Shown in pieces: positions 1-64,000 of a DNA stretch of 64,000 nt. The translations under genes and the position numbers were made by a program. Each line of letters opens with the position of its first letter. Position 1 is the first letter of the stretch. This DNA comes from Enterovibrio norvegicus DSM 15893 (GTDB lineage: Bacteria > Pseudomonadota > Gammaproteobacteria > Enterobacterales > Vibrionaceae), in the NCBI RefSeq assembly GCF_900115495.1, contig NZ_FOWR01000021.1:1-64000 (forward strand). The letters are read 5' to 3'. The notes beneath the pieces were generated by a model that saw nothing but the letters and a program-made list of their open reading frames with translations, did no database searches and was not told where the DNA came from.

Positions 1-233
1 AACTCAAGTTGGTCACAAACATTCTGAATCGAGCGATTGCGCAGTAATCCAATCCCTAAAACTAGCCAAACAGCCTGCTCAGCGGGAAAGCGACGTTTAC
101 GCAAAGAAGCGCGTCCGGTTTGTTTGACTGCTTCTTCAACCCACTCAAGAGGAATGTGTTTAGAGAATGCGTTGATAGGGTGGTCTTGGCAAAACTCAGC
201 GGTGATGTGTAACTCTTTCAAAAACTCAGACAT
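1..233 (-). CDS. IS4 family transposase, N-terminal fragment (runs off window)
   Basis: The first 77 residues of a transposase start at the ATG complementary to 231-233 and run off the left edge. They contain the IS4 N-terminal domain pattern: a PLEWVEEAVKQTG-like stretch, then RKRRFPAEQAVWLVLGIGLL, then a conserved RSIQNV segment. The DDE catalytic part is outside the window, so I cannot say whether the gene is intact. It lies within the element whose end is near 312. Confidence 0.75.
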   Translation of the reverse strand, partial: MSEFLKELHITAEFCQDHPINAFSKHIPLEWVEEAVKQTGRASLRKRRFPAEQAVWLVLGIGLLRNRSIQNVCDQLE

Positions 234-312
234 AAAAAATCGGCCTCAACAATGTTGAGGCCGATTATGAAGCCTGCGTAGGATCGTTCAATGACTTAAA
301 ACGATCGGCATT
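1..312 (-). mobile_element. Terminal part of an IS4-family insertion sequence
   Basis: The segment carries the 5' part of an IS4-type transposase read leftwards, then a 5' flank. The probable element end is at 303-312, which reads AATGCCGATC on the minus strand and resembles the terminal inverted repeat I recall for IS4 elements. Inside it, 238-266 is a 13-bp perfect inverted repeat with a 3-base spacer, just before the transposase start. The rest of the element lies outside the window, so the partner end and the target duplication cannot be seen. The outer boundary is approximate. Confidence 0.72.
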
Positions 313-406
313 AAGTATCGACTGCCCTTTTTTATTGCGCCATGTCTGAATGGACTTCTGACCGAAAGCAGGACGCCTTATTTTTAAAAGCAATCCTCAC
401 TCACCC

Positions 407-1039
407 TCATGGCCTCTGATCATATCCCCAGCGAGGCACTAAGCCTTGCTCAACACCAAGATGATCCAAAATACGTGCAACCATGAAATCGACCAAATCT
501 TCGATCGTCTGAGGTTGATGATAAAACCCTGGCGCAGCCGGCATAATGGTGACACCCATCTTTGACAGCTTAAGCATGTTTTCTAAATGCAACGTCGAAA
601 ACGGTGTTTCACGGACAACCAATAACAATTGGCCTCGCTCTTTTAGCACCACATCCGCAGCACGTTCAGCCAAGTTATCCGACATACCATGAGCAATCGC
701 AGCAAGTGAGCCCGCAGAGCATGGACACACAACCATCTGCTTTGGCGCAGCCGAGCCAGACGCGACAGGAGAAAACCAATCCTCCTTGCCACACACATTC
801 AACTTATCCGTCGATACAGTGAGGTGCTTTGTCAGCGCCTCCTTTGCGGCATCAGGGCCTGATGGCAGCTTTAAACCATGCTCCGTTGCTAGTACGACAC
901 GCGCCGCAGATGAAATCAGCAGATAGACCTCGTAGTCTGCTGCCAACAAACATTCCAACAAGCGAATACCGTAAGGCGCGCCGGATGCCCCGCTCCACGC
1001 CAGCGTGATGCGTTTGTCATTTTTCGTCGAATTAACCAT
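407..1039 (-). CDS. ubiX: UbiX flavin prenyltransferase
   Basis: The enzyme makes prenylated FMN from FMN and dimethylallyl phosphate, the cofactor that the UbiD decarboxylase needs in ubiquinone synthesis. The 210-residue protein has the N-terminal GASGAPYG flavin loop, the [14 protein letters not shown] segment and the [13 protein letters not shown] prenyl/phosphate-binding motif in the expected order. An in-frame ATG exists at 1057, but the start at 1039 has a GGAGG six bases upstream and gives the usual family length. This start overlaps the mpl stop by 8 bases (ATGGTTAA), so the two genes are translationally coupled. An IS end lies about 95 bp downstream. Confidence 0.93.
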
Positions 1040-2420
1040 GCGCCTCCAACGTGTCACGGTTTGAAGTTCTGTTTTCTAACGCTGCTTTAAGTTTGTCATG
1101 GATGCCGCCAAAACCGCCGTTACTCATGACCAATACCACGTCATCACTATTCACATTTGTCGCAATGGAAGCGACGAGAGCATCAATGTCATCAAAGCAC
1201 TCAGACGGCGCTTTACACGCATCAGCAACCTCTTTCACCGACCATTTGATATGGTCAGGTTGGAACAACGTCACAGTGTCAGCACTGTCCAAAGACGGGG
1301 CAATATCATCTTTATGTACGCCAAGCTTCATGGTGTTGGATCTTGGTTCTAGGATCGCATGAATACGTCGCTCACCCACTTTCGCTCGCAAGCCTTCCAA
1401 TGTGGTTTTGATGGCGGTTGGGTGATGTGCAAAATCGTCATACACAGTCACGCCCGCGAAATCACCTTTGTGCTCAAGACGGCGTTTGGTGTTGATGAAA
1501 GATCCTATCGATTCACAAGCCAAATCTGGCGTGACACCCACATGTCGCGCGGCGGCAATGGTCATTAGCGCGTTGCTCACGTTATGGTCACCAATCAAGT
1601 CCCACTTGACCGTACCAACACGTTCGCCGTCAAACCACACATCAAACTCACTGCCATCAGCAACACGCTTCTCGGCTTTCCATAAGCCATCGTCACCGGC
1701 AAATTCAAGCTCGCTCCAGCATCCCATGTCCAAGGTGTCTTTTACGTTCACATCTTCTGCAGGGGCAATGATGCGACCAAGGCTTGGAACCGTACGCACC
1801 AAATGGTGGAATTGACGTTTTATCGCAGCAAGATCGTCAAAAATGTCAGCATGATCGAATTCTAAGTTATTCAAAATCAAGGTGCGTGGGTGGTAGTGAA
1901 CGAACTTCGATCGTTTATCGAAAAAGGCACTGTCATACTCGTCCGCTTCCACCACGAAGAACATGCTTTCACCCAAGCGTGCTGACACACCGAAATTACC
2001 GGGTACACCGCCAATCAAAAAACCTGGCTGGTAGCCGCAATCTTCCAGCACCCACGCTAACATGCTCGCTGTGGTGGTTTTGCCGTGCGTTCCCGCAACG
2101 GCAAGCACCCAGCGATCTTTAAGCAAAAATTCAAGCAGCCACTGCGGACCCGACGTGTAATTCAGATTCTTATCGAGGACATATTCGACACATGGATTAC
2201 CGCGGCTCATCGCATTACCGACAACAACAAGATCGGGCGCGGGATCAAGCTGGGCAGGATCGTAACCTTGAATGATCTCGATCCCTTGAGATTCAAGCAA
2301 CGTGCTCATTGGCGGGTACACGTTGGCGTCACAGCCTGTGACTTTATGGCCCAATTGTCGGGCTAAGATGGCTGCGCCACCCATGAAGGTGCCACAAATC
2401 CCTAAAATATGTATATGCAT
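1032..2420 (-). CDS. mpl: UDP-N-acetylmuramate:L-alanyl-gamma-D-glutamyl-meso-DAP ligase
   Basis: This cytoplasmic murein-recycling ligase attaches recovered L-Ala-D-Glu-mDap tripeptide directly to UDP-MurNAc. The 462 residues show the Mur-ligase architecture: an N-terminal Rossmann-like UDP domain ([12 protein letters not shown] at residues 4-15), the central ATP loop GTHGKTT at 110-116, and the C-terminal [11 protein letters not shown] segment that marks Mpl and MurC. Length matches the family. It is divergent from fbp, as in E. coli where mpl and fbp are also adjacent, and overlaps ubiX downstream. Confidence 0.95.
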
Positions 2421-2736
2421 AACGTTTCGTCAGCCTTGAAAGTCACTTTATCTTGGCGTGTACCGCGCTGCGATCACAGTTCCAAGCTCGTTCAAATTAC
2501 TTCGTTACTAATAAAAAGTTCTACACTTTAAACTCGGTAACAAGTTGATTTATTGTTCAGATGTTGCGCAATTTTGGGGGGCTTTTCTCTTTGCCACCCG
2601 TCTTATGTCTACATTGAAAAGAATAAATCAACGGGAGAACACTGGTGCGATTTTTGTTTGTCGCTTGCTAAATGCACCTTCTTGTTTTCAATCATCTTAC
2701 CCAAGAATCCGATTCCAGACATCAAAAGGATCTGAA
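2421..2736. promoter_or_regulatory. Divergent mpl/fbp intergenic region
   Basis: These 316 bases lie between divergent starts and should hold promoters for both operons. An open frame continues upstream of fbp to 2545, but it has no family similarity and I read it as leader. AAAGGA lies six bases before the fbp ATG. I could not identify a convincing -35/-10 pair or a known operator. Confidence 0.35.
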
Positions 2737-3753
2737 ATGTCCGATATGCGAACACTTGGCGAGTTCATCGTTGAAAAGCAACATGAATACCCAACAGCCA
2801 GTGGCGAATTGAGCTCGTTGCTGTCTTCCATCCGTTTAGCCGCAAAAATCGTTCACCGTGAAATCAACAAAGCAGGCTTGGTTGATATTACCGGTGGGTT
2901 CGGCAGTGAAAATGTGCAAGGCGAACAACAACAAAAACTCGACGTCTATGCCAATGAAAAATTCAAAGCGGCCATGGCTGCTCGCGACCAAGTATGTGGC
3001 GTCGGCAGTGAAGAAGAAGACGATGTTGTGATCTTTGACGAAGCCCATGGACTCAATGCCAAATACGTCATTTTGATGGATCCTCTCGATGGCTCATCAA
3101 ACATTGATGTGAACGTCTCTGTCGGTACGATTTTCTCCATCTACCGCCGTATCTCACCTCTCGGCCAACCCGCTAATCTTGACGACTTCCTTCAACCTGG
3201 CAACAAACAAGTGGCTGCAGGCTATATCATCTATGGTTCTTCCACCATGTTGGTTTACACCACGGGGAACGGTGTACATGGTTTTACGTACGATCCATCA
3301 ATCGGTGTGTTCTGCTTGTCGCATGAAAACATGCGCATCCCAGAAGAAGGCACGATCTACTCGATCAATGAAGGTAACTACATCAAATTCCCACAGGGTG
3401 TGAAGAAGTACCTCAAATACTGCCAAGAAAATGAACCGGAAGATAATCGCCCATACACATCGCGCTACATCGGTTCTTTGGTTTCGGATTTCCACCGAAA
3501 TATGCTGAAAGGCGGCATCTACCTCTACCCAAGTACAGCGGCCTACCCAAGCGGCAAGCTGCGCTTACTGTATGAGTGCAACCCGATGTCGTTCATCATG
3601 GAGCAAGCCGGCGGCAAAGCCTCTGACGGTAAGCAGCGCATCCTTGATATCAAACCGACAGAACTCCATCAGCGCGTGCCCTACTTTGTTGGATCTACGC
3701 ATATGGTAGACAAAGTGGAAGCGTTTTTAAGGGACAGCCCTGACCAAGAATAA
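2737..3753 (+). CDS. fbp: Class I fructose-1,6-bisphosphatase
   Basis: The enzyme hydrolyses fructose-1,6-bisphosphate to fructose-6-phosphate in gluconeogenesis. The protein starts [10 protein letters not shown] and is 338 residues long, typical for class I. Visible motifs are the metal/substrate site [19 protein letters not shown], the GSEEEDD acidic loop before it, and the C-terminal [25 protein letters not shown] segment. The start at 2737 is preferred over upstream in-frame codons because homology begins there and AAAGGA precedes it. A strong terminator follows 7 bases after the stop. Confidence 0.95.
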
Positions 3754-3760
3754 GACACAA

Positions 3761-3786
3761 AAAAGCCCGCAACTGCGGGCTTTTTC
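3761..3786. terminator. Bidirectional rho-independent terminator (fbp/tamB)
   Basis: The hairpin has arms GCCCGC and GCGGGC with a 4-base loop. It is flanked by A-tract on the left and T-tract on the right, so it can stop fbp from the left and tamB from the right. Confidence 0.88.
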
Positions 3787-3823
3787 TTCTGTGCAAAACT
3801 GACACTACTGTTCGAGTTGGTCG

Positions 3824-6800
3824 CTACTTAATGCTGAACTGATAGAGCAAATCCACAGCATTGTCAGCACCCGATACCGCTTCCAGATACAGATCTGTCA
3901 GCAAGCGATACCGCACCGTAAACTCCGGCAAACTCGTGAAGATCCCCACACCGTATTTCACCTGTAAGCCAGGTAAAATGTAGCCAGAGACTTCAACTTT
4001 TTCATCATCACCGCTGCCTGAAGTATCCACCGACAAATCTTGAACACCAAAGGCTTCACCAAGCTGCCCAACCAGCTTACCGCTTTGCGATAGGCCAAGG
4101 CCGATCAACATGGATGTCATGCCATTGCCATCAGATTCGCTATCGAGATTTCGACCTCGCACCAAATAAGACAGTGCATTTGCCTGTGGCATAGCAGGAT
4201 CAGAGAACACCGACACCTCTGGTGCATCAGCTGGGCCCGTGACACGAATGCCCGCTTCGACGTTGTCTTCAATCGCGTTCGGGTTTCGGATCGCTTCAAT
4301 CTGCAAATAAGGCTGTTCTGGTGGCCCATTAAACAAGATCTGCCCCTTTTTGATGGTCAAATCCTGCCCAAAGGAGCGGTATGTTCCTTCCTCTAGGTTG
4401 ATATCACCCGACACCGATGGCCCTTTGCGATTACTCGCCACATTCAGATCACCCACCAGCAAGGTTTTCAAACCAAAGGCTTCTAATCGCACATCGTCGC
4501 CTATATTGACGTTGATCGCGGCGTTGATCGTGATGGGCGGTGCTTCCTCTTTGCTAATCGGCTGAAGTTCATCATTCAGAAGCACTACGTCGCTAGACAC
4601 TTGCACCGCAGATTCAGGCAGGGTTTCAACGATGATGCGTCCCCAAGGCACTGAGACCTTTCCGGTCACATCAATTTGTTTCGGGTTCGCTTTCAACGTC
4701 ATGTTGGGGCTAACTTCCAGCGCCACCATTGGCGGCACCACCACTTTTAGTCGCTCACCCGCGACATTCAATGAGGCAAGCCACGCATCCAATTTCGTCC
4801 AATCGGCCGTACCTGACAGCGTCAGATCACCATCCGGGGTTTTAATGCCACCGTCTAACTGGCCTTTATAACCTTTTAGGTCGATACCAATTTGACCTTG
4901 AGTGATCTCAACAGGTGCCGCCAAGCTTTGTAACTTCAACCCAGTAAGATCAATGTTACCGGTGGCACTGGGTGCATCAAGTGCACCATTGAGTACAACG
5001 TTGCCGTTTAGCTCACCTTTCAAGATGGAATCTTCACCGAGCGCAGCAGAGAGGAAATCCAGGTTCACGCCCTCTAGCAGGAAAGCACTTTTCAACGCGC
5101 GATTCTCACTCGAGAGTTTGGTCATTTCAGCGTTCAGTGTCACCGAGCCATTGTTGGTTAAATCCAGATCGAAATCCGCATTCAATTTTTCGTTAGCCAA
5201 TACCGCATTCAGATCGAGTTTGTCCCAACCGAACGTTAAAGGCAGATCCATTTGTTCGACAACCTGGCCTTTAGAGAGAGACACTGACGCCTTCACTGTC
5301 GGCAATGCATTTGGTGTCCAACCCACATCGGCTTTCGCATCAAGTTCACCTTGGATCATGGTGGTCACTGGTAAGTAGGCCTGTAAAATATCCAAGTTGA
5401 AATCAACGATAGACACACTTGCCTCGCCGCTATCCGCAACCTTGGCTGGTTTGTCTAAACAAACGCGGCTTTGGTGCTGCGTCCAACAAAACGCGCCAAC
5501 ATCCACCGACGATGTTTTAAAATCCACCGCCAACGGCACGTCGTTTTCCAATGTCCAAGGGCCAACCGGTGTGGTCAGTTTGGATGCGTATAATTTTCCT
5601 TTCCAACCCGTTTTACGATCTAACTGCCCTTGTAGGGCCAGTTCGACACCCACCGGTGTGCCATCAACGTTGAGCGACACAGTTTGGTCGCTTTCATCGC
5701 CAGAAGCGCGTAACGACAGCGTTGAAACATCCACGCCTTCCGCTTTCACTCCAGCAACATCAACCACAAGACCGCCACTCACAATAGGCAATGGAGACAC
5801 GGAGCCGCGCATTTTGACGCTCTTTACCGACACCAATTCTTCCCACGCCAAGGTAGACGCATTGAGGTTCACAGACGCCGTTGGCGCGTCCAAGGTGCCA
5901 GATAACGCGACGTCACCTTTCACACTGCCTTTCGCCTGTGGTAGCGACGCAGAAAGAGACGGTAAATCCAGCAACACATCAAGATCGAGTGCTTTGTCTA
6001 TTTGTCCTGAGACATCAACGCGGTTTGGCCCATGGCGTAATGACAACCCTTGGGTTTCCACCAACAAATCGCCTTTGCCTTTCACGTCAGACGCATCAAC
6101 TTGCCCTATCAATGTGAGTGCTTGCTCACGGATAGTGCCCTGAATATCAAGCTCTGGAACTTCGACTTGCCAGCCACCTTGCGACGTTAAGCGCCCTTTA
6201 TTCGTGAAGGTGCCAGACAACTGCCCTTCAGCTTCAGGCCATTTCAGCCCCGGCTGAATATCATTGAAACTGAGTGTTGTCTTCCAGTTCACCTGTTTTG
6301 CCCAATCCGCGTTTGCAGAGCCTGCAATGTTGCCGCCCAGGGTATCGAGTTTAAAGTTGCTTAACGCGATCTTCGACAAACTGCCCGAGAGATTCGTGCT
6401 GAGCGTCATGTCAGGAATGACATCCCCAGTGGCGCTGGTTTTGAGCGTAGCGCGATAATCCGCCAAGCTGCCATTGGCACGCAGTGCCGTTGATGACAGA
6501 CGGTATTCCGCAGGCTTATCAATAGGCCATTGCAGATTACGGCTCGTGAGTAACAGGGAAAAAGGAATATCAGGGTCAATCATATTCAGCTTGCCTGACA
6601 AGGTTGCAGCCAACACACCTTTCAACGCGGCATCCAGCTCCAACGCCTTGAGATCGCCCTTCGCATCAAGTTTCAGCGAATGCCCACCAAGCGGTGCCAT
6701 ACGCACCTTTGCCAGCGCATCCAATGTCAGTGGGTACTCACCTTTCAGTGATACATCACCATTGAGTGACACTTTCCCTTGTTCGGCATCCAAGACTAAT

Positions 6801-7558
6801 TGTTTGATCGTAATGTCATTTCCACCCGCAGAGCCTTCCAGCAAGAACTGATGGATCGTCTGTTTTTCGGGCAAATGTAAATCGGCATCTTTCAGTTCAA
6901 AACGTTCGATAACGACATTCAATGGGATATTTACTTCAGGCAAGGCCAGAGCTTGCTTTTGCGCTTGTGGCACAGATGTCGAGGTGTTGGCTGACGTGTC
7001 ATTGCTCGCTGGCGGCAGGGTGACAGAGATGCCCTGCCACGTTGTTGGCTTTAATGTCAGTGTGCTGCGCTGCATTTGCGCGGCGGTAGTCAAGGAGTCC
7101 CAATGCACTTTTGTGCCGAGAATATCCAACGTGATATCACTCAATGCAACGCCGCTTAAAAAGAGCGGAACAGGCGTCGATATCTCCGTCACAGGCTCTG
7201 AAGGTGTGTTGTCTTCTGGCGAAGGGGCTGTTTCACCCACCATCACAACAAGACCATCAGCGGTTAGCCCATCAATACACAACACAGGTGTCAGCAAACA
7301 CTTCGCATTGATATCCAAGAATAAGGAGTCACTGGTCAATGAAAACGCCGGCGATTGGTAAGACACCCCTTTCAAAGTGAAGCCATTCAATACCGCGCCT
7401 TCTTGATCCTCAATGCTCAATTCAGGCAAGGCTTCTTGAGCCCCCCACACCGCAAATTTAACGCCGCCAGGGGTAATTAAGAACGCCCCTACCACGACGA
7501 AAACAAACACCATCACAAAGAAAACGGTGACAAGCAATCGCTTAATCCAGCGCATCAT
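3824..7558 (-). CDS. tamB: Translocation and assembly module inner-membrane protein TamB
   Basis: TamB is the inner-membrane partner of TamA, spanning the periplasm as a long beta-taco. Current literature connects it with outer-membrane protein assembly and phospholipid transport. The 1244-residue product has one N-terminal membrane anchor (about residues 9-30, LLVTVFFVMVFVFVVVGAFL), thousands of bases of repetitive beta-strand sequence, and a C-terminal DUF490 domain ending in a VRYRLLTDLYLEAVSG-type region. Its ATG overlaps the tamA stop by four bases (ATGA), so the pair is co-translated. Confidence 0.94.
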   Translation of the reverse strand: MMRWIKRLLVTVFFVMVFVFVVVGAFLITPGGVKFAVWGAQEALPELSIEDQEGAVLNGFTLKGVSYQSPAFSLTSDSLFLDINAKCLLTPVLCIDGLTADGLVVMVGETAPSPEDNTPSEPVTEISTPVPLFLSGVALSDITLDILGTKVHWDSLTTAAQMQRSTLTLKPTTWQGISVTLPPASNDTSANTSTSVPQAQKQALALPEVNIPLNVVIERFELKDADLHLPEKQTIHQFLLEGSAGGNDITIKQLVLDAEQGKVSLNGDVSLKGEYPLTLDALAKVRMAPLGGHSLKLDAKGDLKALELDAALKGVLAATLSGKLNMIDPDIPFSLLLTSRNLQWPIDKPAEYRLSSTALRANGSLADYRATLKTSATGDVIPDMTLSTNLSGSLSKIALSNFKLDTLGGNIAGSANADWAKQVNWKTTLSFNDIQPGLKWPEAEGQLSGTFTNKGRLTSQGGWQVEVPELDIQGTIREQALTLIGQVDASDVKGKGDLLVETQGLSLRHGPNRVDVSGQIDKALDLDVLLDLPSLSASLPQAKGSVKGDVALSGTLDAPTASVNLNASTLAWEELVSVKSVKMRGSVSPLPIVSGGLVVDVAGVKAEGVDVSTLSLRASGDESDQTVSLNVDGTPVGVELALQGQLDRKTGWKGKLYASKLTTPVGPWTLENDVPLAVDFKTSSVDVGAFCWTQHQSRVCLDKPAKVADSGEASVSIVDFNLDILQAYLPVTTMIQGELDAKADVGWTPNALPTVKASVSLSKGQVVEQMDLPLTFGWDKLDLNAVLANEKLNADFDLDLTNNGSVTLNAEMTKLSSENRALKSAFLLEGVNLDFLSAALGEDSILKGELNGNVVLNGALDAPSATGNIDLTGLKLQSLAAPVEITQGQIGIDLKGYKGQLDGGIKTPDGDLTLSGTADWTKLDAWLASLNVAGERLKVVVPPMVALEVSPNMTLKANPKQIDVTGKVSVPWGRIIVETLPESAVQVSSDVVLLNDELQPISKEEAPPITINAAINVNIGDDVRLEAFGLKTLLVGDLNVASNRKGPSVSGDINLEEGTYRSFGQDLTIKKGQILFNGPPEQPYLQIEAIRNPNAIEDNVEAGIRVTGPADAPEVSVFSDPAMPQANALSYLVRGRNLDSESDGNGMTSMLIGLGLSQSGKLVGQLGEAFGVQDLSVDTSGSGDDEKVEVSGYILPGLQVKYGVGIFTSLPEFTVRYRLLTDLYLEAVSGADNAVDLLYQFSIK

Positions 7559-9279
7559 AGTTCTGGCCCCAAACTGAAGTGGAGCTGAAAGTCATCGCTT
7601 TCATTTTCAAAGCCGTGGGCGATATCGAAGCGCACAGGACCAACCGGAGATTCCCAACGCACACCAACACCTGCTGACGTTTTCCACGAAGGGCTGCTCG
7701 TTGTCCAAGCATCACCGGCATCAACAAACAATGCCGCCCACCAGTTTCCTGTCACGCGGTAGTTGTACTCCAAGCTGCCCGTCGCCATGTAGCTACCACC
7801 GAGCAAATTACCTTTTTCATCCCGTGGAGAAATCGATTCATAGCCATAACCACGAATGCTGTTGTCACCACCCGCAAAGAAACGCAACGACGGTGGCACA
7901 CGCTCAAATTCATCGGTAAACACGCCGCCGCCGTTAACTCGAACGATACCGCGATTGTTGTCATTCAAGCTACGGATCCACGCGGTTTGCCCAATCACGC
8001 GATAGAGATTGATGTCTGCACCCCAAATAGGATCTGCCATTTCAAAGGTAATGGATTGCTTGTCACCCCAATATGGCATTGCGCCACCTCGGCTTCGAAC
8101 ACGGGAAAAGTTAATCCCCGGTAAGATGAGGTTTGAGATATCAGAATCCGTCCCTTGGGTGTAATCCGAATAGAGCCAGCGAAGGAACACTGACCGCTGC
8201 CAGCCCGTGTCAAATTTCCAATGGCGTGACACTGATGACGTCAATTCCAAGCTTTTCGTATCGTTGTTGTCGAGGTTCTCGACACCGACTTGCACTTGAT
8301 AGTATTCGCGCTGAACATCTTCAAGTGGGATCTTATAGGTCGATTCAAGCGTCTGTTTAGGTGAGGAAACATAAAGGTCGGTATTCAAGCTGTGCCCACG
8401 GCTGTTAAACCAAGGTTTTTTCCAACCAATTTTTACACGAGGGCCGGTGTCCGTCGAGTAACCCACCCCCGTTTCAAATTGATTTCGTGGTGCAGGCGCA
8501 AGTGACACAGAAATAGGTACGCGATCATCACGCATGTCATCAAGCCCAGCTTCCACCAATACCGACGAAAACCACCCTGTATTCGATAGCGCTTGGTTAT
8601 ACGCACCTAAATCCGTAACCAGATAAGGGTCGCCCTCTGTAAAGGTCAACATGCTTTCGAGGCGTTCTTCATTGATTTGGCTATCGTGAAACACGATCTG
8701 GCCAAAGTGATAACGAATACCACTTTTGTAATGCAATCGGAAATACGCTTTTTGAAGGCCAGGGGCAACTTCTAGTCGGGAAAGCATGTACTCGCCGTCA
8801 AAATAACCACGTCGTATGCCAAGGCTTTGAATGGATGATTTGAGTGAATCGTATTGCCCTTGGTTTAACACATCGCCAACTTTAGGCGCAGTTTCAAGCA
8901 GCGCTTTGAAAGCGGGGTCATTTTCCGCTTCGCCTTCAAGTTTTACATCCATGTCTGCAATTAAAACCGGTGGACCCGGGTCTATATTGAGCACCACAGT
9001 GGCGTCATCACTGGACGCTTTATCTTCAACAGTAAATGTCACTGTCGGATCATAGTACCCAAGGGCTTGAAGTGCTCTGCTCACTTCATCTGTTACACGA
9101 GATTGAAAACGGAAATTTAGACGTCGTTCATTCTCAGGAATCGCATCGAGATAAACCCTGACATTTTCTTCCAAAGGCTTTTTTAGCCCGTCGATGTCGA
9201 AGTCAATGTCCGCAAAAGCCACCCCAGGCATCAACATCATTCCACTAACAAGCCAAGGTATTAATCGTTTATCTATCAT
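7555..9279 (-). CDS. tamA: Autotransporter assembly outer-membrane protein TamA
   Basis: This Omp85-family outer-membrane component works with TamB. The 574-residue precursor begins with a signal peptide (cleavage expected after GVAFA near residue 23). Three POTRA-like repeats follow over roughly residues 25-260, then a 16-strand barrel. The barrel contains the diagnostic lid-lock type motif VRGYG-like FFAGGDNSIRGYGYESISPRD, and the protein ends in a C-terminal FSLGPEL strand. It is the first gene of the tamA-tamB operon and is divergent from msrA, the same arrangement as in enterobacteria. Confidence 0.94.
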   Translation of the reverse strand: MIDKRLIPWLVSGMMLMPGVAFADIDFDIDGLKKPLEENVRVYLDAIPENERRLNFRFQSRVTDEVSRALQALGYYDPTVTFTVEDKASSDDATVVLNIDPGPPVLIADMDVKLEGEAENDPAFKALLETAPKVGDVLNQGQYDSLKSSIQSLGIRRGYFDGEYMLSRLEVAPGLQKAYFRLHYKSGIRYHFGQIVFHDSQINEERLESMLTFTEGDPYLVTDLGAYNQALSNTGWFSSVLVEAGLDDMRDDRVPISVSLAPAPRNQFETGVGYSTDTGPRVKIGWKKPWFNSRGHSLNTDLYVSSPKQTLESTYKIPLEDVQREYYQVQVGVENLDNNDTKSLELTSSVSRHWKFDTGWQRSVFLRWLYSDYTQGTDSDISNLILPGINFSRVRSRGGAMPYWGDKQSITFEMADPIWGADINLYRVIGQTAWIRSLNDNNRGIVRVNGGGVFTDEFERVPPSLRFFAGGDNSIRGYGYESISPRDEKGNLLGGSYMATGSLEYNYRVTGNWWAALFVDAGDAWTTSSPSWKTSAGVGVRWESPVGPVRFDIAHGFENESDDFQLHFSLGPEL

Positions 9280-9497
9280 TAACCGTACGTCTTTCTCTCA
9301 CCTTGAGAGTCACAATGAAAACAAAATACTTAACAGTATGACCGCTTAACGGTGGGGTTGTTCTGTTGCAAAAGTGCATCAAAGCACGATAAAAATACTC
9401 AACCCGATCTAAAATCCGTTTAGCGCTAAGAGCTCGCCTCTTAGAATGACTGAGAGTATACAGGGTCGAGAGAAACCAGACGACAAGGAGTCGAAGT

Positions 9498-10145
9498 ATG
9501 ATAACAAGTAAACAACATACTATAACCGCTCAAGAGGCGCTTCCAGATAGAATGGAACAAATCATTCCGACTGAGCCTCATGCCGTCAATGGATCGGTAC
9601 TGCGCGCCGAAACGCCAGTTAATCAAGAACAGATCCTTGTGGGGATGGGCTGTTTCTGGGGGGCTGAGCGCCTATTTTGGCAACTCGATGGCGTGACCTC
9701 AACGTCGGTCGGCTACAGTGGCGGCTTCACCGTAAATCCAAGTTACCGCGATGTATGTACGGCGCAAACTGGCCATACAGAGGTTGTACAAGTGGTCTAC
9801 GATCCAGCGAAAATTCAGCTGGAAACCATACTGACTACTTTTTGGCAGAGCCATGATCCCACGCAAGGGATGCGCCAAGGAAATGACGTGGGTACTCAGT
9901 ATCGTTCTGCGATTTATTACTATAATGACGCGCAAAAAGACGCAGCGTTAGCAAGCAAAGCCGCTTACCAGGCAGCGCTGGTTGATGCGGGCAAATCGTC
10001 AGAGATCACCACTGAAGTCGCCGAAGCTGGCCCTTACTATTTTGCAGAAACCTATCATCAGCAGTACTTAGAGAAGAACCCTCAAGGTTACTGTGGCATA
10101 GGTGGAACGGGGGTTTGCCTTCCCCCTTGGGAAAGGGACAAGTAG
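9498..10145 (+). CDS. msrA: Peptide methionine-(S)-S-oxide reductase MsrA
   Basis: The enzyme repairs oxidised methionine in proteins. The 215 residues carry the MsrA signature GCFWGAER with catalytic Cys52, and the [12 protein letters not shown] segment. A further Cys lies near the C-terminus ([11 protein letters not shown]), where the resolving cysteines of the class lie. AAGGAG precedes the chosen ATG by seven bases. The gene stands divergent from tamA and upstream of ytfK, as in E. coli. Confidence 0.95.
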
Positions 10146-10207
10146 GGCCTAATACCCTATTAAAAACCGAAACCTAAGATGTGTTCATGTGGTAACGCAT
10201 GGATCAA

Positions 10208-10235
10208 AAACGCCCAGCAGTGCTGGGCGTTTTCT
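10208..10235. terminator. Terminator between msrA and ytfK
   Basis: A perfect 9-bp stem (CGCCCAGCA/TGCTGGGCG, 10211-10229) is flanked by A-tract and T-tract and lies between two convergent genes, so it can act in both directions. Confidence 0.85.
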
Positions 10236-10266
10236 TTAGAATACAACTAACGGTTTGTGCGTCGTG

Positions 10267-10473
10267 TTATGCAGCAATCGCCATGGCGCGAATTTCACTA
10301 TTCACTTCATTCATGACGGCCAACGCCCGTTTATCCTTTCGAGATGGCGGTAACAACTTGCCGCAATCAAACTCAAATGCGCCAACGCCGTCGATGTATA
10401 CACGACCGCGGAAGAAGCCTTTCACATAACGCGCAACCTGACGGGGACGGTATTGATGAAAAATTCGTAACAT
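10267..10473 (-). CDS. ytfK: YtfK, DUF1107 family stringent-response modulator
   Basis: This 68-residue cytoplasmic protein starts [20 protein letters not shown] and continues with [19 protein letters not shown], which I recognise as the DUF1107/YtfK pattern. In E. coli YtfK binds SpoT and shifts it towards (p)ppGpp synthesis. I infer a similar role by family only. An upstream in-frame ATG at 10515 exists, but GGAGGAG sits seven bases before 10473 and the family length fits. Neighbours msrA and ytfJ support the call. Confidence 0.9.
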
Positions 10474-10833
10474 TGATGAACTCCTCCATGTCTTAAGATA
10501 AAAGACCTGCATCACACGCCATAGGTTTCATTTATGGCAGACATTTGTTTAATGCAATCTAAATGCCAACTACTGGGGCTCACTTCACATTGTGTTGGTA
10601 CTGAATATTTGGACAACGTGTCGACATATCGTTCCCACTGTTTTCTACAACAACCCTTAAAGCGTAGTCAAAAAATAACACGTGGTAAATATACGACACA
10701 TGATCTCAAATAAGATTCAATCGGTGGTAAACCGAATGTCGTTTTTGAGTGGTTGGATCTGTTATTGGTACGGTCAGGCTTTCGGTTTCGGCTATATTCT
10801 TACAACACTCTAATAAATGGGGAATAAACCTCT
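10474..10833. promoter_or_regulatory. Divergent ytfK/ytfJ intergenic region
   Basis: About 360 bases hold no open frame that I can support. A TATATT hexamer at 10793-10798 is a plausible -10 for ytfJ, but no well-spaced -35 is visible. The ytfK ribosome-binding site lies at the left edge. Confidence 0.3.
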
Positions 10834-11388
10834 ATGCGTCAACTCAAAATGCTTGCCTTGGCAACCGCTCTCATCTCCACTTTTGCTCAGGCACACAACA
10901 TCAATAACGGCCAAGCACTGCCATCAGTGTCAGTGGAAAAATACGGTGAACTCACCCTTAGCGGCGATGATGTCGGCTTCAAAACGTGGAGCAGCGCAGA
11001 ACTCACCGGTAAAGCACGCATCATTCAAGCCATCGCAGGGCGCAGCAGCTCGAAAGAGATGAATGCACCGCTTGTAGAAGCAATTAAAGCGGCAGATTTC
11101 TCAAACGATACCTACCAAACCACCACCATCATCAACCAGGATGATGCGATCTGGGGGACTGGAGGCTTTGTAAAATCTTCAGCGGAAGACAGCAAACGCG
11201 AATTTAGTTGGTCTTCTATTGTTCTGGATGAAAGCGGTGCGGTTGCAGGGGCATGGAACCTAAGAGAGGAAAACTCAGCCATCGTTGTTGTCGACCAAGA
11301 AGGTGTTGTTCGCTTTGTTAAAGAAGGCGCCCTCAATGAAGTTGAAATCAAACAAGTGATTGATCTTGTGAACAAACTGATTCAGTGA
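10834..11388 (+). CDS. ytfJ: YtfJ family periplasmic protein
   Basis: A 184-residue exported protein of unknown biochemical role. Residues 1-20 are a classical signal peptide ending FAQA. The mature part has the thioredoxin-like fold signature of the YtfJ family: GKARIIQAIAGRSSSKEMN, then the central TTTIINQDDAIWGTGGFVKSS segment and VVVDQEGVVRFVKEGAL. The usual redox CxxC pair is absent, as in other YtfJ proteins. The msrA-ytfK-ytfJ order matches E. coli. Confidence 0.9.
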   Translation: MRQLKMLALATALISTFAQAHNINNGQALPSVSVEKYGELTLSGDDVGFKTWSSAELTGKARIIQAIAGRSSSKEMNAPLVEAIKAADFSNDTYQTTTIINQDDAIWGTGGFVKSSAEDSKREFSWSSIVLDESGAVAGAWNLREENSAIVVVDQEGVVRFVKEGALNEVEIKQVIDLVNKLIQ

Positions 11389-11406
11389 TCTTTCTCACTC
11401 ATCAAA

Positions 11407-11436
11407 ACAAAAACCCGCCAATTGGCGGGTTTTTTA
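11407..11436 (+). terminator. ytfJ terminator
   Basis: The hairpin has arms ACCCGCC and GGCGGGT with an AATT loop and a six-T run. An upstream A-tract would also let it stop transcription of the small minus-strand gene just to the right. Confidence 0.88.
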
Positions 11437-11450
11437 ATGTTTTGTCTCGA

Positions 11451-11540
11451 TCAGCCGATAAACTGAGAAAGGTAGAGCAAGGTGGCAACATAAAAGACGA
11501 CAAGCAGGATATTCACTGTGTTTACTTTGAATTTCTTCAT
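11451..11540 (-). CDS. 29-residue single-span membrane peptide
   Basis: The short frame encodes MKKFKVNTVN followed by a hydrophobic span ILLVVFYVATLLYL and ends SQFIG. It is one transmembrane segment with a positively charged N-terminus, predicted N-in. A GGAGG stands ten bases before the ATG, and the ytfJ terminator follows the stop, so the expression signals are complete. I do not recognise the family. It resembles the small regulatory or accessory membrane proteins found in proteobacteria. Confidence 0.6.
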   Translation of the reverse strand: MKKFKVNTVNILLVVFYVATLLYLSQFIG

Positions 11541-11679
11541 CGTAGCGTTACCTCCCTGTCAAAACCAATCGATGCCAAATGTTAACAAATTTAATTTAAT
11601 TTTAACATAGCAGATTAAATACAACCTTCTCTAAATCGTCGCGAAAACATTACCTTAACGTTGTGAAATGGATGAGATC

Positions 11680-12600
11680 ATGGCTGAACAACGCAACCCC
11701 GTACTGATTGACGTCAATGAAAAAGCGGCTTCTGAACCAAAGAAAGAGGCTGAAAACGCCCATCACCGCCAAGAAAACCACATCAAATCGAGTCAACATC
11801 GACTCGAGGCAATCGCAGGTCTTCACCATATTGATGCAATGTTGCACGAGGTTGAACATGACAGCCTAACAACCCGCGCGGCATATCGACAGTTACAGCT
11901 GAAGCAACAGCAACAAGCTAACCTCGAAAAGATCATCAAGTTAACCCACGATCTTTGCCGCGACGAGGCCGCAAACTCACCGGATCCTGATTGGCTTTAC
12001 CGCTTCTTTGAAATGGCCAAAACCATCTATGGCGATGCCATGCAAAACTTGTGGGCGCGTATTCTGAAGCAGGAAATGATCAAACCCGGCAGCACTTCTT
12101 TGAAAGCACTGTCGCTGCTCGAAACCATGACACAACGCGAAGCGCAAGCACTGCAACGCGCATGCACCCTCGCCTGTACCTTTGGCAGTGATGGCGCAAA
12201 CAAACTCATCACAGGCTTTAGACAACCCGAACAAGGCGTGAAACGCTGGTTTAAGCCAGACTTGGCCGAGCGCCTTGCGCTGGGAAACTACAAGTTGCCA
12301 TTTACGGATCTGATGCTGCTGATGGATCTGGGGCTGATTTTGAGAACGGAATTGGAATCTGGCGCGATGGATCCATCCGCCGATTTGGCGTTATCAGGTC
12401 AGGGAAAAAACTTCATGCTGACACCGTTTAGAAAGGGAACACGAATTTACTATTACCGTTTCAGCCCAACGGGCAATGAATTGGCGAAACTGGTGGGTCA
12501 AAAGACCCACCCAGAATACCTCGATGCTCTGATGGCACTGTTGTCACACGCGTTCGACGTTAACAGCGACATAGGATCGACAGTTAACACGAAGGCGTGA
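11680..12600 (+). CDS. TIGR03899 family protein of unknown function
   Basis: A cytoplasmic protein of about 306 residues that I place in the TIGR03899 family common in Vibrio and Shewanella. The N-terminus is charged and helical (residues 10-90, HHRQ/ENHIKSSQHRLEAI). It then has a conserved WLYRFFEMAKTIYGDAMQNLWARILKQE core, a pattern also seen in DUF2806 proteins, and a C-terminal TPFRKGTRIYYYRFSPTGNELAKLV segment that resembles a winged-helix-like end. Function is unknown. An alternative start lies four codons upstream at 11668, and neither has a strong ribosome-binding site. Its TGA directly abuts the cysC stop. Confidence 0.78.
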   Translation: MAEQRNPVLIDVNEKAASEPKKEAENAHHRQENHIKSSQHRLEAIAGLHHIDAMLHEVEHDSLTTRAAYRQLQLKQQQQANLEKIIKLTHDLCRDEAANSPDPDWLYRFFEMAKTIYGDAMQNLWARILKQEMIKPGSTSLKALSLLETMTQREAQALQRACTLACTFGSDGANKLITGFRQPEQGVKRWFKPDLAERLALGNYKLPFTDLMLLMDLGLILRTELESGAMDPSADLALSGQGKNFMLTPFRKGTRIYYYRFSPTGNELAKLVGQKTHPEYLDALMALLSHAFDVNSDIGSTVNTKA

Positions 12601-13221
12601 TCAGCCGATCACACCCGCTTTGCGGAGTTGCTCCACACACTGGTCAACCAACGCATCAACGCTGTGCTGATCGGTGTACAAGTGGATCTCGGGTTGCTCT
12701 GGCGCTTCATACGCAGAGCTGATCCCAGTGAACGCCTTGATCTCTCCTGCACGGGCTTTCTTGTATAGCCCTTTAGGATCGCGAGATTCACACACCTCAA
12801 GCGGTGTATCCACATACACTTCGAAAAACTCACCGTCAGGCAGAAGTTCACGCACCAATTGACGCTCATCACGAAACGGTGAAATGAAAGCAGACAGGAC
12901 GATCAATCCCGCATCGCTCATCAACTTTGCCACTTCGCCCACACGGCGAATATTTTCACGACGGTCTTGGTCAGAAAAACCCAGATCGCGACAAAGACCA
13001 TGGCGAACATTGTCACCATCAAGCAAATACGTATGATGACCCAACTCAGCGAGTTTGTTCTCTAGCGCACCCGCAACGGTCGACTTGCCAGAACCCGACA
13101 ACCCTGTGAACCACAGCAAAGCTGGCTTTTGCTTTTTCTGTTCAGAACGGAACTGCTTGTCAACGGCATGCTTGTGCCAAACCACGTTCTCATCCGGATG
13201 CGGCGTATCCGCTGCACTCAT
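12601..13221 (-). CDS. cysC: Adenylylsulfate (APS) kinase
   Basis: The enzyme phosphorylates APS to PAPS, the substrate of CysH. The 206-residue protein has the Walker A loop [17 protein letters not shown], the [19 protein letters not shown]-binding motif and a [25 protein letters not shown] lid. It is the last gene of the cysG-cysD-cysN-permease-cysC run. There is no terminator after it because its stop abuts the converging TIGR03899 gene. Confidence 0.96.
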
Positions 13222-13238
13222 AACTCAATCCTTGTAAA

Positions 13239-14966
13239 TCAAAATGGAAAAAAGACGGGAATCAATCCCAGCACCAACGCGGAATACACCAACGACAACG
13301 GCAAGCCAATGCGAAGGTAATCAGTCAGTTGATAATTACCCACACTGTAGACCAGAAGGTTCGTTTGGTAACCATATGGCGAAATAAAGCTCGCGCTCGC
13401 ACCAAATAATACCGCCATGATAAAAGGCATCGGATCCACGCCATAGCCTAATGCCAAGCTATAACCGATCGGAAATGCCAGCGCTGCGGCGGCGTTATTG
13501 GTAACAAGTTCCGTCAGCACTAAGGTGAGGAGATAGGTCGCAATTAATGCGCCATAGACACCCCAACCATTAAATAAATAGATAAACAAATCGCCCATTC
13601 GGGCTGACATGCCTGTTTCAATCATCAACTGCGCCAAACTCAAGGCACTGCCAACAATCACGACAATTTCAGCAGGAAAACGGCGTTGTACCTCGCCTAA
13701 ATTGACCACACCCGTGAGCAGTAACACCATCAAGTATGCCGCGAGTCCATTAAGCAAAGGCACCCATTCCAACAACGCAGAACCGATGACAGTGGCAAAG
13801 CCTGCTAGCACCCAAGCACTCATGGCACCATCAAGGCGCGCACTTGAATCAAGGCCATTCACCAACACGAATTCACGTTCGAGTTGTTTTTTCTGAGCCA
13901 CAAACCCTTTACCTGGCACGATCACCAAGGTGTCACCGGCAAGCAATGTGATGTTGCCTAGCCCACCTTCAAGCTTCTCATGTCCGCGGCGAATTGCGAC
14001 CACCACAGCATCAAAATTCTCACGGAATTTCGCTTCTTTAAGGGTTTTTCCTAAAATCGAAGCACTGTGGCTAACCACCACTTCCAACAGATTCTGTCCA
14101 TTGATGTGGTGTTGACCAAAGAGCGCCAACCCTTCAATTTCTTGCAAGGTCGCGACACTTTCTACGTCTCCACAAAACTGCAGTTTATCGCCTTCTTTTA
14201 GCACCATGTCTGGGCAAACTGGCGCAATCAATTCACCATCGCGTACCACTTCCGCCAGATACAAACGACGAAGTGCACGAAGGTCATTGTCTGACACGGT
14301 TCGACCAGCAAGTGGCGAGCCAGGTTCTATCGCCGCTTCCAACACATACGGCAAATCATCTTCACTTTGGTCATCATAGTCAGGCAATAGATAACAAAAT
14401 GGGATAAGCACGAGCAAGCCGCCCGCGAGAACGGCAAGGCCAATGGCGGAAGGTGCAAAGAAACCGAGACTAGGTAGCCCTGCGCTTTCCACAAAGCTAT
14501 TGATGATGAGGTTGGTAGAGGTACCGATAAGCGTAAGGGTGCCGCCAAGAATCGCCGCGTACGACAGGGGGATAAGAAGACGCGACGGCGCATGGCGACG
14601 ATTTCGTTTTACAGCGCCAATCAAGGACACGACAACCGCCGTGTTGTTGGTAAAAGAGCTCAGTACTGCCGTAGAAAGCCCAAGCTTAGCCACAACAGTG
14701 CCCAATCGACCACTGGCAAGTTGTCCACTCACCCAACTCACGAGGCGCGTTTTCTCAAGCGCTGCGGAAGAAAGAATAAGCAATACCAAGGTCAGCAGGG
14801 AACTGTTGGTGAAGTTCCCTGCTAATGCCTCGATGTTCACCAGTCCAGATTGAAACGCAATGAATGCTGCACCAGCGAATAAAATGGCAGGTTTGATTTT
14901 GGTAAACACCAACCCTGCCACAATAGCCAGCAACAGACCTGATACCAGAGACTGATCCCAGCTCAT
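13239..14966 (-). CDS. SLC13/DASS-type permease with two RCK-C domains, probable sulfate transporter
   Basis: A 575-residue polytopic inner-membrane protein. The N-terminal membrane half contains the SSFTNNTAVVV loop, the paired half has LTELVTNNAAAALAFPIGYSLA, and each repeat holds the SNT/TNN ion-binding signature of the ArsB/NhaD-SLC13 superfamily. Between them (about residues 205-370) lie two TrkA-C/RCK-C domains (for example LAGRTVSDNDLRALRRLYLAEVVRDGELI), typical of CitT-independent sulfate permeases of this type. It is embedded between cysN and cysC with 5- and 17-base gaps. Sodium-coupled sulfate uptake is therefore likely, though substrate is inferred from context. Confidence 0.87.
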   Translation of the reverse strand: MSWDQSLVSGLLLAIVAGLVFTKIKPAILFAGAAFIAFQSGLVNIEALAGNFTNSSLLTLVLLILSSAALEKTRLVSWVSGQLASGRLGTVVAKLGLSTAVLSSFTNNTAVVVSLIGAVKRNRRHAPSRLLIPLSYAAILGGTLTLIGTSTNLIINSFVESAGLPSLGFFAPSAIGLAVLAGGLLVLIPFCYLLPDYDDQSEDDLPYVLEAAIEPGSPLAGRTVSDNDLRALRRLYLAEVVRDGELIAPVCPDMVLKEGDKLQFCGDVESVATLQEIEGLALFGQHHINGQNLLEVVVSHSASILGKTLKEAKFRENFDAVVVAIRRGHEKLEGGLGNITLLAGDTLVIVPGKGFVAQKKQLEREFVLVNGLDSSARLDGAMSAWVLAGFATVIGSALLEWVPLLNGLAAYLMVLLLTGVVNLGEVQRRFPAEIVVIVGSALSLAQLMIETGMSARMGDLFIYLFNGWGVYGALIATYLLTLVLTELVTNNAAAALAFPIGYSLALGYGVDPMPFIMAVLFGASASFISPYGYQTNLLVYSVGNYQLTDYLRIGLPLSLVYSALVLGLIPVFFPF

Positions 14967-14971
14967 GGGAA

Positions 14972-16405
14972 TTACCCCAACAACTTACTGATATCGCGCG
15001 CATTCCAATGTGGGAAATGCTTACGAACCAGCGCATTGAACTCAACTTCAAACGCCGAGATGTCAGTACCTTGAACAGCTGATGCTTGATCATCAAGGAG
15101 CTCACTGATCATGCCCGCGCCCACAGTAACGTTCGTCAGACGATCGATCACGATGAAGCCACCAGTATCCGCGCACTCTTGATACAGATCGAGTGACACA
15201 GACTCCGTCAGTTCCACTTCACACTCTGCAATGCCGTTAAGGGCAAGGCTGTCAGTGTCAAAAGTATCCAGCGAATTGATGTCGACTTGGTGGCGGATTT
15301 TGCTCACCGAACCCACGGTTTTCTTGCCCGCCACTTTGATGTCGTATTGACGACCAATTTCTAACGGAGATTCATCCATCCACACAATGCTTGCCGCCAG
15401 TTTGCTGGTCGCTTTGTGCGTTTCAGCAACAGGAACAATTAAGTCGCCGCGGCTGCAATCAATCTCATCTTTCAATGTGATGGTCACCGCTTGACCTGCA
15501 TGGGCAAACTCAAGGTCACCATCGAAGGTAACGATGCGATCAACCGTTGAGGTTTTGCCTGATGGCAATACTTTCACTTCATCACCAGGACGAATGGAAC
15601 CACCAGCAATCGTGCCTGAGAAACCACGGAAATCGAGGTTTGGACGGTTCACATACTGCACAGGCAGGCGGAACGGACCTTTATCTTTGTCGCTGCTTAC
15701 GTCCACGGTTTCCAACATGGTCAGAAGCGTATCGCCTTCGTACCATGGAGATTGCGCACTGCGCTCAACCACGTTGTCGCCTTCAAGGGCAGACAGAGGC
15801 ACAAGCTGAATATTGATGTTACGGTTCAGCTTCTTAGCAAACTCCAAGTACTCCGCTTTGATTTCTTCAAAGCGTGATTCTTCAAAGCCCACCAAATCCA
15901 TTTTGTTCACCGCAACAATGAACTGGCGAATACCCAGTTGGCTCGCGATGTAGGAATGACGTCGAGTCTGATCCAACACGCCTTTACGCGCATCAATCAA
16001 GATCACCGCCAGATCACAGGTCGATGCACCGGTGGCCATGTTACGGGTGTACTGCTCATGCCCCGGGGTATCAGCAATGATGAATTTACGTGGACGCGTT
16101 GAGAAATAACGATACGCCACGTCGATCGTGATCCCTTGCTCGCGCTCTGCTTGCAGGCCATCAACCAGCAATGCCAGATCGGGCTTCTCGCCCGTCGTAC
16201 CGACTTTTTGACTGTCGGAATGGATGGCCGCAAGTTGATCTTCATAAATCTGGTGTGAATCGTGGAGCAAGCGGCCGATAAGGGTACTTTTACCATCATC
16301 CACCGAACCACAGGTTAGGAAACGCAACAGGGATTTATGCTGATGCTGATCCAGATAAGCTTCAATGCCTAGCTCGGCAACTTGTTGTTCAATTACGCTG
16401 TTCAT
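14972..16405 (-). CDS. cysN: Sulfate adenylyltransferase subunit 1 (GTPase)
   Basis: The GTPase subunit of ATP sulfurylase couples GTP hydrolysis to APS formation by CysD. The 477 residues show elongation-factor-like motifs: P-loop [20 protein letters not shown], switch [17 protein letters not shown] and specificity motif NKMDLV. EF-Tu-like domains 2 and 3 follow. It starts 11 bases after cysD. It is not fused to CysC, which is a separate gene here. Confidence 0.96.
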
Positions 16406-16415
16406 GCTTAATCCC

Positions 16416-17324
16416 TTAGAAATATCCCTGACGTTTCTTCAATTCCATTGAGCCGGACTGGTCGTGGTCAATGGCACGGCCTTGGCGCTCACTTGAGGTC
16501 GCCACCAGCATTTCTTCAATGATGCCCGGCAAGGTATCTGCCGTTGATTCAACCGCACCCGTCAGTGGATAACAGCCAAGTGTTCTAAAACGCACACTCT
16601 TGTATTCAACTTTCTCGCCTTCGCGCAATTCCATGCGGTCGTCATCAACCATGATCAGCATGCCGTCACGCTCGACCACTGGGCGAATTTCTGACAAATA
16701 CAACGGCACAATGTCGATGCCTTCTAGGTAGATGTATTGCCAAATATCAAGCTCAGTCCAGTTCGACAGAGGGAAAACACGGATGCTTTCGCCTTTGTTC
16801 ACTTGGCCGTTGTAGGTGTGCCAAAGTTCAGGACGTTGGTTTTTCGGATCCCAACGGTGGTTCTTATCGCGGAAGCTATAAACGCGCTCTTTTGCACGGC
16901 TCTTTTCTTCGTCACGACGTGCACCGCCGAATGCTGCATCAAACCCATATTTGTCGAGCGCTTGCTTCAGACCTTGGGTTTTCATGATGTCAGTGTGCTT
17001 TGAAGAACCATGCACGAACGGGCTACAACCCATTGCGATGCCTTCAGGGTTTTGGTGAACCAGCAGTTCAAAACCATGTTCTTTCGCGGCACGATCGCGA
17101 AACTCAATCATTTCTTTGAATTTCCAATCCGTGTCAACGTGAAGCAATGGGAACGGAATTTTGCCCGGATAAAACGCCTTGCGCGCAAGGTGAAGCATCA
17201 CGGAGCTGTCTTTCCCGATGGAGTACATCATCACGGGATTATCAAATTCCGCCGCCACTTCACGAATGATATGGATACTTTCTGCCTCAAGCTGCTTGAG
17301 GTGGGTAAGGGTCTTGGCTTCCAT
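16416..17324 (-). CDS. cysD: Sulfate adenylyltransferase subunit 2
   Basis: The catalytic ATP-pyrophosphatase subunit makes APS from sulfate and ATP. The 302 residues contain the PP-loop [38 protein letters not shown] and the C-terminal [20 protein letters not shown] tail characteristic of CysD. It is the second gene of the operon, 15 bases downstream of cysG. Confidence 0.97.
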
Positions 17325-17338
17325 TCTTTGATATTTCC

Positions 17339-18760
17339 TTAGCCTAAATTAACCACGGCTGGAGCGTGAATATCACCCGCCGTATTGAAGGATTGCTTTC
17401 CAAACCAGTTCAACTGATCAGCAAGCTGTACAACTTCGCCGACAACAATCAATGCAGGAGATCCCACACCTTCGGCCAACGTCGACAACTCGCCCAATGT
17501 ACCTGTATAGATTTTTTGATTGGTACGTGTGCCGTTCTCTATGATTGCAACGGGCGTCTGAGGGTCACGCCCATGTTGAATTAATTGTTCTTGAATATGA
17601 GCGCTTTTCATCAACCCCATATAAATCACCAAGGTTTGACGACCACGCGCCAGTGTTGACCAGCGGAAACTGTCGTCTTCTTTTTTAAGGTGACCCGTAA
17701 TGAACATCGCCGTTTGAGCATGATCGCGATGTGTAAGAGGAATGCCGGCATACGCCGTTGCGCCTGCAGCGGCGGTAATGCCGGGCACCACTTGAAATGG
17801 CACACCCGCTTCTTGAAGCACTTGAAGTTCTTCACCACCACGACCAAACATGAAAGGATCGCCGCCTTTCAAGCGCACCACGCGATGCCCCTTTTGGGCA
17901 TACTTCACCAACATGTCATTGGTCTCTTCCTGAGACACGCTGTGATAGCTTGCACGTTTGCCGACACAAATAAGCTCAGCATCACGACGGCAAAGCTCCA
18001 TGATTTCGTCAGACACCAAGTAGTCATAAAGCACCACGTCCGCTTGCTGCATCAATTGCAGGGCGCGCAACGTCAACAAACCTGGGTCACCCGGGCCTGC
18101 ACCAATCAGGGCCACTTCACCTTGCAGTGACACACCGGTTGTCAGCTTTTCCAGCTCCGCTTTTGCGCCGTCTTCATCACCTGCCGCCACTAGCGAGCTA
18201 AAGCGACCATCAAACGCCATTTCCCAGAACTTTCTGCGTCCGTTCAGGGTAGTGACTTTCTTTTTCAAGGTGTCACGAAACTCGCCGGCAAGCTTTGCCA
18301 TGCGACCAACATGAGAAGGAATAAGGGTTTCAAGTTTTTCGCGTAACAAACGCGCTAAGACAGGGGATTTACCCGCAGAAGAAATCGCAATCACAATCGG
18401 GCTGCGATCAACAATAGAAGGGACGATGAAACTGCATTTCGGCGTGTCATCCACCACATTGGCAAGAATGTTTCGCGCGTTTGCCGCTTGCGAAACCAGT
18501 TCATTCACAAGTGGATTATCAGTCGCTGCAATCACCAAGAACATGGATTTTAAATGCTCAGGCGAGAAGCCTTCTTGCACCCAAACCAACTCACCGCGTT
18601 TTGCCGCTTCAACCACTTCATGATCAGCATCAGGAGAAACAACGGTAACCGCTGCGCCGGTTTTCATCAGCATACGCGTTTTGCGCCATGCGACTTCGCC
18701 GCCGCCAACCACTAAACACGGTCGGCCTTCCAGCTTCGCAAAAATCGGCAAATAATCCAT
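17339..18760 (-). CDS. cysG: Siroheme synthase (uroporphyrinogen methyltransferase/dehydrogenase/ferrochelatase)
   Basis: This trifunctional enzyme makes siroheme, the cofactor of sulfite reductase. The 473 residues start with the CysG-B dehydrogenase/chelatase domain ([21 protein letters not shown]). The SUMT methyltransferase domain follows from about residue 215 ([57 protein letters not shown]). It heads the sulfate-activation operon, a common arrangement in Vibrionaceae. Confidence 0.96.
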
Positions 18761-19081
18761 AGTGAGCGTCCTTTCAATCCTTTAGACGTCACTATAAAGA
18801 GTTGCTGATATTACTTGAAATTCTAAAATTTCATTTTTTATAACATTTTGGTTATTTAACACCTTTCTCAAGCCTAAAACAGGGCATGTGATGAGATCAC
18901 AAATTTCACGCTTAGCGGTGCGCAAAGCGTGAGCAGCATTGAGATTAATTGAAAATCGAGATCACACAAATTGATGAAATGTAACCTATAGCGGTGCCTA
19001 CTATGCACAATATGACCACATCCACTTTTTGCATAAAAAAGTAGGTAATGCCCCTTTGTCGTAGATCCTCAGGAGACACAC
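18761..19081. promoter_or_regulatory. Divergent cysG/cpdB control region
   Basis: This 321-base AT-rich interval contains several dyads. A GTGAT-GAG-ATCAC palindrome (18887-18901) resembles a CRP site but its spacer is one base short. TCACGCTT/AAGCGTGA arms lie at 18906-18932, and an ACTTTTT-GCAT-AAAAAAGT hairpin sits near 19024-19043 shortly before the cpdB start. AGGAG precedes the cpdB ATG. CysB control of cysG is expected, but I cannot delimit a site. Confidence 0.4.
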
Positions 19082-21034
19082 ATGACACTTTCACCTCGAC
19101 CACTCTCGATGGCTGTTCTATCTGGCCTGCTAGTGATGGCAAGCCCAGCGATGGCAGAGACCATCAAGCTGCGCATCATCGAAACCACCGACATTCACAC
19201 CAATGTGATGGATTACGATTACTACAAAGACAAGCCGAGTGAGAAAATCGGGTTGGTCCGCACTGCCACTTTGGTGAAAAAAGCGCAAAACGAAGTGAAA
19301 AACAGTGTCCTCGTGGACAATGGCGACCTGATTCAAGGCAGCCCAATGGGCGACTACATGGCGGCTACAGGCATTGAAGAAGGTGAAATCCACCCCGTTT
19401 ACAAAGCCATGAATCAGCTTAACTACGACGTAGGCAACATTGGTAACCACGAGTTCAACTACGGCCTCGACTTCCTCGACCGTACCTTAGAAGGCGCCAA
19501 TTTCCCTTACGTGTCGGCAAACGTCTTTGACGCCAATACGGGCAAATCGTACTTCACACCTTACATCATCAAAGAACACACCATGACAGACACCGATGGC
19601 AAAGCGCATCTGGTGAAAGTCGGCTATATCGGTTTTGTGCCACCACAAATCATGGTGTGGGATAAGAAAAACCTAGACGGTAAAGTGATTGCGAAAGACA
19701 TCAAAGCCACTGCAGACAAACTGGTGCCTGAGATGAAAGCCAAGGGCGCAGACGTGATTGTTGCCATCCCGCACTCAGGATTGTCGCAAGACGAATATAA
19801 AGCCATGGCAGAAAACTCGGTCTACTACCTCGCCGACGTTGAAGGTATTGATGCCATTGCATTCGGTCACTCTCACGCCGTCTTCCCGGGCAAAGGCTTT
19901 GATGACATTCAAGGCGTCGACAACAAAAAAGGCACCATCAAAGGCGTCGCAGCCGTCATGCCGGGCCGTTGGGGTAGCCATGTCGGCATCATGGATCTTC
20001 AGCTCGATAAGCAAGGCGATGATTGGGTCGTCACGCCAGTTCAAACCGAATCACGTCCGATCTTTGATGGCGAATCAATCGCACAAGCCGATCCTGCAAT
20101 GCGCAAAGCGCTAGAACACGATCACAAAGCTACCCGCGCTTTCGTCAACCAACCGATTGGTAAAGCCAATGACGTGATGTACAGCTTCTTGTCGCTGGTA
20201 CAAGATGATCCAACGGTTCAGATCGTTAACCTTGCACAGAAAGATTACGTTGAGCGCTTCATTCAGGGCGATCCGGATCTTGAAGGCATTCCTGTTCTTT
20301 CTGCAGCAGCCCCGTTTAAAGCCGGTGGCCGTAAAAACGATCCCGGTAACTACACCGAAGTTGAAGCCGGCGAGCTCACTTTCCGTAATGCCGCAGACCT
20401 TTACCTTTACCCGAACACCCTGGTAACACTCAAAGTGACCGGTAAAGAAGTAAAAGAATGGCTTGAGTGCAGCGCCGGGCAATTCAACCAAATCGACCCT
20501 GCATCTACGGCACAACAATCACTGATCAACTGGGACGGTTTCCGCACGTATAACTTTGATGTCATTGACGGCGTAAACTACCAGATCGATGTGACCCAAC
20601 CTGCTCGCTACGACAGCGATTGTAATCTGGTTAACCCAGATGCAGAGCGCATCAAAGGCCTGACCTTCAATGGCAAGCCAGTGCAGGCAACTCAGCCATT
20701 CTTGGTGGCGGCGAACAACTACCGCGCATACTTGGGCAAATTCCCAGGAACAGGCAACGATTTCATTGCCTTTGCCTCGCCAGATGAAAACCGCACTGTG
20801 GTAGCAAACTACATCAGCAGCGTGACCAAGAAAAAAGGGGAAGTCACACCAACGGCCGACAACAACTGGACCTTCGCGCCGATTAAAACTGACGCCAAAC
20901 TCGATGTCGTTTTTGAAACCTCGCCAAGCGACAAAGCTGCACAGTTCATCAACGCCAAAGGGCATTATCCGATGGAAAAAGTCGGCAATGATGATGTTGG
21001 CTTTGCCCAATACCGCATTGATTTAAAGAAATAA
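19082..21034 (+). CDS. cpdB: Periplasmic 2',3'-cyclic-nucleotide 2'-phosphodiesterase/3'-nucleotidase
   Basis: The exported metalloenzyme hydrolyses 2',3'-cyclic nucleotides and 3'-nucleotides so nucleosides can be salvaged. The 650-residue precursor has a signal peptide ending MASPAMA near residue 25. The calcineurin-like phosphoesterase domain follows ([56 protein letters not shown]), then a C-terminal 5'-nucleotidase domain (about 370-600). Metal ligands His/Asp/Asn are all visible. A terminator follows 50 bases after the stop. Confidence 0.95.
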
Positions 21035-21087
21035 TTAACAGCTTGTTAATTCAATGTTTCATTAGTGAAAATTGTTGAATTTAGTAC

Positions 21088-21118
21088 AAAAAAACCGCGG
21101 CCTAAGCCGCGGTTTTTT
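21088..21118 (+). terminator. cpdB terminator
   Basis: An ACCGCGGC/GCCGCGGT stem with a CTAA loop is followed by six T residues and preceded by a seven-A tract. Confidence 0.9.
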
Positions 21119-21188
21119 ATTATCTTATCAAGCAGTTTTGGGTGAAATGGACTAATTTTTGGTGACATAGACGAATAAAAAGATAAAG

Positions 21189-21289
21189 GCGTGTTTACCT
21201 TTCTTGTTTACCCGAGCATGACGTCCCATAAGCAACCACGACGCTCCATAAACAACCACGGCGCTCTATAAACAAAAAAGGTAAGCGCG
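21189..21289. repeat. Three 20-bp tandem repeats enclosed by a 21-bp imperfect inverted repeat
   Basis: Three head-to-tail 20-base units occupy 21220-21239, 21240-21259 and 21260-21279. They share the core GACGCTCCATAAACAACCAC with a few substitutions each. Flanking arms at 21190-21210 (GTTTACCTTTCTTGTTTA core) and 21269-21289 (TAAACAAAAAAGGTAAGC core) are near-complementary and overlap the last unit. The block ends about 40 bases before elaA and does not code for protein. Confidence 0.8.
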
Positions 21290-21331
21290 TTATCGCCCAA
21301 GATTTTTAATAATTAGTAGGATCATAAAACC

Positions 21332-21796
21332 ATGCAATGGATAACCTTGACCTTTCGTCAGTTGTCTACGCGGCAGCTGTACGATTTACTTCGATTACGT
21401 ACCAATGTGTTCGTGGTTGAACAAAACTGTGCATACCCCGAGCTCGACGGCCACGACCTGCACCCTGAAACCCGACATGTGCTCGGGTATCGAGATGACA
21501 AGGTGACCGCCTATGCCCGCCTCTTACCAGCAGGTCTCACCTACCCTGAAATGAGCATAGGCCGCATTGTAACGGCGCATACAGAACGCGGAAATGGCTG
21601 TGGCAACGAACTGGTGAAACACGCACTACGCCAAGCACAAGAGGTGTGGCCGGATGCGCCAATAACCATCGGGGCGCAATACCATTTACGTAAGTTTTAC
21701 CGTCAACACGGCTTTGAAGAAATTTCGGAAGAGTATTTGGAAGACGGCATTCCGCACATCGATATGCGCAGAGTAGGCATTACCCCCCCAGCATAA
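21332..21796 (+). CDS. elaA: ElaA-type GNAT family N-acetyltransferase
   Basis: A 154-residue acyl-CoA-dependent acetyltransferase of the ElaA family with no established substrate. Recognisable segments are LYDLLRLRTNVFVVEQNCAYPELDG near the start, the HVLGYRDDKVTAYARLLPAG strand pair, the acetyl-CoA loop region IGRIVTAHTERGNGCGNELVKHAL, and the C-terminal FYRQHGFEEISEEYLEDGIPHIDM. Upstream lies the unusual tandem/inverted repeat block, which may govern its expression. The terminator downstream is shared with oapA. Confidence 0.88.
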   Translation: MQWITLTFRQLSTRQLYDLLRLRTNVFVVEQNCAYPELDGHDLHPETRHVLGYRDDKVTAYARLLPAGLTYPEMSIGRIVTAHTERGNGCGNELVKHALRQAQEVWPDAPITIGAQYHLRKFYRQHGFEEISEEYLEDGIPHIDMRRVGITPPA

Positions 21797-21846
21797 GATC
21801 AGCCGCGCAGCCGTCAGCGCTTGAACGCAAAGCATTCACGACAAAC

Positions 21847-21881
21847 ATCAGGGCATGAAGATTTTCATGCCCTGATTTTCT
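21847..21881. terminator. Terminator between elaA and oapA
   Basis: A 13-bp perfect stem (ATCAGGGCATGAA/TTCATGCCCTGAT) with a GATT loop is followed by TTTTC on the plus strand. It sits between convergent genes. Confidence 0.75.
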
Positions 21882-21914
21882 TCGCGTCCCATGTGAGCTG
21901 TTGCGACTTGCCCG

Positions 21915-22562
21915 CTACTTACGACGTGCAAAACTACCATCAGACAATCGAAAGAAGATCACCGACGTGTCTTTCGAGACCTCAATCTGGATCATGTCTA
22001 ATTCACCTTGGCTATCACGCTTAAAGCGCAGCAACTGCCCTGGCTGAATGCGGCTCAACGGTTTGTCATCCCCTTCAATCGAAGAGATTGCGTAGAGGTC
22101 AGGCAAAGGCAGGTCTTGCTGTCTGAATATATTCGACAAGGTATCGCCCCGCGCCACTTCGTAATTCACCCAATCCGTATTCACGTTTTGTGGTGTATTG
22201 GCATTTCGCTGTGACACCGTTTGGGTAGACACCACCTCTGAACCATTTTGGTTAAACCCGTCATCTTCAGCAGGGTCTTGGTTTTCAAACGTCAGCGGTA
22301 ACGCAACACGCTCCCCATTCGCCGTGATTTCTGGCACCGCAGCGTTATCATCACTGGATGGCCACAGTAAAAGCACCACCAGTAACCCTGCAAGCGCAGA
22401 CACGCCAATGCGGTGTGGTTTTGGCAACGCATCCCAATAGGGCGTTACACGGGCAAAATAAGGTTTAATTGTCGCCATTGCTTTTTCAATGGCCGCCTTC
22501 ACAGCATCACCCATAGGCAGTGTTGCTGCTTGTCCCTTTTCGCGTTTTCCTTTCAGGGTCAT
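21915..22562 (-). CDS. oapA: OapA/YtfB family cell-envelope protein with LysM-like domain
   Basis: A 215-residue bitopic protein. A basic cytoplasmic N-terminus (about 60 residues) precedes one membrane span (IGVSALAGLLVVLLLW). A disordered Asn/Gln-rich linker leads to a C-terminal OapA domain (VNYEVARGDTLSNIFRQQDLPLPDLYAISSIEG...IQPGQLLRFK) that resembles LysM and binds glycan. E. coli YtfB acts at the division site, and Haemophilus OapA affects adhesion. The start at 22562 has GAGAGG close upstream, while the upstream ATG at 22583 has none. Divergent pairing with fklB matches ytfB-fklB in E. coli. Confidence 0.85.
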   Translation of the reverse strand: MTLKGKREKGQAATLPMGDAVKAAIEKAMATIKPYFARVTPYWDALPKPHRIGVSALAGLLVVLLLWPSSDDNAAVPEITANGERVALPLTFENQDPAEDDGFNQNGSEVVSTQTVSQRNANTPQNVNTDWVNYEVARGDTLSNIFRQQDLPLPDLYAISSIEGDDKPLSRIQPGQLLRFKRDSQGELDMIQIEVSKDTSVIFFRLSDGSFARRK

Positions 22563-22808
22563 AACCTCTCCCAATCTTCCCATCGGGTAATGAAGGAATC
22601 TGTTTATCTATCAATGATTCATGTGGGTGCATCTTACCCGAATCGCATAAACTAGCGTGGGTATGTCAGCGTAATGTCAGCCACTAAAGGCTTCGCGCAT
22701 CATCCGCGTCGATTGGCTAACATTTGTACTTTCCAGCATCTTTAATGAGGAATCAACCTAAAGCTAAATTTGTCCGATCCAACCTGCTCCTGTATCCTTC
22801 CAACACTT

Positions 22809-22844
22809 TATACCCAAACTACATTCAGATGTAGTTTGGGTATA
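22809..22844. repeat. 16-bp perfect inverted repeat in fklB leader
   Basis: The arms TATACCCAAACTACAT and ATGTAGTTTGGGTATA are separated by TCAG. The dyad ends 25 bases before the fklB ATG, so it would form a strong hairpin in the mRNA leader. It resembles the family of TACCCAA-containing intergenic palindromes I associate with Vibrio genomes. Confidence 0.85.
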
Positions 22845-22869
22845 AACCCACAAACGAAAGAGAAATGAC

Positions 22870-23490
22870 ATGTCTGATGTAAAATTGGAGACCGTAGAGC
22901 AAAAAGCAAGCTACGGCATCGGCCTACAAATGGGTCAACAACTAGCAGGTAGCGGCCTTGAAGGTCTAAACGTTGACGCAATCGCGAAAGGTATCGCAAC
23001 CGCTCTAGCGGGTGACATGCCAGAAATCGAAATCGACGACATCAACAACGCACTGCGCGAACTGCACACTCAAGCAGAAGCGGTACGCCTAGAAGCGTCG
23101 AAAGCAGCAGCGGCAGACGGCGAAGCTTTCCTAGCAGAAAACGCGAAGCGTGACGAAGTGACTGTGACTGATTCAGGTCTTCAGTTCGAAGTGCTTGTTG
23201 AAGGTACTGGCGAAATCCCTACCAGCGACAAGCAAGTACGTGTTCACTACCACGGTATGCTGACTGACGGCACTGTGTTCGACAGCTCTGTAGAGCGCGG
23301 TCAACCAGCTGAATTCCCAGTGACTGGCGTAATCCAAGGTTGGGTTGAAGCTCTACAAATGATGCCTGTTGGCTCTAAGTGGAAACTGTCTATCCCACAA
23401 GACCTAGCATACGGTGAGCGCGGCGCAGGTGCTGCAATTCCTCCGTTTGCTGCACTAGTATTCGAAGTTGAGCTTCTGGACATCCTGTAA
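22870..23490 (+). CDS. fklB: FKBP-type peptidyl-prolyl cis-trans isomerase FklB
   Basis: A 206-residue proline isomerase of the FklB/FKBP22 type. The N-terminal dimerisation domain is helical ([22 protein letters not shown], then FLAENAKRD). The C-terminal FKBP domain has [46 protein letters not shown] and [24 protein letters not shown], with the usual aromatic pocket residues. It has no signal peptide, so it is cytoplasmic. The codon usage looks that of a well-expressed gene. Confidence 0.95.
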
Positions 23491-23508
23491 TTTCAGGTAA
23501 CCAGTAGT

Positions 23509-23540
23509 CAAAAAGCCAGCGATGTTCGCTGGCTTTTTTC
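23509..23540 (+). terminator. fklB terminator
   Basis: AAAAGCCAGCGA/TTCGCTGGCTTTT-type stem followed by a T-run, starting about 20 bases after the fklB stop. Confidence 0.88.
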
Positions 23541-23580
23541 GTTTAGGTCGAGAAGATTTAGGTCGGTTGACCTTAGAGAG

Positions 23581-24519
23581 TCATAGGTCGTTTGACGCTT
23601 GTCGATGGTTCATTTCTTCGAGCATAAGTTCATCGTCCCATGGCAGATGATCATCAAAATGATCAGACAAGAAATCCACGAACAAACGGACTTTGGCCGA
23701 CAGATTTCGGTTAAACGGATATACCGCCCACACTGCGGAATCAGGGCCTTTGTAATCCGCCAGCACTTCTACCAACTCGCCCTGTTGGATTTTCGGTCGC
23801 ACATAATAATCGGGCAATTGTGCTAACCCCATACCACGTAAAGCCGCATCCAAGACCGCACTGCCACTGTTACCATGCCAGCGCCCTTTCACCTTCATTT
23901 GAGTGGCTTCACCCTTGTCCTGAAAACTCCACGCTTCCGCTGATCCAACTAGGCAATTGTGATTGGCTAAATCCGCCAACACCTTGGGTTCACCAAACTC
24001 TTTGATGTAATCCGGTGACGCGCACACATACAACTGGCGCGGCGCTAATCGCCTTGCCATTAGGGTGCTGTCTTTGAGCATGCCCGTGCGAATCGCGAGG
24101 TCATAACCGTCATGCACCATGTCGATAATATCATTGGAAAAATGCAGTTCGACACTGAGTTTAGGGTGCGCTTGGATAAACTCGTTCGCCAGTGGCGCTA
24201 TGTACTTTTCGCCGAAAATAGAAGGTGCCGTGATTTTGAGCAAGCCAAGTGGCTCGGTCTGCATTTGCGTCACCAAGGCTTCTGCATCGCAAAACTCCTC
24301 GATCAAGGAATTACAATGCTCGAAGTAGACTTTGCCTACCTCGGTTAAGGTGATTTGACGGGTAGTGCGATAAAGCAATCGCGTGCTTAGCCGGCTTTCC
24401 AACGCATCAATTCGACGACTGACGTGCGACGTGGACACACCCAACTTGCGCGCTGCGGCTGTAAAACTACCACTGTTGACGACCTCAACAAATTCTTCAA
24501 CACCGCTCCAACGGTTCAT
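23581..24519 (-). CDS. LysR family transcriptional regulator
   Basis: A 312-residue LTTR. Residues 1-60 form the winged helix (MNRWSGVEEFVEVVNSGSFTAAARKLGVSTSHVSRRIDALESRL). The rest is a substrate-binding domain with the FSNDIIDMVHDGYDLAIRTG segment of CrgA/AaeR-like regulators. It is divergent from the quinoprotein cluster 1 genes with 133 bases between starts. Control of that cluster is therefore plausible but unproved, and the inducer is unknown. Confidence 0.9.
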   Translation of the reverse strand: MNRWSGVEEFVEVVNSGSFTAAARKLGVSTSHVSRRIDALESRLSTRLLYRTTRQITLTEVGKVYFEHCNSLIEEFCDAEALVTQMQTEPLGLLKITAPSIFGEKYIAPLANEFIQAHPKLSVELHFSNDIIDMVHDGYDLAIRTGMLKDSTLMARRLAPRQLYVCASPDYIKEFGEPKVLADLANHNCLVGSAEAWSFQDKGEATQMKVKGRWHGNSGSAVLDAALRGMGLAQLPDYYVRPKIQQGELVEVLADYKGPDSAVWAVYPFNRNLSAKVRLFVDFLSDHFDDHLPWDDELMLEEMNHRQASNDL

Positions 24520-24652
24520 CTTTGCCCCACTGAAAAAAAGTTTACTTGTGGCTGCAACAATAAAGTCCGCCCAGTGACGGTCTGATTGTTATCCTAATGT
24601 TAATCCAAATTGGATAGCTCTCTGCCACGTTCCTACTAAGGTAGGAGACTTA

Positions 24653-25231
24653 TTGGATGAAAGTAGTATGAAGCATTGTGGAAAGTGTCGAGCATTTTGC
24701 TCCAACTGCGCGATATTGCTTTGTTTTTGCGCCATGAAAATCAGTGCAGAGACAAACTCATCGCCCGTCATAGAACCCAATGATTACCGAACCGAGCACT
24801 ATCGCGCCCCCGTGCCGACCACTTTGCTCGGCGCATCGGTCATTAATGCGCCCGATGAACTTCATGCCTTTATCGAGCGAAAAACGCCGCGCCTGATTGA
24901 TGTGTATCCCGCGCCAAATAAACCCGAAGGATTGGTCAAAAACACCCTGTGGATTGAGCCCACCCGCGATACCTTACCCAACACCTACTGGTTGGCGAAT
25001 GTCGGTCACGGCATCGTGCCGGATGATCTGGTGGCGCTGCTAAAAGCCCACTTACCAATAGACGACACGCCCATTGTGATTTTCTGCGAGCCAAGCTGCT
25101 GGCACTCGTGGAATGCCAGTAAACGAGCGCTTGAATTGGGGGCAACCCATGTCTATTGGTATCGTGCGGGGGTAAAAGGCTGGAAAGATGCGGGCTATCC
25201 GCTAGAAGCCGCAGAGCCCATTCGTCCATGA
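24653..25231 (+). CDS. PQQ-dependent catabolism-associated rhodanese-like CxxxCW protein
   Basis: The 192-residue product matches the family found beside quinoprotein dehydrogenases (TIGR03865-like). A rhodanese-type fold ends in IVIFCEPSCWHSWNASKRALELGATHVYWYRAGVKGW, with Cys145 and Cys149 followed by Trp150. The exact role is unknown. The start is uncertain. TTG at 24653 has AGGAG five bases upstream, and ATG 24668 is an alternative. Either start gives a leader unusually rich in cysteine (HCGKCRAFCSNC), not a clean signal peptide. Its TGA overlaps the next ATG (ATGA). Confidence 0.82.
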   Translation: MDESSMKHCGKCRAFCSNCAILLCFCAMKISAETNSSPVIEPNDYRTEHYRAPVPTTLLGASVINAPDELHAFIERKTPRLIDVYPAPNKPEGLVKNTLWIEPTRDTLPNTYWLANVGHGIVPDDLVALLKAHLPIDDTPIVIFCEPSCWHSWNASKRALELGATHVYWYRAGVKGWKDAGYPLEAAEPIRP

Positions 25232-26190
25232 ACACGTCGCCAATGAATACACTGCCAATGAACACGCTCGCGCGCATCACAGCCCTGCTTGTTTTGTTTA
25301 ACTTCCCCTTTGGCGTCCTCGCCAATGCGCCAAAAACACTGGCTTTCGAAGAAATCGTACCGGGCGTGCATGTTCATCAGGGGAGAATCGACGACCTTTT
25401 CACGGCGCAATTTGGCCCCGTCGCCAACGTCACCTTTATTGTGGGGGAAACGTCCGTCGCCTTGATTGATTCAGGCGGAAGCCGACGCGCAGGGGAGGTG
25501 ATATATACGGCGATCCGAGCCGTGACACCGCTGCCTATTCGTTATGTCATCAATACCCATGTTCACCCTGACCACAACTTCGGTAATCAGGCTTTTCTGG
25601 CTGAGAAACCCGAATTTGTTGCCCATTTCCGCTATCCCGGAGATTTCGCGGCAAAAACAGGGTATTACCTTCAGCGCCTCAAGGCTCCATGGTTTGAAGG
25701 CACAACGCCCGTTGCGGCGACTTGGCTGATCGACACAAGTACGCAGTTCGATCTTGGTAACAGACGCATCACGCTCACACCACACGATCGCGCCCATACT
25801 CGCCACGATCTCTCCGTGTTCGACGAACAAACACAAACATTGATCGCCGGCGATCTGCTGTTCGTTGAGCACATTCCAACGTTAGACGGCAACCTGATCG
25901 GGTGGCTGAACGTGATGGATGAACTCGATCAACTGCCCTATCAACGGGTCGTTCCCGGCCATGGCGCAGTACAACTAAGAACCACCTTGTCAGAGCGAAG
26001 TGCCTTTGCTCATCAACGTCACTACCTTGAATCTCTCACCGCGTCGGTTCGAGACGCCATTCATCAAAACATTGATATCAATACTGCCAGTAACACCTTA
26101 ATGAAAGATCACGCAAAGCAATGGGCGTTGTTCGACGCTTTCCATCCGAGAAACGTTATTCAAGCCTACAAGGAGTTGGAATGGGAGTAA
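25228..26190 (+). CDS. Quinoprotein relay system metallo-beta-lactamase-fold hydrolase
   Basis: A 320-residue exported protein of the SoxH-related family that accompanies PQQ enzymes (TIGR04559-like). After a hydrophobic leader (ITALLVLFNFPFGVLANA) the zinc site reads NTHVHPDHNFGN (His111, His113, Asp115, His116). Further ligand motifs are AHTRHDLSVF, AGDLLFVEHIP and PGHG. Function in the relay is unknown. Three in-frame ATGs lie in a 15-base triplicated sequence (25228-25272), so the true start could be 25228, 25243 or 25258. The first overlaps the preceding stop. Confidence 0.85.
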   Translation: MNTSPMNTLPMNTLARITALLVLFNFPFGVLANAPKTLAFEEIVPGVHVHQGRIDDLFTAQFGPVANVTFIVGETSVALIDSGGSRRAGEVIYTAIRAVTPLPIRYVINTHVHPDHNFGNQAFLAEKPEFVAHFRYPGDFAAKTGYYLQRLKAPWFEGTTPVAATWLIDTSTQFDLGNRRITLTPHDRAHTRHDLSVFDEQTQTLIAGDLLFVEHIPTLDGNLIGWLNVMDELDQLPYQRVVPGHGAVQLRTTLSERSAFAHQRHYLESLTASVRDAIHQNIDINTASNTLMKDHAKQWALFDAFHPRNVIQAYKELEWE

Positions 26191-26205
26191 CAGGAGAACC
26201 ACACC

Positions 26206-27036
26206 ATGAAATCAATCATCGCACGCCAACCTAACACGTCGAAGCAAGATTTAGATTTCAAATACATTGCGATAGCAGGTTTGTTGGCCTTGCTGCCATT
26301 CACGGTCAACGCAACAGCCAAAAGCGTGGAAGATAGCCCCAATTGGTACACCATTCGTGACAGCTTATTCCCCGACACTGCAATTGCACAAGATGCCCTG
26401 GTCACGCTCGAAACACCCGTTCGCGCGCAAGACGCAGCTATCGTGCCATTGAGCATCAAAGTGAACGTTCAGCAAGATGACCCCAACCCGATTGAGAAGA
26501 TCTTTCTTGTTGTCGATAACAACCCATCGCCGATTGTGGGCATATTTGACATGACGCCCAATAGCGGAATTGCCAACTTATCGACGCGTGTTCGCGTCAA
26601 TGCTTACAGCCCAGTCAGGGTCATTGCGCGAACCGCGGATGGTTCGCTACACATGGCAGCGAACTTTGTAAAAGCGTCTGGGGGATGCTCCGCGCCTGCG
26701 GGGGCTGATGACATGTTGGCCCGCCAACGTATGGGAAAAATGAAACTGAAAGACTTAGGGCAGGACGGTTCACGGGCACTGCAATTGTTGATCAGCCACC
26801 CAAACTACAGCGGGTTGCAAATGGACCAACTCACGCGGCACTGGATCCCATCGGATTATGTCAGCGACGTGAACATCACGTTAGAGGGCGAGCCCGTATT
26901 GCGCTTCAACGGCGGTATTTCCATTAGCGAGAATCCAACCTTTACCTTTCATGTCGACAAAGGCAAGAAGGGCAAGCTGAAAGCTGACGTAAAAGACTCC
27001 ACAGGGCGATCGTTTTCGAGTGAGTGGGATATTTAG
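26206..27036 (+). CDS. Quinoprotein dehydrogenase-associated SoxYZ-like carrier
   Basis: A 276-residue fusion of SoxY-like and SoxZ-like beta domains found with PQQ enzymes (TIGR04557-like). The SoxY half (about residues 40-170) ends in the carrier motif SGGCSAPAG with Cys161, where SoxY carries its substrate thioester. The SoxZ half (about 180-276) includes LISHPNYSGLQMDQLT and FHVDKGKKGKLKADVKDSTG. A membrane or signal segment is at residues 20-37. CAGGAGAA precedes the ATG. With the metallohydrolase and rhodanese-like protein it forms a conserved three-gene module of unknown chemistry. Confidence 0.85.
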   Translation: MKSIIARQPNTSKQDLDFKYIAIAGLLALLPFTVNATAKSVEDSPNWYTIRDSLFPDTAIAQDALVTLETPVRAQDAAIVPLSIKVNVQQDDPNPIEKIFLVVDNNPSPIVGIFDMTPNSGIANLSTRVRVNAYSPVRVIARTADGSLHMAANFVKASGGCSAPAGADDMLARQRMGKMKLKDLGQDGSRALQLLISHPNYSGLQMDQLTRHWIPSDYVSDVNITLEGEPVLRFNGGISISENPTFTFHVDKGKKGKLKADVKDSTGRSFSSEWDI

Positions 27037-27569
27037 TCGCGTTACTGACATCCGCACCACCGCGCAATTTTCATTACACAGTGATCGTCCGTGAAGGTGG
27101 TCTTTGGGTCTTGAAAGTTGCGCACCCTCTCAATAGGCAACACACAGTGACAAATAAAAATACCGCGATTTATCTGATGGTTAAATCCCCATTCTCGTCA
27201 TGTGGACATTGTTGCCCGAGAACAAAAGTGTTGTGCTTCTTTGCCCCTCACACAACCTCAAATGCTGCCATAAACTCTAATCACCGACGTAAATGAAGCA
27301 GGGCACTTCAACACTCGCCTGCCCGTTTAGTCGAAACCGAATGGCATTAAGGTGCAATGCTGAAACGCGAACCCGCATCGTTGTAGACCGCCTAACGCTT
27401 CTTTCAACGCTTTTCCCTTGAAGCAAATAGAAGACGCGGCAAGTCGAAAAAGAGCGCCTCACAACCCGCGGATTGCGATGTCCCTACATTCAAAAACAAG
27501 GCCGACAAGTGAAAAGACATCCAAAGATTTGGTGCGTTGAACTCACACGCTGTCGCGGAGGAAGTTACT
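27037..27569. promoter_or_regulatory. xoxF upstream region with motif shared with the pseudoazurin gene
   Basis: This 533-base interval has no supportable gene. At 27444-27470 it carries TCGAAAAA, eight bases, then CACAACCCGCG. The same two blocks recur before the pseudoazurin gene at 29438-29461 with a five-base spacer. The xoxF ribosome-binding site GGAGG is at 27557-27561. I could not define a standard sigma-70 promoter by eye. Confidence 0.5.
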
Positions 27570-29381
27570 ATGAAAGGTGCACAATGGTCGTTTAGTCGCG
27601 GGTTAGCGATAGCGGCACTCTCCCTGCCCATGCTGTTTTCAGCTACATCGCAGGCAAACGATGAGTTACTCAAACTTCAAGAGGATCCCAATCAATGGGT
27701 GATGTGGGGTGCGAATTACTCAGGCACACGTTATAGCTCGCTCGATCAGATCAACGCAAAAAATGCCAAAGATCTCCAAGTCGCATGGACATTCTCAACG
27801 GGTGTTTTACGTGGCCACGAAGGAGGACCTTTAGTCATTGGCAACACCATGTACATCCACACGCCTTTCCCTAACAAGGTGTTTGCGATTGACATGGATA
27901 AGCAAGCGCTTCGTTGGTCTTATGAACCAAAGCAAGACTCATCCGTTATCGCGGTCATGTGTTGTGACACGGTTAACCGCGGCCTCGCCTATTCCGATGG
28001 AAAAATTTTCCTGCAACAAGCAGACACCACTTTAGTTGCGTTGGATGAAAAAACAGGCGACGTGGTTTGGAAAGTCGTGAATGGCGATCCAAAGCTAGGC
28101 GCGACAAATACCAATGCGCCATTGATTGTGAAAGACACCATCATCACAGGTATCAGTGGGGGGGAATTTGGTGTGCGTGGTTATCTTACCGCCTACAAAG
28201 TAAAAGATGGCAGCGTGGCATGGCGCGCATACAGCACAGGCCCTGACGACGAAATGCTGGTCGACCCAGAAAAAACCACTGCTATGCTCAAGCCAATCGG
28301 GAAAGACTCAAGCCTTGAATCATGGGAAGGCGACCAATGGAAAATTGGTGGCGGTACCACGTGGGGCTGGTTTACCTATGACCCAGAGCTCAACCTGATT
28401 TACTACGGAACGGGTAACCCAAGTACGTGGAACCCTTCTCAACGTCCCGGTGACAACAAGTACTCCATGACCATCATGGCGCGTGATGCCGATACAGGTA
28501 TGGCGAAATGGCTGTACCAAATGACACCGCATGATGAGTGGGATTATGACGGCGTCAACGAGATGATCCTTGTTGATAAAAAATTCAAAGGCAAAGACCG
28601 AAAACTCCTCGTTCACTTTGACCGAAATGGCTTTGGTTACACGCTCGATCGTGTGACAGGTGAACTCTTGGTAGCAGAGAAATTTGACCCAGCCGTGAAC
28701 TGGGCAACCCATGTAGACATGGAAACCGGACGCCCTCAAGTCGTCGCCAAATACTCAACGGGTCAAAACGGTGAAGATGTCGATACCGAAGGCATTTGCC
28801 CTGCCGCATTGGGTTCAAAAGACCAACAGCCTGCCACCTACAGTGAACGCACTGGCTTGTTCTACGTGCCTACCAACCATGTGTGCATGAACTACGAACC
28901 GTTCGAAGTTTCGTATACCGCAGGTCAACCTTATGTTGGTGCCACCCTTTCCATGTTCCCTGCGCCAAACAGCCACGGCGGTTTGGGTAACTTCATCGCA
29001 TGGGATGCAGAAAAAGGTGAAATTGTCTGGTCCATCCCTGAGCGTTTCTCTGTATGGAGTGGGGCGCTTGCCACCGGTGGCGGTGTTGTGTTCTACGGCA
29101 CACTCGAAGGCTATCTCAAAGCGGTTGATGAGAAGACAGGCAAAGAGCTTTACCGCTTTAAAACGCCGTCCGGCATCATCGGTAACGTCAATACCTACAT
29201 GCACAACGGTAAGCAATATCTCGCCGTCTTGTCTGGTGTTGGAGGCTGGGCAGGCATTGGTATGGCAGCAGGTCTTGAAGGCGACACCGACGGGCTTGGT
29301 GCAGTTGGCGCTTACCGCCAACTGTCTGACTACACCCAGCTAGGGGGTGTGCTCACCGTGTTTGCATTACCGGGAAGCTAA
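27570..29381 (+). CDS. xoxF: XoxF-type PQQ-dependent (lanthanide-class) alcohol/methanol dehydrogenase
   Basis: A periplasmic eight-bladed quinoprotein of 603 residues with a signal peptide ending SQA near residue 29, oxidising primary alcohols with PQQ. Seen here: vicinal Cys131-Cys132, the active-site ligands Glu199 (GGEFG) and Asn283 (GTGNPS), and [11 protein letters not shown] with catalytic Asp325 and a second acid Asp327. By comparison with XoxF literature, the Asp two residues after the catalytic Asp marks lanthanide use, where calcium MxaF enzymes carry Ala. GGAGG precedes the ATG, and in-frame codons upstream are non-homologous. Substrate (methanol, ethanol or other) cannot be decided from sequence. 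Confidence 0.9.
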
Positions 29382-29437
29382 TAAGAAAAAGGGGTGTGAA
29401 TACTCCCCTTTTCGCTTTTCGTCTCGAGATTCGAAAT

Positions 29438-29461
29438 TCGAAAAAGCGTCCACAACCCGCG
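29438..29461 (+). promoter_or_regulatory. Second copy of the TCGAAAAA / CACAACCCGCG motif
   Basis: TCGAAAAA (29438-29445) and CACAACCCGCG (29451-29461) match the pair upstream of xoxF exactly in both blocks, but with a five-base rather than eight-base spacer. The copy ends 27 bases before the pseudoazurin ATG. Confidence 0.5.
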
Positions 29462-29488
29462 ACTAAAGCATAACCAAAAGGAATCCGC

Positions 29489-29938
29489 ATGGCTAAACGA
29501 CTATTTTGGGTACTCTTTTTATGTTGGGGATTCGTCTCCATCAGCCAAGCCGCAGAACATGAAGTTCGCGCAGTGGGTGTTAAATTCGATCCCATGTTCA
29601 TCATTATCGAGCCCGGCGACAACGTTTCCTGGGTCAACATGCCTGCTCATATGATTGAGACCATTGATGCGATGGTGCCTGAGGGCACGGAAAAAATCAT
29701 GACGGAGTTGGGCGTTGATGTGAATTTCACGTTCGATCTTGAAGGGATTTACGTTTACAAGTGCACACCGCATTGGGGAGCACGCATGGGTGGCGTCATG
29801 CTGGTCGGCAATCCAAGCGATATCGAAGGAACGATCGATGCCTACCTATTAGAAATTCAAACAGATAAGTCTCTACTGCCTGCTAAAGGACTGCTGAAGA
29901 AATTCAAAAAGCATCTCCAAAAGCAGGGAGTCATATAA
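29489..29938 (+). CDS. Pseudoazurin-like type I copper protein
   Basis: A 149-residue exported cupredoxin with a signal peptide ending SQAA (about residue 21). The copper ligands are all visible: His54 (PAHMIET), then Cys92, His95 and Met100 in KCTPHWGARM. The ETIDAMVPEG segment is typical of pseudoazurin rather than amicyanin or azurin. A lysine-rich C-terminal extension (KGLLKKFKKHLQKQ) is unusual and may aid docking. Its position right after xoxF suggests it is the electron acceptor or an intermediate carrier. That is an inference, since XoxF enzymes usually use cytochrome cL. Confidence 0.9.
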   Translation: MAKRLFWVLFLCWGFVSISQAAEHEVRAVGVKFDPMFIIIEPGDNVSWVNMPAHMIETIDAMVPEGTEKIMTELGVDVNFTFDLEGIYVYKCTPHWGARMGGVMLVGNPSDIEGTIDAYLLEIQTDKSLLPAKGLLKKFKKHLQKQGVI

Positions 29939-29963
29939 CGCCAATAAGATGAGGAGGCAACAT

Positions 29964-30341
29964 ATGACACGCATATTTCCATCCACTAGCATCATGCTTA
30001 TCATCGCATTATTTGGTCTCTCGCCGTCCGCAAATGCGAACGACTTTCCCACTCTCGAGCGTGTTAAATACGTGCAAGAGTGCATGTCTCTCAATGGCGG
30101 CCCGACCTACGTCAACATGTATGGATGCAGCTGTGTTCTCGACAAAATCGCTGCTGAAATGAGTTTTGATGACTTTGTTCATGCCGACGCATTTGCCCGA
30201 CTTCGCAACATGCGAGGCGAACGAGGCGGCTATTTTCGGTCATCAAAAGACAGCCGTTCTGCCAGAAAGGAGCTGACTGCACTCCGCGATGAAGCGACGC
30301 AACAATGCTTCGTGACACAACAAATCACTCGTGTTCAGTAG
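29964..30341 (+). CDS. Unrecognised exported four-cysteine protein
   Basis: I do not recognise this family. The 125-residue precursor has a signal peptide (ISM-type core SIMLIIALFGLSPSANA). The mature part is helical with four cysteines: VQECMSLNGG, MYGCSC (a CxC) and the terminal TQQCF. A charged central piece, FARLRNMRGERGGYFRSSKDSR, lies between. It lacks CxxCH, so it is not a c-type cytochrome. GGAGG six bases upstream selects the ATG at 29964 over the one at 29949. It lies 25 bases after the pseudoazurin gene and 9 bases before the xoxJ-like gene, so it is almost certainly part of the same system. Confidence 0.8.
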   Translation: MTRIFPSTSIMLIIALFGLSPSANANDFPTLERVKYVQECMSLNGGPTYVNMYGCSCVLDKIAAEMSFDDFVHADAFARLRNMRGERGGYFRSSKDSRSARKELTALRDEATQQCFVTQQITRVQ

Positions 30342-30350
30342 GAGGTTCGC

Positions 30351-31220
30351 ATGACTCGCTTAATGTCTTTCATTTCCGTGATCTTACTGATAGCCGTGTC
30401 CAGCGCTTCATTCGCAGGGGAACCCACCTTTCCTTCCCCCCTTCCCGATAAGTTGAGAGTCTGCGCCGATCCCAACAATCTGCCCTACTCCAACAAAGAC
30501 CAACAAGGGTTTGAGAATAAAATCGCTGAGCAACTTGCGCAGTATTTTCACCTCGACGTGGAATATGTCTGGTTTCCACAACGGATGGGGTTCATTCGCA
30601 ATACGTTGAAAAATTACTCCGATGAAACGGGGCGTTTCGCTTGCGACCTAGTGATTGGCGTACCGACACAATTCGATATCGCAGCCACGACCAAACCGTA
30701 TTATCGATCGTCCTATTCGATCATCTTTAAAAAAGACGGTCCGCTGGGCGCCGCGATAACACAACAAGATGTTGCTGCTCTCCCTGACACCGTTAAACAA
30801 TCACTGAGTGTTGCCGCTTTTGCCCCTTCTCCTGCCGTGACTTGGCTACGAGACAACGGCTTTAAAGGCAACACCTCTTATTTCCGCATCATGAACGGTG
30901 ATGCCGAAGATTACCCAGGAAAGATGGTAAATCGCGTTGCTGATGGCGAATTCGATATGTTGGTGATCTGGGGGCCGATTGCAGGATACTTTGCTAAGTC
31001 CAACCCCGATCTTGCGGTGATCTCCATGACATCAGAAGGCAGTAGCGTCTTCGATTTTCCGATCTCGATGGGCGTGAGATACGGTGAACGCCCTTGGAAG
31101 AAAACCGTCGAAATGGCCATGGATGCCAACGCGCCGCAAATCGCCATGATCCTTAACGATTTTGGTGTTCCCGTGGTCGAAGCGTCATCAGCGCCTCTTA
31201 GTGGTGACGATGATGATTGA
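30351..31220 (+). CDS. xoxJ: MxaJ/XoxJ-like quinoprotein-associated periplasmic binding protein
   Basis: A 289-residue solute-binding-fold protein with a signal peptide ending SASFAG. It matches the group of ABC-type binding proteins adjacent to PQQ enzymes (TIGR03871-like): LRVCADPNNLPYSNKDQQGFENKIAEQLA, then YVWFPQRMGFIRNTL and CDLVIGVPTQFDIAATTKPYYRSSY. XoxJ is thought to help mature or activate XoxF. No cognate ABC permease is nearby in this cluster. The extreme C-terminus is acidic (SGDDDD), which is not something I recall for the family. Confidence 0.87.
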   Translation: MTRLMSFISVILLIAVSSASFAGEPTFPSPLPDKLRVCADPNNLPYSNKDQQGFENKIAEQLAQYFHLDVEYVWFPQRMGFIRNTLKNYSDETGRFACDLVIGVPTQFDIAATTKPYYRSSYSIIFKKDGPLGAAITQQDVAALPDTVKQSLSVAAFAPSPAVTWLRDNGFKGNTSYFRIMNGDAEDYPGKMVNRVADGEFDMLVIWGPIAGYFAKSNPDLAVISMTSEGSSVFDFPISMGVRYGERPWKKTVEMAMDANAPQIAMILNDFGVPVVEASSAPLSGDDDD

Positions 31221-31222
31221 AC

Positions 31223-31813
31223 ATGCTCAAAAATAAACACAATGAGATGCCATTTGCCGTGAAAAAGACGGTAAGTGGCATCAAACCCTTCCTCATCATG
31301 GCGCTCATTGCATTATTGTTGGGCTGGATCCCCATTGGCTTTGCGCAAGTTGCCATATTGGATTTTGAACTGAAAGACATGACGCTTTCCCCTGCACAAA
31401 ACCAGGTATCACGCTCAAGCGACTCCCCTATTAACATCAAAGAAATCAACCGAACAGCCACGCTTGCTCCTTTGCTTAAAGACGCACTCGCGCAAAGCTA
31501 CAACCTTATGATCACGCCTGTTCCTCCACATTTGTATCTCGAAGCACAAAAAGGGATTGGCTATCTTTTTGAACGCCCACAGGCGGCCGCAAAGTTAGGG
31601 AAAAAACTTAACGCGGAATGGATCATCGTAAGCCGCCTTCACAAACCAAGCCACCTGTTTGCGTATCTTATTAGTCGCGTTGTTCATGTTCCGACGGCGC
31701 AGCCAATGCCAGAGATCATTATTGAGATCAAAGGCCAGCAAGATCGCATTAGTCAGCGGGGAATTAACAAGCTGGCTCAGCGCATCCAATCACAGATGAA
31801 CCTGACAAGGTAA
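31223..31813 (+). CDS. DUF2380/DUF3280-like protein associated with quinoprotein clusters
   Basis: A 196-residue protein with an N-terminal hydrophobic segment (FLIMALIALLLGWIPIGFAQ) that acts as signal or anchor. The domain resembles DUF2380: VAILDFELKDMTL at the start, GKKLNAEWIIVSRLHKPSHLFAYLISRVV later, and a helical RGINKLAQRIQSQM end. Its function is unknown, and this family recurs in alcohol-dehydrogenase clusters. The start is ambiguous: TTG 31217 overlaps the previous stop, while ATG 31223 and ATG 31247 are alternatives. It closes cluster 1. Confidence 0.72.
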   Translation: MLKNKHNEMPFAVKKTVSGIKPFLIMALIALLLGWIPIGFAQVAILDFELKDMTLSPAQNQVSRSSDSPINIKEINRTATLAPLLKDALAQSYNLMITPVPPHLYLEAQKGIGYLFERPQAAAKLGKKLNAEWIIVSRLHKPSHLFAYLISRVVHVPTAQPMPEIIIEIKGQQDRISQRGINKLAQRIQSQMNLTR

Positions 31814-31901
31814 ACACAAAACAAACAGCAACGCGGCAAGATCTCCATACGATTAGTTGATAGAGTGAATAACAAGGATCTCAACACGGGTTGGCTTTTT
31901 C

Positions 31902-32075
31902 ATGAAAAAAATCATAAGCACACTATTTATCGTTTCGTTTGCCTCCATGAGTTTAATGGCTTGTAGCGCGGATATTGGCCGTGAAATGGCAGAGCAAGAT
32001 TGCAGTAAAGTTCGCAATAATGCAGATCGAGACCAGTGCTATCGAGACGTCGAAAAAACGTTTGAGAACTATTAA
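31902..32075 (+). CDS. Small 57-residue lipoprotein
   Basis: The frame encodes MKKIISTLFIVSFASMSLMAC, a lipoprotein signal with lipobox LMAC (Cys21). A short hydrophilic helix with two further cysteines (QDCSKVRNN, DQCYRDVEK) ends ENY. It is probably anchored in the outer or inner membrane. I do not recognise the family. It sits between cluster 1 and the terminator of cysH and could be transcribed with either cluster 1 or alone. Confidence 0.7.
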   Translation: MKKIISTLFIVSFASMSLMACSADIGREMAEQDCSKVRNNADRDQCYRDVEKTFENY

Positions 32076-32104
32076 AAGCAGGCCATTTCATGTGCCATCA
32101 GACA

Positions 32105-32134
32105 TAAAAAATGACACCCGAAGGTGTCATTCTT
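32105..32134. terminator. Bidirectional terminator, small lipoprotein gene / cysH
   Basis: The stem AATGACACC/GGTGTCATT has a CGA-type loop, an A-tract on the left and T residues on the right. It lies between convergent genes. Confidence 0.8.
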
Positions 32135-32162
32135 GTATTCAATAAAGCGGGACTAACCGATA

Positions 32163-32918
32163 TTAGATACCGCCGCCGTCACTCACATCTTCGTGCAAAC
32201 CACATTCACGCTTTAGGCCGAAGAAACGCGTTTCTTCTTCTGTCATGCCTTCTTCAAGTTTACGCGTGGTGTGGACATCACCCACCGACACATAGCCCTG
32301 ATCCCACAATGGGTGGTAGGGCAAGCTATGCTCTTTCAAGTAGTAATGCACGTCTTTGTTGGTCCAGTCGATCACCGGCAAGAACTTGAACACACCATTT
32401 TGAATGCCAAGAATCGGCAAGGTTTGGCGCGAGCTTGCTTGGTCTCGACGCAGGCCAGAGAACCACGTGCTCACGTTCAATTCATCCAATGCGCGACGCA
32501 TCGGCTCAACTTTGTTTAGACGGTTATATTGTTGAATGCCTTCAACACCTTGCTCCCACAATTTGCCATATTGTGCTTCCTGCCATGCCGAGCTCTGCTC
32601 TGCACGGTACACACGTAAATCCAATGACAATTGCTTCGTCAAATCATCAATAAATTGATAGGTTTCAGGAAACAAGTAACCCGTGTCCGTCAGAATAATG
32701 GGAGTGTCGGGTTTCGCTTGAGTCACCAAATGCAGCATGACGGCTGCCTGAATACCAAAGCTAGATGAGAGGGCGAATTCGCCCTCCAAATTCTCCAATG
32801 CCCACTGAACTCGCTCCTGTGCTGACAGGCTTTCCAGTTCAGCGTTGATGGGTGCTAGCTCTAGGATTTGCTGCGCCTTGTTCAGGCCTAGCAAATCGGA
32901 CAATTGAAATTTAGGCAT
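32163..32918 (-). CDS. cysH: Phosphoadenosine phosphosulfate reductase
   Basis: The enzyme reduces PAPS to sulfite with thioredoxin. The 251 residues include the PP-loop-like [14 protein letters not shown], the [16 protein letters not shown] segment and the C-terminal redox motif KRECGLHED with the single catalytic Cys. GAGGGA precedes the ATG at 32918, which overlaps the cysI stop by 8 bases, and an upstream in-frame start at 32939 is less likely. It is the last gene of cysJIH. Confidence 0.96.
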
Positions 32919-34629
32919 AGAAATCCCTCTTGGAGACAATCACTTCTGCAATCACGCCAACACGAATGACGAAATCACCGAAGCCCTCACCGTCGTTACG
33001 CTCTGTCGCCCAACGACCGACTAATGTGTCGATCTCTTCGAGGATTTGCGCATCGGTGATGTTCTCTTTAAACATCTTAGGCACGCGAGTTCCTTCGCGA
33101 TTCCCGCCTAAGTGCAGGTTATAACGTCCTGGCGCTTTACCCACCAGACCAATCTCCGCCAGCATGGCTCGGCCACAACCATTTGGACAACCCGTAACAC
33201 GCAAGATGATGTGCTCATCTTCCAAGTCGTGCTTTTCCAAAATGTCTTCAACGTCAGTCACGAACTGTGGCAAGAAACGCTCAGCTTCCGCCATCGCCAA
33301 TGGACACGTTGGGAAAGCCACACACGCCATGGAGTTTTTGCGTTGCTCACTCACGCCATCGTCAATCAATCCGTATTCACGGGCGATCTTTTCAATCTTC
33401 GCTTTGTTGGATTTCGACACGCCAGCGACGATCAAGTTTTGGTTTGCTGTCATGCGGAAGTCACCTTTGTGGATCTTCGCAATTTCAGCCACACCGCTTT
33501 TCAGAGGCTTACCAGGGTAGTCCAAAAGACGACCGTTTTCGATAAAAAGCGCCAAGTGGTGCTTGCCATCAATGCCTTCCACCCAACCGATGCGATCGCC
33601 ACGGTCAGTAAATTCATATGGACGAACCGCTTCAAACGTAATGCCTGCGCGTTTTTCCACTTCCGCTTTGAACACATCAGTACCGACGCGATCAAGGGTG
33701 TACTTGGTCTTCGCATTCTTACGGTTTGAACGGTTACCCCAATCACGTTGTGTGGTCACAACCGCTGCAGCAACGTCCAAGGTTTTGTCTAGCGCCACAA
33801 AGCCTAAATCATCGGCTTTACGCGGGTAGGTTGCCGTATCGCCGTGGGTCATTGCGAGGCCACCACCGACCAATACGTTAAAGCCTACCAACTTGCCGTT
33901 ATCGGCAATCGCGACGAAGTTCAAATCGTTTGCGTGAACATCCACATCATTTTGCGGTGGGATGACGACAGTGGTTTTAAATTTTCGTGGCAGATAGTTT
34001 GAGCCCAAAATTGGCTCTTCATCTTGATGACCTTCTACCTTCTCACCGTCTAACCAAATTTCCGCATAAGCACGTGTTTTTGGTAGCAGGTGTTCACTGA
34101 TTTTCTTCGCCCACTCATACGCCTCTTGGTGAAGCTCTGATTCAACAGGGTTAGTGGTACATAACACGTTACGGTTAACGTCACCCGCGGTTGCAATCGA
34201 ATCAATACCAATCTTGTTCAGCGTTTGGTGCATCAGCTTGATGTTCGGCTTCAGCACGCCATGGAACTGAAATGTTTGGCGCGTCGTCAGACGAATACTG
34301 CCGTACATGGTGTGGTCAGTCGCAAACTTATCAATCGCCAACCATTGCTCTGGCGAGATGATGCCACCGGGCATACGTGCACGCAGCATCACGTTTTGCA
34401 GCGGCTCAAGCTTTTGCTTTTGACGCTCAGCACGAATATCACGGTCATCTTGCTGGTACATGCCATGGAAACGGATCAGCTGGAAATTGTCTGCTGTGAA
34501 TCCACCCGTCACACGGTCTTTCAGATCTTTCTCAATCGTACCGCGCAGGAAATTACTTTCTCTTTTAAGGCGCTCATTGTCCGCTAGTGGGCCAAGCTCT
34601 GTACCCAACTCAACTTTCTTGTCACTCAT
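32911..34629 (-). CDS. cysI: Sulfite reductase (NADPH) hemoprotein beta subunit
   Basis: The siroheme and 4Fe-4S subunit reduces sulfite to sulfide. The 572 residues show [15 protein letters not shown], and the cluster ligands in [15 protein letters not shown] and [20 protein letters not shown]. Its start overlaps the cysJ stop by one base (TAATG), so the subunits are coupled. Confidence 0.97.
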
Positions 34630-36452
34630 TAATACACATCCTTTTGATAGCGCTTGGCCTTACGCAGTTCATTCAAGTAGCTTTCTGCGTCTTCTCGGCT
34701 TTTGCCGCCTTGTTGCTCAACAACCGTAATCAATGCTTCATGGACATCCTTCGCCATGTGGGTCGCGTCGCCACAGATGTAAAGGTATGCACCTTCTTGT
34801 AGCCACTCCCAAACCGCTGCAGCTTGCTCGAGGATTTTATGCTGAACGTACTCTTTCTCAGCTTGATCTCGGCTAAAGGCAAGGTCGATATTGGTCAACA
34901 AACCGTCTTTTAGGAATTTCTGCCACTCTACTTGGTAGAGAAAATCTTGGGTGAAGGTACGGTCGCCAAAGAACAACCAGTTTTTCCCTTCTGCGCCACG
35001 CGCATCACGCTCTTGCATGAAGGCGCGGAAAGGTGCGATACCTGTACCAGGGCCAACCATGATAAGCGGTGCGTTATCATCAGCAGGTAACTTGAAGTTG
35101 TTATTGTGTTCAATGAATACTTTCACTGACTCTGCATCTTCAGCGCGATGCGATAGGAAGCTAGAAGCACCACCAAAACGCGTATTGTCACCATGTTGGA
35201 ATTCCACCAAACCCACGGTCAAGTGAACTTCTTCACCCACATCTTCTTGGCTTGATGCAATAGAGTACAAACGCGGCGTCAGCTTACGTAGCAGACCCAC
35301 TAACTGCTCGGCAGTGAGTTTGGTTTTCTTCTCGCCAAGCACATCGACCACTTGGGTGTTGTTGGCATACTGGCGAAGCTTATCTTTGTCTTCGGCCAGC
35401 TTTTGAAGCTTCTTGCTACCAGAAAGCTCAGCGTACGCTGCCACTTGTTGTGGGTTCGCTGACGTAATTTCAAACTTATCTGTCAATGCTTTACGCAGTG
35501 ACAATGACTCACCAGCCACGTCGACACTTTCATCGCCCGTCAGACCAACTTTCGCCAAAATCTCATCAACCAGTTCTGCACCGTTGCTGTAGTAAACGCC
35601 CAGCGCATCACCCGGCTGGTAAGTCAGACCCGACTCACCCAAATCAATTTCGATGTGGCGAACGTCTTTACCTGAATCGCGACCGGTAATTTTCTGGTTC
35701 GTCACTAACTCTGCCGCGTAAGGATTTTGTTTGTTATAAGCCGATGCAGCACCTGCAGTGGTTGCTGCGTGAAGAGGAACAACCACTTCATCAACGCCAC
35801 CACCAATGGTGTCTTTCACTTTACTCAGAACATCTGCGCTCCAAGTTTCTGCATCCGCGTCATAATCCACGTCACAGTCGAGACGCGGCACAATCGCTTT
35901 TGCACCCTGCTTAGAGAGGAAAGCATCAAAATCTTTACCGGTTTGGCAGAAGAATTCGTAGCTTGAATCACCCAGACCAATCACTGCATATTGCAGCTTG
36001 TCGAGCTTAGGGGCTTTCTTAGACTGAAGGAATTCATGCAGGGAAATCGCATTATCAGGCGGCTCGCCTTCACCGTTGGTCGATGCCACGATGATCACGT
36101 GCGTCTCTTTCGCCAGATCACGGGGTTTGTAATCATCGGCAGAGAACAATGCCACGTCTACGCCGTCAGCTTTCGCGCTCGCTTCCAGTGCTTCAGCAAC
36201 ACCTTTCGCATTACCGGTTTGAGAGGCATAAATAATTGTCAGCTTACCCGCAGGCTTTGCCGCAGTGGCAACCGCTTGAGCAAGTGGTTGTGGGTTGCTA
36301 CCTGCTGCTTCAGGTGTTTGGCTTAAACCCCAAAAATATCCGCTAATCCACGCCAACTGCTGTGGCGACAGTTCTGCCACGGTCTGTTGAAGTTGACCGA
36401 TCTGCTGATCGTTAAGCGGGCTTGCCAGTGCAGAAAGTTCCTTGAGTAACAT
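34629..36452 (-). CDS. cysJ: Sulfite reductase (NADPH) flavoprotein alpha subunit
   Basis: The diflavin subunit passes NADPH electrons to CysI. The 607-residue protein begins [17 protein letters not shown]. It has a flavodoxin domain ([19 protein letters not shown], about 60-200), an FAD domain (RLYSIASS) and an NADPH domain ([26 protein letters not shown]-like segment), ending in the conserved RYQKDVY. In-frame sequence upstream to 36560 lacks homology. AAGGA stands ten bases before the chosen ATG. It is the first gene of the cysJIH operon. Confidence 0.95.
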
Positions 36453-36761
36453 GTCACGACATTCCTTTTCTATTTCGTGAGCATAGATTAGCCATTCGCC
36501 GTAATAACTAAAAATAATAGAAATGCATGTTTTATAACTTTGGGTTTGAATATCGTGCAAATTCGGTCAGAAACTGTGACATAGAGTATACCAACCGACC
36601 CTAAAAAGGATGGCGCTTGAGAGAAAGGCGTGAGGTTTTAAGGTGAGAAAAACCACAGCCAGAGTAAAGACTGCAGTTATGGTTACATTGAAGGTCTAAG
36701 GCTGTGTTTCAGCGTTCAAAACGGAAAGACAAAAGAGGCTGAACAACTGGAATAGACCGGA
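36453..36761. promoter_or_regulatory. cysJ upstream region
   Basis: About 310 bases separate cysJ from the small gene to its right, which converges on none of it because both read leftwards. It should contain the cysJIH promoter and a CysB-binding region. I see AT-rich stretches near 36480-36540 but no site I can name. Confidence 0.3.
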
Positions 36762-36992
36762 TCACATGTCGACGATACGTACCTGATGAAAGCCCACGTC
36801 CAAGGCATTTTCTGTCGCCATATCAACGTCGCCGAAGCACTGTTCTACGCCGTTTCCATCTGTTAATGGCACAAGTCCCCCGCGGGCATGGCGAAATTCG
36901 ACAATCCAGCCATCGCTCGACAGCGACGGTTCGATCATGGCTTCCACCAGCATTTCTTGACTGTAGAGGGAACGTAGTTCTGATTTTGTCAT
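36762..36992 (-). CDS. Conserved small hypothetical protein, 76 residues
   Basis: I do not recognise a named domain. The protein starts MTKSELRSLYSQEMLVEAMIEPSL, has a beta-rich middle (GWIVEFRHARGGLVPLTDGNG) and ends in NALDVGFHQVRIVDM. It has no signal peptide or membrane span. AGGA lies seven bases before the ATG. The pattern looks like a compact alpha/beta protein of the kind annotated only as hypothetical in vibrios. Confidence 0.6.
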   Translation of the reverse strand: MTKSELRSLYSQEMLVEAMIEPSLSSDGWIVEFRHARGGLVPLTDGNGVEQCFGDVDMATENALDVGFHQVRIVDM

Positions 36993-37094
36993 TGGCTCTT
37001 CCTGCTTTTTGCAATGCTTAGGGTTACGCGATTAACCACATGCATAGTCTGGTAAAAGCATAGTCGTCAGCACGGCGATGTGCCACGGCGAGCA

Positions 37095-39731
37095 CTATCG
37101 TTTGTGAGACAGATACGGGGGATGCAATTGTCCTGTGCCCTCGCCTTTTTCGCCATTGAGCAAATGCACCAAGGTGATTTTTAAGCGCATTGGCGACACC
37201 GGTTTGTGCTGCACCAAATACCCAAAATCCCGCGCTTGTTGCTGCAACGCTTCACTGCGGTTGGCTGTCACTATCACGGTTGGTACTGGCTGTAATCGCT
37301 GCGTATTGATGTGTTGCGCCAATGCCAACCCTGTCATTTCGGTGTCGAGGTGGTAATCCACAATCAACAATTCCACGGGGGCCTGCACCGTATCGCAACT
37401 GATTTGAAGCTCCTGCAACGAGCACGCCGTGACGACCTCACAACCCCAGCGCTGCAACAGTTCTTCCATGGCATGACAAATATTGGGATCGTTATCAATC
37501 ACCCACACCCTTGCGCCCTGCAGTACGACACCTGCATCCGGGACCAAGGCTTCAATGCTACGCGGGCTGTAAATACTTCGGTTTCCATACGGCACAAACA
37601 CGGAAAAACGCGATCCACGGCTAGGGATAGAATCCACCGACACACCATGCCCTAGCACACCCGCGATCTTATCAACGATCGCAAGCCCTAAACCCAGTTG
37701 CGTATGGTGAAGTTCTTGATCCGCAGTGAGGCGCTTGAACTCTTGGAAGATCTCTTTCTTTTTGTCTTCAGGGATCCCAACGCCCGTGTCGAGCACTTCA
37801 ATGCGAAGTCCATCTGTGCAGCGACGGCAGCCCAGCAAGATCTTCCCCGATACCGTGTAGCGAAGGGCGTTCGTCATCAGGTTACGAATGATCCGCGCCA
37901 GCAATTGTGAGTCGGTATACACGTACGCGGAGCAAGGCACGTACCGCACTTCAACAATGCTGCCTTCTGCGGCATGGGAAAAATCATCGGCAATGTTGTC
38001 GAGCAAGTCGCTGATAGGGAAAGACTGCTTGTCGGCCCTGACCACGCCAGCATCCAGCTTGGATATTTCGACCAAAGTCGTGATCAATGACTCCACGTCT
38101 TGAAGCGAATGGGTGAGAGAATCCACCAGCTTTCTCGCCGCTGGGGACATGCGATGGCTGAGTAACGACCCTAAGTAAAGCTGCGCGGCATTGAGCGGCT
38201 GCAACAGATCATGACTGATCGCTGCGAGGAATTTAGTTTTGGATAAATTGGCATACTCGGCGTCTTTTTTGGTTTCAAGTAGCCGTTCTTGCATGACGCG
38301 CCTTTCTTCCACTTCGCCTTGTAGTTGATCGTTCAAGGTTTGCAGCTGTGCCGTGCGCTCTTGCACCCTCAGCTCCATGGTTTGATAGGCTTGTTCTAAC
38401 GCCTCAGCACTGCGCCTGCGCTCAGTAATGTCCCAATTGAGCACGAAAAGCCCGGTGATATTGCCGGCGGAAGAGAGATTCGGTACATAGCTTTTCACCA
38501 CATATCGTGTGTTGCCGCTGGCATTGTTCTCTTCGATTTCGAACATCACCGACTCACCCGATAAGGCGCGATCGAGGTAGGGTTTCAGTGCCGAGAATTT
38601 CGATTGGCTGCGCATGATCGAGATGTGTTTACCGATCAACTCACCACGCGGATAGCCATACCATTCATCGTAAGCACGGTTCGTGAATTGATAGTGAAGA
38701 TCATCACCCACATAGGCAATCAAGGCAGGCACATTATCGGTGATCAAACGCAGCCACTGTTCGGTTTCTCTCAGTTCCTTGGCATCCAAATAACGCTGCG
38801 TGATGTCCGTGTACGTGTTGACGTAGCCTTCTTCTTCCATGGCATGGCTGCGCACTTCAATCACGCGTCCATCCGGTAGCGTCTGAACCCGAATGCCCTC
38901 TGGCGGGTGCGCGCCACCTCGCCCGATACGCTCCAAGGTGATCGAGCATCCTTCACGGATATCTTCCAACCTTGCACCAGAAAGCTGCGCCTGTTTCAAC
39001 CCTGAAATCACCACAAAGCGCTGATTAAAAACCTGAACATCCCCTTCTTTGCTGACCAACAATACCCCTTGAGAAAGGTTATCCACCATGTCTTGTAGCA
39101 AGCGACTTTTCTCTGCCATCGCCGCTTCAAAGCGCGCCGTTTCTGCTTGTTTAAGCTGGGTGATGTCGGAATACACCATCACCATCCCACCATCACTGGT
39201 GTGGCGCTCCTTGATTTGCAGCCAACGGTTGTCATTCAGTTTTAACGTATGCCCATTGTTGATGGTTTCGGGCTCACTCACGATCAAGCCACGCTCATGG
39301 GCAAGCTCACGGATTTTTTCCGGTGTCAGCGACATGGTATCCAGCGAGATAGCATTGTCTCTCCAGTAACGTTCAAAACGGCTGTTGGAGTACACCAATT
39401 CGCGGTTAGGATCGTAAAGGGCAAAGCCATCCGATATGGACTCAATGGCATCGATAAAACGCTGATGGGCTTGTTCTGCCTGAGATTTGGCTTGAGATAA
39501 CGCTCGGTTGGTGGATTCGAGCGATTGCAGTGCATGGTTAAGCTCTTCGGTTTTATCACGCACTTGATCGGCCAGCACCACGGAATGCTGGAAAGCGCCC
39601 CATGCATCCACTTGTGGACTTCCCCCTTGCTCAACGCGATGCACCAAGGCTTCAATCATCTTTTTCTGACGCGCGTTTTCCTCTTCAAGCGCGGCAATTC
39701 TTTGTTTGAGTTCCTTCTCGTTTTGACTCAA
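37095..39731 (-). CDS. PAS-domain hybrid sensor histidine kinase/response regulator (ErcS'/NahK-like)
   Basis: A cytoplasmic kinase of about 878 residues. The N-terminal coiled coil reads LKQRIAALEEENARQ. Three PAS domains follow (FIDAIESISDGFALYDPNREL; LLQDMVDNLSQGVLLV; LRLITDNVPALIAYVGDDLHY), then a HisKA box with FLAAISHDLLQPLNAAQ, an HATPase with LGLGLAIVDKIA, and a terminal receiver (VWVIDNDPNICHAM, LLIVDYHLD). The proposed start is a TTG one base after the FIST stop with AGGG upstream. The extension to 39794 overlaps FIST and is non-homologous. The family includes regulators of ethanol oxidation in Pseudomonas, which fits the neighbours. Confidence 0.87.
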   Translation of the reverse strand: MSQNEKELKQRIAALEEENARQKKMIEALVHRVEQGGSPQVDAWGAFQHSVVLADQVRDKTEELNHALQSLESTNRALSQAKSQAEQAHQRFIDAIESISDGFALYDPNRELVYSNSRFERYWRDNAISLDTMSLTPEKIRELAHERGLIVSEPETINNGHTLKLNDNRWLQIKERHTSDGGMVMVYSDITQLKQAETARFEAAMAEKSRLLQDMVDNLSQGVLLVSKEGDVQVFNQRFVVISGLKQAQLSGARLEDIREGCSITLERIGRGGAHPPEGIRVQTLPDGRVIEVRSHAMEEEGYVNTYTDITQRYLDAKELRETEQWLRLITDNVPALIAYVGDDLHYQFTNRAYDEWYGYPRGELIGKHISIMRSQSKFSALKPYLDRALSGESVMFEIEENNASGNTRYVVKSYVPNLSSAGNITGLFVLNWDITERRRSAEALEQAYQTMELRVQERTAQLQTLNDQLQGEVEERRVMQERLLETKKDAEYANLSKTKFLAAISHDLLQPLNAAQLYLGSLLSHRMSPAARKLVDSLTHSLQDVESLITTLVEISKLDAGVVRADKQSFPISDLLDNIADDFSHAAEGSIVEVRYVPCSAYVYTDSQLLARIIRNLMTNALRYTVSGKILLGCRRCTDGLRIEVLDTGVGIPEDKKKEIFQEFKRLTADQELHHTQLGLGLAIVDKIAGVLGHGVSVDSIPSRGSRFSVFVPYGNRSIYSPRSIEALVPDAGVVLQGARVWVIDNDPNICHAMEELLQRWGCEVVTACSLQELQISCDTVQAPVELLIVDYHLDTEMTGLALAQHINTQRLQPVPTVIVTANRSEALQQQARDFGYLVQHKPVSPMRLKITLVHLLNGEKGEGTGQLHPPYLSHKR

Positions 39732-39732
39732 T

Positions 39733-40971
39733 TCACCCTGCCTTTTGCGCCAAATACGGCGACATCTCTGTGGCTTCTTGCGCCGTGTCAGCATTCTCCT
39801 TCACCGCGCCATCTTTCGGTGGCTTACCAATCATCACACCGGTAAGCGTTTGGTTCATATGGATCCCATTAAGCTGCTCACCATAGGTGTTAAACCCCAC
39901 CAAACGAAAGCGGGAAATCATGGCTTTTGCTTGGCCTTGTTTCATGGTTTGCTCCACTTCCAAACGCCTCAAGAAGCAATCACACGCCAAGGTCACTTCC
40001 AGCTCCCCAACGCGTGCCTCCATGGCAGAAAGTGTTTCCTTTGTATTAGCAAAGAGATCGCCGGGTCGCATAGCTGTCACAACGATCCCATCATCCACGG
40101 CGCAGTAAAAATCCAAGCTCAGATCTTCATTCACCTTCTGGATCGAGCGGACGTAATACTGATCGCCAATCAACACCGCCAAAGGGTGAAGGGCGTAGAT
40201 CTCAGGGCGAAGATCATTGAGATGTATCCCCACTTCCCGCGCATACACTTGCGCTGCTGGCTCGGCATTAAACTCATACACTTTGCGCGAGTTACAATCG
40301 GCATGTGTCACCACCAGCTTGCTATCAAGACTTTCTATGTGGTGCGTCGTAAACACTTCGAACGGACAATGTGTATTGAACATCACCACGATAGCGGAGT
40401 TGGTATGAAACTCGCCGTCACAATACACATGCGTATTGGCCAAATTGATGTCATCTCCCGCTGAGCCGCCAAAGTGTGGCAAGCGCCCTAACGCAGTATC
40501 TAAGGTCACCAGAAAACGTTCTTCAATGGGCGACAACCCATCAATGAGGGTAAGCACAAAGGTATTGCCATTGATGGGCGCTTTAAGATCCGTTTGGCAG
40601 GCTTCAATTAACGAGCTCACGCAGAGCTGCGCCGACTGAAGTGTAAAATCTTCCAACGGTACACGCATGCCAGAAACCTTAAAATCCTTATGGGAAAAGC
40701 CTAGTGCACTGATGCTACTTTTCGAGTAACCATAAGGCGTCACCTCCCCCGCTGACGTACACCCCATGACCTCACAATGCAAAAATGCAGACGACATTTC
40801 TTTGCTAAGAGCTTGTAGGTCATAGGCTGATGAGCAGAAGAACAACACGAAGCCAATGTCATCGCTATCAAGCTGTAACGCCAGTTCTCGCGCGGCTTTC
40901 ACCACGTCGAGTTGGTAGGTTGCTGCGCTGTAAACGGCTTGGCGTTGTACCGACGATTGCTGTGCTGTCAT
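39733..40971 (-). CDS. FIST domain sensor protein
   Basis: A 412-residue protein made of FIST N (about 35-230, GFVLFFCSSAYDLQALSKEM, MGCTSAGEVTPYGYS, LPHFGGSAGDDINLANTHVYCDGEFH) and FIST C (about 235-380, HPLAVLIGDQYYVRSIQKV). FIST domains are thought to sense small molecules. The gene lies directly upstream of the hybrid kinase, with one base between them, so it is likely the input partner. It is divergent from the response-regulator gene. Confidence 0.9.
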   Translation of the reverse strand: MTAQQSSVQRQAVYSAATYQLDVVKAARELALQLDSDDIGFVLFFCSSAYDLQALSKEMSSAFLHCEVMGCTSAGEVTPYGYSKSSISALGFSHKDFKVSGMRVPLEDFTLQSAQLCVSSLIEACQTDLKAPINGNTFVLTLIDGLSPIEERFLVTLDTALGRLPHFGGSAGDDINLANTHVYCDGEFHTNSAIVVMFNTHCPFEVFTTHHIESLDSKLVVTHADCNSRKVYEFNAEPAAQVYAREVGIHLNDLRPEIYALHPLAVLIGDQYYVRSIQKVNEDLSLDFYCAVDDGIVVTAMRPGDLFANTKETLSAMEARVGELEVTLACDCFLRRLEVEQTMKQGQAKAMISRFRLVGFNTYGEQLNGIHMNQTLTGVMIGKPPKDGAVKENADTAQEATEMSPYLAQKAG

Positions 40972-41284
40972 GCCCTGTCTCCTGAACCTTTCGGTGTTTC
41001 ATAAATCAATGCTTGCACAACGTAAGTGTAAGCAGTGCACAATTCTTCGCGCTTCCTCCTAAAGGATGATTTTTCTATTTTTGCAAACCCCGCATGATGA
41101 AAGTTTCAAGATTGGGACACCACCAAGACCACAAATGGAATCAGTGTCACTACACTGAAATAAACGAAAAACAAGTGCATTCGATATCATTTTGGTGCAT
41201 TTTCATCCGTAATCTCACAGTAATATCAAGGGTCATCAGGAAGATGGCGGGGCGTTTAACTCACGTAGTGAAAGGGACTAAGCC
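40972..41284. promoter_or_regulatory. Divergent control region for the FIST/kinase operon and the response regulator
   Basis: This 313-base interval separates divergent starts. It is AT-rich in its middle and should hold both promoters. I did not find a clear autoregulatory dyad by eye. Confidence 0.3.
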
Positions 41285-41953
41285 ATGTACAAATTTCTCG
41301 TTGCTGATGATCATCCACTGTTTCGCGACGCACTGATCGCCGTCATTCGATCGCGTTATGAAGAGTGTGAAATCCTACAATCAGAAGACATTACCCATGC
41401 CCTAGACATCGCTGACACCCACACTGATCTTGATTTAATCCTGCTGGATCTCAATATGCCAGGCATGGCCGGTTTAAAAGGCTTGCTGGAATTAAGAAAT
41501 CAAAGCCCTACCATTCCGGTTGCAATCATTTCTGCTGAAACCAACAAACAGATCATTCTCCAAACCATCGCTTACGGTGCCGTAGGTTTTATTGCCAAGA
41601 GTGCGCCCAGAGACAAGATGCGTGAAGCCTTTGAGCAAATTCTTGAAGGGCATGTGTATTTACCCGCTGATATTATCCGCGCAGAAGGCGATAAAGACTC
41701 GTCGCATCGCCGTCAAGACGAGCCCCACTTCTCCCCTGAAATGTTGCACACACTCACACGTAGACAGCTGTTGGTATTAAAATCCATGGCGCAAGGGGCG
41801 GCAAACAAGCAGATCGCTTATGACCTGAACATTTCAGAAACAACCGTCAAATCACACGTGTCCGCCATCTTGAAAAAACTGGGGGTGCATAACCGTATTC
41901 AAGCCGTTGTAGGCGTTACCAACATCGATTTCGACCGTTACCTTAAGCGCTAA
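41285..41953 (+). CDS. LuxR-type response regulator, ErbR/AgmR-like
   Basis: A 222-residue two-domain regulator. The receiver has the acidic pair in [10 protein letters not shown], phospho-acceptor Asp in [13 protein letters not shown] and the Lys in FIAKSA. The C-terminal GerE helix-turn-helix is [45 protein letters not shown]. It resembles ErbR/AgmR, which activates PQQ ethanol-oxidation genes in Pseudomonas. Convergent with the pqq operon and beside its candidate kinase, it is the likely activator of cluster 2. Confidence 0.9.
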
Positions 41954-41964
41954 TCAGCGTGTCA

Positions 41965-44031
41965 TCAATGCAGGGTAGGCTGCTTCAAGGCGGCTAATAC
42001 TCGCGTCACCAAATTTACCAATGAATCCGGCGTGGTTTTTGAAACATCAATGGCCGAGGTCTGCCCCACCATCCCCAGTAAAGCGCGATGAAAGCGTCCC
42101 TGCGATTTATTGTACTTCGCCGACACCAGCCCCAAACCGCCATGACAGGCTTTTTCGAACATCGGGTCATCCAAGGGCTTACTGAGCACCTCAAATGCGT
42201 TGAGCAAGGCAATAAAGCTCACGCTTGGGTCGCCATCGGCAACGGTATCGAAGGTTAATTCATAATGCATGAGGTCGATCCCCACACTCACGGCATAGCA
42301 ACGCCCACCAAGGCGGCGCTTTTGGATCATACTCGTGGCCATCACGGATTGCCCCAATACGGCAATGTCTCCTGCTTCCACCGTGTGTGGAAATGACAAG
42401 GTGACATGCATGGCCGAGTCTTCATCTTTGTGGCTCGCCATGATACTGCCCGTGCGATACACAGGCGTACTGCCCTTACCCAAGAACACCATGCCATCTT
42501 CAGTGCGCTGCCATGTTCCCGGGATCGCCTCAATCTCATTCATTCGCAAGGTGTGATGCCAAAACTGGCGTAGGGCTTCAACATCACTGACAGGCAAATC
42601 AACGGTATACCCGATGATGACGGCGTTCGCACAGTCCCATTGACGAATATCGCAAAGTATCGGGCTTCCTTTCATCCACGCCCATCGCAGCGTACGTTGC
42701 TGACACAAGGCTAACCATCGCTCAATGGCTGCACGGGTTGCCTGATCGCGCGCCTGGCACCGGCACAAAATGGATAAACGTCTCAGTGGTTGGCAAGGTG
42801 ATAACCATTCGCCTTGAGGTTCAGAAAGTAACCTCTCGGACTCATGGGGTAGCGTTTCCGTGTTTGGCATGGCTTTTAGATAAGGCGACGCGAACGGTGA
42901 AATGGCGAAATCATGAAACAAACGCTGCAAGCCATCGCCCCAGCGATTCGCCATGAGCCGCCCTTGTTCCAGCGCAAAATACTGTGAGTGCCACGCGATA
43001 CGACGTGCTGATAAATCTTGTTGAACATGTTCAAGCCATCGCGACAGTGCCGCGATATCAGTGTGTTGCGTCACGCGAAACCGCAAGGTGGGTTTAGGCT
43101 GAAAATCCGAATTTAACGGCAGCAAGGTCGCCCCCATTTCAGCAAGCTTCTTCTGGCAACGCAGTGCCCGCAAAGCAGGGTGCAGCACGCACGCCCAGTA
43201 CGGCGAAAAGTGTAGGGTTTCGATGCGTAGCTCGGGCAATGCGGCCGGCGAGGAAACAGGGCGTTCATGACGTACCTTGTCATCGTCATCCGGTGTTGAA
43301 AGTGCCTTACCGACATGGGATAACGCTTTCGACACTTGACGCCACAACCCAATCATCGGCCATGATCCCGACGAAATAAGTACCGCGTTCTCCGGCCGAT
43401 AATACGTATTGTGGTAACGACGCAGCTTGACGATATCCAAGGCTTGCAATGTGTCTGTCATGCCGCCGTAAAGTGGCGCTCTCGGCTCACTGTTCACTGC
43501 CATGTCGACCGATTCATTGAATCGCTCGTTGCGCTGATATTCCGTCAACTCTCGATATAAGGTGCCATCCAACCCTAAGCCATCCGCGCGCACCGTATGA
43601 CGAATAATTTCCTCGTCAAAGTCATCGCTGTTCAGCAAGGGTGAAAACACGCAATCAGACATAAATCCGATACCACGAAGCACCGAGGCAGGGTCGTAAC
43701 CTGAGAGGTGAAAGCGGGTGCTCTCTTTTTGGGTGGTGGCATTAAATTCAAGCAGGGTCAGTTCGGCGCGAAGGGCCAGAAAGGTTTCAGGTTCGGGGTA
43801 GCGCGTTGAACCGCGAAGCACCATGTGCTCCAGCGCATGCGCAATGCCACTGTCATCATCTGAGGGTGTGGGTATCACAAGGGCAACGCTGAGTCTGTCT
43901 TCGTCTGAGGCGGCATGGTGCCAATGCATCACGCCCGTGACGTGGCGGTATCCCACCCATCCTGACGCCAACTGCTGCTCAGCAGGAGGAAGTAAAAACC
44001 AATCTGGCGCGGCAGGATGTGGTGTCGCCAT
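41965..44031 (-). CDS. M16 family zinc peptidase in the PqqF position
   Basis: The 688-residue protein is an insulinase-type peptidase with inverted zinc motif HALEH (His65, Glu68, His69) and a following LYRELTEYQRN segment that should supply the third ligand. The N-terminal domain (GIAHALEHMVLRGSTRYPEPETF... NATTQKESTRF) looks more like the PreP/M16C branch than a classical PqqF, by my recollection. It lies 21 bases after pqqE. It probably trims the cross-linked PqqA peptide, although this role is inferred from position. Confidence 0.82.
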   Translation of the reverse strand: MATPHPAAPDWFLLPPAEQQLASGWVGYRHVTGVMHWHHAASDEDRLSVALVIPTPSDDDSGIAHALEHMVLRGSTRYPEPETFLALRAELTLLEFNATTQKESTRFHLSGYDPASVLRGIGFMSDCVFSPLLNSDDFDEEIIRHTVRADGLGLDGTLYRELTEYQRNERFNESVDMAVNSEPRAPLYGGMTDTLQALDIVKLRRYHNTYYRPENAVLISSGSWPMIGLWRQVSKALSHVGKALSTPDDDDKVRHERPVSSPAALPELRIETLHFSPYWACVLHPALRALRCQKKLAEMGATLLPLNSDFQPKPTLRFRVTQHTDIAALSRWLEHVQQDLSARRIAWHSQYFALEQGRLMANRWGDGLQRLFHDFAISPFASPYLKAMPNTETLPHESERLLSEPQGEWLSPCQPLRRLSILCRCQARDQATRAAIERWLALCQQRTLRWAWMKGSPILCDIRQWDCANAVIIGYTVDLPVSDVEALRQFWHHTLRMNEIEAIPGTWQRTEDGMVFLGKGSTPVYRTGSIMASHKDEDSAMHVTLSFPHTVEAGDIAVLGQSVMATSMIQKRRLGGRCYAVSVGIDLMHYELTFDTVADGDPSVSFIALLNAFEVLSKPLDDPMFEKACHGGLGLVSAKYNKSQGRFHRALLGMVGQTSAIDVSKTTPDSLVNLVTRVLAALKQPTLH

Positions 44032-44052
44032 AGCCTCTCCTCATGAAATACA

Positions 44053-45183
44053 TCATGGTTTTGTGGACATGATCAGGTGGCTATTTTTCACGTTCCTTGC
44101 CAATGCTTCGCTATGACAGCCTTGATTGGCCTTCGCCACCGCCTCCTCGATCACCTTGTGATGCGGGGATTTACTGCAAACAGGATCCGCATTGGCGGCA
44201 TCGCCTGTCAGCAACAATGCTTGACACCGACAACCACCAAAATCCGTTTCCTTCTCATTACAGCTTCGGCAAGGTTCGGGCATCCAGTCAAATCCGCGGA
44301 AGCGATTAAAGCTTTCAGAGTGATACCAAATGTCTGAAAGTGCCTGATCTTTCACGTTTGGGTGAGGAAGATCGAGCAAGGCAGCACTGTGGCACGGCAG
44401 GGCTTTTCCATCCGGTGCGATATTGAGGAAAATGTTTCCCCAGCCGCTCATGCAAGGCTTAGGGCGCTGTTCGTGATAATCCGGCGTGACGAACAAAAAC
44501 TTGGGCCCTTTGCCTTCCTGCCTATTCCGCAGTGCATTCACGCGTGCTTCAGCACGCTCGATTTGCTCATGGGACGGCAACAAAGCATCGCGGTTGTGCA
44601 GCGCCCATCCGTAGTATTGAGAGGTGGCCAGTTCGACATAATCCGCATCAAGTTCAATCGCCAACGCCATGATGGCTTCGATGGATTCAATGTTTTGCCG
44701 TGTGATCACCACGTTCATCACCATGGGAAATCCATTGCTCTTAACGGCGTTGAACATGGCCTTTTTGTGCGAGAACGCGTTGCGTTTTCCCGCGATCGCG
44801 TCGTTAAGATCCGGATCGGCAGATTGGAAACTGATCTGAATATGATCCAAGCCAGCCGCTTTCAGTTTGATGATCCGCTTTTCTGTTAGCCCAACCGCAG
44901 AGGTGATCAAATTGGTGTAGTAACCCAATTGGTGAGCATGGGCCACAATCTCTTCGAGATCCTGGCGAAGTAACGGTTCGCCCCCCGAGAAACCAAGCTG
45001 CACAGCACCCAACTCACGCCCTTGCTCTAGCGCGCGACACCATTCTTCCGTCGTCAATTCGTCTACCGGATCGCCCAGATTGATCGGGTTTGAACAGTAT
45101 GCACAATGCAGCGGACAGCGGTATGTCAGTTCAGCCAGCAACCACAGCGGCGGGCTAACAGCTTTCGAGCCATTTCTTATCAC
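44053..45183 (-). CDS. pqqE: PQQ biosynthesis radical SAM enzyme PqqE
   Basis: The enzyme cross-links Glu and Tyr of PqqA (with PqqD as chaperone), the first step of PQQ formation. The 376-residue product has the radical SAM motif CPLHCAYC. C-terminal SPASM-type auxiliary cluster cysteines follow (KPCMSGWGNIF, CHSA, EPCRSCNE, GGCRCQAL, DPVCSKSP). I prefer the GTG at 45183, which has GGAGG six bases upstream. ATG codons at 45210 and 45228 lie deeper inside pqqD and lack such a site. The chosen start still overlaps pqqD by 29 bases. Confidence 0.92.
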   Translation of the reverse strand: MIRNGSKAVSPPLWLLAELTYRCPLHCAYCSNPINLGDPVDELTTEEWCRALEQGRELGAVQLGFSGGEPLLRQDLEEIVAHAHQLGYYTNLITSAVGLTEKRIIKLKAAGLDHIQISFQSADPDLNDAIAGKRNAFSHKKAMFNAVKSNGFPMVMNVVITRQNIESIEAIMALAIELDADYVELATSQYYGWALHNRDALLPSHEQIERAEARVNALRNRQEGKGPKFLFVTPDYHEQRPKPCMSGWGNIFLNIAPDGKALPCHSAALLDLPHPNVKDQALSDIWYHSESFNRFRGFDWMPEPCRSCNEKETDFGGCRCQALLLTGDAANADPVCSKSPHHKVIEEAVAKANQGCHSEALARNVKNSHLIMSTKP

Positions 45184-45421
45184 ACGCAACCTCCACAAAT
45201 TCCGCGACATCTTGCGCGAGCGACACACCGGGAAATTTGGCTTCCAAGCGAGAAATCACCGCCGACACAGGGCTAGGTTGTTCAAACTGCAGCAAGATTT
45301 CAGCCGCACTCTCGCTGAGTTTCACCATGCCTTCAGGGAACAGCAGCACGTAACTCTCTTGCGCCTTTTCGAACTGCATTCGAAACATCGCATTGCGTTG
45401 GTAAACCACTTCATCACTCAT
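45155..45421 (-). CDS. pqqD: PQQ biosynthesis peptide chaperone PqqD
   Basis: An 88-residue RiPP recognition protein that presents PqqA to PqqE. The sequence has the PqqD pattern: QESYVLLFPEGMVKLSESAAEIL, then FEQPSPVSAVISRLEAKFPGV. An ATG at 45421 with GGGAG five bases upstream is preferred over a GTG at 45427 that would sit on the ribosome-binding site. It overlaps pqqE. Confidence 0.92.
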   Translation of the reverse strand: MSDEVVYQRNAMFRMQFEKAQESYVLLFPEGMVKLSESAAEILLQFEQPSPVSAVISRLEAKFPGVSLAQDVAEFVEVACDKKWLESC

Positions 45422-45499
45422 GCCCACTCCCTACCGTTTGCCTTGCTCTTTCGTTCTGGTTCTTATCTAGAATCTCGTCACTCGTCTCTATCATCTCTG

Positions 45500-46258
45500 T
45501 TAACGATCAATCGCATGGTGCCAAACAGGCGCATCCGTCACCCCAACAAACGGCGGACGATCAAACTCATACGCCATGCTGAGTGCATCCAACAAGGACC
45601 ATAAAATATCGAGTTTAAATTGCAGAATATTGAGCGCCCTTTCTTGCTGATCCGCCGTATGAAAATGATCGAGCGTGATCGCCATACCTTGCTCGACATC
45701 ACGACGGGCTTGGCTCAAGCGCTGACGAAAATACGTTAAGCCGCTTTGATCTATCCACGGGTAATGGGTCGGCCAGCTATCGAGGCGAGATTGGTGAATT
45801 TCAGGGGCAAACAACTCGGTTAATGAAGAACACGCGGCCTCTTGCCATGTGGCTCTACGGGCAAAATTCACATACGCATCCACCGCGAAACGCACGCCCG
45901 GCAGCACCCACTTTTCATCGAGCACCTCTTGGCGGTCTAAACCCACGGATTCCGCCAAACGAAGCCACGCCTCAATGCCGCCCCATTCACAATCCAAGCT
46001 TTCATGGCCATCATGATCGAGAATGCGTTGCACCCATTGCTGACGCACTTTCTGGTCGCGACAATTGGCCATGATGGCAGCATCTTTGATGGGGATAGAG
46101 GTTTGATAATAAAAGCGGTTAGCGACCCAACCACGAATTTGCGCCTTGGTACATTTGCCGCTGTACATCGCTTTATGGAAAGGATGGTGGATGTGGTAAT
46201 ACTGCCCTTTCGCAAGCAAAGCAGCTTGAAACGCCTCTCGGCTCATCGCGTCTTTCAT
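45500..46258 (-). CDS. pqqC: Pyrroloquinoline-quinone synthase PqqC
   Basis: A 252-residue cofactor-free oxidase for the last step of PQQ synthesis. Recognised segments are [51 protein letters not shown] and [11 protein letters not shown]. The ATG at 46258 has GGAGG four to five bases upstream, while 46261 would be too close. Its gene follows pqqB by eight bases. Confidence 0.95.
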
Positions 46259-46266
46259 CATCCCTC

Positions 46267-47184
46267 CTAGATTTGAATGTGCATGCCATCAAACGCAATC
46301 TCGACGCCCGCATCCAGCACAGCCTTGTGCTCAGACGCATCGGGATCGAGGATCGGGTTGGTGTTATTAATGTGGATCAGCACTTTTCTCGGCTTGTCGA
46401 ACTGCTCCAATAAGGCCAACATGCCGTCATCACCCGACACGGAAAGGTGCCCCATTTCGCGGCCTAAACGTGTGCCTAGCCCTTCGCGAATCATTTCATC
46501 GTCTGTCCATAAGGTGCCATCCATCATCACGCAATCCGCGCTTGCCATGGCAGACAGAACGGCACCGTCTGGTGCACCTAAACCTGGCGCGTAAAACAAG
46601 GTCGCGCCCGTGCGTGTATCCACAATACGCAAGCCGATGTTATCGCCGGGGCGAGGTTTATTGCGATACGGGGAAAACGGTGGCGCATTGGATGCCAACA
46701 CGATGGGATGAAAGCGCAGCGCTGGCACAAATGGAATTTGCCAGCCCTCGTCAGACGTTGGATCGACAGTGTGTGTGCGATACCCCCCTTCCCAATGTTT
46801 CATCATGGAAAGAATGGGATAGCTGGTGGACAGCTCTTCCGCGACTTCTGCTGTGCAATATAAATCGAGCGGTAAGCCTTCACGGAGGATCAGCAACCCG
46901 GTGGTGTGATCGATTTGCGCATCCGTGACAATCACAGATCGAACGCCTGATCCGCGAGCACCATTGGCGTAAGCAAGCTGAGGAGACGCATTGATTTGCT
47001 GGCGAATATCAGGTGAGGCGTTAATGATCACCCAATTTTCACCGTCATCACTGACTGCAATCGAAGACTGTGTTCTTGGTTCAGCACGGCTGGTGCCATT
47101 TCGAACTGAAGAACACATACGGCAATGACAGTTCCATTGCGGGAACCCGCCACCTGCGGCAGAGCCTAACACCACAATCTGCAT
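46267..47184 (-). CDS. pqqB: PQQ biosynthesis protein PqqB
   Basis: A 305-residue metallo-beta-lactamase-fold enzyme that hydroxylates or processes the PQQ tyrosine precursor. It begins [20 protein letters not shown], with [21 protein letters not shown] next. The metal region is [13 protein letters not shown], with the His/Asp pattern of PqqB. It is followed by [16 protein letters not shown] near the C-terminus. AAGGAG stands seven bases upstream of the ATG. It is separated from pqqA by a terminator-like hairpin. Confidence 0.95.
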
Positions 47185-47298
47185 TCGCGCGCTCCTTGGC
47201 CATTCGTAACGCTGTCGCTGAGATGTCAGCGAGCCCTTTCACGTCATCTAAACATCAGGGATAAATGAAAAGTCAGGGCTGAGTTTGGGGAAAAGAAT

Positions 47299-47331
47299 AA
47301 AAAAAGGGATGCATCCCGAAGGCGGCATCCC
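47299..47331 (-). terminator. Attenuating terminator between pqqA and pqqB
   Basis: Read on the minus strand, GGGATGC (47331-47325) and GCATCCC (47312-47306) form a stem around a 12-base loop, followed directly by seven T residues. It would end many transcripts after pqqA and leave a lower level for pqqB-E. Confidence 0.8.
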
Positions 47332-47343
47332 ATGACGACTCTC

Positions 47344-47415
47344 TCAACGATTGCTGATGTAAAGGGTAACTTCAAATCCGAGTCGCAGTTCCGTAAAGCT
47401 AGGTTTTTTCCACAT
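47344..47415 (-). CDS. pqqA: PQQ precursor peptide PqqA
   Basis: A 23-residue precursor peptide that reads MWKKPSFTELRLGFEVTLY then ISNR. Glu15 and Tyr19 in the E-x3-Y motif are the residues joined by PqqE and converted into PQQ. It is a typical PqqA length. AAGGAG stands eight bases before the ATG. It is too short to appear in a normal gene list, but the adjacent pqqB and the conserved sequence make it secure. Confidence 0.94.
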   Translation of the reverse strand: MWKKPSFTELRLGFEVTLYISNR

Positions 47416-47575
47416 AGTGATTACTCCTTGTGCCTGATACGAATGTGACAAAATTATCGCCACCGTTACTAGCCTAAATACAAGGCGAGAAACTACCAAT
47501 CCTACTTTGTGATGATTTCTCTAGTCCGAGACGCAAATGAGTTTTGCTAAAACTGACATAACCCTTAGCCCAAGG

Positions 47576-49744
47576 TTATTTTTTCGAAAAATTATGAGGC
47601 GAAACAGTGACTACCACGCCTTCACCGAGTGTGTTTGTTGCACGTCTCGATTTTCGGTTCTTGCCGTATTTGTTCGCCACACAGCGGTGCTCATCACTCA
47701 CAATGGCCAAACACGCCAAGCACTGCACACACTCGTTGTAATCAATCTGCCCTGTTTTTTGAATGGCATTAATACCGCAATGTTTTTCACACAACCGACA
47801 GGGCTGACCACATTCTTCACGCCGCGTGAGCCAACTAAAGCGCCGCAGCCGCCCTAACACAGCCAAGCCCGCACCCAAGGGGCACATATACCTACAATAG
47901 GCTTTGTGAACGCGGGCACTCAGCGCCAGTAGCAACACGGCGTACAACACGAAAGGCCATGCTCTGTCGAACACTAAGGTCACCGCCGTTTTGAACGGCT
48001 CGATTTCGGCGAGGGTTTCCGCGAGAGAGAGTTGATAGAACGCCATGCTCACCAACACCATCAACACACCATACTTCACGGTGATGAGTGTTTGATGCAG
48101 ACCGTCACTGATTTTCCATTGCCGTAAACGGTACTTTTCCGCCACAGCAGCCACCAACTCCTGCATGGCGCCAAACGGACACAGCCAGCCGCAATACAGG
48201 CCTCTTCCCCACAAAAACAAGCTGATGAAGACATAACTCCACAGCACAAACAAAATGGGGTCGAGCAAAAAGACCGTGATATCGAAACCCTTCCAAAGCG
48301 ACAAAAGCAGGGTGTAGATGTTGACGACAGAGAGCTGCCCTTGGGCATAAAAACCGATAAACCCGATCACAAATAACAAGACAGTGAGTCGCACTGGCGT
48401 TAAATAGCGGCCAAATCCAGCCAAGCGATGCTGAAACACAAACACGCCGGTCAATAGCGCGAGATACACAGAAAGGACCGCGATCTCGACAAGCCGATCA
48501 TTCCAGATCCGCTGCCACAAAGGGATAGGCGGCTTGGGTGGTTCAACAGGGATCAACACGTTGTCGGGCAGACGATATTCGGTGTCGATCAGCACATGCT
48601 CTGATTCCAGGAAGTTTTTCTTCAACTGGACTGTCATACCAAACGACAAGGGCAACGACGGATCAAACCCACTTTGATCGGAGAACGTGAGAATTTTCAC
48701 GTCATCAAATGCAGGCATTAACACGGCAATCTGCTCTGCAAACACGGGCGATTGCGCGTGATACAAATCGGCATCCCGAAGCGCCAGAGGGCTACCTTGT
48801 TGGCGAAGAGAAAACCGCGCAGGCGTTGTGCCAGCGACAAAGTCGTCCGCCACAAACGAATAGCCACCACGAGAGCCAACAAGGAGTGCAACTTCCCCAG
48901 GCGCAAGAGATTGCATGATGCGTTGATATTCTTCGTCACCAAGAAGATTTTTCCCAACGCTTGGCGGGTTCAGTAACGCGATCGATAGGTCGATAAAAGG
49001 CGTGTTTTCGTCTCCGGCATCCCTTGCGGCGAGCAGCCTCCCCGTATTCACCGACAATTGTTCCGCGGCCTCATCGTCGCTAAGTCGCCATCGGAAAAGC
49101 GCCCGTTCATTGCGTAATACGTCAAAGGATCGCGGTGTGAACTGGTGCATGTTCAGCGTTGCTTTGGCGGAAGAACCAAACCCATTGAGCCTCGCCTGCG
49201 CGACTTTTCGCGCCGCCGCTAAAATGGTGTCATGCACCACCATCACCGAAACTGTCGCTTTGGTGACGCCATCAAAATACGCCAAATCGCCGCTGGCAAT
49301 CCGCGCTTGGTCACTCCCCACCAGCACTTGTTGCTTCAGCGATAACCCTTGATATTGGGCGATGAATTCATACAAAGGCGCTTCACCCAGCCCGTGCAGG
49401 AAAATCGGCTCATGGTGGCGTACCAACACCAAACCAACGATGCGCCCTTGTACATCGAGCCCAACACGCAAATTAATGCTGTCGCCTGAAAAGCCCGGAA
49501 AATCGGTTAAATCATCGGTTTCAAACAGATAGCCGATGGTTTGATCGAGCTGATAAATATCGGTGATAGGCATGGCATCTTGCGATGCTTTCATGCGGGT
49601 GGCGCGAGGAAAGAGGGCTTGCGCTTCATCGCTCACTTCAAGCCAATCTTGGGCAAAAAGCGACGGTGTAAAGAGAATCATAAAGAAGCTAAGGCAAAGC
49701 CAACGACGCCAATACATACACTGCTCTGGCATGGAAATACCCAT
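47576..49744 (-). CDS. NosR/NirI-like FMN-binding and 4Fe-4S membrane protein
   Basis: A 722-residue inner-membrane protein. After a signal peptide (LSFFMILFTPSLFAQ) there is a periplasmic FMN-binding domain. About five or six membrane segments follow from residue 410, then ferredoxin-like cysteines: LYCGWLCPFGAMQEL, RYMCPLGAG, CGQPCRLCEKHCGINAI and NECVQCLAC. Its NosR-like layout suggests electron transfer across the membrane. Alternative starts exist at 49732 and 49717. Placed upstream of pqqA with the same direction, it may feed electrons to the quinoprotein chain or to PQQ enzyme maturation. Confidence 0.85.
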   Translation of the reverse strand: MGISMPEQCMYWRRWLCLSFFMILFTPSLFAQDWLEVSDEAQALFPRATRMKASQDAMPITDIYQLDQTIGYLFETDDLTDFPGFSGDSINLRVGLDVQGRIVGLVLVRHHEPIFLHGLGEAPLYEFIAQYQGLSLKQQVLVGSDQARIASGDLAYFDGVTKATVSVMVVHDTILAAARKVAQARLNGFGSSAKATLNMHQFTPRSFDVLRNERALFRWRLSDDEAAEQLSVNTGRLLAARDAGDENTPFIDLSIALLNPPSVGKNLLGDEEYQRIMQSLAPGEVALLVGSRGGYSFVADDFVAGTTPARFSLRQQGSPLALRDADLYHAQSPVFAEQIAVLMPAFDDVKILTFSDQSGFDPSLPLSFGMTVQLKKNFLESEHVLIDTEYRLPDNVLIPVEPPKPPIPLWQRIWNDRLVEIAVLSVYLALLTGVFVFQHRLAGFGRYLTPVRLTVLLFVIGFIGFYAQGQLSVVNIYTLLLSLWKGFDITVFLLDPILFVLWSYVFISLFLWGRGLYCGWLCPFGAMQELVAAVAEKYRLRQWKISDGLHQTLITVKYGVLMVLVSMAFYQLSLAETLAEIEPFKTAVTLVFDRAWPFVLYAVLLLALSARVHKAYCRYMCPLGAGLAVLGRLRRFSWLTRREECGQPCRLCEKHCGINAIQKTGQIDYNECVQCLACLAIVSDEHRCVANKYGKNRKSRRATNTLGEGVVVTVSPHNFSKK

Positions 49745-49823
49745 TAAAAAGCGGAGTACAAGCTCCGCATCGCGTATCCGTCAGGCAGCACTGGGAGCGC
49801 TGCCGTCAGGTTGCAGAAAGGGG

Positions 49824-51332
49824 TTAGAAGAAACCGAGCGGGTTGATGTCGTAACTCACCAGCAAGTTTTTAGTTTGTTGGTAGTGATTCAGCATCATCT
49901 TGTGGGTTTCACGGCCAATACCGGATTTTTTGTAGCCACCAAACGCCGCATGCGCAGGGTAAAGGTGGTAACAGTTCGTCCATACACGGCCTGCTTGAAT
50001 GGCACGTCCCATGCGGTACGCACGGTTTACATCACGCGTCCAAAGCCCCGCACCTAGGCCATATTCCGTGTCATTGGCAATCGCCAACGCTTCGGCTTCA
50101 TCTTTGAAGGTAGTGACCGCAATAACAGGGCCGAAGATCTCTTCTTGGAACACTCGCATGGTGTTGTCACCTTTGAAAATGGTCGGTTTCACGTAGTAAC
50201 CACCACCGAAGTCCGCAGACTCGCCGCCCGCCAGCAGCTCTGCGCCTTCATCACGACCAATGTCCATGTAGCTTAAGATCTTCTCGTATTGCTCATTAGA
50301 GGCTTGTGCACCCACTTGCGTTTCCGTGTCGAGCGGGTTGCCGTGTTTGATTGCTTTGGTACGCTCAACCACTTTCGCCATGAACGCATCAAAGATGCTT
50401 TCTTGCACCAGTACACGCGATGGACAGGTACACACTTCGCCTTGGTTGAAGAACGCCAATACACAGCCTTCGACGGCTTTATTGATGAACTCATCTTCCT
50501 GTTGCATTACATCTTCAAAGTAGATATTCGGCGATTTACCACCCAATTCAACGGTTGATGGGATCAAGTTATCTGCCGCGCAACGAAGCACATGATTACC
50601 AATCGCGGTAGAACCTGTAAAAGCAATCTTTGCGATACGGTTGGATGTTGCAAGCGCTTGGCCAGCTTCTGGCCCCATACCATTAACCACGTTCAACACG
50701 CCTGGTGGCAACAAATCACCCACCAGCTCCATCAACAATAGGATGGTCGTTGGTGTTTGCTCGGCAGGTTTTAAGACAATACAGTTGCCCGCAGCAAGCG
50801 CTGGCGCAATTTTCCATGCCGCCATCAACAGTGGGAAGTTCCAAGGGATGATCTGTCCGACGACCCCTAAAGGTTCGTGAATATGGTAGGCCACGGTATT
50901 GGCATCGATCTCAGCCGCAGACCCCTCTTGGGACCTAATCGCCCCCGCGAAGTAGCGGAAGTGATCAACACAAAGCGGGAGGTCAGCGGCGAGGGTTTCG
51001 CGCACGGCCTTGCCGTTTTCCCACGTTTCTGCAACGGCCAGATATTCGATGTTGGCTTCGATGCGATCAGCAATCTTGAGGAGGATGTTAGAACGCTCGG
51101 TGGCAGATGTAGCTCCCCACGCAGCTTTCGCTTGATGCGCGGCGTCGAGTGCCAATTCGATGTCTTCTGCACTGGAGCGAGGAATTTCTGTGATCGGTTC
51201 GCCTGAACAAGGCGATGTATCAGTGAAGTATTGTCCTTTAACCGGCTCAACCCAGTTACCGCCAATATAGTTGCCATAACGCGCCTTAAAATTAACGACG
51301 GCTCCGTCGGTATTTGGTTTTGCGTAAATCAT
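49824..51332 (-). CDS. NAD(P)-dependent aldehyde dehydrogenase (ExaC-like)
   Basis: A 502-residue cytoplasmic aldehyde dehydrogenase. Visible motifs are [31 protein letters not shown], catalytic Glu in [14 protein letters not shown] and catalytic Cys in [13 protein letters not shown]. It resembles the acetaldehyde dehydrogenases that follow ethanol oxidation. It should remove the aldehyde product of the PQQ alcohol dehydrogenase next to it. GAGG precedes the ATG at 51332, and the in-frame start at 51347 is less likely. Confidence 0.93.
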
Positions 51333-51347
51333 TGTCCACCTCATCAT

Positions 51348-51835
51348 AATTCGTTGGCGATATCGCCTTCGTCTTCCCTAACGCTCCCTTTGGAGGCCAT
51401 GTCAGGCGTTGTACTTAGAGTATGGAAAGGAGGTGGGATCTCACCATCACCCCTTGGTTGGCAAAATCTCATACTTTCGACGGGTAGGCGGAAAGAAGGA
51501 GGAGAACACGGTGCGTGTATCGCCATTTTCTTTTTGTTTTTTCGCGCTAACCCACGTCAAAAGTACATCATGACCCACCATGATTTACCTGTGTGTTTCA
51601 TCACGCACGAACGTATTTGGCGTTCGTTGGATGAGGCGTTCCAGCGACTTTTTAAGGCCTAGGCGCACTGCGGAATCGTCAGTAGTGAGTATTTACGCTG
51701 TGGCATAAGGTGCATGTCCCGATTTCAATAATGGGGGCGAGAGGAGATATGAGGGGTGAGATAGGAGATACGAGATACGAGATACGAGAAAGAGCCAGAA
51801 CAAGAAGAGATAAGAGAGAAAAGAGAAAAGAAAAC
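51348..51835. repeat. Gene-free interval with a purine-rich tract and GAGATAC tandem repeats
   Basis: Nearly 500 bases without a supportable gene lie upstream of the aldehyde dehydrogenase. The promoter for that gene should be near the left end. Positions 51730-51834 are almost all A and G on the plus strand, and three exact copies of GAGATAC run at 51765-51785. I recognise no element. Confidence 0.5.
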
Positions 51836-51860
51836 AATGCCGAGCACAGGGCTCGGCATT
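51836..51860 (-). terminator. Terminator of the second PQQ alcohol dehydrogenase
   Basis: A 10-bp stem (AATGCCGAGC/GCTCGGCATT) with a five-base loop lies 22 bases after the stop on the minus strand, followed by a pyrimidine-rich T-containing tract. Confidence 0.8.
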
Positions 51861-51881
51861 GAGGTGCAGATATTAAAACCG

Positions 51882-53648
51882 TTAGCTTTTCGGCAGCTTA
51901 AAGGTCCATACCGTGCCACCTTGGTTGAAGTTTTTCACGCGCTTGGCAACGTCTCCGCCCCATAGCGGCACCGCACCACCCCAGCCGGATAAGACAGAGA
52001 CATATTGCTCGCCGTCCATTTTCCATGTCACAGGGCTACCCACGATGCCTGAGCCGGTGTTGAACTTGTAAAGCAGCTCACCCGTTTTGTCGTCGAAGGC
52101 CATCAAGTAACCTTCAGGGTTACCGGTGAACACCAAACCGCCTGCCGTGGTGAGCACACCGCCCCACAGTGGCGCGTAGTTTTTGAACTCCCACACCTTC
52201 TCGCCGGTTTTCGGATCATAGGCGCGGAGCACACCGATGTAATCATCGTTGTTCGAGCGAATAGTAAAGCCCGCCCCTAAGTAGGCTGCACCGCGTTTGT
52301 AGGAAACAGGCTCGTTCCAAATGTCCATGTGCCATTCATTTGCAGGCACATAAAACAACCCCGAGTTTTGGCTGTAGGCCATCGGCATCCAGTTTTTACC
52401 ACCAAGGAAAGAAGGCGCTGCAATCACGGTTTTACCCTGCTTGCCGTCTTTCACTTCACTCGGGTCACCCGGGCGGTTTTCATCAACATACAAAGGACGC
52501 CCTTTGTCATCGAGGCCTTTCGCCCAGCTGATTCTATCAACAAACGGGAAGCCGCGAATGAAATCGCCATTGGTGCGATTTAGCACGTAAAAGAAGCCAT
52601 TTCTGTCCGCCGTTGCTGCCGCTTTCACGGTTTTACCGTCTTCTTGATAATCGAACGAAATCAGCTCATTCACACCATCAAAATCCCAACCATCGTGTGG
52701 CGTGGTTTGGAAATGCCACACAATTTTTCCGTCATCAGGGTCGATCGCAAGGCGTGATGAAGAAAAGAGGTTATCGCCCGGACGCATGTGTGAGTTCCAT
52801 GGCGCAGGGTTACCCGTACCAAAAAAGAGCAAATCTGTGTCGGGGTCATACGTTCCGCCTAACCACGGCGCGGCACCGCCACTTTTCCAGAGGTCGGCTG
52901 GCCATGTTTTTCCTGGTGCGCCACCTGAGATGCCGTTTTCGATTTTCTTTCCATCTTTGTAGACGTAGCCCATGTGGCCTTCAACGGTTGGGCGTTCCCA
53001 CACCAGCTTACCTGTCTTCGCATCATACGCGCGCACTCTCCCCACAATCCCAAATTCACCGCCCGATACCCCTGTGATGACGTTACCTTTCACAATGATC
53101 GGTGCAGCGGTAATGGAGTAACCGTCTTGGTAGTTATCGACGGTCTTTTTCCAACGTACCTTGCCCGTTTTCGCATCCAGTGCGACGAGCTTGGCATCCA
53201 AGGTGCCAAATATCACCAAGTCGCCATACAGTGCGACCCCACGGTTGATCACGTCACAACACGGCATGATGCCATCAGGCAAACGTGCATCGTATTGCCA
53301 TAATTCATCGCCGGTTCTGGCATCAATGGCGTACACCCGCGAGTAAGAACCGGTCACATACATCACGCCATCTTTGATCATCGGCTGGCTTTCTTGGCCA
53401 CGCTGTTTCTCACCGCCGAGGGAGAACGCCCACACGGGACGGATCTCTTCCACTGTCTCTCGGTTTATCGCATCCAGTGGACTAAAACGCTGTCCTCTAA
53501 GGCCGAGGCCGTAGCTCACCACATCGTCTGTGGTGGCCTGATCGGCGAGGATATCTTCATCCGTGACGCCCGCATAAAGTGGCGATGATGCCAGCGCGAG
53601 CGAGAGTGCGGCAAATAGCGCACCGCGTTTAAATGACGTTACTGTCAT
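51882..53648 (-). CDS. PQQ-dependent alcohol dehydrogenase, ExaA/PedH-like lanthanide-class
   Basis: A 588-residue periplasmic quinoprotein with a signal peptide ending SPLYAG near residue 27. It has the vicinal disulfide Cys130-Cys131, Glu198 (GGEFG), Asn280 (GTGNPAPWN) and [11 protein letters not shown], where Asp322 is the catalytic base and Asp324 the additional acid that marks lanthanide enzymes such as PedH. It lacks a C-terminal haem domain, so it needs an external acceptor, most likely the cytochrome c550 two genes away. GAGG precedes the ATG by seven bases. Substrates are presumably short-chain alcohols. Confidence 0.9.
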
Positions 53649-53911
53649 GGGAATACCTCTTCGTTAGCTAACTGCTTTTCAGCAACTAGGTGTCCATTGA
53701 GAATCAATAAATCCTGTGGGTAGTAAAACCACGATGTCCCTTTTCGTTGAATTCAGACCGAGCGCTGCCCAGCCTCTTTTTCTGTGGTTGGCAAAAAATG
53801 CATCCACACGAAGAATCAGGCGAGAGAGGAACAAACCGTGTTGTTTTACTGAAAGGCGATATGTCGATCGCTTGTTTAGATGTTTTGGTTAGAACCAACC
53901 GTGACGTGTTT

Positions 53912-54979
53912 TCAAGGGGATTGTGCGAGCATGGCAACAGGCTCAACATTCTTCCCTTTTTCATTGTTATCCCTTGCAGACGCCGTGCTCGGCGCGATAT
54001 CAACAAAGCGCATCGGCACTTTAAAATCGACCCCATATTGCGTCGCCCAGCGGGAAAAGTCTCCAGAGCGAATGTGCGCAAGAACAATGTCTTCGAGGGC
54101 ATACGCCAATTGGCGATAATTGTTGTGTACCGCCATGCCCAACTCCCAATCCGCGCGCCCCAATAAAGGGAACGCCAATTCGGTGAGCACAGGCTCGGTG
54201 TGTTGATTGCCCTGTGATGTTTGATTGCCTTGTGACGTACCTTGATGCGACGGGGAATTCAGCCATTCCAACTGCGAACTCATTCCCATCACCATGGCAA
54301 CGTCACCAAGGTTCAACGCATCAAATGCATCATTTATGGAGGCATAAGTACGGGTATTTTGGCGAAAACGCCCACCGTAAGCCGTGGTCAAAAAGAACTG
54401 CGGCACGGTGTCGACTTCAACGCCAACAGGGTGATATATAAACCGCGCAGCGGTCTGAGGACGTTCAAGTTTTGCCATGTCATACGCCAGCAGCCAGCGC
54501 TCTCTTTGGTAAGGCGCAAACATGTGTACAAGCTCATGGGCGGGCAACCCTAAATCGTCTCGTTGCAAGGCAAACTCCCGGTCGTAAGGCACGCGCAGCA
54601 TGACATCGGCTTTCACCCGTCGTCCGTCTTCACTGGTTAAGTTCATGCCTTTCCACAGGTAATTTCGCATGTCATCTTCGACGGTTTCGTCCGGTGTCAT
54701 CCAACGTAAATCCAACGCCACACCCAAGCCATCAGCAAGGGCCTGCGCCAATGCCACGTCAATGCCAGACGCTTCGCCTTGCGTATTAATAAAAGAATAA
54801 GGAGGGAAATCTTTGTACACCGCAATGCGGATACTGCCACTGGCTTGAATGTCATCATAAGAACGCGCATTCACGGGCGAACTCCATGTTAACCAGCCCA
54901 TCAAGATCATTAGCCAAATGACGTTAATCATCAGCCAAAGTCTGGCAAACACGGAGAATGTTCGTGTAAACAAAGCCAT
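53912..54979 (-). CDS. Periplasmic solute-binding protein of the quinoprotein cluster
   Basis: A 355-residue family-3 type binding protein. Its hydrophobic leader (LMINVIWLMILMGWLTWSSPVNA) precedes SIRIAVYKDFPPYSFINTQGEASGIDVALAQALADGLGV. A MxaJ/PedG-like role with the neighbouring dehydrogenase is inferred. GGGAGGA before 54979 decides the start over 55000. A tandem 18-base duplication (54203-54238) inserts two copies of TSQGNQ in a loop. Confidence 0.85.
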   Translation of the reverse strand: MALFTRTFSVFARLWLMINVIWLMILMGWLTWSSPVNARSYDDIQASGSIRIAVYKDFPPYSFINTQGEASGIDVALAQALADGLGVALDLRWMTPDETVEDDMRNYLWKGMNLTSEDGRRVKADVMLRVPYDREFALQRDDLGLPAHELVHMFAPYQRERWLLAYDMAKLERPQTAARFIYHPVGVEVDTVPQFFLTTAYGGRFRQNTRTYASINDAFDALNLGDVAMVMGMSSQLEWLNSPSHQGTSQGNQTSQGNQHTEPVLTELAFPLLGRADWELGMAVHNNYRQLAYALEDIVLAHIRSGDFSRWATQYGVDFKVPMRFVDIAPSTASARDNNEKGKNVEPVAMLAQSP

Positions 54980-55008
54980 GTTCTCTCCTCCCTTCTTCAC
55001 TGCGCTGA

Positions 55009-55461
55009 TTAGCCGTTTTCAGGCGCCACAGATTCAAGCCAGGTTCGAATCGCCCACAGCGCTTCTTGGTTTAAGTGTTCGGTCATTTTGGGCATATACA
55101 CCGCGCCATTTCGCACTGCGCCATTTTGGACTCGGTAGATGTACCACTCATCGCCGTCGTAGTCGGGAGATAGGATGCGAAGGTCAGGGGCTATGCCACC
55201 AGAAATGCCTTCTAGGCCATGGCAACGTGCGCAGTTTTGGTTATAAGCAGACGCGCCAATACGTTCAATTTCAGTTTTCACCTCCCCTTCCACATCACGG
55301 TAGGGGTTCGTTTCTGTCCACTCCGCACCTAGGGTAGGAATGCTTGATGTGTCGATTGATTGAGGGGTGACATCTCCGTGTGCGAACACGGTGTGAGATG
55401 ACAATACGGCGACCAGCGCGAGGGCGGTAATAATACAAATATTGCGTTCAACGTTTTCCAT
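55009..55461 (-). CDS. pedF: Cytochrome c550 (PedF-like)
   Basis: A 150-residue exported monohaem cytochrome c. The signal peptide ends HTVFAHG near residue 29. Haem attaches at CARCH (Cys77, Cys80, His81) and the axial Met is in VYMPKM (Met126, with Met123 close by). The NQNCARCHGLEGISGGIAPDLR stretch is characteristic of the c550 that accepts electrons from PQQ ethanol dehydrogenases. Starts upstream of 55461 are non-homologous, and AAGGAGT lies nine bases before it. Confidence 0.92.
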   Translation of the reverse strand: MENVERNICIITALALVAVLSSHTVFAHGDVTPQSIDTSSIPTLGAEWTETNPYRDVEGEVKTEIERIGASAYNQNCARCHGLEGISGGIAPDLRILSPDYDGDEWYIYRVQNGAVRNGAVYMPKMTEHLNQEALWAIRTWLESVAPENG

Positions 55462-55650
55462 GTCACTCAGACTCCTTCGTTTTTCGATGCTTGGAAAAGT
55501 GTAGGGGCGGGGCGGATTTGACGACATGCTACAAAGGCGGGGAAATCCCTCATTCTTTAGGAGGATTTTTAACAAATCGACGGCTTGTCGTTGGAAAAAG
55601 AAGGAGCCACTGCATACAGTGAAGGCGTTGATAACGTTGGAGTGTGTCGC

Positions 55651-56859
55651 ATGGCAGAAGACAAAAAATGCAGCAATACATTGATTATCAAAAGCCTCTT
55701 CGTCTTTTTCAGCATGTTTATCGTGCTGGGATTGTCATCGTCCGTGAAAGCCGAGGTCGAAATGAACATTGGCTTACTTCGTCAGCCTTCCACGGTCACC
55801 ACCGCCGTTCCTGAATACCTGCGCGCCGCAGACAATGACGGCGAGGCCGGTGCTATGCGCGCCATTGGGGACGCTAACGGAACAGGTAAGTTTCTCGGTC
55901 AAAAATACACGCTTAACAGCCAAACCAGCGATGACATAAACACGCTCATTGCCACGGCGACATCGTGGTATCAACACGGCACACGCTTTTATCTCACCGA
56001 TCTCAATACCGCAGAGTTAACGAAGCTTCGTCAATCGCTACCTGACGATGCTGTTCTGCTCAATTACGGCAACGCGGACGATGCGCTTCGCGAATCCCTT
56101 TGCTTACCGAACACACTGCACACGGGCGTCAGCTATGCCATGCGCGCTGATGCCATTGGGCAATGGCTCCGATTACGCCGACTCAATACCGTCTTTTTAG
56201 TCGCGGGGCCTAACGCGGCTGACCAAGCTTCTCTTGCTGCGGTTAAAGCCACGCTCAAGAAATTCAATCATCGCGTGGTCGATGAAAAGGTCTGGAATTT
56301 TGACACTGACCTTCGACGCACGGCCTCTCAAGAATTACCGCTTTTTACACAAGCCAAAAACTACGACGTGGTGTGGGTGGTGGATGAAAGCAATTCATTC
56401 GGTCAGCACCTGCCTTTTAATACATGGCTCCCCCGCCCCGTCATAGGCTCTCACGGCATGCGAAGCGACGGCTGGCATTACGCGATCGAGCAATGGGGTG
56501 CCATTCAGCTGCAAAATCGCTTCAAAAAAGACTTCGAACGCCCCATGACCGCCAAAGATTTTGCGGCTTGGGTGGCGATACGCACCCTCAATGAAGCCGT
56601 CACCACACTTAACACGGCAGAGGTAAAAGACGTTCAACGCTTTGTCCTCAGCGATCGTTTCCAATTAGCCGCTTACAAGGGGCGCAAGCTCACTTACCGC
56701 ACGTGGAACGGGCAACTTCGCCAGCCTGTTCCCCTGTTTTATTCGCAGGCACTCGTCGCTACTGCTCCATTTGAGGGCTTTCTTCATCCGCGTAACGAAC
56801 TCGATACGCTTGGGTTCGATCAAGCACAAAGTCAGTGCCGCCTTTACCCGACTTTTTAA
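55651..56859 (+). CDS. ABC transporter substrate-binding protein, PQQ alcohol-oxidation type
   Basis: A 402-residue periplasmic binding protein of the amino-acid/branched-chain fold that always sits beside quinoprotein systems (TIGR03863-like). It has a signal segment (LFVFFSMFIVLGLSSSVKA), then NIGLLRQPSTVTTAVPEYLRAAD and HLPFNTWLPRPVIGSHGMRSDGWHYAIEQWGAIQLQNRF. The start at 55651 has GGAG eight bases upstream, and earlier in-frame ATG 55585 lacks homology. It leads a four-gene co-directional set. Confidence 0.85.
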   Translation: MAEDKKCSNTLIIKSLFVFFSMFIVLGLSSSVKAEVEMNIGLLRQPSTVTTAVPEYLRAADNDGEAGAMRAIGDANGTGKFLGQKYTLNSQTSDDINTLIATATSWYQHGTRFYLTDLNTAELTKLRQSLPDDAVLLNYGNADDALRESLCLPNTLHTGVSYAMRADAIGQWLRLRRLNTVFLVAGPNAADQASLAAVKATLKKFNHRVVDEKVWNFDTDLRRTASQELPLFTQAKNYDVVWVVDESNSFGQHLPFNTWLPRPVIGSHGMRSDGWHYAIEQWGAIQLQNRFKKDFERPMTAKDFAAWVAIRTLNEAVTTLNTAEVKDVQRFVLSDRFQLAAYKGRKLTYRTWNGQLRQPVPLFYSQALVATAPFEGFLHPRNELDTLGFDQAQSQCRLYPTF

Positions 56860-56871
56860 GGACATAGGATC

Positions 56872-57879
56872 ATGAATCGTTTCACTCATCTCATCCCCCT
56901 CTCCGTTACCATGTTGTTCGGCGCATCGCTGCTTAGCCTGTCACTGATCAGTACCAGTGTGTCAGCCAAAGAATTGGCTTACGTGGCCAATGAGAAAGAT
57001 GACACCGTCAGTGTAATTGATATGGACTCGCTGACAGTGATAAACACCTTTGACGTTGGCGACCGCCCTCGCGGAATAGAGATCAGTAAAGATCAAACCC
57101 AGCTGTATATTTGCGCGAGTGAATCAGACACGGTGCAGGTCTTCGATCTCGATTCCGGTCAGATCGCGGGCGAGCTTCCGTCGGGGGAAGATCCTGAGTT
57201 GTTTGCCCTTCACCCTGATGGTAAACGCTTGTATATCGCCAATGAAGACGATGCACTCATGACGGTGGTCAACATTCCTGATGCCAGTGTTATCACGCAA
57301 GTGGAGGTCGGGGTAGAACCCGAAGGCGTGGCCGTTAGCCCTGATGGGAAGCTGGCTATCATCACCTCTGAAACGTCCAACATGGCGCATTGGATTGATA
57401 CCGACACAAATGCCATGGTGCACAACACCTTGGTCGATGCGCGCCCGCGCTATGCGGAGTTCAGCCCAGATGGAAAACAACTCTGGGTAAGCGCAGAAAT
57501 TGGCGGCACCGTGTCTGTGATTGATACCGACAGCAAGGCCATCATCAAGAAAATCAGCTTTGCACCCAAAGGCGTGCATAAAGACAAAGTGCAACCTGTC
57601 GGCGTGAGACTCAGCCAAGATGGCAACACCGCCTTTGTTGCTTTGGGCCCTGCAAACCACGTCGCCGTGGTGAATACCAAAACGCTGGAGGTGGAAGATT
57701 ACCTGCTGGTGGGGCGTCGCGTCTGGCAAATGGCGTTTAACGCCGCACAAGACAGATTGCTGACCACCAATGGCGTCAGTGGCGATGTGTCCGTGATTGA
57801 TGTCACCAACCGCAAGGTCATCAAAACCATTAAGGTGGGCCGCTACCCTTGGGGTGTCGCGGTGCGTCAGGTCAACTGA
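56872..57879 (+). CDS. PQQ-dependent catabolism-associated YVTN-type beta-propeller protein
   Basis: A 335-residue exported seven-bladed propeller with a signal peptide (LLSLSLISTSVSA). Repeats such as VANEKDDTVSVIDMDSL, IANEDDALMTVVNIPDA, VSAEIGGTVSVIDTDSK and TTNGVSGDVSVIDVTNR are YVTN-like. The family (TIGR03866-like) occurs with PQQ alcohol oxidation systems. Function is unknown. It lies 12 bases after the binding-protein gene. Confidence 0.9.
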   Translation: MNRFTHLIPLSVTMLFGASLLSLSLISTSVSAKELAYVANEKDDTVSVIDMDSLTVINTFDVGDRPRGIEISKDQTQLYICASESDTVQVFDLDSGQIAGELPSGEDPELFALHPDGKRLYIANEDDALMTVVNIPDASVITQVEVGVEPEGVAVSPDGKLAIITSETSNMAHWIDTDTNAMVHNTLVDARPRYAEFSPDGKQLWVSAEIGGTVSVIDTDSKAIIKKISFAPKGVHKDKVQPVGVRLSQDGNTAFVALGPANHVAVVNTKTLEVEDYLLVGRRVWQMAFNAAQDRLLTTNGVSGDVSVIDVTNRKVIKTIKVGRYPWGVAVRQVN

Positions 57880-57885
57880 ATCCGT

Positions 57886-58626
57886 ATGCTCGACATTCAT
57901 TCCCTTAGCCATACTTACGGCCAATCAAGCGCTGCAACACATCGCGGGGGGCGACAAGCGCTGAATGACATCAACCTGTCGCTGGGCGATGGGTTACACA
58001 TGTTGCTGGGCCCTAACGGCGCAGGGAAAAGCACCTTATTTGCCCTGCTCACACGCTTGTTGCCCGTTCAGTCGGGCTATGTGCATTTGCTCGGCGAGCC
58101 CCCCAATCGTCAGACCATGGCGAAATTAGGCGTGGTGTTTCAACAAAGCACCCTCGACCTCGATTTAACCGTCGCACAAAACCTCAACTACTACGGTGCG
58201 TTACATGGCTTTAGCGCGACACAAACCCAGCAGCATGCCGCCCCTTTACTTGCTCATTTTTCACTGAGTAATCGCCTCAATGACAAGGTGCGCACCTTGA
58301 ACGGCGGCCATCGCCGACGTACAGAATTGGTTCGCGCCTTGATGCATTCCCCCTCCATATTGCTGTTGGATGAACCCACCAGCGGCCTTGATCCCAAAGC
58401 GCGCGCATCCTTGTCGGATGCCGTGCGATCCTTGTGCGAACAGAAACCATTGTGCGTGTTATGGGCGACACACCTCATCGAAGAGGTTACCCCAACGGAT
58501 GATGTGGTGGTGTTAAACAAAGGTCAGCTGAAAGCCCATGACTCTGCGAGAAACCTCGTCGCTTTTTATCAAGTAGAATCCTTGTCTGAGGTGTTTTCTC
58601 AACTCACTGATGAGGACATGCAATGA
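57886..58626 (+). CDS. ABC transporter ATP-binding protein, PQQ-associated
   Basis: A 246-residue ABC ATPase. Walker A is LLGPNGAGKSTLF, Walker B is ILLLDEPTSGLDP, with a His switch in ATHLIEE. The signature is LNGGHRRRTELVRAL rather than LSGGQ. The LNGGHRRR form is the known version for this family, so the protein should be active. It forms an exporter with the next gene. Its end overlaps the permease ATG by four bases. Confidence 0.92.
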   Translation: MLDIHSLSHTYGQSSAATHRGGRQALNDINLSLGDGLHMLLGPNGAGKSTLFALLTRLLPVQSGYVHLLGEPPNRQTMAKLGVVFQQSTLDLDLTVAQNLNYYGALHGFSATQTQQHAAPLLAHFSLSNRLNDKVRTLNGGHRRRTELVRALMHSPSILLLDEPTSGLDPKARASLSDAVRSLCEQKPLCVLWATHLIEEVTPTDDVVVLNKGQLKAHDSARNLVAFYQVESLSEVFSQLTDEDMQ

Positions 58627-59414
58627 GGTATTGGTATGCCTTCGTTGGGATTTGTTACCGTGAATGGCTGCGCTTTTTCTCGCAACGCGCACGCTTCGCA
58701 GCCAGCCTCGTGAGGCCGTTGCTTTGGCTGGTGGTGTTTGCTGCGGGCTTTCGTGCCGCCCTTGGCATTGCGATCATGGAGCCTTACGCCACCTACATCA
58801 ATTACGAGGAATACATTCTGCCCGGCCTTTGCGCCATGATATTGCTGTTCAACGGTATGCAAAGTTCGTTATCCATTGTCTATGACCGAGAAATGGGCAG
58901 CATTAAAGTGCTGCTAACCAGCCCGCTCCCTCGCCCATTCCTTCTGCTATCAAAACAGATCGCCAGTGCCATTGTGAGCGTCTTACAAGTGGGGGCATTT
59001 TTGGTGATTGCAGCGCTGTATGACAGACCGCTCGAGCCAATGGGCTATGTGATGGTGATCCCCGCGCTGTTTTTAACCGCGTTGATGTTGAGCGCGCTCG
59101 GCATCGTGATCGCATCACGCATTCGCCAATTAGAAAACTTCGCAGGCGTGATGAATTTTGTCATCTTCCCCATGTTCTTTCTTTCGTCCGCGCTCTATCC
59201 ATTGTGGAAGATGCAAGAAGCCAGTATTTGGTTATATGAAGTTTGCCGTTATAACCCGTTCACCTTTGGCGTTGAGTTGATTCGTTTTGCCCTCTACCAA
59301 CAGTTGAATGTCACGGCATTGTTGGTCGTTGGCGGGTGTACGTTACTTTTCGTGATACTCGCAGTAGCAGGCTTTCAGCCCACGCGAGAAAAAAACAAAG
59401 GTGGGCCGCCTTAA
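58623..59414 (+). CDS. ABC-2 type permease, PedC-like
   Basis: A 263-residue ABC-2 permease with about six membrane spans (for example LVRPLLWLVVFAAGFRAALGIAI, LPGLCAMILLFNGMQSSLSIVYDREMG, MNFVIFPMFFLSSALYPLW). Its overlap with the ATPase stop (ATGA-type) shows coupling. It is likely half of a transporter related to the quinoprotein system. The cargo is unknown. Confidence 0.9.
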   Translation: MRYWYAFVGICYREWLRFFSQRARFAASLVRPLLWLVVFAAGFRAALGIAIMEPYATYINYEEYILPGLCAMILLFNGMQSSLSIVYDREMGSIKVLLTSPLPRPFLLLSKQIASAIVSVLQVGAFLVIAALYDRPLEPMGYVMVIPALFLTALMLSALGIVIASRIRQLENFAGVMNFVIFPMFFLSSALYPLWKMQEASIWLYEVCRYNPFTFGVELIRFALYQQLNVTALLVVGGCTLLFVILAVAGFQPTREKNKGGPP

Positions 59415-59439
59415 TACTCACTTCTCACCGCTAGAAACA

Positions 59440-59466
59440 AAAAAACCGCGCCAACGCGCGGTTTTC
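59440..59466. terminator. Bidirectional terminator after the ABC permease
   Basis: A stem AACCGCGC/GCGCGGTT with a CAAC loop is flanked by A and T tracts. It lies between the permease and the converging outer-membrane gene. Confidence 0.85.
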
Positions 59467-59484
59467 ACTATTCAGAACGGGCGA

Positions 59485-60126
59485 TTAGAAGTTGAATTCA
59501 ACGCCGCCAAAGAAGCCATCGTTCATGAATTTACCTTGGTTAGCACCAAAGTAGTTGAAGTCGTAATCTTGAACGCGGTAACCCGCTTTAAAGTTCAAGT
59601 CTGCTGCAACCAAGCCCAGCGTGAACAAAATACCCGCTTCACCATCAACGGTGCTGGTTTCGTCATAGCTACCGAAGCTGAAGCTACCGAACAGAGACAC
59701 AGGCGTTGCAGGAATGCCTAGGCGAACATCACTGTATACGTTTGGCTGCCACTCATCGAAGTTACGGCTTTGGAAACGGCCTTCGAATTTTTGCAGGTTC
59801 AGACCGATGTCGAAAGAGATCAGGTCGTTATCCAAAATTTCGTAGTACGCAATGAAGTCATACTGCGTGAAATCAGTATCAAACTTTTTCGATTCAACGC
59901 CGGTGTAACGTACTTTTGCGTTAGGAACCAAAGGAATGAAATGCTCAAACGCCGCGTAGTAAGAACCTTGAATGTTGGCATCATCTGCACGCACATCGTT
60001 GATTTTTGCATCCGCATACCACGCGTCTGCACCCACTTTGGCCCCAAGAAGCACCGCTGCTTGCGCAGGCATTGCAAATGCACCAGCCACTGCTAACGCA
60101 GCAAGAGAAAGGTTCAGTTTTTTCAT
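59485..60126 (-). CDS. TIGR04219-family outer-membrane beta-barrel protein
   Basis: A 213-residue precursor with signal peptide ending MPAQA (about residue 23). Alternating strands such as LGAKVGADAWYADAKIND, YYAAFEHFIPLVPNAKVRYTG and the C-terminal strand DGFFGGVEFNF with terminal Phe identify an outer-membrane barrel. I place it in the TIGR04219 family known from Vibrio and relatives. Its function is unknown. It is unlinked in direction to the ABC set. Confidence 0.85.
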   Translation of the reverse strand: MKKLNLSLAALAVAGAFAMPAQAAVLLGAKVGADAWYADAKINDVRADDANIQGSYYAAFEHFIPLVPNAKVRYTGVESKKFDTDFTQYDFIAYYEILDNDLISFDIGLNLQKFEGRFQSRNFDEWQPNVYSDVRLGIPATPVSLFGSFSFGSYDETSTVDGEAGILFTLGLVAADLNFKAGYRVQDYDFNYFGANQGKFMNDGFFGGVEFNF

Positions 60127-60282
60127 TGAAAGGGCTCCGCCTAACTTTCTATTGGATTATGTTTGCGAGCACTATAGCAAAAACGAGGCAAACATTCCGC
60201 ACAAAACTGCCTAGTTTTTATGCGGAATGATTCATGTTTATCGCCTAATTATGAGGGGCATCAGACCCTCATAAACAATAGA

Positions 60283-60549
60283 CTAGTATCGGCGGGCACG
60301 CTGGTAGCGACGTGTACGTTTCGAACAATATTCACGGTACTGGGTGGCATGCTTATCTCGACCTTTCAGTAACCAGACAACAACGGCAATCAAGATAATC
60401 CAAGGCAGCATTTTGAACATCAGTCCAATCATGCCAGCCAGTGCCATCACGATGAATCCCACTGCCACCGCAGCAATAATGCCAATAAAGCTCAATCCCG
60501 TTGCTAACAAGGCAACCGCAAAACCAACCAAAAATAGAAACTCAATCAT
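60283..60549 (-). CDS. pspG: Phage shock protein G (PspG)
   Basis: An 88-residue inner-membrane protein with two or three spans (FLFLVGFAVALLATGLSFIGIIAAVAVGF, LMFKMLPWIILIAVVVWLL) and a basic Arg/Tyr-rich C-terminal tail. The sequence matches PspG/YjbO, a PspF-regulon member of the envelope stress response. In E. coli it lies beside dusA, as here. A clear sigma-54 promoter is upstream. GGAGGG is six bases before the ATG. Confidence 0.87.
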   Translation of the reverse strand: MIEFLFLVGFAVALLATGLSFIGIIAAVAVGFIVMALAGMIGLMFKMLPWIILIAVVVWLLKGRDKHATQYREYCSKRTRRYQRARRY

Positions 60550-60594
60550 CAGACCCTCCTAAGGTACTCAGTGACTTTTCCTTTGATAACGTTA

Positions 60595-60612
60595 TTGCAC
60601 GAACCTTGCCAA
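60595..60612 (-). promoter_or_regulatory. Sigma-54 (-24/-12) promoter of pspG
   Basis: The minus-strand sequence TTGGCAAGGTTCGTGCAA has the required GG-N10-GC spacing and both flanking consensus bases. It lies 45-63 bases before the ATG. PspF control is expected from family knowledge. Confidence 0.78.
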
Positions 60613-60648
60613 CTTTCATATTCCTTTATTATCAGTCACATAAACAAA

Positions 60649-60677
60649 AAGGCGTTACCCACAACGGATAACGCCTT
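60649..60677 (-). terminator. dusA terminator
   Basis: A 9-bp stem AAGGCGTTA/TAACGCCTT with an 11-base loop follows dusA on the minus strand and ends in TTTTTG. It separates dusA from the pspG promoter. Confidence 0.7.
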
Positions 60678-60749
60678 CAAAGAAATGGTAAATCACACCA
60701 ACTAATGCGGCATTTTTAACCATATCGGGTTAAGTCTGTGTTGATGCTG

Positions 60750-61790
60750 TTATACATCCAATTCCGCAGGAATTTTCGCGAGTGCAGCTTCCAGCACTTC
60801 GATACCTGAACCTGGCTTGTGCGCGTTCTCACTGATGTAACGACGCCATTGGCGCGCACCTGGCATGTTCTGAAACATACCCAACATGTGGCGACTGATG
60901 TGGTTAAGGTAAGAACCGTTACTCAATTGCTCTTCGATGTAAGGGAACATTGCTTTCACCGCGTCGCTGCGTTTGATGATTGGTGCATTACCACCAAACA
61001 AACGATTATCGACTTCAGCTAGCATATACGGGCTTTGGTAAGCTTCACGGCCTATCATCACGCCGTCCATAAACTTCAGGTGCTCTTCCGCTTCTTCAAG
61101 GGATTTGATGCCACCGTTAATTGCCATGGTCAGGTGTGGGAAATCTTTCTTCAATTGATAAACACGTGGGTAATCCAACGGCGGGATTTCACGGTTCTCT
61201 TTCGGGCTCAACCCTGACAGCCATGCTTTACGCGCATGAATGGTGAAGTTGTCGCAACCCGATTTCTCGTTAACTGTACGTACGAAGTCCACCAAGAACT
61301 CGTAGCTGTCTTGGTCATCGATACCAATGCGGGTTTTCACCGTGACAGGAATATCAACCACGTCTTTCATTGCTGACACGCATTGCGCCACCAACTCAGC
61401 TTCACCCATTAAGCACGCACCAAAACGGCCATTTTGAACACGGTCAGATGGACAACCTACATTCAGGTTAATTTCGTCATAACCTCGCTCAACCGCCAAC
61501 TTGGCACACGTCGCCAAATCAACGGGGTTAGAACCACCCAACTGAAGTGACACGGGATGTTCTTCTTCATTGAACTGAAGAAAATCGCCTTTGCCATGAA
61601 TGATCGCGCCGGTTGTCACCATCTCGGTATACAACAACGCGTTCTTCGACAAAATACGGTGGAAGTAGCGGCAATGGCGGTCGGTCCAATCCAGCATCGG
61701 CGCAATGGAGAAACGGGCTGACGGGTAAGACAAACCCTCAGACATGCCGCCTGATAATGGGTTTTGGATGTCAGTGGTTTCGTTAAGCAT
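60750..61790 (-). CDS. dusA: tRNA-dihydrouridine synthase A
   Basis: A 346-residue flavoenzyme that reduces U20/U20a in tRNA. It contains [46 protein letters not shown] (with catalytic Cys of the GACLM segment), [15 protein letters not shown] and [14 protein letters not shown]. The ATG at 61790 has GAGG seven bases upstream; frame extends to 61841 without homology. In E. coli the order is zur-dusA-pspG, and here other genes separate zur. Confidence 0.95.
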
Positions 61791-61941
61791 GGATCGACCT
61801 CGTTGCACTCTGTAACGGCAAAGTGCTGCGAAAAGCAACACCTAATAAAAGAGAGCGGATTCTACCTCAAAGTATGTATCACTCCAACTCAACCGTTCAG
61901 TGAAGAGCTTGATAAAACAAAAAAGGAAATAGAGAAAAAAT

Positions 61942-61967
61942 AAAACCCAGACGGGGCTGGGTTTTTA
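61942..61967 (-). terminator. Terminator of the lipoprotein gene
   Basis: AACCCAG/CTGGGTT stem with flanking A/T tracts, positioned just past the stop of the minus-strand lipoprotein gene. Confidence 0.7.
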
Positions 61968-61993
61968 AGAAAAGCGATTAGATATAAATTGTA

Positions 61994-62605
61994 TTAGTCG
62001 GCTTTTGATAAAGTTCGTTGAGAACAGCGATAAATATCGGCAATAACTGAAATAGACTCGTCATCATTACTAATTATTTTTGTTATATGGTAACGATTTC
62101 CACTAAGCATGTACGCGGCATTAGATAGCTCTACTTCTAAGTGTTCAGGTACCGTCGAAATAGAATTAGATGTGATAGTTTTACAACTATTACTGTCAAT
62201 CTCAGTAAAAGTCATAGGCTGCACACCAAAAGCCCCTGGCAATAATAGTGGTTGCTTGGTACTTCTTTTAACCGTTTTCTTACTTGGGGTTTCAGCTGGA
62301 TTTTGGCTAACTTCATTTTCGTAACTGCTAAAGTTTGCAGCCGGTTGACCATTAATATCTACAACTCCACAGTTTAAACCACCATCTCTCAAGCATGTCT
62401 GGTTTGCGAGGTCGACGGCTCGGTCAATTGAGTCAGCCCCCCAAGCAGCTCCCGCTTTACCATTAGTACCAATTGAATACGCTTTGTTGTCTGGCTGGAA
62501 CTTGTACTTCTCATACAATGAGGTTTGCCCAGTAGTGGCCTGACAGCCAGTAAGAATTATTGCTGAAGCAATACACCCCAATCGAACAAATGTCCTGATT
62601 TTCAT
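61994..62605 (-). CDS. Putative lipoprotein of unknown function
   Basis: A 203-residue protein with a lipoprotein signal (LGCIASAIILTGC, acylated Cys21). The first half has AWGADSIDRAVDLANQTCLRDGGLNCGVVDINGQ, a cysteine-paired pattern like DUF4189-type repeats. The C-terminal half has CKTITSNSIST and NAAYMLSGNRYHITKIIS, somewhat like DUF4156. The match is weak and I would not name a function. The region is visibly more AT-rich than the flanks. AAGG is seven bases before the chosen ATG. Confidence 0.6.
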   Translation of the reverse strand: MKIRTFVRLGCIASAIILTGCQATTGQTSLYEKYKFQPDNKAYSIGTNGKAGAAWGADSIDRAVDLANQTCLRDGGLNCGVVDINGQPAANFSSYENEVSQNPAETPSKKTVKRSTKQPLLLPGAFGVQPMTFTEIDSNSCKTITSNSISTVPEHLEVELSNAAYMLSGNRYHITKIISNDDESISVIADIYRCSQRTLSKAD

Positions 62606-62769
62606 TAACTTGCCTTTGTATATTTTTTGGTTGTTAATTCTACCAACCAATGCATATTAAGAATATCTACAATGCACAAATGAACGATTAGGATTTTTGT
62701 TTCAACTCATGAAAATATATGATTAAACATTAAAAGAAACATATGCTTCTTTCTTTTTTAACCAATTGA

Positions 62770-63030
62770 TTACTCAGGGCACCCTTCCAATTTATAGATG
62801 GCATAGCCGTTCTGGTTAAGCGCTTCATCATATTGCGGTAGGTCTGCTGTAGTGTGGCAAAACGCACAGTTACCCGATTTGACCGTGGCGTCAGCCTCGC
62901 CAATCTCTGCCAACCATGCTTTCGCATATTTCACCGCCAAATCATCATCTTTTACGCGCATCAACACATCGAAATGCAAGATCTTGCCAGAAGATGCTGT
63001 CGCATAAGTATCGTATACATGTATTGCCAT
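62770..63030 (-). CDS. DUF2024 family protein
   Basis: An 86-residue cytoplasmic protein. VYDTYATASSGKILHFDVLM, YAKAWLAEIG, SGNCAFCHTTADLPQYDEALNQNGYAIYKLEGC follow the DUF2024 pattern. A CxxCH is present but this family is not a cytochrome, and the protein has no signal peptide. AAGGAG is eight bases upstream. It is divergent from a MarR gene and may be controlled by it. Confidence 0.82.
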   Translation of the reverse strand: MAIHVYDTYATASSGKILHFDVLMRVKDDDLAVKYAKAWLAEIGEADATVKSGNCAFCHTTADLPQYDEALNQNGYAIYKLEGCPE

Positions 63031-63057
63031 TGTCGATTCTCCTTATCTTTAATATTG

Positions 63058-63072
63058 GTATCGTGTCGATAC
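63058..63072. promoter_or_regulatory. Candidate MarR operator palindrome
   Basis: The perfect dyad GTATCG-TGT-CGATAC lies between the divergent DUF2024 and MarR genes, 28 bases from the former start. A related half-site TCGATA recurs near 63116. Confidence 0.5.
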
Positions 63073-63147
63073 TTTTATTTAATATAAGGATCCTGCTATG
63101 CTTGTCAACATAGTTTCGATAAGAAACAAATTGACTAAGAAGCGAAC

Positions 63148-63714
63148 ATGAATAATATCGAGCCTATCTATGACATCCTTGAACGCATCACGACCTTGTA
63201 TCGCAACGAAGTCCGGCTCATCGGTATTGAGCATGGCTTACACCCTGTGCATCTTGAGGTGATTTACTTCCTTTCTCGTTGTAACAAATACAGCGATACC
63301 CCCGCTGCCGTCACAGAGTTTTTGGGCATCACCAAAGGTACGACGTCGCAATCAATCTCCCTCTTAGAGACAAAAGGTTACATCTACAAGAAAAAAGACC
63401 CGATCGATCGTCGCGTGTCACATTTGGTGCTCACCCCCCAAGGTCAAGCTATCGCAAAAAAAGCCATTCCTCCCCAATCATTTAAACAAGGTTTAGAGAG
63501 CTTGGGCGACGAGAGTGCGCAATTGAAAACGCAACTGGAAGCCTTATTGAAAAACATACAATACAGTAATGAGTCGGCGAGCTTTGGTTTGTGTAAAACA
63601 TGTAAATTTCACACACCAATGTCAGATGAGCATTTTTATTGCGCGTTGACGAAAGAAACGTTAGTGAAGGATTTCGGTGAGCTAATATGCCGCGAACATA
63701 CCGAATCTAAATAA
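63148..63714 (+). CDS. MarR family regulator with C-terminal cysteine cluster
   Basis: A 188-residue MarR-type winged helix (GTTSQSISLLETKGYIYKKKDPIDRRVSHLVLTPQG with wing). The C-terminal tail GLCKTCKFHTPMSDEHFYCALT ending LICREH has four Cys and His residues that could hold a metal or act as a redox switch. It is divergent from DUF2024, with a palindrome between them, so autoregulation is likely. The signal it senses is unknown. Confidence 0.82.
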   Translation: MNNIEPIYDILERITTLYRNEVRLIGIEHGLHPVHLEVIYFLSRCNKYSDTPAAVTEFLGITKGTTSQSISLLETKGYIYKKKDPIDRRVSHLVLTPQGQAIAKKAIPPQSFKQGLESLGDESAQLKTQLEALLKNIQYSNESASFGLCKTCKFHTPMSDEHFYCALTKETLVKDFGELICREHTESK

Positions 63715-63932
63715 ACGCTGTATAAACATAAGACTAGTGTGATTTTGGTTAGCGTCTCACCTCGACTAAGTTTCATTAAACAGAAAAAAACGCCGACTTA
63801 ACGTGCTAGAACGCATTTTCACTGATTTCTATCATCTACAATGATGAAATATAAACCCTCATCACGGCCTTGCAGGTGCGCGTTTTGTTTGCTGTGATAG
63901 AATGAAGCCTTCAGCCTGATTCTTGAGGTCTT

Positions 63933-64000
63933 ATGACCAATATTGCACAGCTAATTACCCGCGCTCAAGCGTTATGCGAAGAGCGAGGCGTGCGCCTGAC
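63933..64000 (+). CDS. zur: Zinc uptake regulator Zur, N-terminal fragment
   Basis: The first 22-23 residues, MTNIAQLITRAQALCEERGV, match the helix start of Zur (Fur superfamily). GAGG is four bases before the ATG. The gene runs off the right end. Position beyond dusA-pspG supports Zur over Fur. Confidence 0.7.
   Translation, partial: MTNIAQLITRAQALCEERGVRL

Follow-up and report, generated by a model that had tools for sequence, protein, structure and literature searches.

Which protein takes the electrons from a XoxF dehydrogenase that has no cytochrome gene beside its own? This question is raised by a stretch of 64,000 nucleotides from Enterovibrio norvegicus (hereafter "the window"), in which the gene of a small blue copper protein, here called Paz, is positioned between a xoxF5 with the DYD motif and xoxJ. 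Coming directly after xoxF among the recognised genes and ahead of xoxJ, paz stands in the place of xoxG. In these marine bacteria a blue copper gene is found beside xoxF where relatives have a heme gene, and the enzyme therefore probably passes its electrons to copper. The initial annotation had proposed such a blue copper acceptor, and our analysis suggests that Paz is quite probably the dedicated periplasmic electron acceptor to which this XoxF5 would deliver.

Gene cluster around xoxF and paz

All genes of the cluster lie on the forward (+) strand. A PQQ-associated CXXCW rhodanese-like protein (24653–25231; TIGR03865, 158.9 bits, cut-off 128.05) is followed by quinoprotein relay system zinc metallohydrolase 2 (25156–26190; TIGR04559, 344.4 bits, cut-off 280), a quinoprotein-associated SoxYZ-like carrier (26206–27036; TIGR04557, 264.9 bits, cut-off 140) and xoxF (27570–29381), which is assigned to the XoxF5-type lanthanide methanol dehydrogenases by TIGR03075, PDB matches and motifs. 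The xoxF reading frame is open from a TTG at 27537, with the ATG at 27570 as the likely start. Downstream follow paz (29489–29938), recognised by its copper ligands, the Copper-bind family, its structural model and the motif CTPHWGxRMGG, a gene for an exported-looking cysteine protein of 130 amino acids (29949–30341), xoxJ for a MoxJ_2 periplasmic binding protein (30351–31220; TIGR03871, 246.6 bits, cut-off 212.15) and a DUF3280 protein (31217–31813; PF11684, 48.8 bits).

The genes from paz to DUF3280 form a tight run, with spacings of 10 and then 9 bases after paz and an overlap between the xoxJ stop and the DUF3280 start. The gap between xoxF and paz measures 107 bases and contains one terminator-like match from a scan that gave 8 matches in total versus 6.3 expected, which is about chance. 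Co-transcription of xoxF and paz is likely.

The 130-residue protein had no match in Pfam and NCBIfam scans. It was considered as a Paz-specific helper and rejected in this role because relatives, which accompany both Paz-type and XoxG-type XoxF clusters, occur at loci without Paz beside XoxF (L060, L083, L085, L086, L191, L115, L125 and L126).

The nearest named relative is Enterovibrio baiacu, with 96% identity in XoxF and 87% in Paz. The genome of the window itself (5.45 Mb in 99 contigs) gave a single match in a genome-wide Paz search.

Identity of the dehydrogenase

XoxF reaches 771.3 bits with TIGR03075, the propeller family of PQQ alcohol dehydrogenases, and exceeds its cut-off of 480.05. 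The top PDB matches are the XoxF structures 6oc5 (988.9 bits) and 6dam. The protein carries the adjacent-cysteine motif CCD and WDYDG, i.e. the extra aspartate of the DYD/DFD type rather than the alanine of DYA, whereas WDYAG stands in 8 of the 11 rows that are MxaF-like or distant. The enzyme of the window would accordingly be expected to use a lanthanide.

Cytochromes in the window and in the genome

The absence of a c-type cytochrome from the xoxF cluster, noted in the initial annotation, was borne out. Between positions 20001 and 40000 the only reading frame of at least 80 amino acids with a CxxCH motif (37311–37652, +) runs antisense inside a frame of 899 amino acids, so that the cluster shows no cytochrome. 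The CxxCH heme c motif is absent from Paz, the protein after xoxF, as well.

To search the whole genome we used a XoxG profile made of 28 XoxG-like proteins taken from our survey. With this profile the XoxG of known structure, 6onq, scored 260.9 bits, and five XoxG-like survey loci outside the profile scored 97–276 bits. The best match in the genome of the window had 23.5 bits, and none came near these family scores. According to passages of PMC5874918, XoxG cytochromes are very divergent, and the XoxG4 of gammaproteobacterial methanotrophs is unlinked to xoxF yet directly reduced by XoxF; a distant XoxG, such as a divergent XoxG4 type, could therefore be missed by the profile. Nothing in the genome exceeded the MoxG cut-off. 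The four weak MoxG matches fell to CcoP, to a cytochrome c1, to a CoxB that carries a cytochrome c domain and to a small monoheme cytochrome encoded beside a sensor-regulator pair. This last protein, 144 amino acids long and encoded on contig C49, was rejected as XoxG in view of its similarity to CcoP and cytochrome c6 and of its sensor-regulator neighbours. A genome-wide search for the CxxCH pattern in DNA (412 + 450 matches versus 226 + 243 in the reversed control) proved too unspecific.

The match with 23.5 bits is a PedF-type cytochrome c550 (55009–55575, −; TIGR04494, 190.1 bits, cut-off 122), located in the window at a distance of 25 kb from Paz. It belongs to a second cluster for alcohol oxidation, which also encodes a PQQ alcohol dehydrogenase (51882–53648, −; TIGR03075, 798.7 bits), a substrate-binding protein and an ExaC aldehyde dehydrogenase. 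The window offers an internal contrast of one dehydrogenase with a heme partner gene and another with a copper partner gene.

PedF, or some other unlinked c-type cytochrome, might be the true acceptor of XoxF, with Paz as a second carrier or a spare. PedF lies above its family cut-off, is the nearest match to the XoxG profile in this genome, and might be shared by the two dehydrogenases. For Pseudomonas putida, PMC12997753 describes PedF as essential to PedE and PedH activity alike, and the part of PMC5874918 on methanotrophs describes an unlinked XoxG4 that is reduced by XoxF. However, the separate cluster that encodes PedF has a different dehydrogenase as well as an aldehyde dehydrogenase, and a PedF acceptor leaves unexplained the position of Paz after xoxF in 23 loci of several lineages (see below). 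We regard this alternative as rather unlikely.

Two further observations concern the second cluster. Its dehydrogenase likewise has the extra aspartate (WDFDG in the translation), so that both alcohol oxidation systems of the window may be lanthanide-dependent. A NosR-like protein (47576–49744, −; 620.9 bits, below its cut-off of 1000) is encoded between the aldehyde dehydrogenase of the ExaC type and the pqq genes, in a genome that had no NosZ match.

Ligands, family and fold of Paz

Paz has 149 amino acids and begins with what appears by eye to be a Sec-type leader (MAKR, a hydrophobic stretch, SQA). The full set of copper ligands that had been claimed for the gene after xoxF is present exactly there (His54, Cys92, His95 and Met100), and it is invariant in all 18 rows made up of the window and locus sequences. 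With 42.7 bits Paz passes the cut-off of Pfam Copper-bind (21.2). With NCBIfam pseudoazurin TIGR02375 it reaches 64.5 bits, below the cut-off of 109.85, and is therefore a pseudoazurin-type cupredoxin outside that equivalog. Pseudoazurins rank first both in a PDB sequence search (5ztd, 5.9e-15) and in the comparison of an AlphaFold2 model of Paz with solved structures (5ysg, E 2.9e-11, TM 0.73 by target). The model, with a mean pLDDT of 85, was calculated from an alignment of the same 18 sequences and predicts a cupredoxin fold with C-terminal helices.

The lysine-rich tail mentioned in the initial annotation is real (LPAKGLLKKFKKHLQKQ), with a predicted helix at 131–145; its possible role in docking was considered in terms of bulk electrostatics. 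The core of Paz (126 residues) has a net charge of −5, the protein is slightly acidic, and in rough net charge and pI the XoxF proteins of the Paz type (20 rows) are not separable from those of the XoxG type (32 rows). Docking through the tail is therefore unsupported by bulk charge.

The motif CTPHWGxRMGG and the tail motif LPAxGL[LI]K each occur in all 18 rows of the subgroup of the window and in none of the 47 ordinary pseudoazurins and 22 Paz from the class survey described below. VYKCTPHW was one of the seeds in the scan that yielded 17 of these 18 rows, and the CTPHW part of the signature is thus partly found by construction, while R99 and the LPA tail motif are absent from all scan seeds. 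CTPHWGxRMGG marks one subgroup and not every XoxF-linked Paz.

Distribution of the XoxF-Paz pairing

The survey of relatives that the initial annotation had suggested returned 22 further loci with Paz directly after xoxF, i.e. 23 with the window. They comprise 13 loci of Vibrionaceae, the gammaproteobacterial MAG DT_94, one Rhodobacteraceae MAG and 8 loci in four further gammaproteobacterial families. These loci, together with the single Paz match in the genome of the window, point to more than a chance association. A first Paz scan of genome contigs had given 17 loci. As the loci were fetched by Paz, the finding is the neighbouring xoxF and not the presence of Paz. All 12 other Vibrionaceae loci (Enterovibrio, Grimontia and one Photobacterium) and DT_94 share the order xoxF, paz, 130-residue protein, xoxJ, and no CxxCH reading frame of at least 80 amino acids was found in these loci of 12.5–18.5 kb each. 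XoxJ follows Paz in 22 of the 23 XoxF-Paz loci, with L182 as the exception.

In an order-level survey of 394 genomes a close Paz (E 5e-54) was found in one genome besides that of the window, namely DT_94, with XoxF adjoining. The DT_94 genome keeps one XoxF-type Paz and one ordinary pseudoazurin. At class level the Paz profile was compared with 369 gammaproteobacterial genomes, of which 48 matched, and 20 stretches were fetched from 17 of these; G748 and G1028 ranked among the fetched matches but are outside the 20 stretches. Paz comes directly after xoxF in 8 of the 20 (L163, L164, L165, L169, L172, L179, L180 and L182), spread over the families f218, f190, f115 and f231. The xoxF of L172 is partial and lies at a contig end. 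L182 was counted in the 23 although it is divergent (48.8% identity, long branch, no XoxJ called downstream), and it is the sole Paz row without WDxDG.

Some loci count against Paz as the acceptor. The Rhodobacteraceae locus (L028) has the order xoxF, paz, xoxJ and, in addition, a c-type cytochrome gene upstream of xoxF. In three Granulosicoccaceae MAGs paz lies by pqq genes or within a PQQ gene neighbourhood, and cytochrome genes adjoin it in all three. In the first of these genomes xoxF and xoxJ are found approximately 10 kb before paz on the same contig, with no cytochrome reading frame in the 8 kb read. The second has xoxF-xoxJ on another contig, with no cytochrome reading frame in 10 kb, and in the third no close XoxF was found.

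In L028 (2741–3496) Paz forms the C-terminal part of a protein of 251 amino acids with a long, acidic, low-complexity N-terminal stretch. L030 and L027 were taken as one genome (identical coordinates) and counted once. A cupredoxin on a Methylophaga thalassica plasmid (L114, 41.6% identity) was rejected, as it lies among copper-resistance genes and not beside xoxF; a plasmid search with the Rhodobacteraceae Paz returned only this plasmid record again.

The reverse approach started from XoxF. Among 398 pseudomonadotan genomes XoxF was found in 40, that of the window included (E up to 1e-150), and the count was based on 40 XoxF loci besides the window with at least 62% identity. A XoxG-like CxxCH gene occurs within approximately 300 bases downstream in 33 of these 40, and neither a XoxG-like cytochrome nor Paz downstream in the remaining 7. 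Paz was beside XoxF in none of the 40, where the stretch spanned approximately 1.5 kb on each side in 29, and when these 398 genomes were searched for Paz (50 matched), no other Paz turned up beside a XoxF. For five of the 7 XoxF without cytochrome the genome has another xoxF with a XoxG-like gene; the other two are both XoxF of G483, one with a CxxCH gene 1.3 kb upstream. A further 15 XoxF matches (46–53% identity) lie outside the 40. Of the 11 that were fetched, 8 read WDYAG, 2 have no motif and one (L193, 47%) reads WDYDG, so that one distant XoxF-type may be among the omitted rows; the L193 stretch contains XoxJ and then a CxxCH gene.

Phylogeny of XoxF and of the cupredoxins

In a XoxF tree of 73 rows the Paz label (20 rows) requires 3 changes compared to a mean of 17.7 after shuffling. 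All 3 are forced by well-supported branches, and they may be gains or losses alike. The first Paz clade unites Vibrionaceae and DT_94, the second contains 7 gammaproteobacterial rows, and the XoxF of L028 stands alone among alphaproteobacterial rows of the XoxG type. L018, L019, L172 and L192 were omitted for their length, and L059 was left out because it represents the gene already included as L127. Four XoxF columns differ in both Paz clades (residues 128, 555, 576 and 594, numbered in the 614-residue reading frame) and none in one control contrast, a number too small to carry weight; the count omits L182, L189, L190, L191 and rows without Paz or XoxG.

The cupredoxin tree (87 rows, obtained by a quick method and with several long branches) separates 40 Paz from 47 ordinary pseudoazurins with an SH-aLRT of 100, a split towards which the choice of the class-survey Paz by profile similarity introduces a bias. 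The 40 Paz consist of the 23 beside XoxF, the 3 of Granulosicoccaceae in a PQQ cluster and 14 class-survey Paz whose stretch shows no adjoining XoxF. L034, L053 and L105 are omitted from the ordinary set because the reading frame picked was not a clear pseudoazurin. Linkage to XoxF needs 6 changes on this tree, 2 of them forced, and the XoxF-linked Paz are not one clade. The Paz of L028 groups with those of Granulosicoccaceae (support 92, unstarred), apart from the kin of its XoxF.

The comparison supports the blue copper acceptor, in that the slot after xoxF is kept across lineages and the tree forces 3 changes. We lean towards the reading that in several lineages of Gammaproteobacteria, and in one alphaproteobacterium, XoxF5 enzymes repeatedly swapped a heme acceptor and a dedicated pseudoazurin, which would give a lanthanide-to-copper relay.

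Paz genes away from xoxF

The remaining 12 class-survey stretches show Paz in other surroundings. In 7 Paz precedes XoxJ with no XoxF in the stretch (L173, L174, L175, L176, L177, L178 and L181); L173 and L181 end at the contig end beside Paz, and in the other five the sequence upstream of Paz contains no XoxF. The XoxJ of L174 and L175, the two scanned, exceed the MoxJ_2 cut-off. The last 5 stretches (L166, L167, L168, L170 and L171) have neither order, and in L168 a XoxJ-like gene lies approximately 8 kb from Paz. As side observations, L175 and L177 contain two Paz in tandem directly before the XoxJ-like gene, and in L174 and L175 the gene after it encodes a protein of 260–290 amino acids without Pfam or NCBIfam match.

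The 5 stretches with Paz relatives away from XoxF would fit a general copper carrier, serving a reductase, a peroxidase or the path between bc1 and an oxidase, with co-transcription as its sole tie to xoxF. A role in denitrification was rejected: TIGR04244, the sole NosZ model used, had no match in the genome of the window, and the two matches to the NirK model are both under the cut-off and represent multicopper oxidases (nirS was outside this search). The lack of a NosZ match and of a NirK above cut-off, together with the lack of a XoxG-profile match near family scores, is in agreement with the acceptor function initially proposed. Furthermore, the Paz of the clusters group apart from ordinary pseudoazurins, and DT_94 has one of each. 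A general carrier therefore appears improbable.

It is very improbable that Paz acts with XoxJ in a copper- or redox-assisted maturation or activation of the quinoprotein instead of accepting electrons: the five Paz-XoxJ stretches with upstream sequence but no XoxF are the strongest pointer, a hint, to such a role, yet two of the seven stop at a contig end beside Paz, and XoxJ after Paz in all XoxF-Paz loci except L182 mirrors the order XoxF-XoxG-XoxJ.

Proposed electron path and comparison with known systems

For Paz as the acceptor of XoxF the following path can be proposed. Methanol or another small alcohol would be oxidised at the PQQ-lanthanide site of XoxF, and the electrons could leave singly via the ring of adjacent cysteines and reach the Cu(II) of a Paz docked at the PQQ funnel. 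Paz would thus take the place of XoxG in the electron path. Reduced Paz might pass the electrons on to a membrane oxidase of the cbb3 or caa3 type, either in one step or with a c-type cytochrome in between; CcoP is encoded in the genome, as is a CoxB that includes a cytochrome c domain.

Periplasmic dehydrogenases with a quinone cofactor that deliver to blue copper proteins are known from methylamine dehydrogenase with amicyanin and from type II quinohemoprotein alcohol dehydrogenase with azurin. These systems differ from the present one in that they are not XoxF, contain no lanthanide, have another cofactor or an extra heme domain and use another cupredoxin family. Azurin is named as an acceptor of quinoproteins in a passage of PMC12124388, and PMC7300363 suggests that in heterotrophic marine Thaumarchaeota PQQ dehydrogenases might deliver to blue copper proteins.

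The closest counterpart is the XoxF-XoxG-XoxJ module of Methylorubrum extorquens AM1 (XoxG 6onq), which shares the dehydrogenase family, the XoxJ family and the gene order, including one small exported redox protein between dehydrogenase and XoxJ. There this protein is a cytochrome c, whereas here it is a type-1 copper cupredoxin without CxxCH. The Paz cluster is a new variant of this module. No description of a XoxF-pseudoazurin pairing was found in the literature searched, which missed most subscription papers, and an earlier mention is possible.

Gammaproteobacterial methanotrophs likewise possess a XoxF5 without adjoining cytochrome gene, for which the sections of PMC5874918 on XoxG4 report an unlinked cytochrome reduced by XoxF; in the window a linked cupredoxin fills the slot. 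The PedE/PedH-PedF system of Pseudomonas, as outlined in part of PMC12997753, also pairs a small, dedicated acceptor gene with a PQQ alcohol dehydrogenase but differs in its heme acceptor and dehydrogenase subfamily, and a PedF-type cluster of this kind is present in the window, too. With the pseudoazurin of denitrifiers (TIGR02375) Paz shares the fold, the four copper ligands and the C-terminal helices. It is set apart by its score under the family cut-off, its separate tree group, CTPHWGxRMGG and the location of its gene in a quinoprotein cluster, in a genome that gave no nosZ and no nirK above cut-off.

The linked and conserved cupredoxin provides a named acceptor candidate, one open to a test that needs just two purified proteins. 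If Paz is the acceptor, this would answer for these lineages which protein takes electrons from a XoxF5 without neighbouring cytochrome. Lanthanide-dependent alcohol oxidation in these bacteria would then depend on copper, the docking face of XoxF would tolerate two unrelated partners, and the supply of rare earths and copper, not of heme, would set the electron flow from methanol.

A XoxF system is now placed in Vibrionaceae, and a listing in PMC3763247 includes Photobacterium indicum among the methanol utilisers. Within this family xoxF has a broken reading frame in Enterovibrio nigricans (L018) and E. coralii (L019), by decay or by sequencing error, and in E. coralii xoxJ is split as well.
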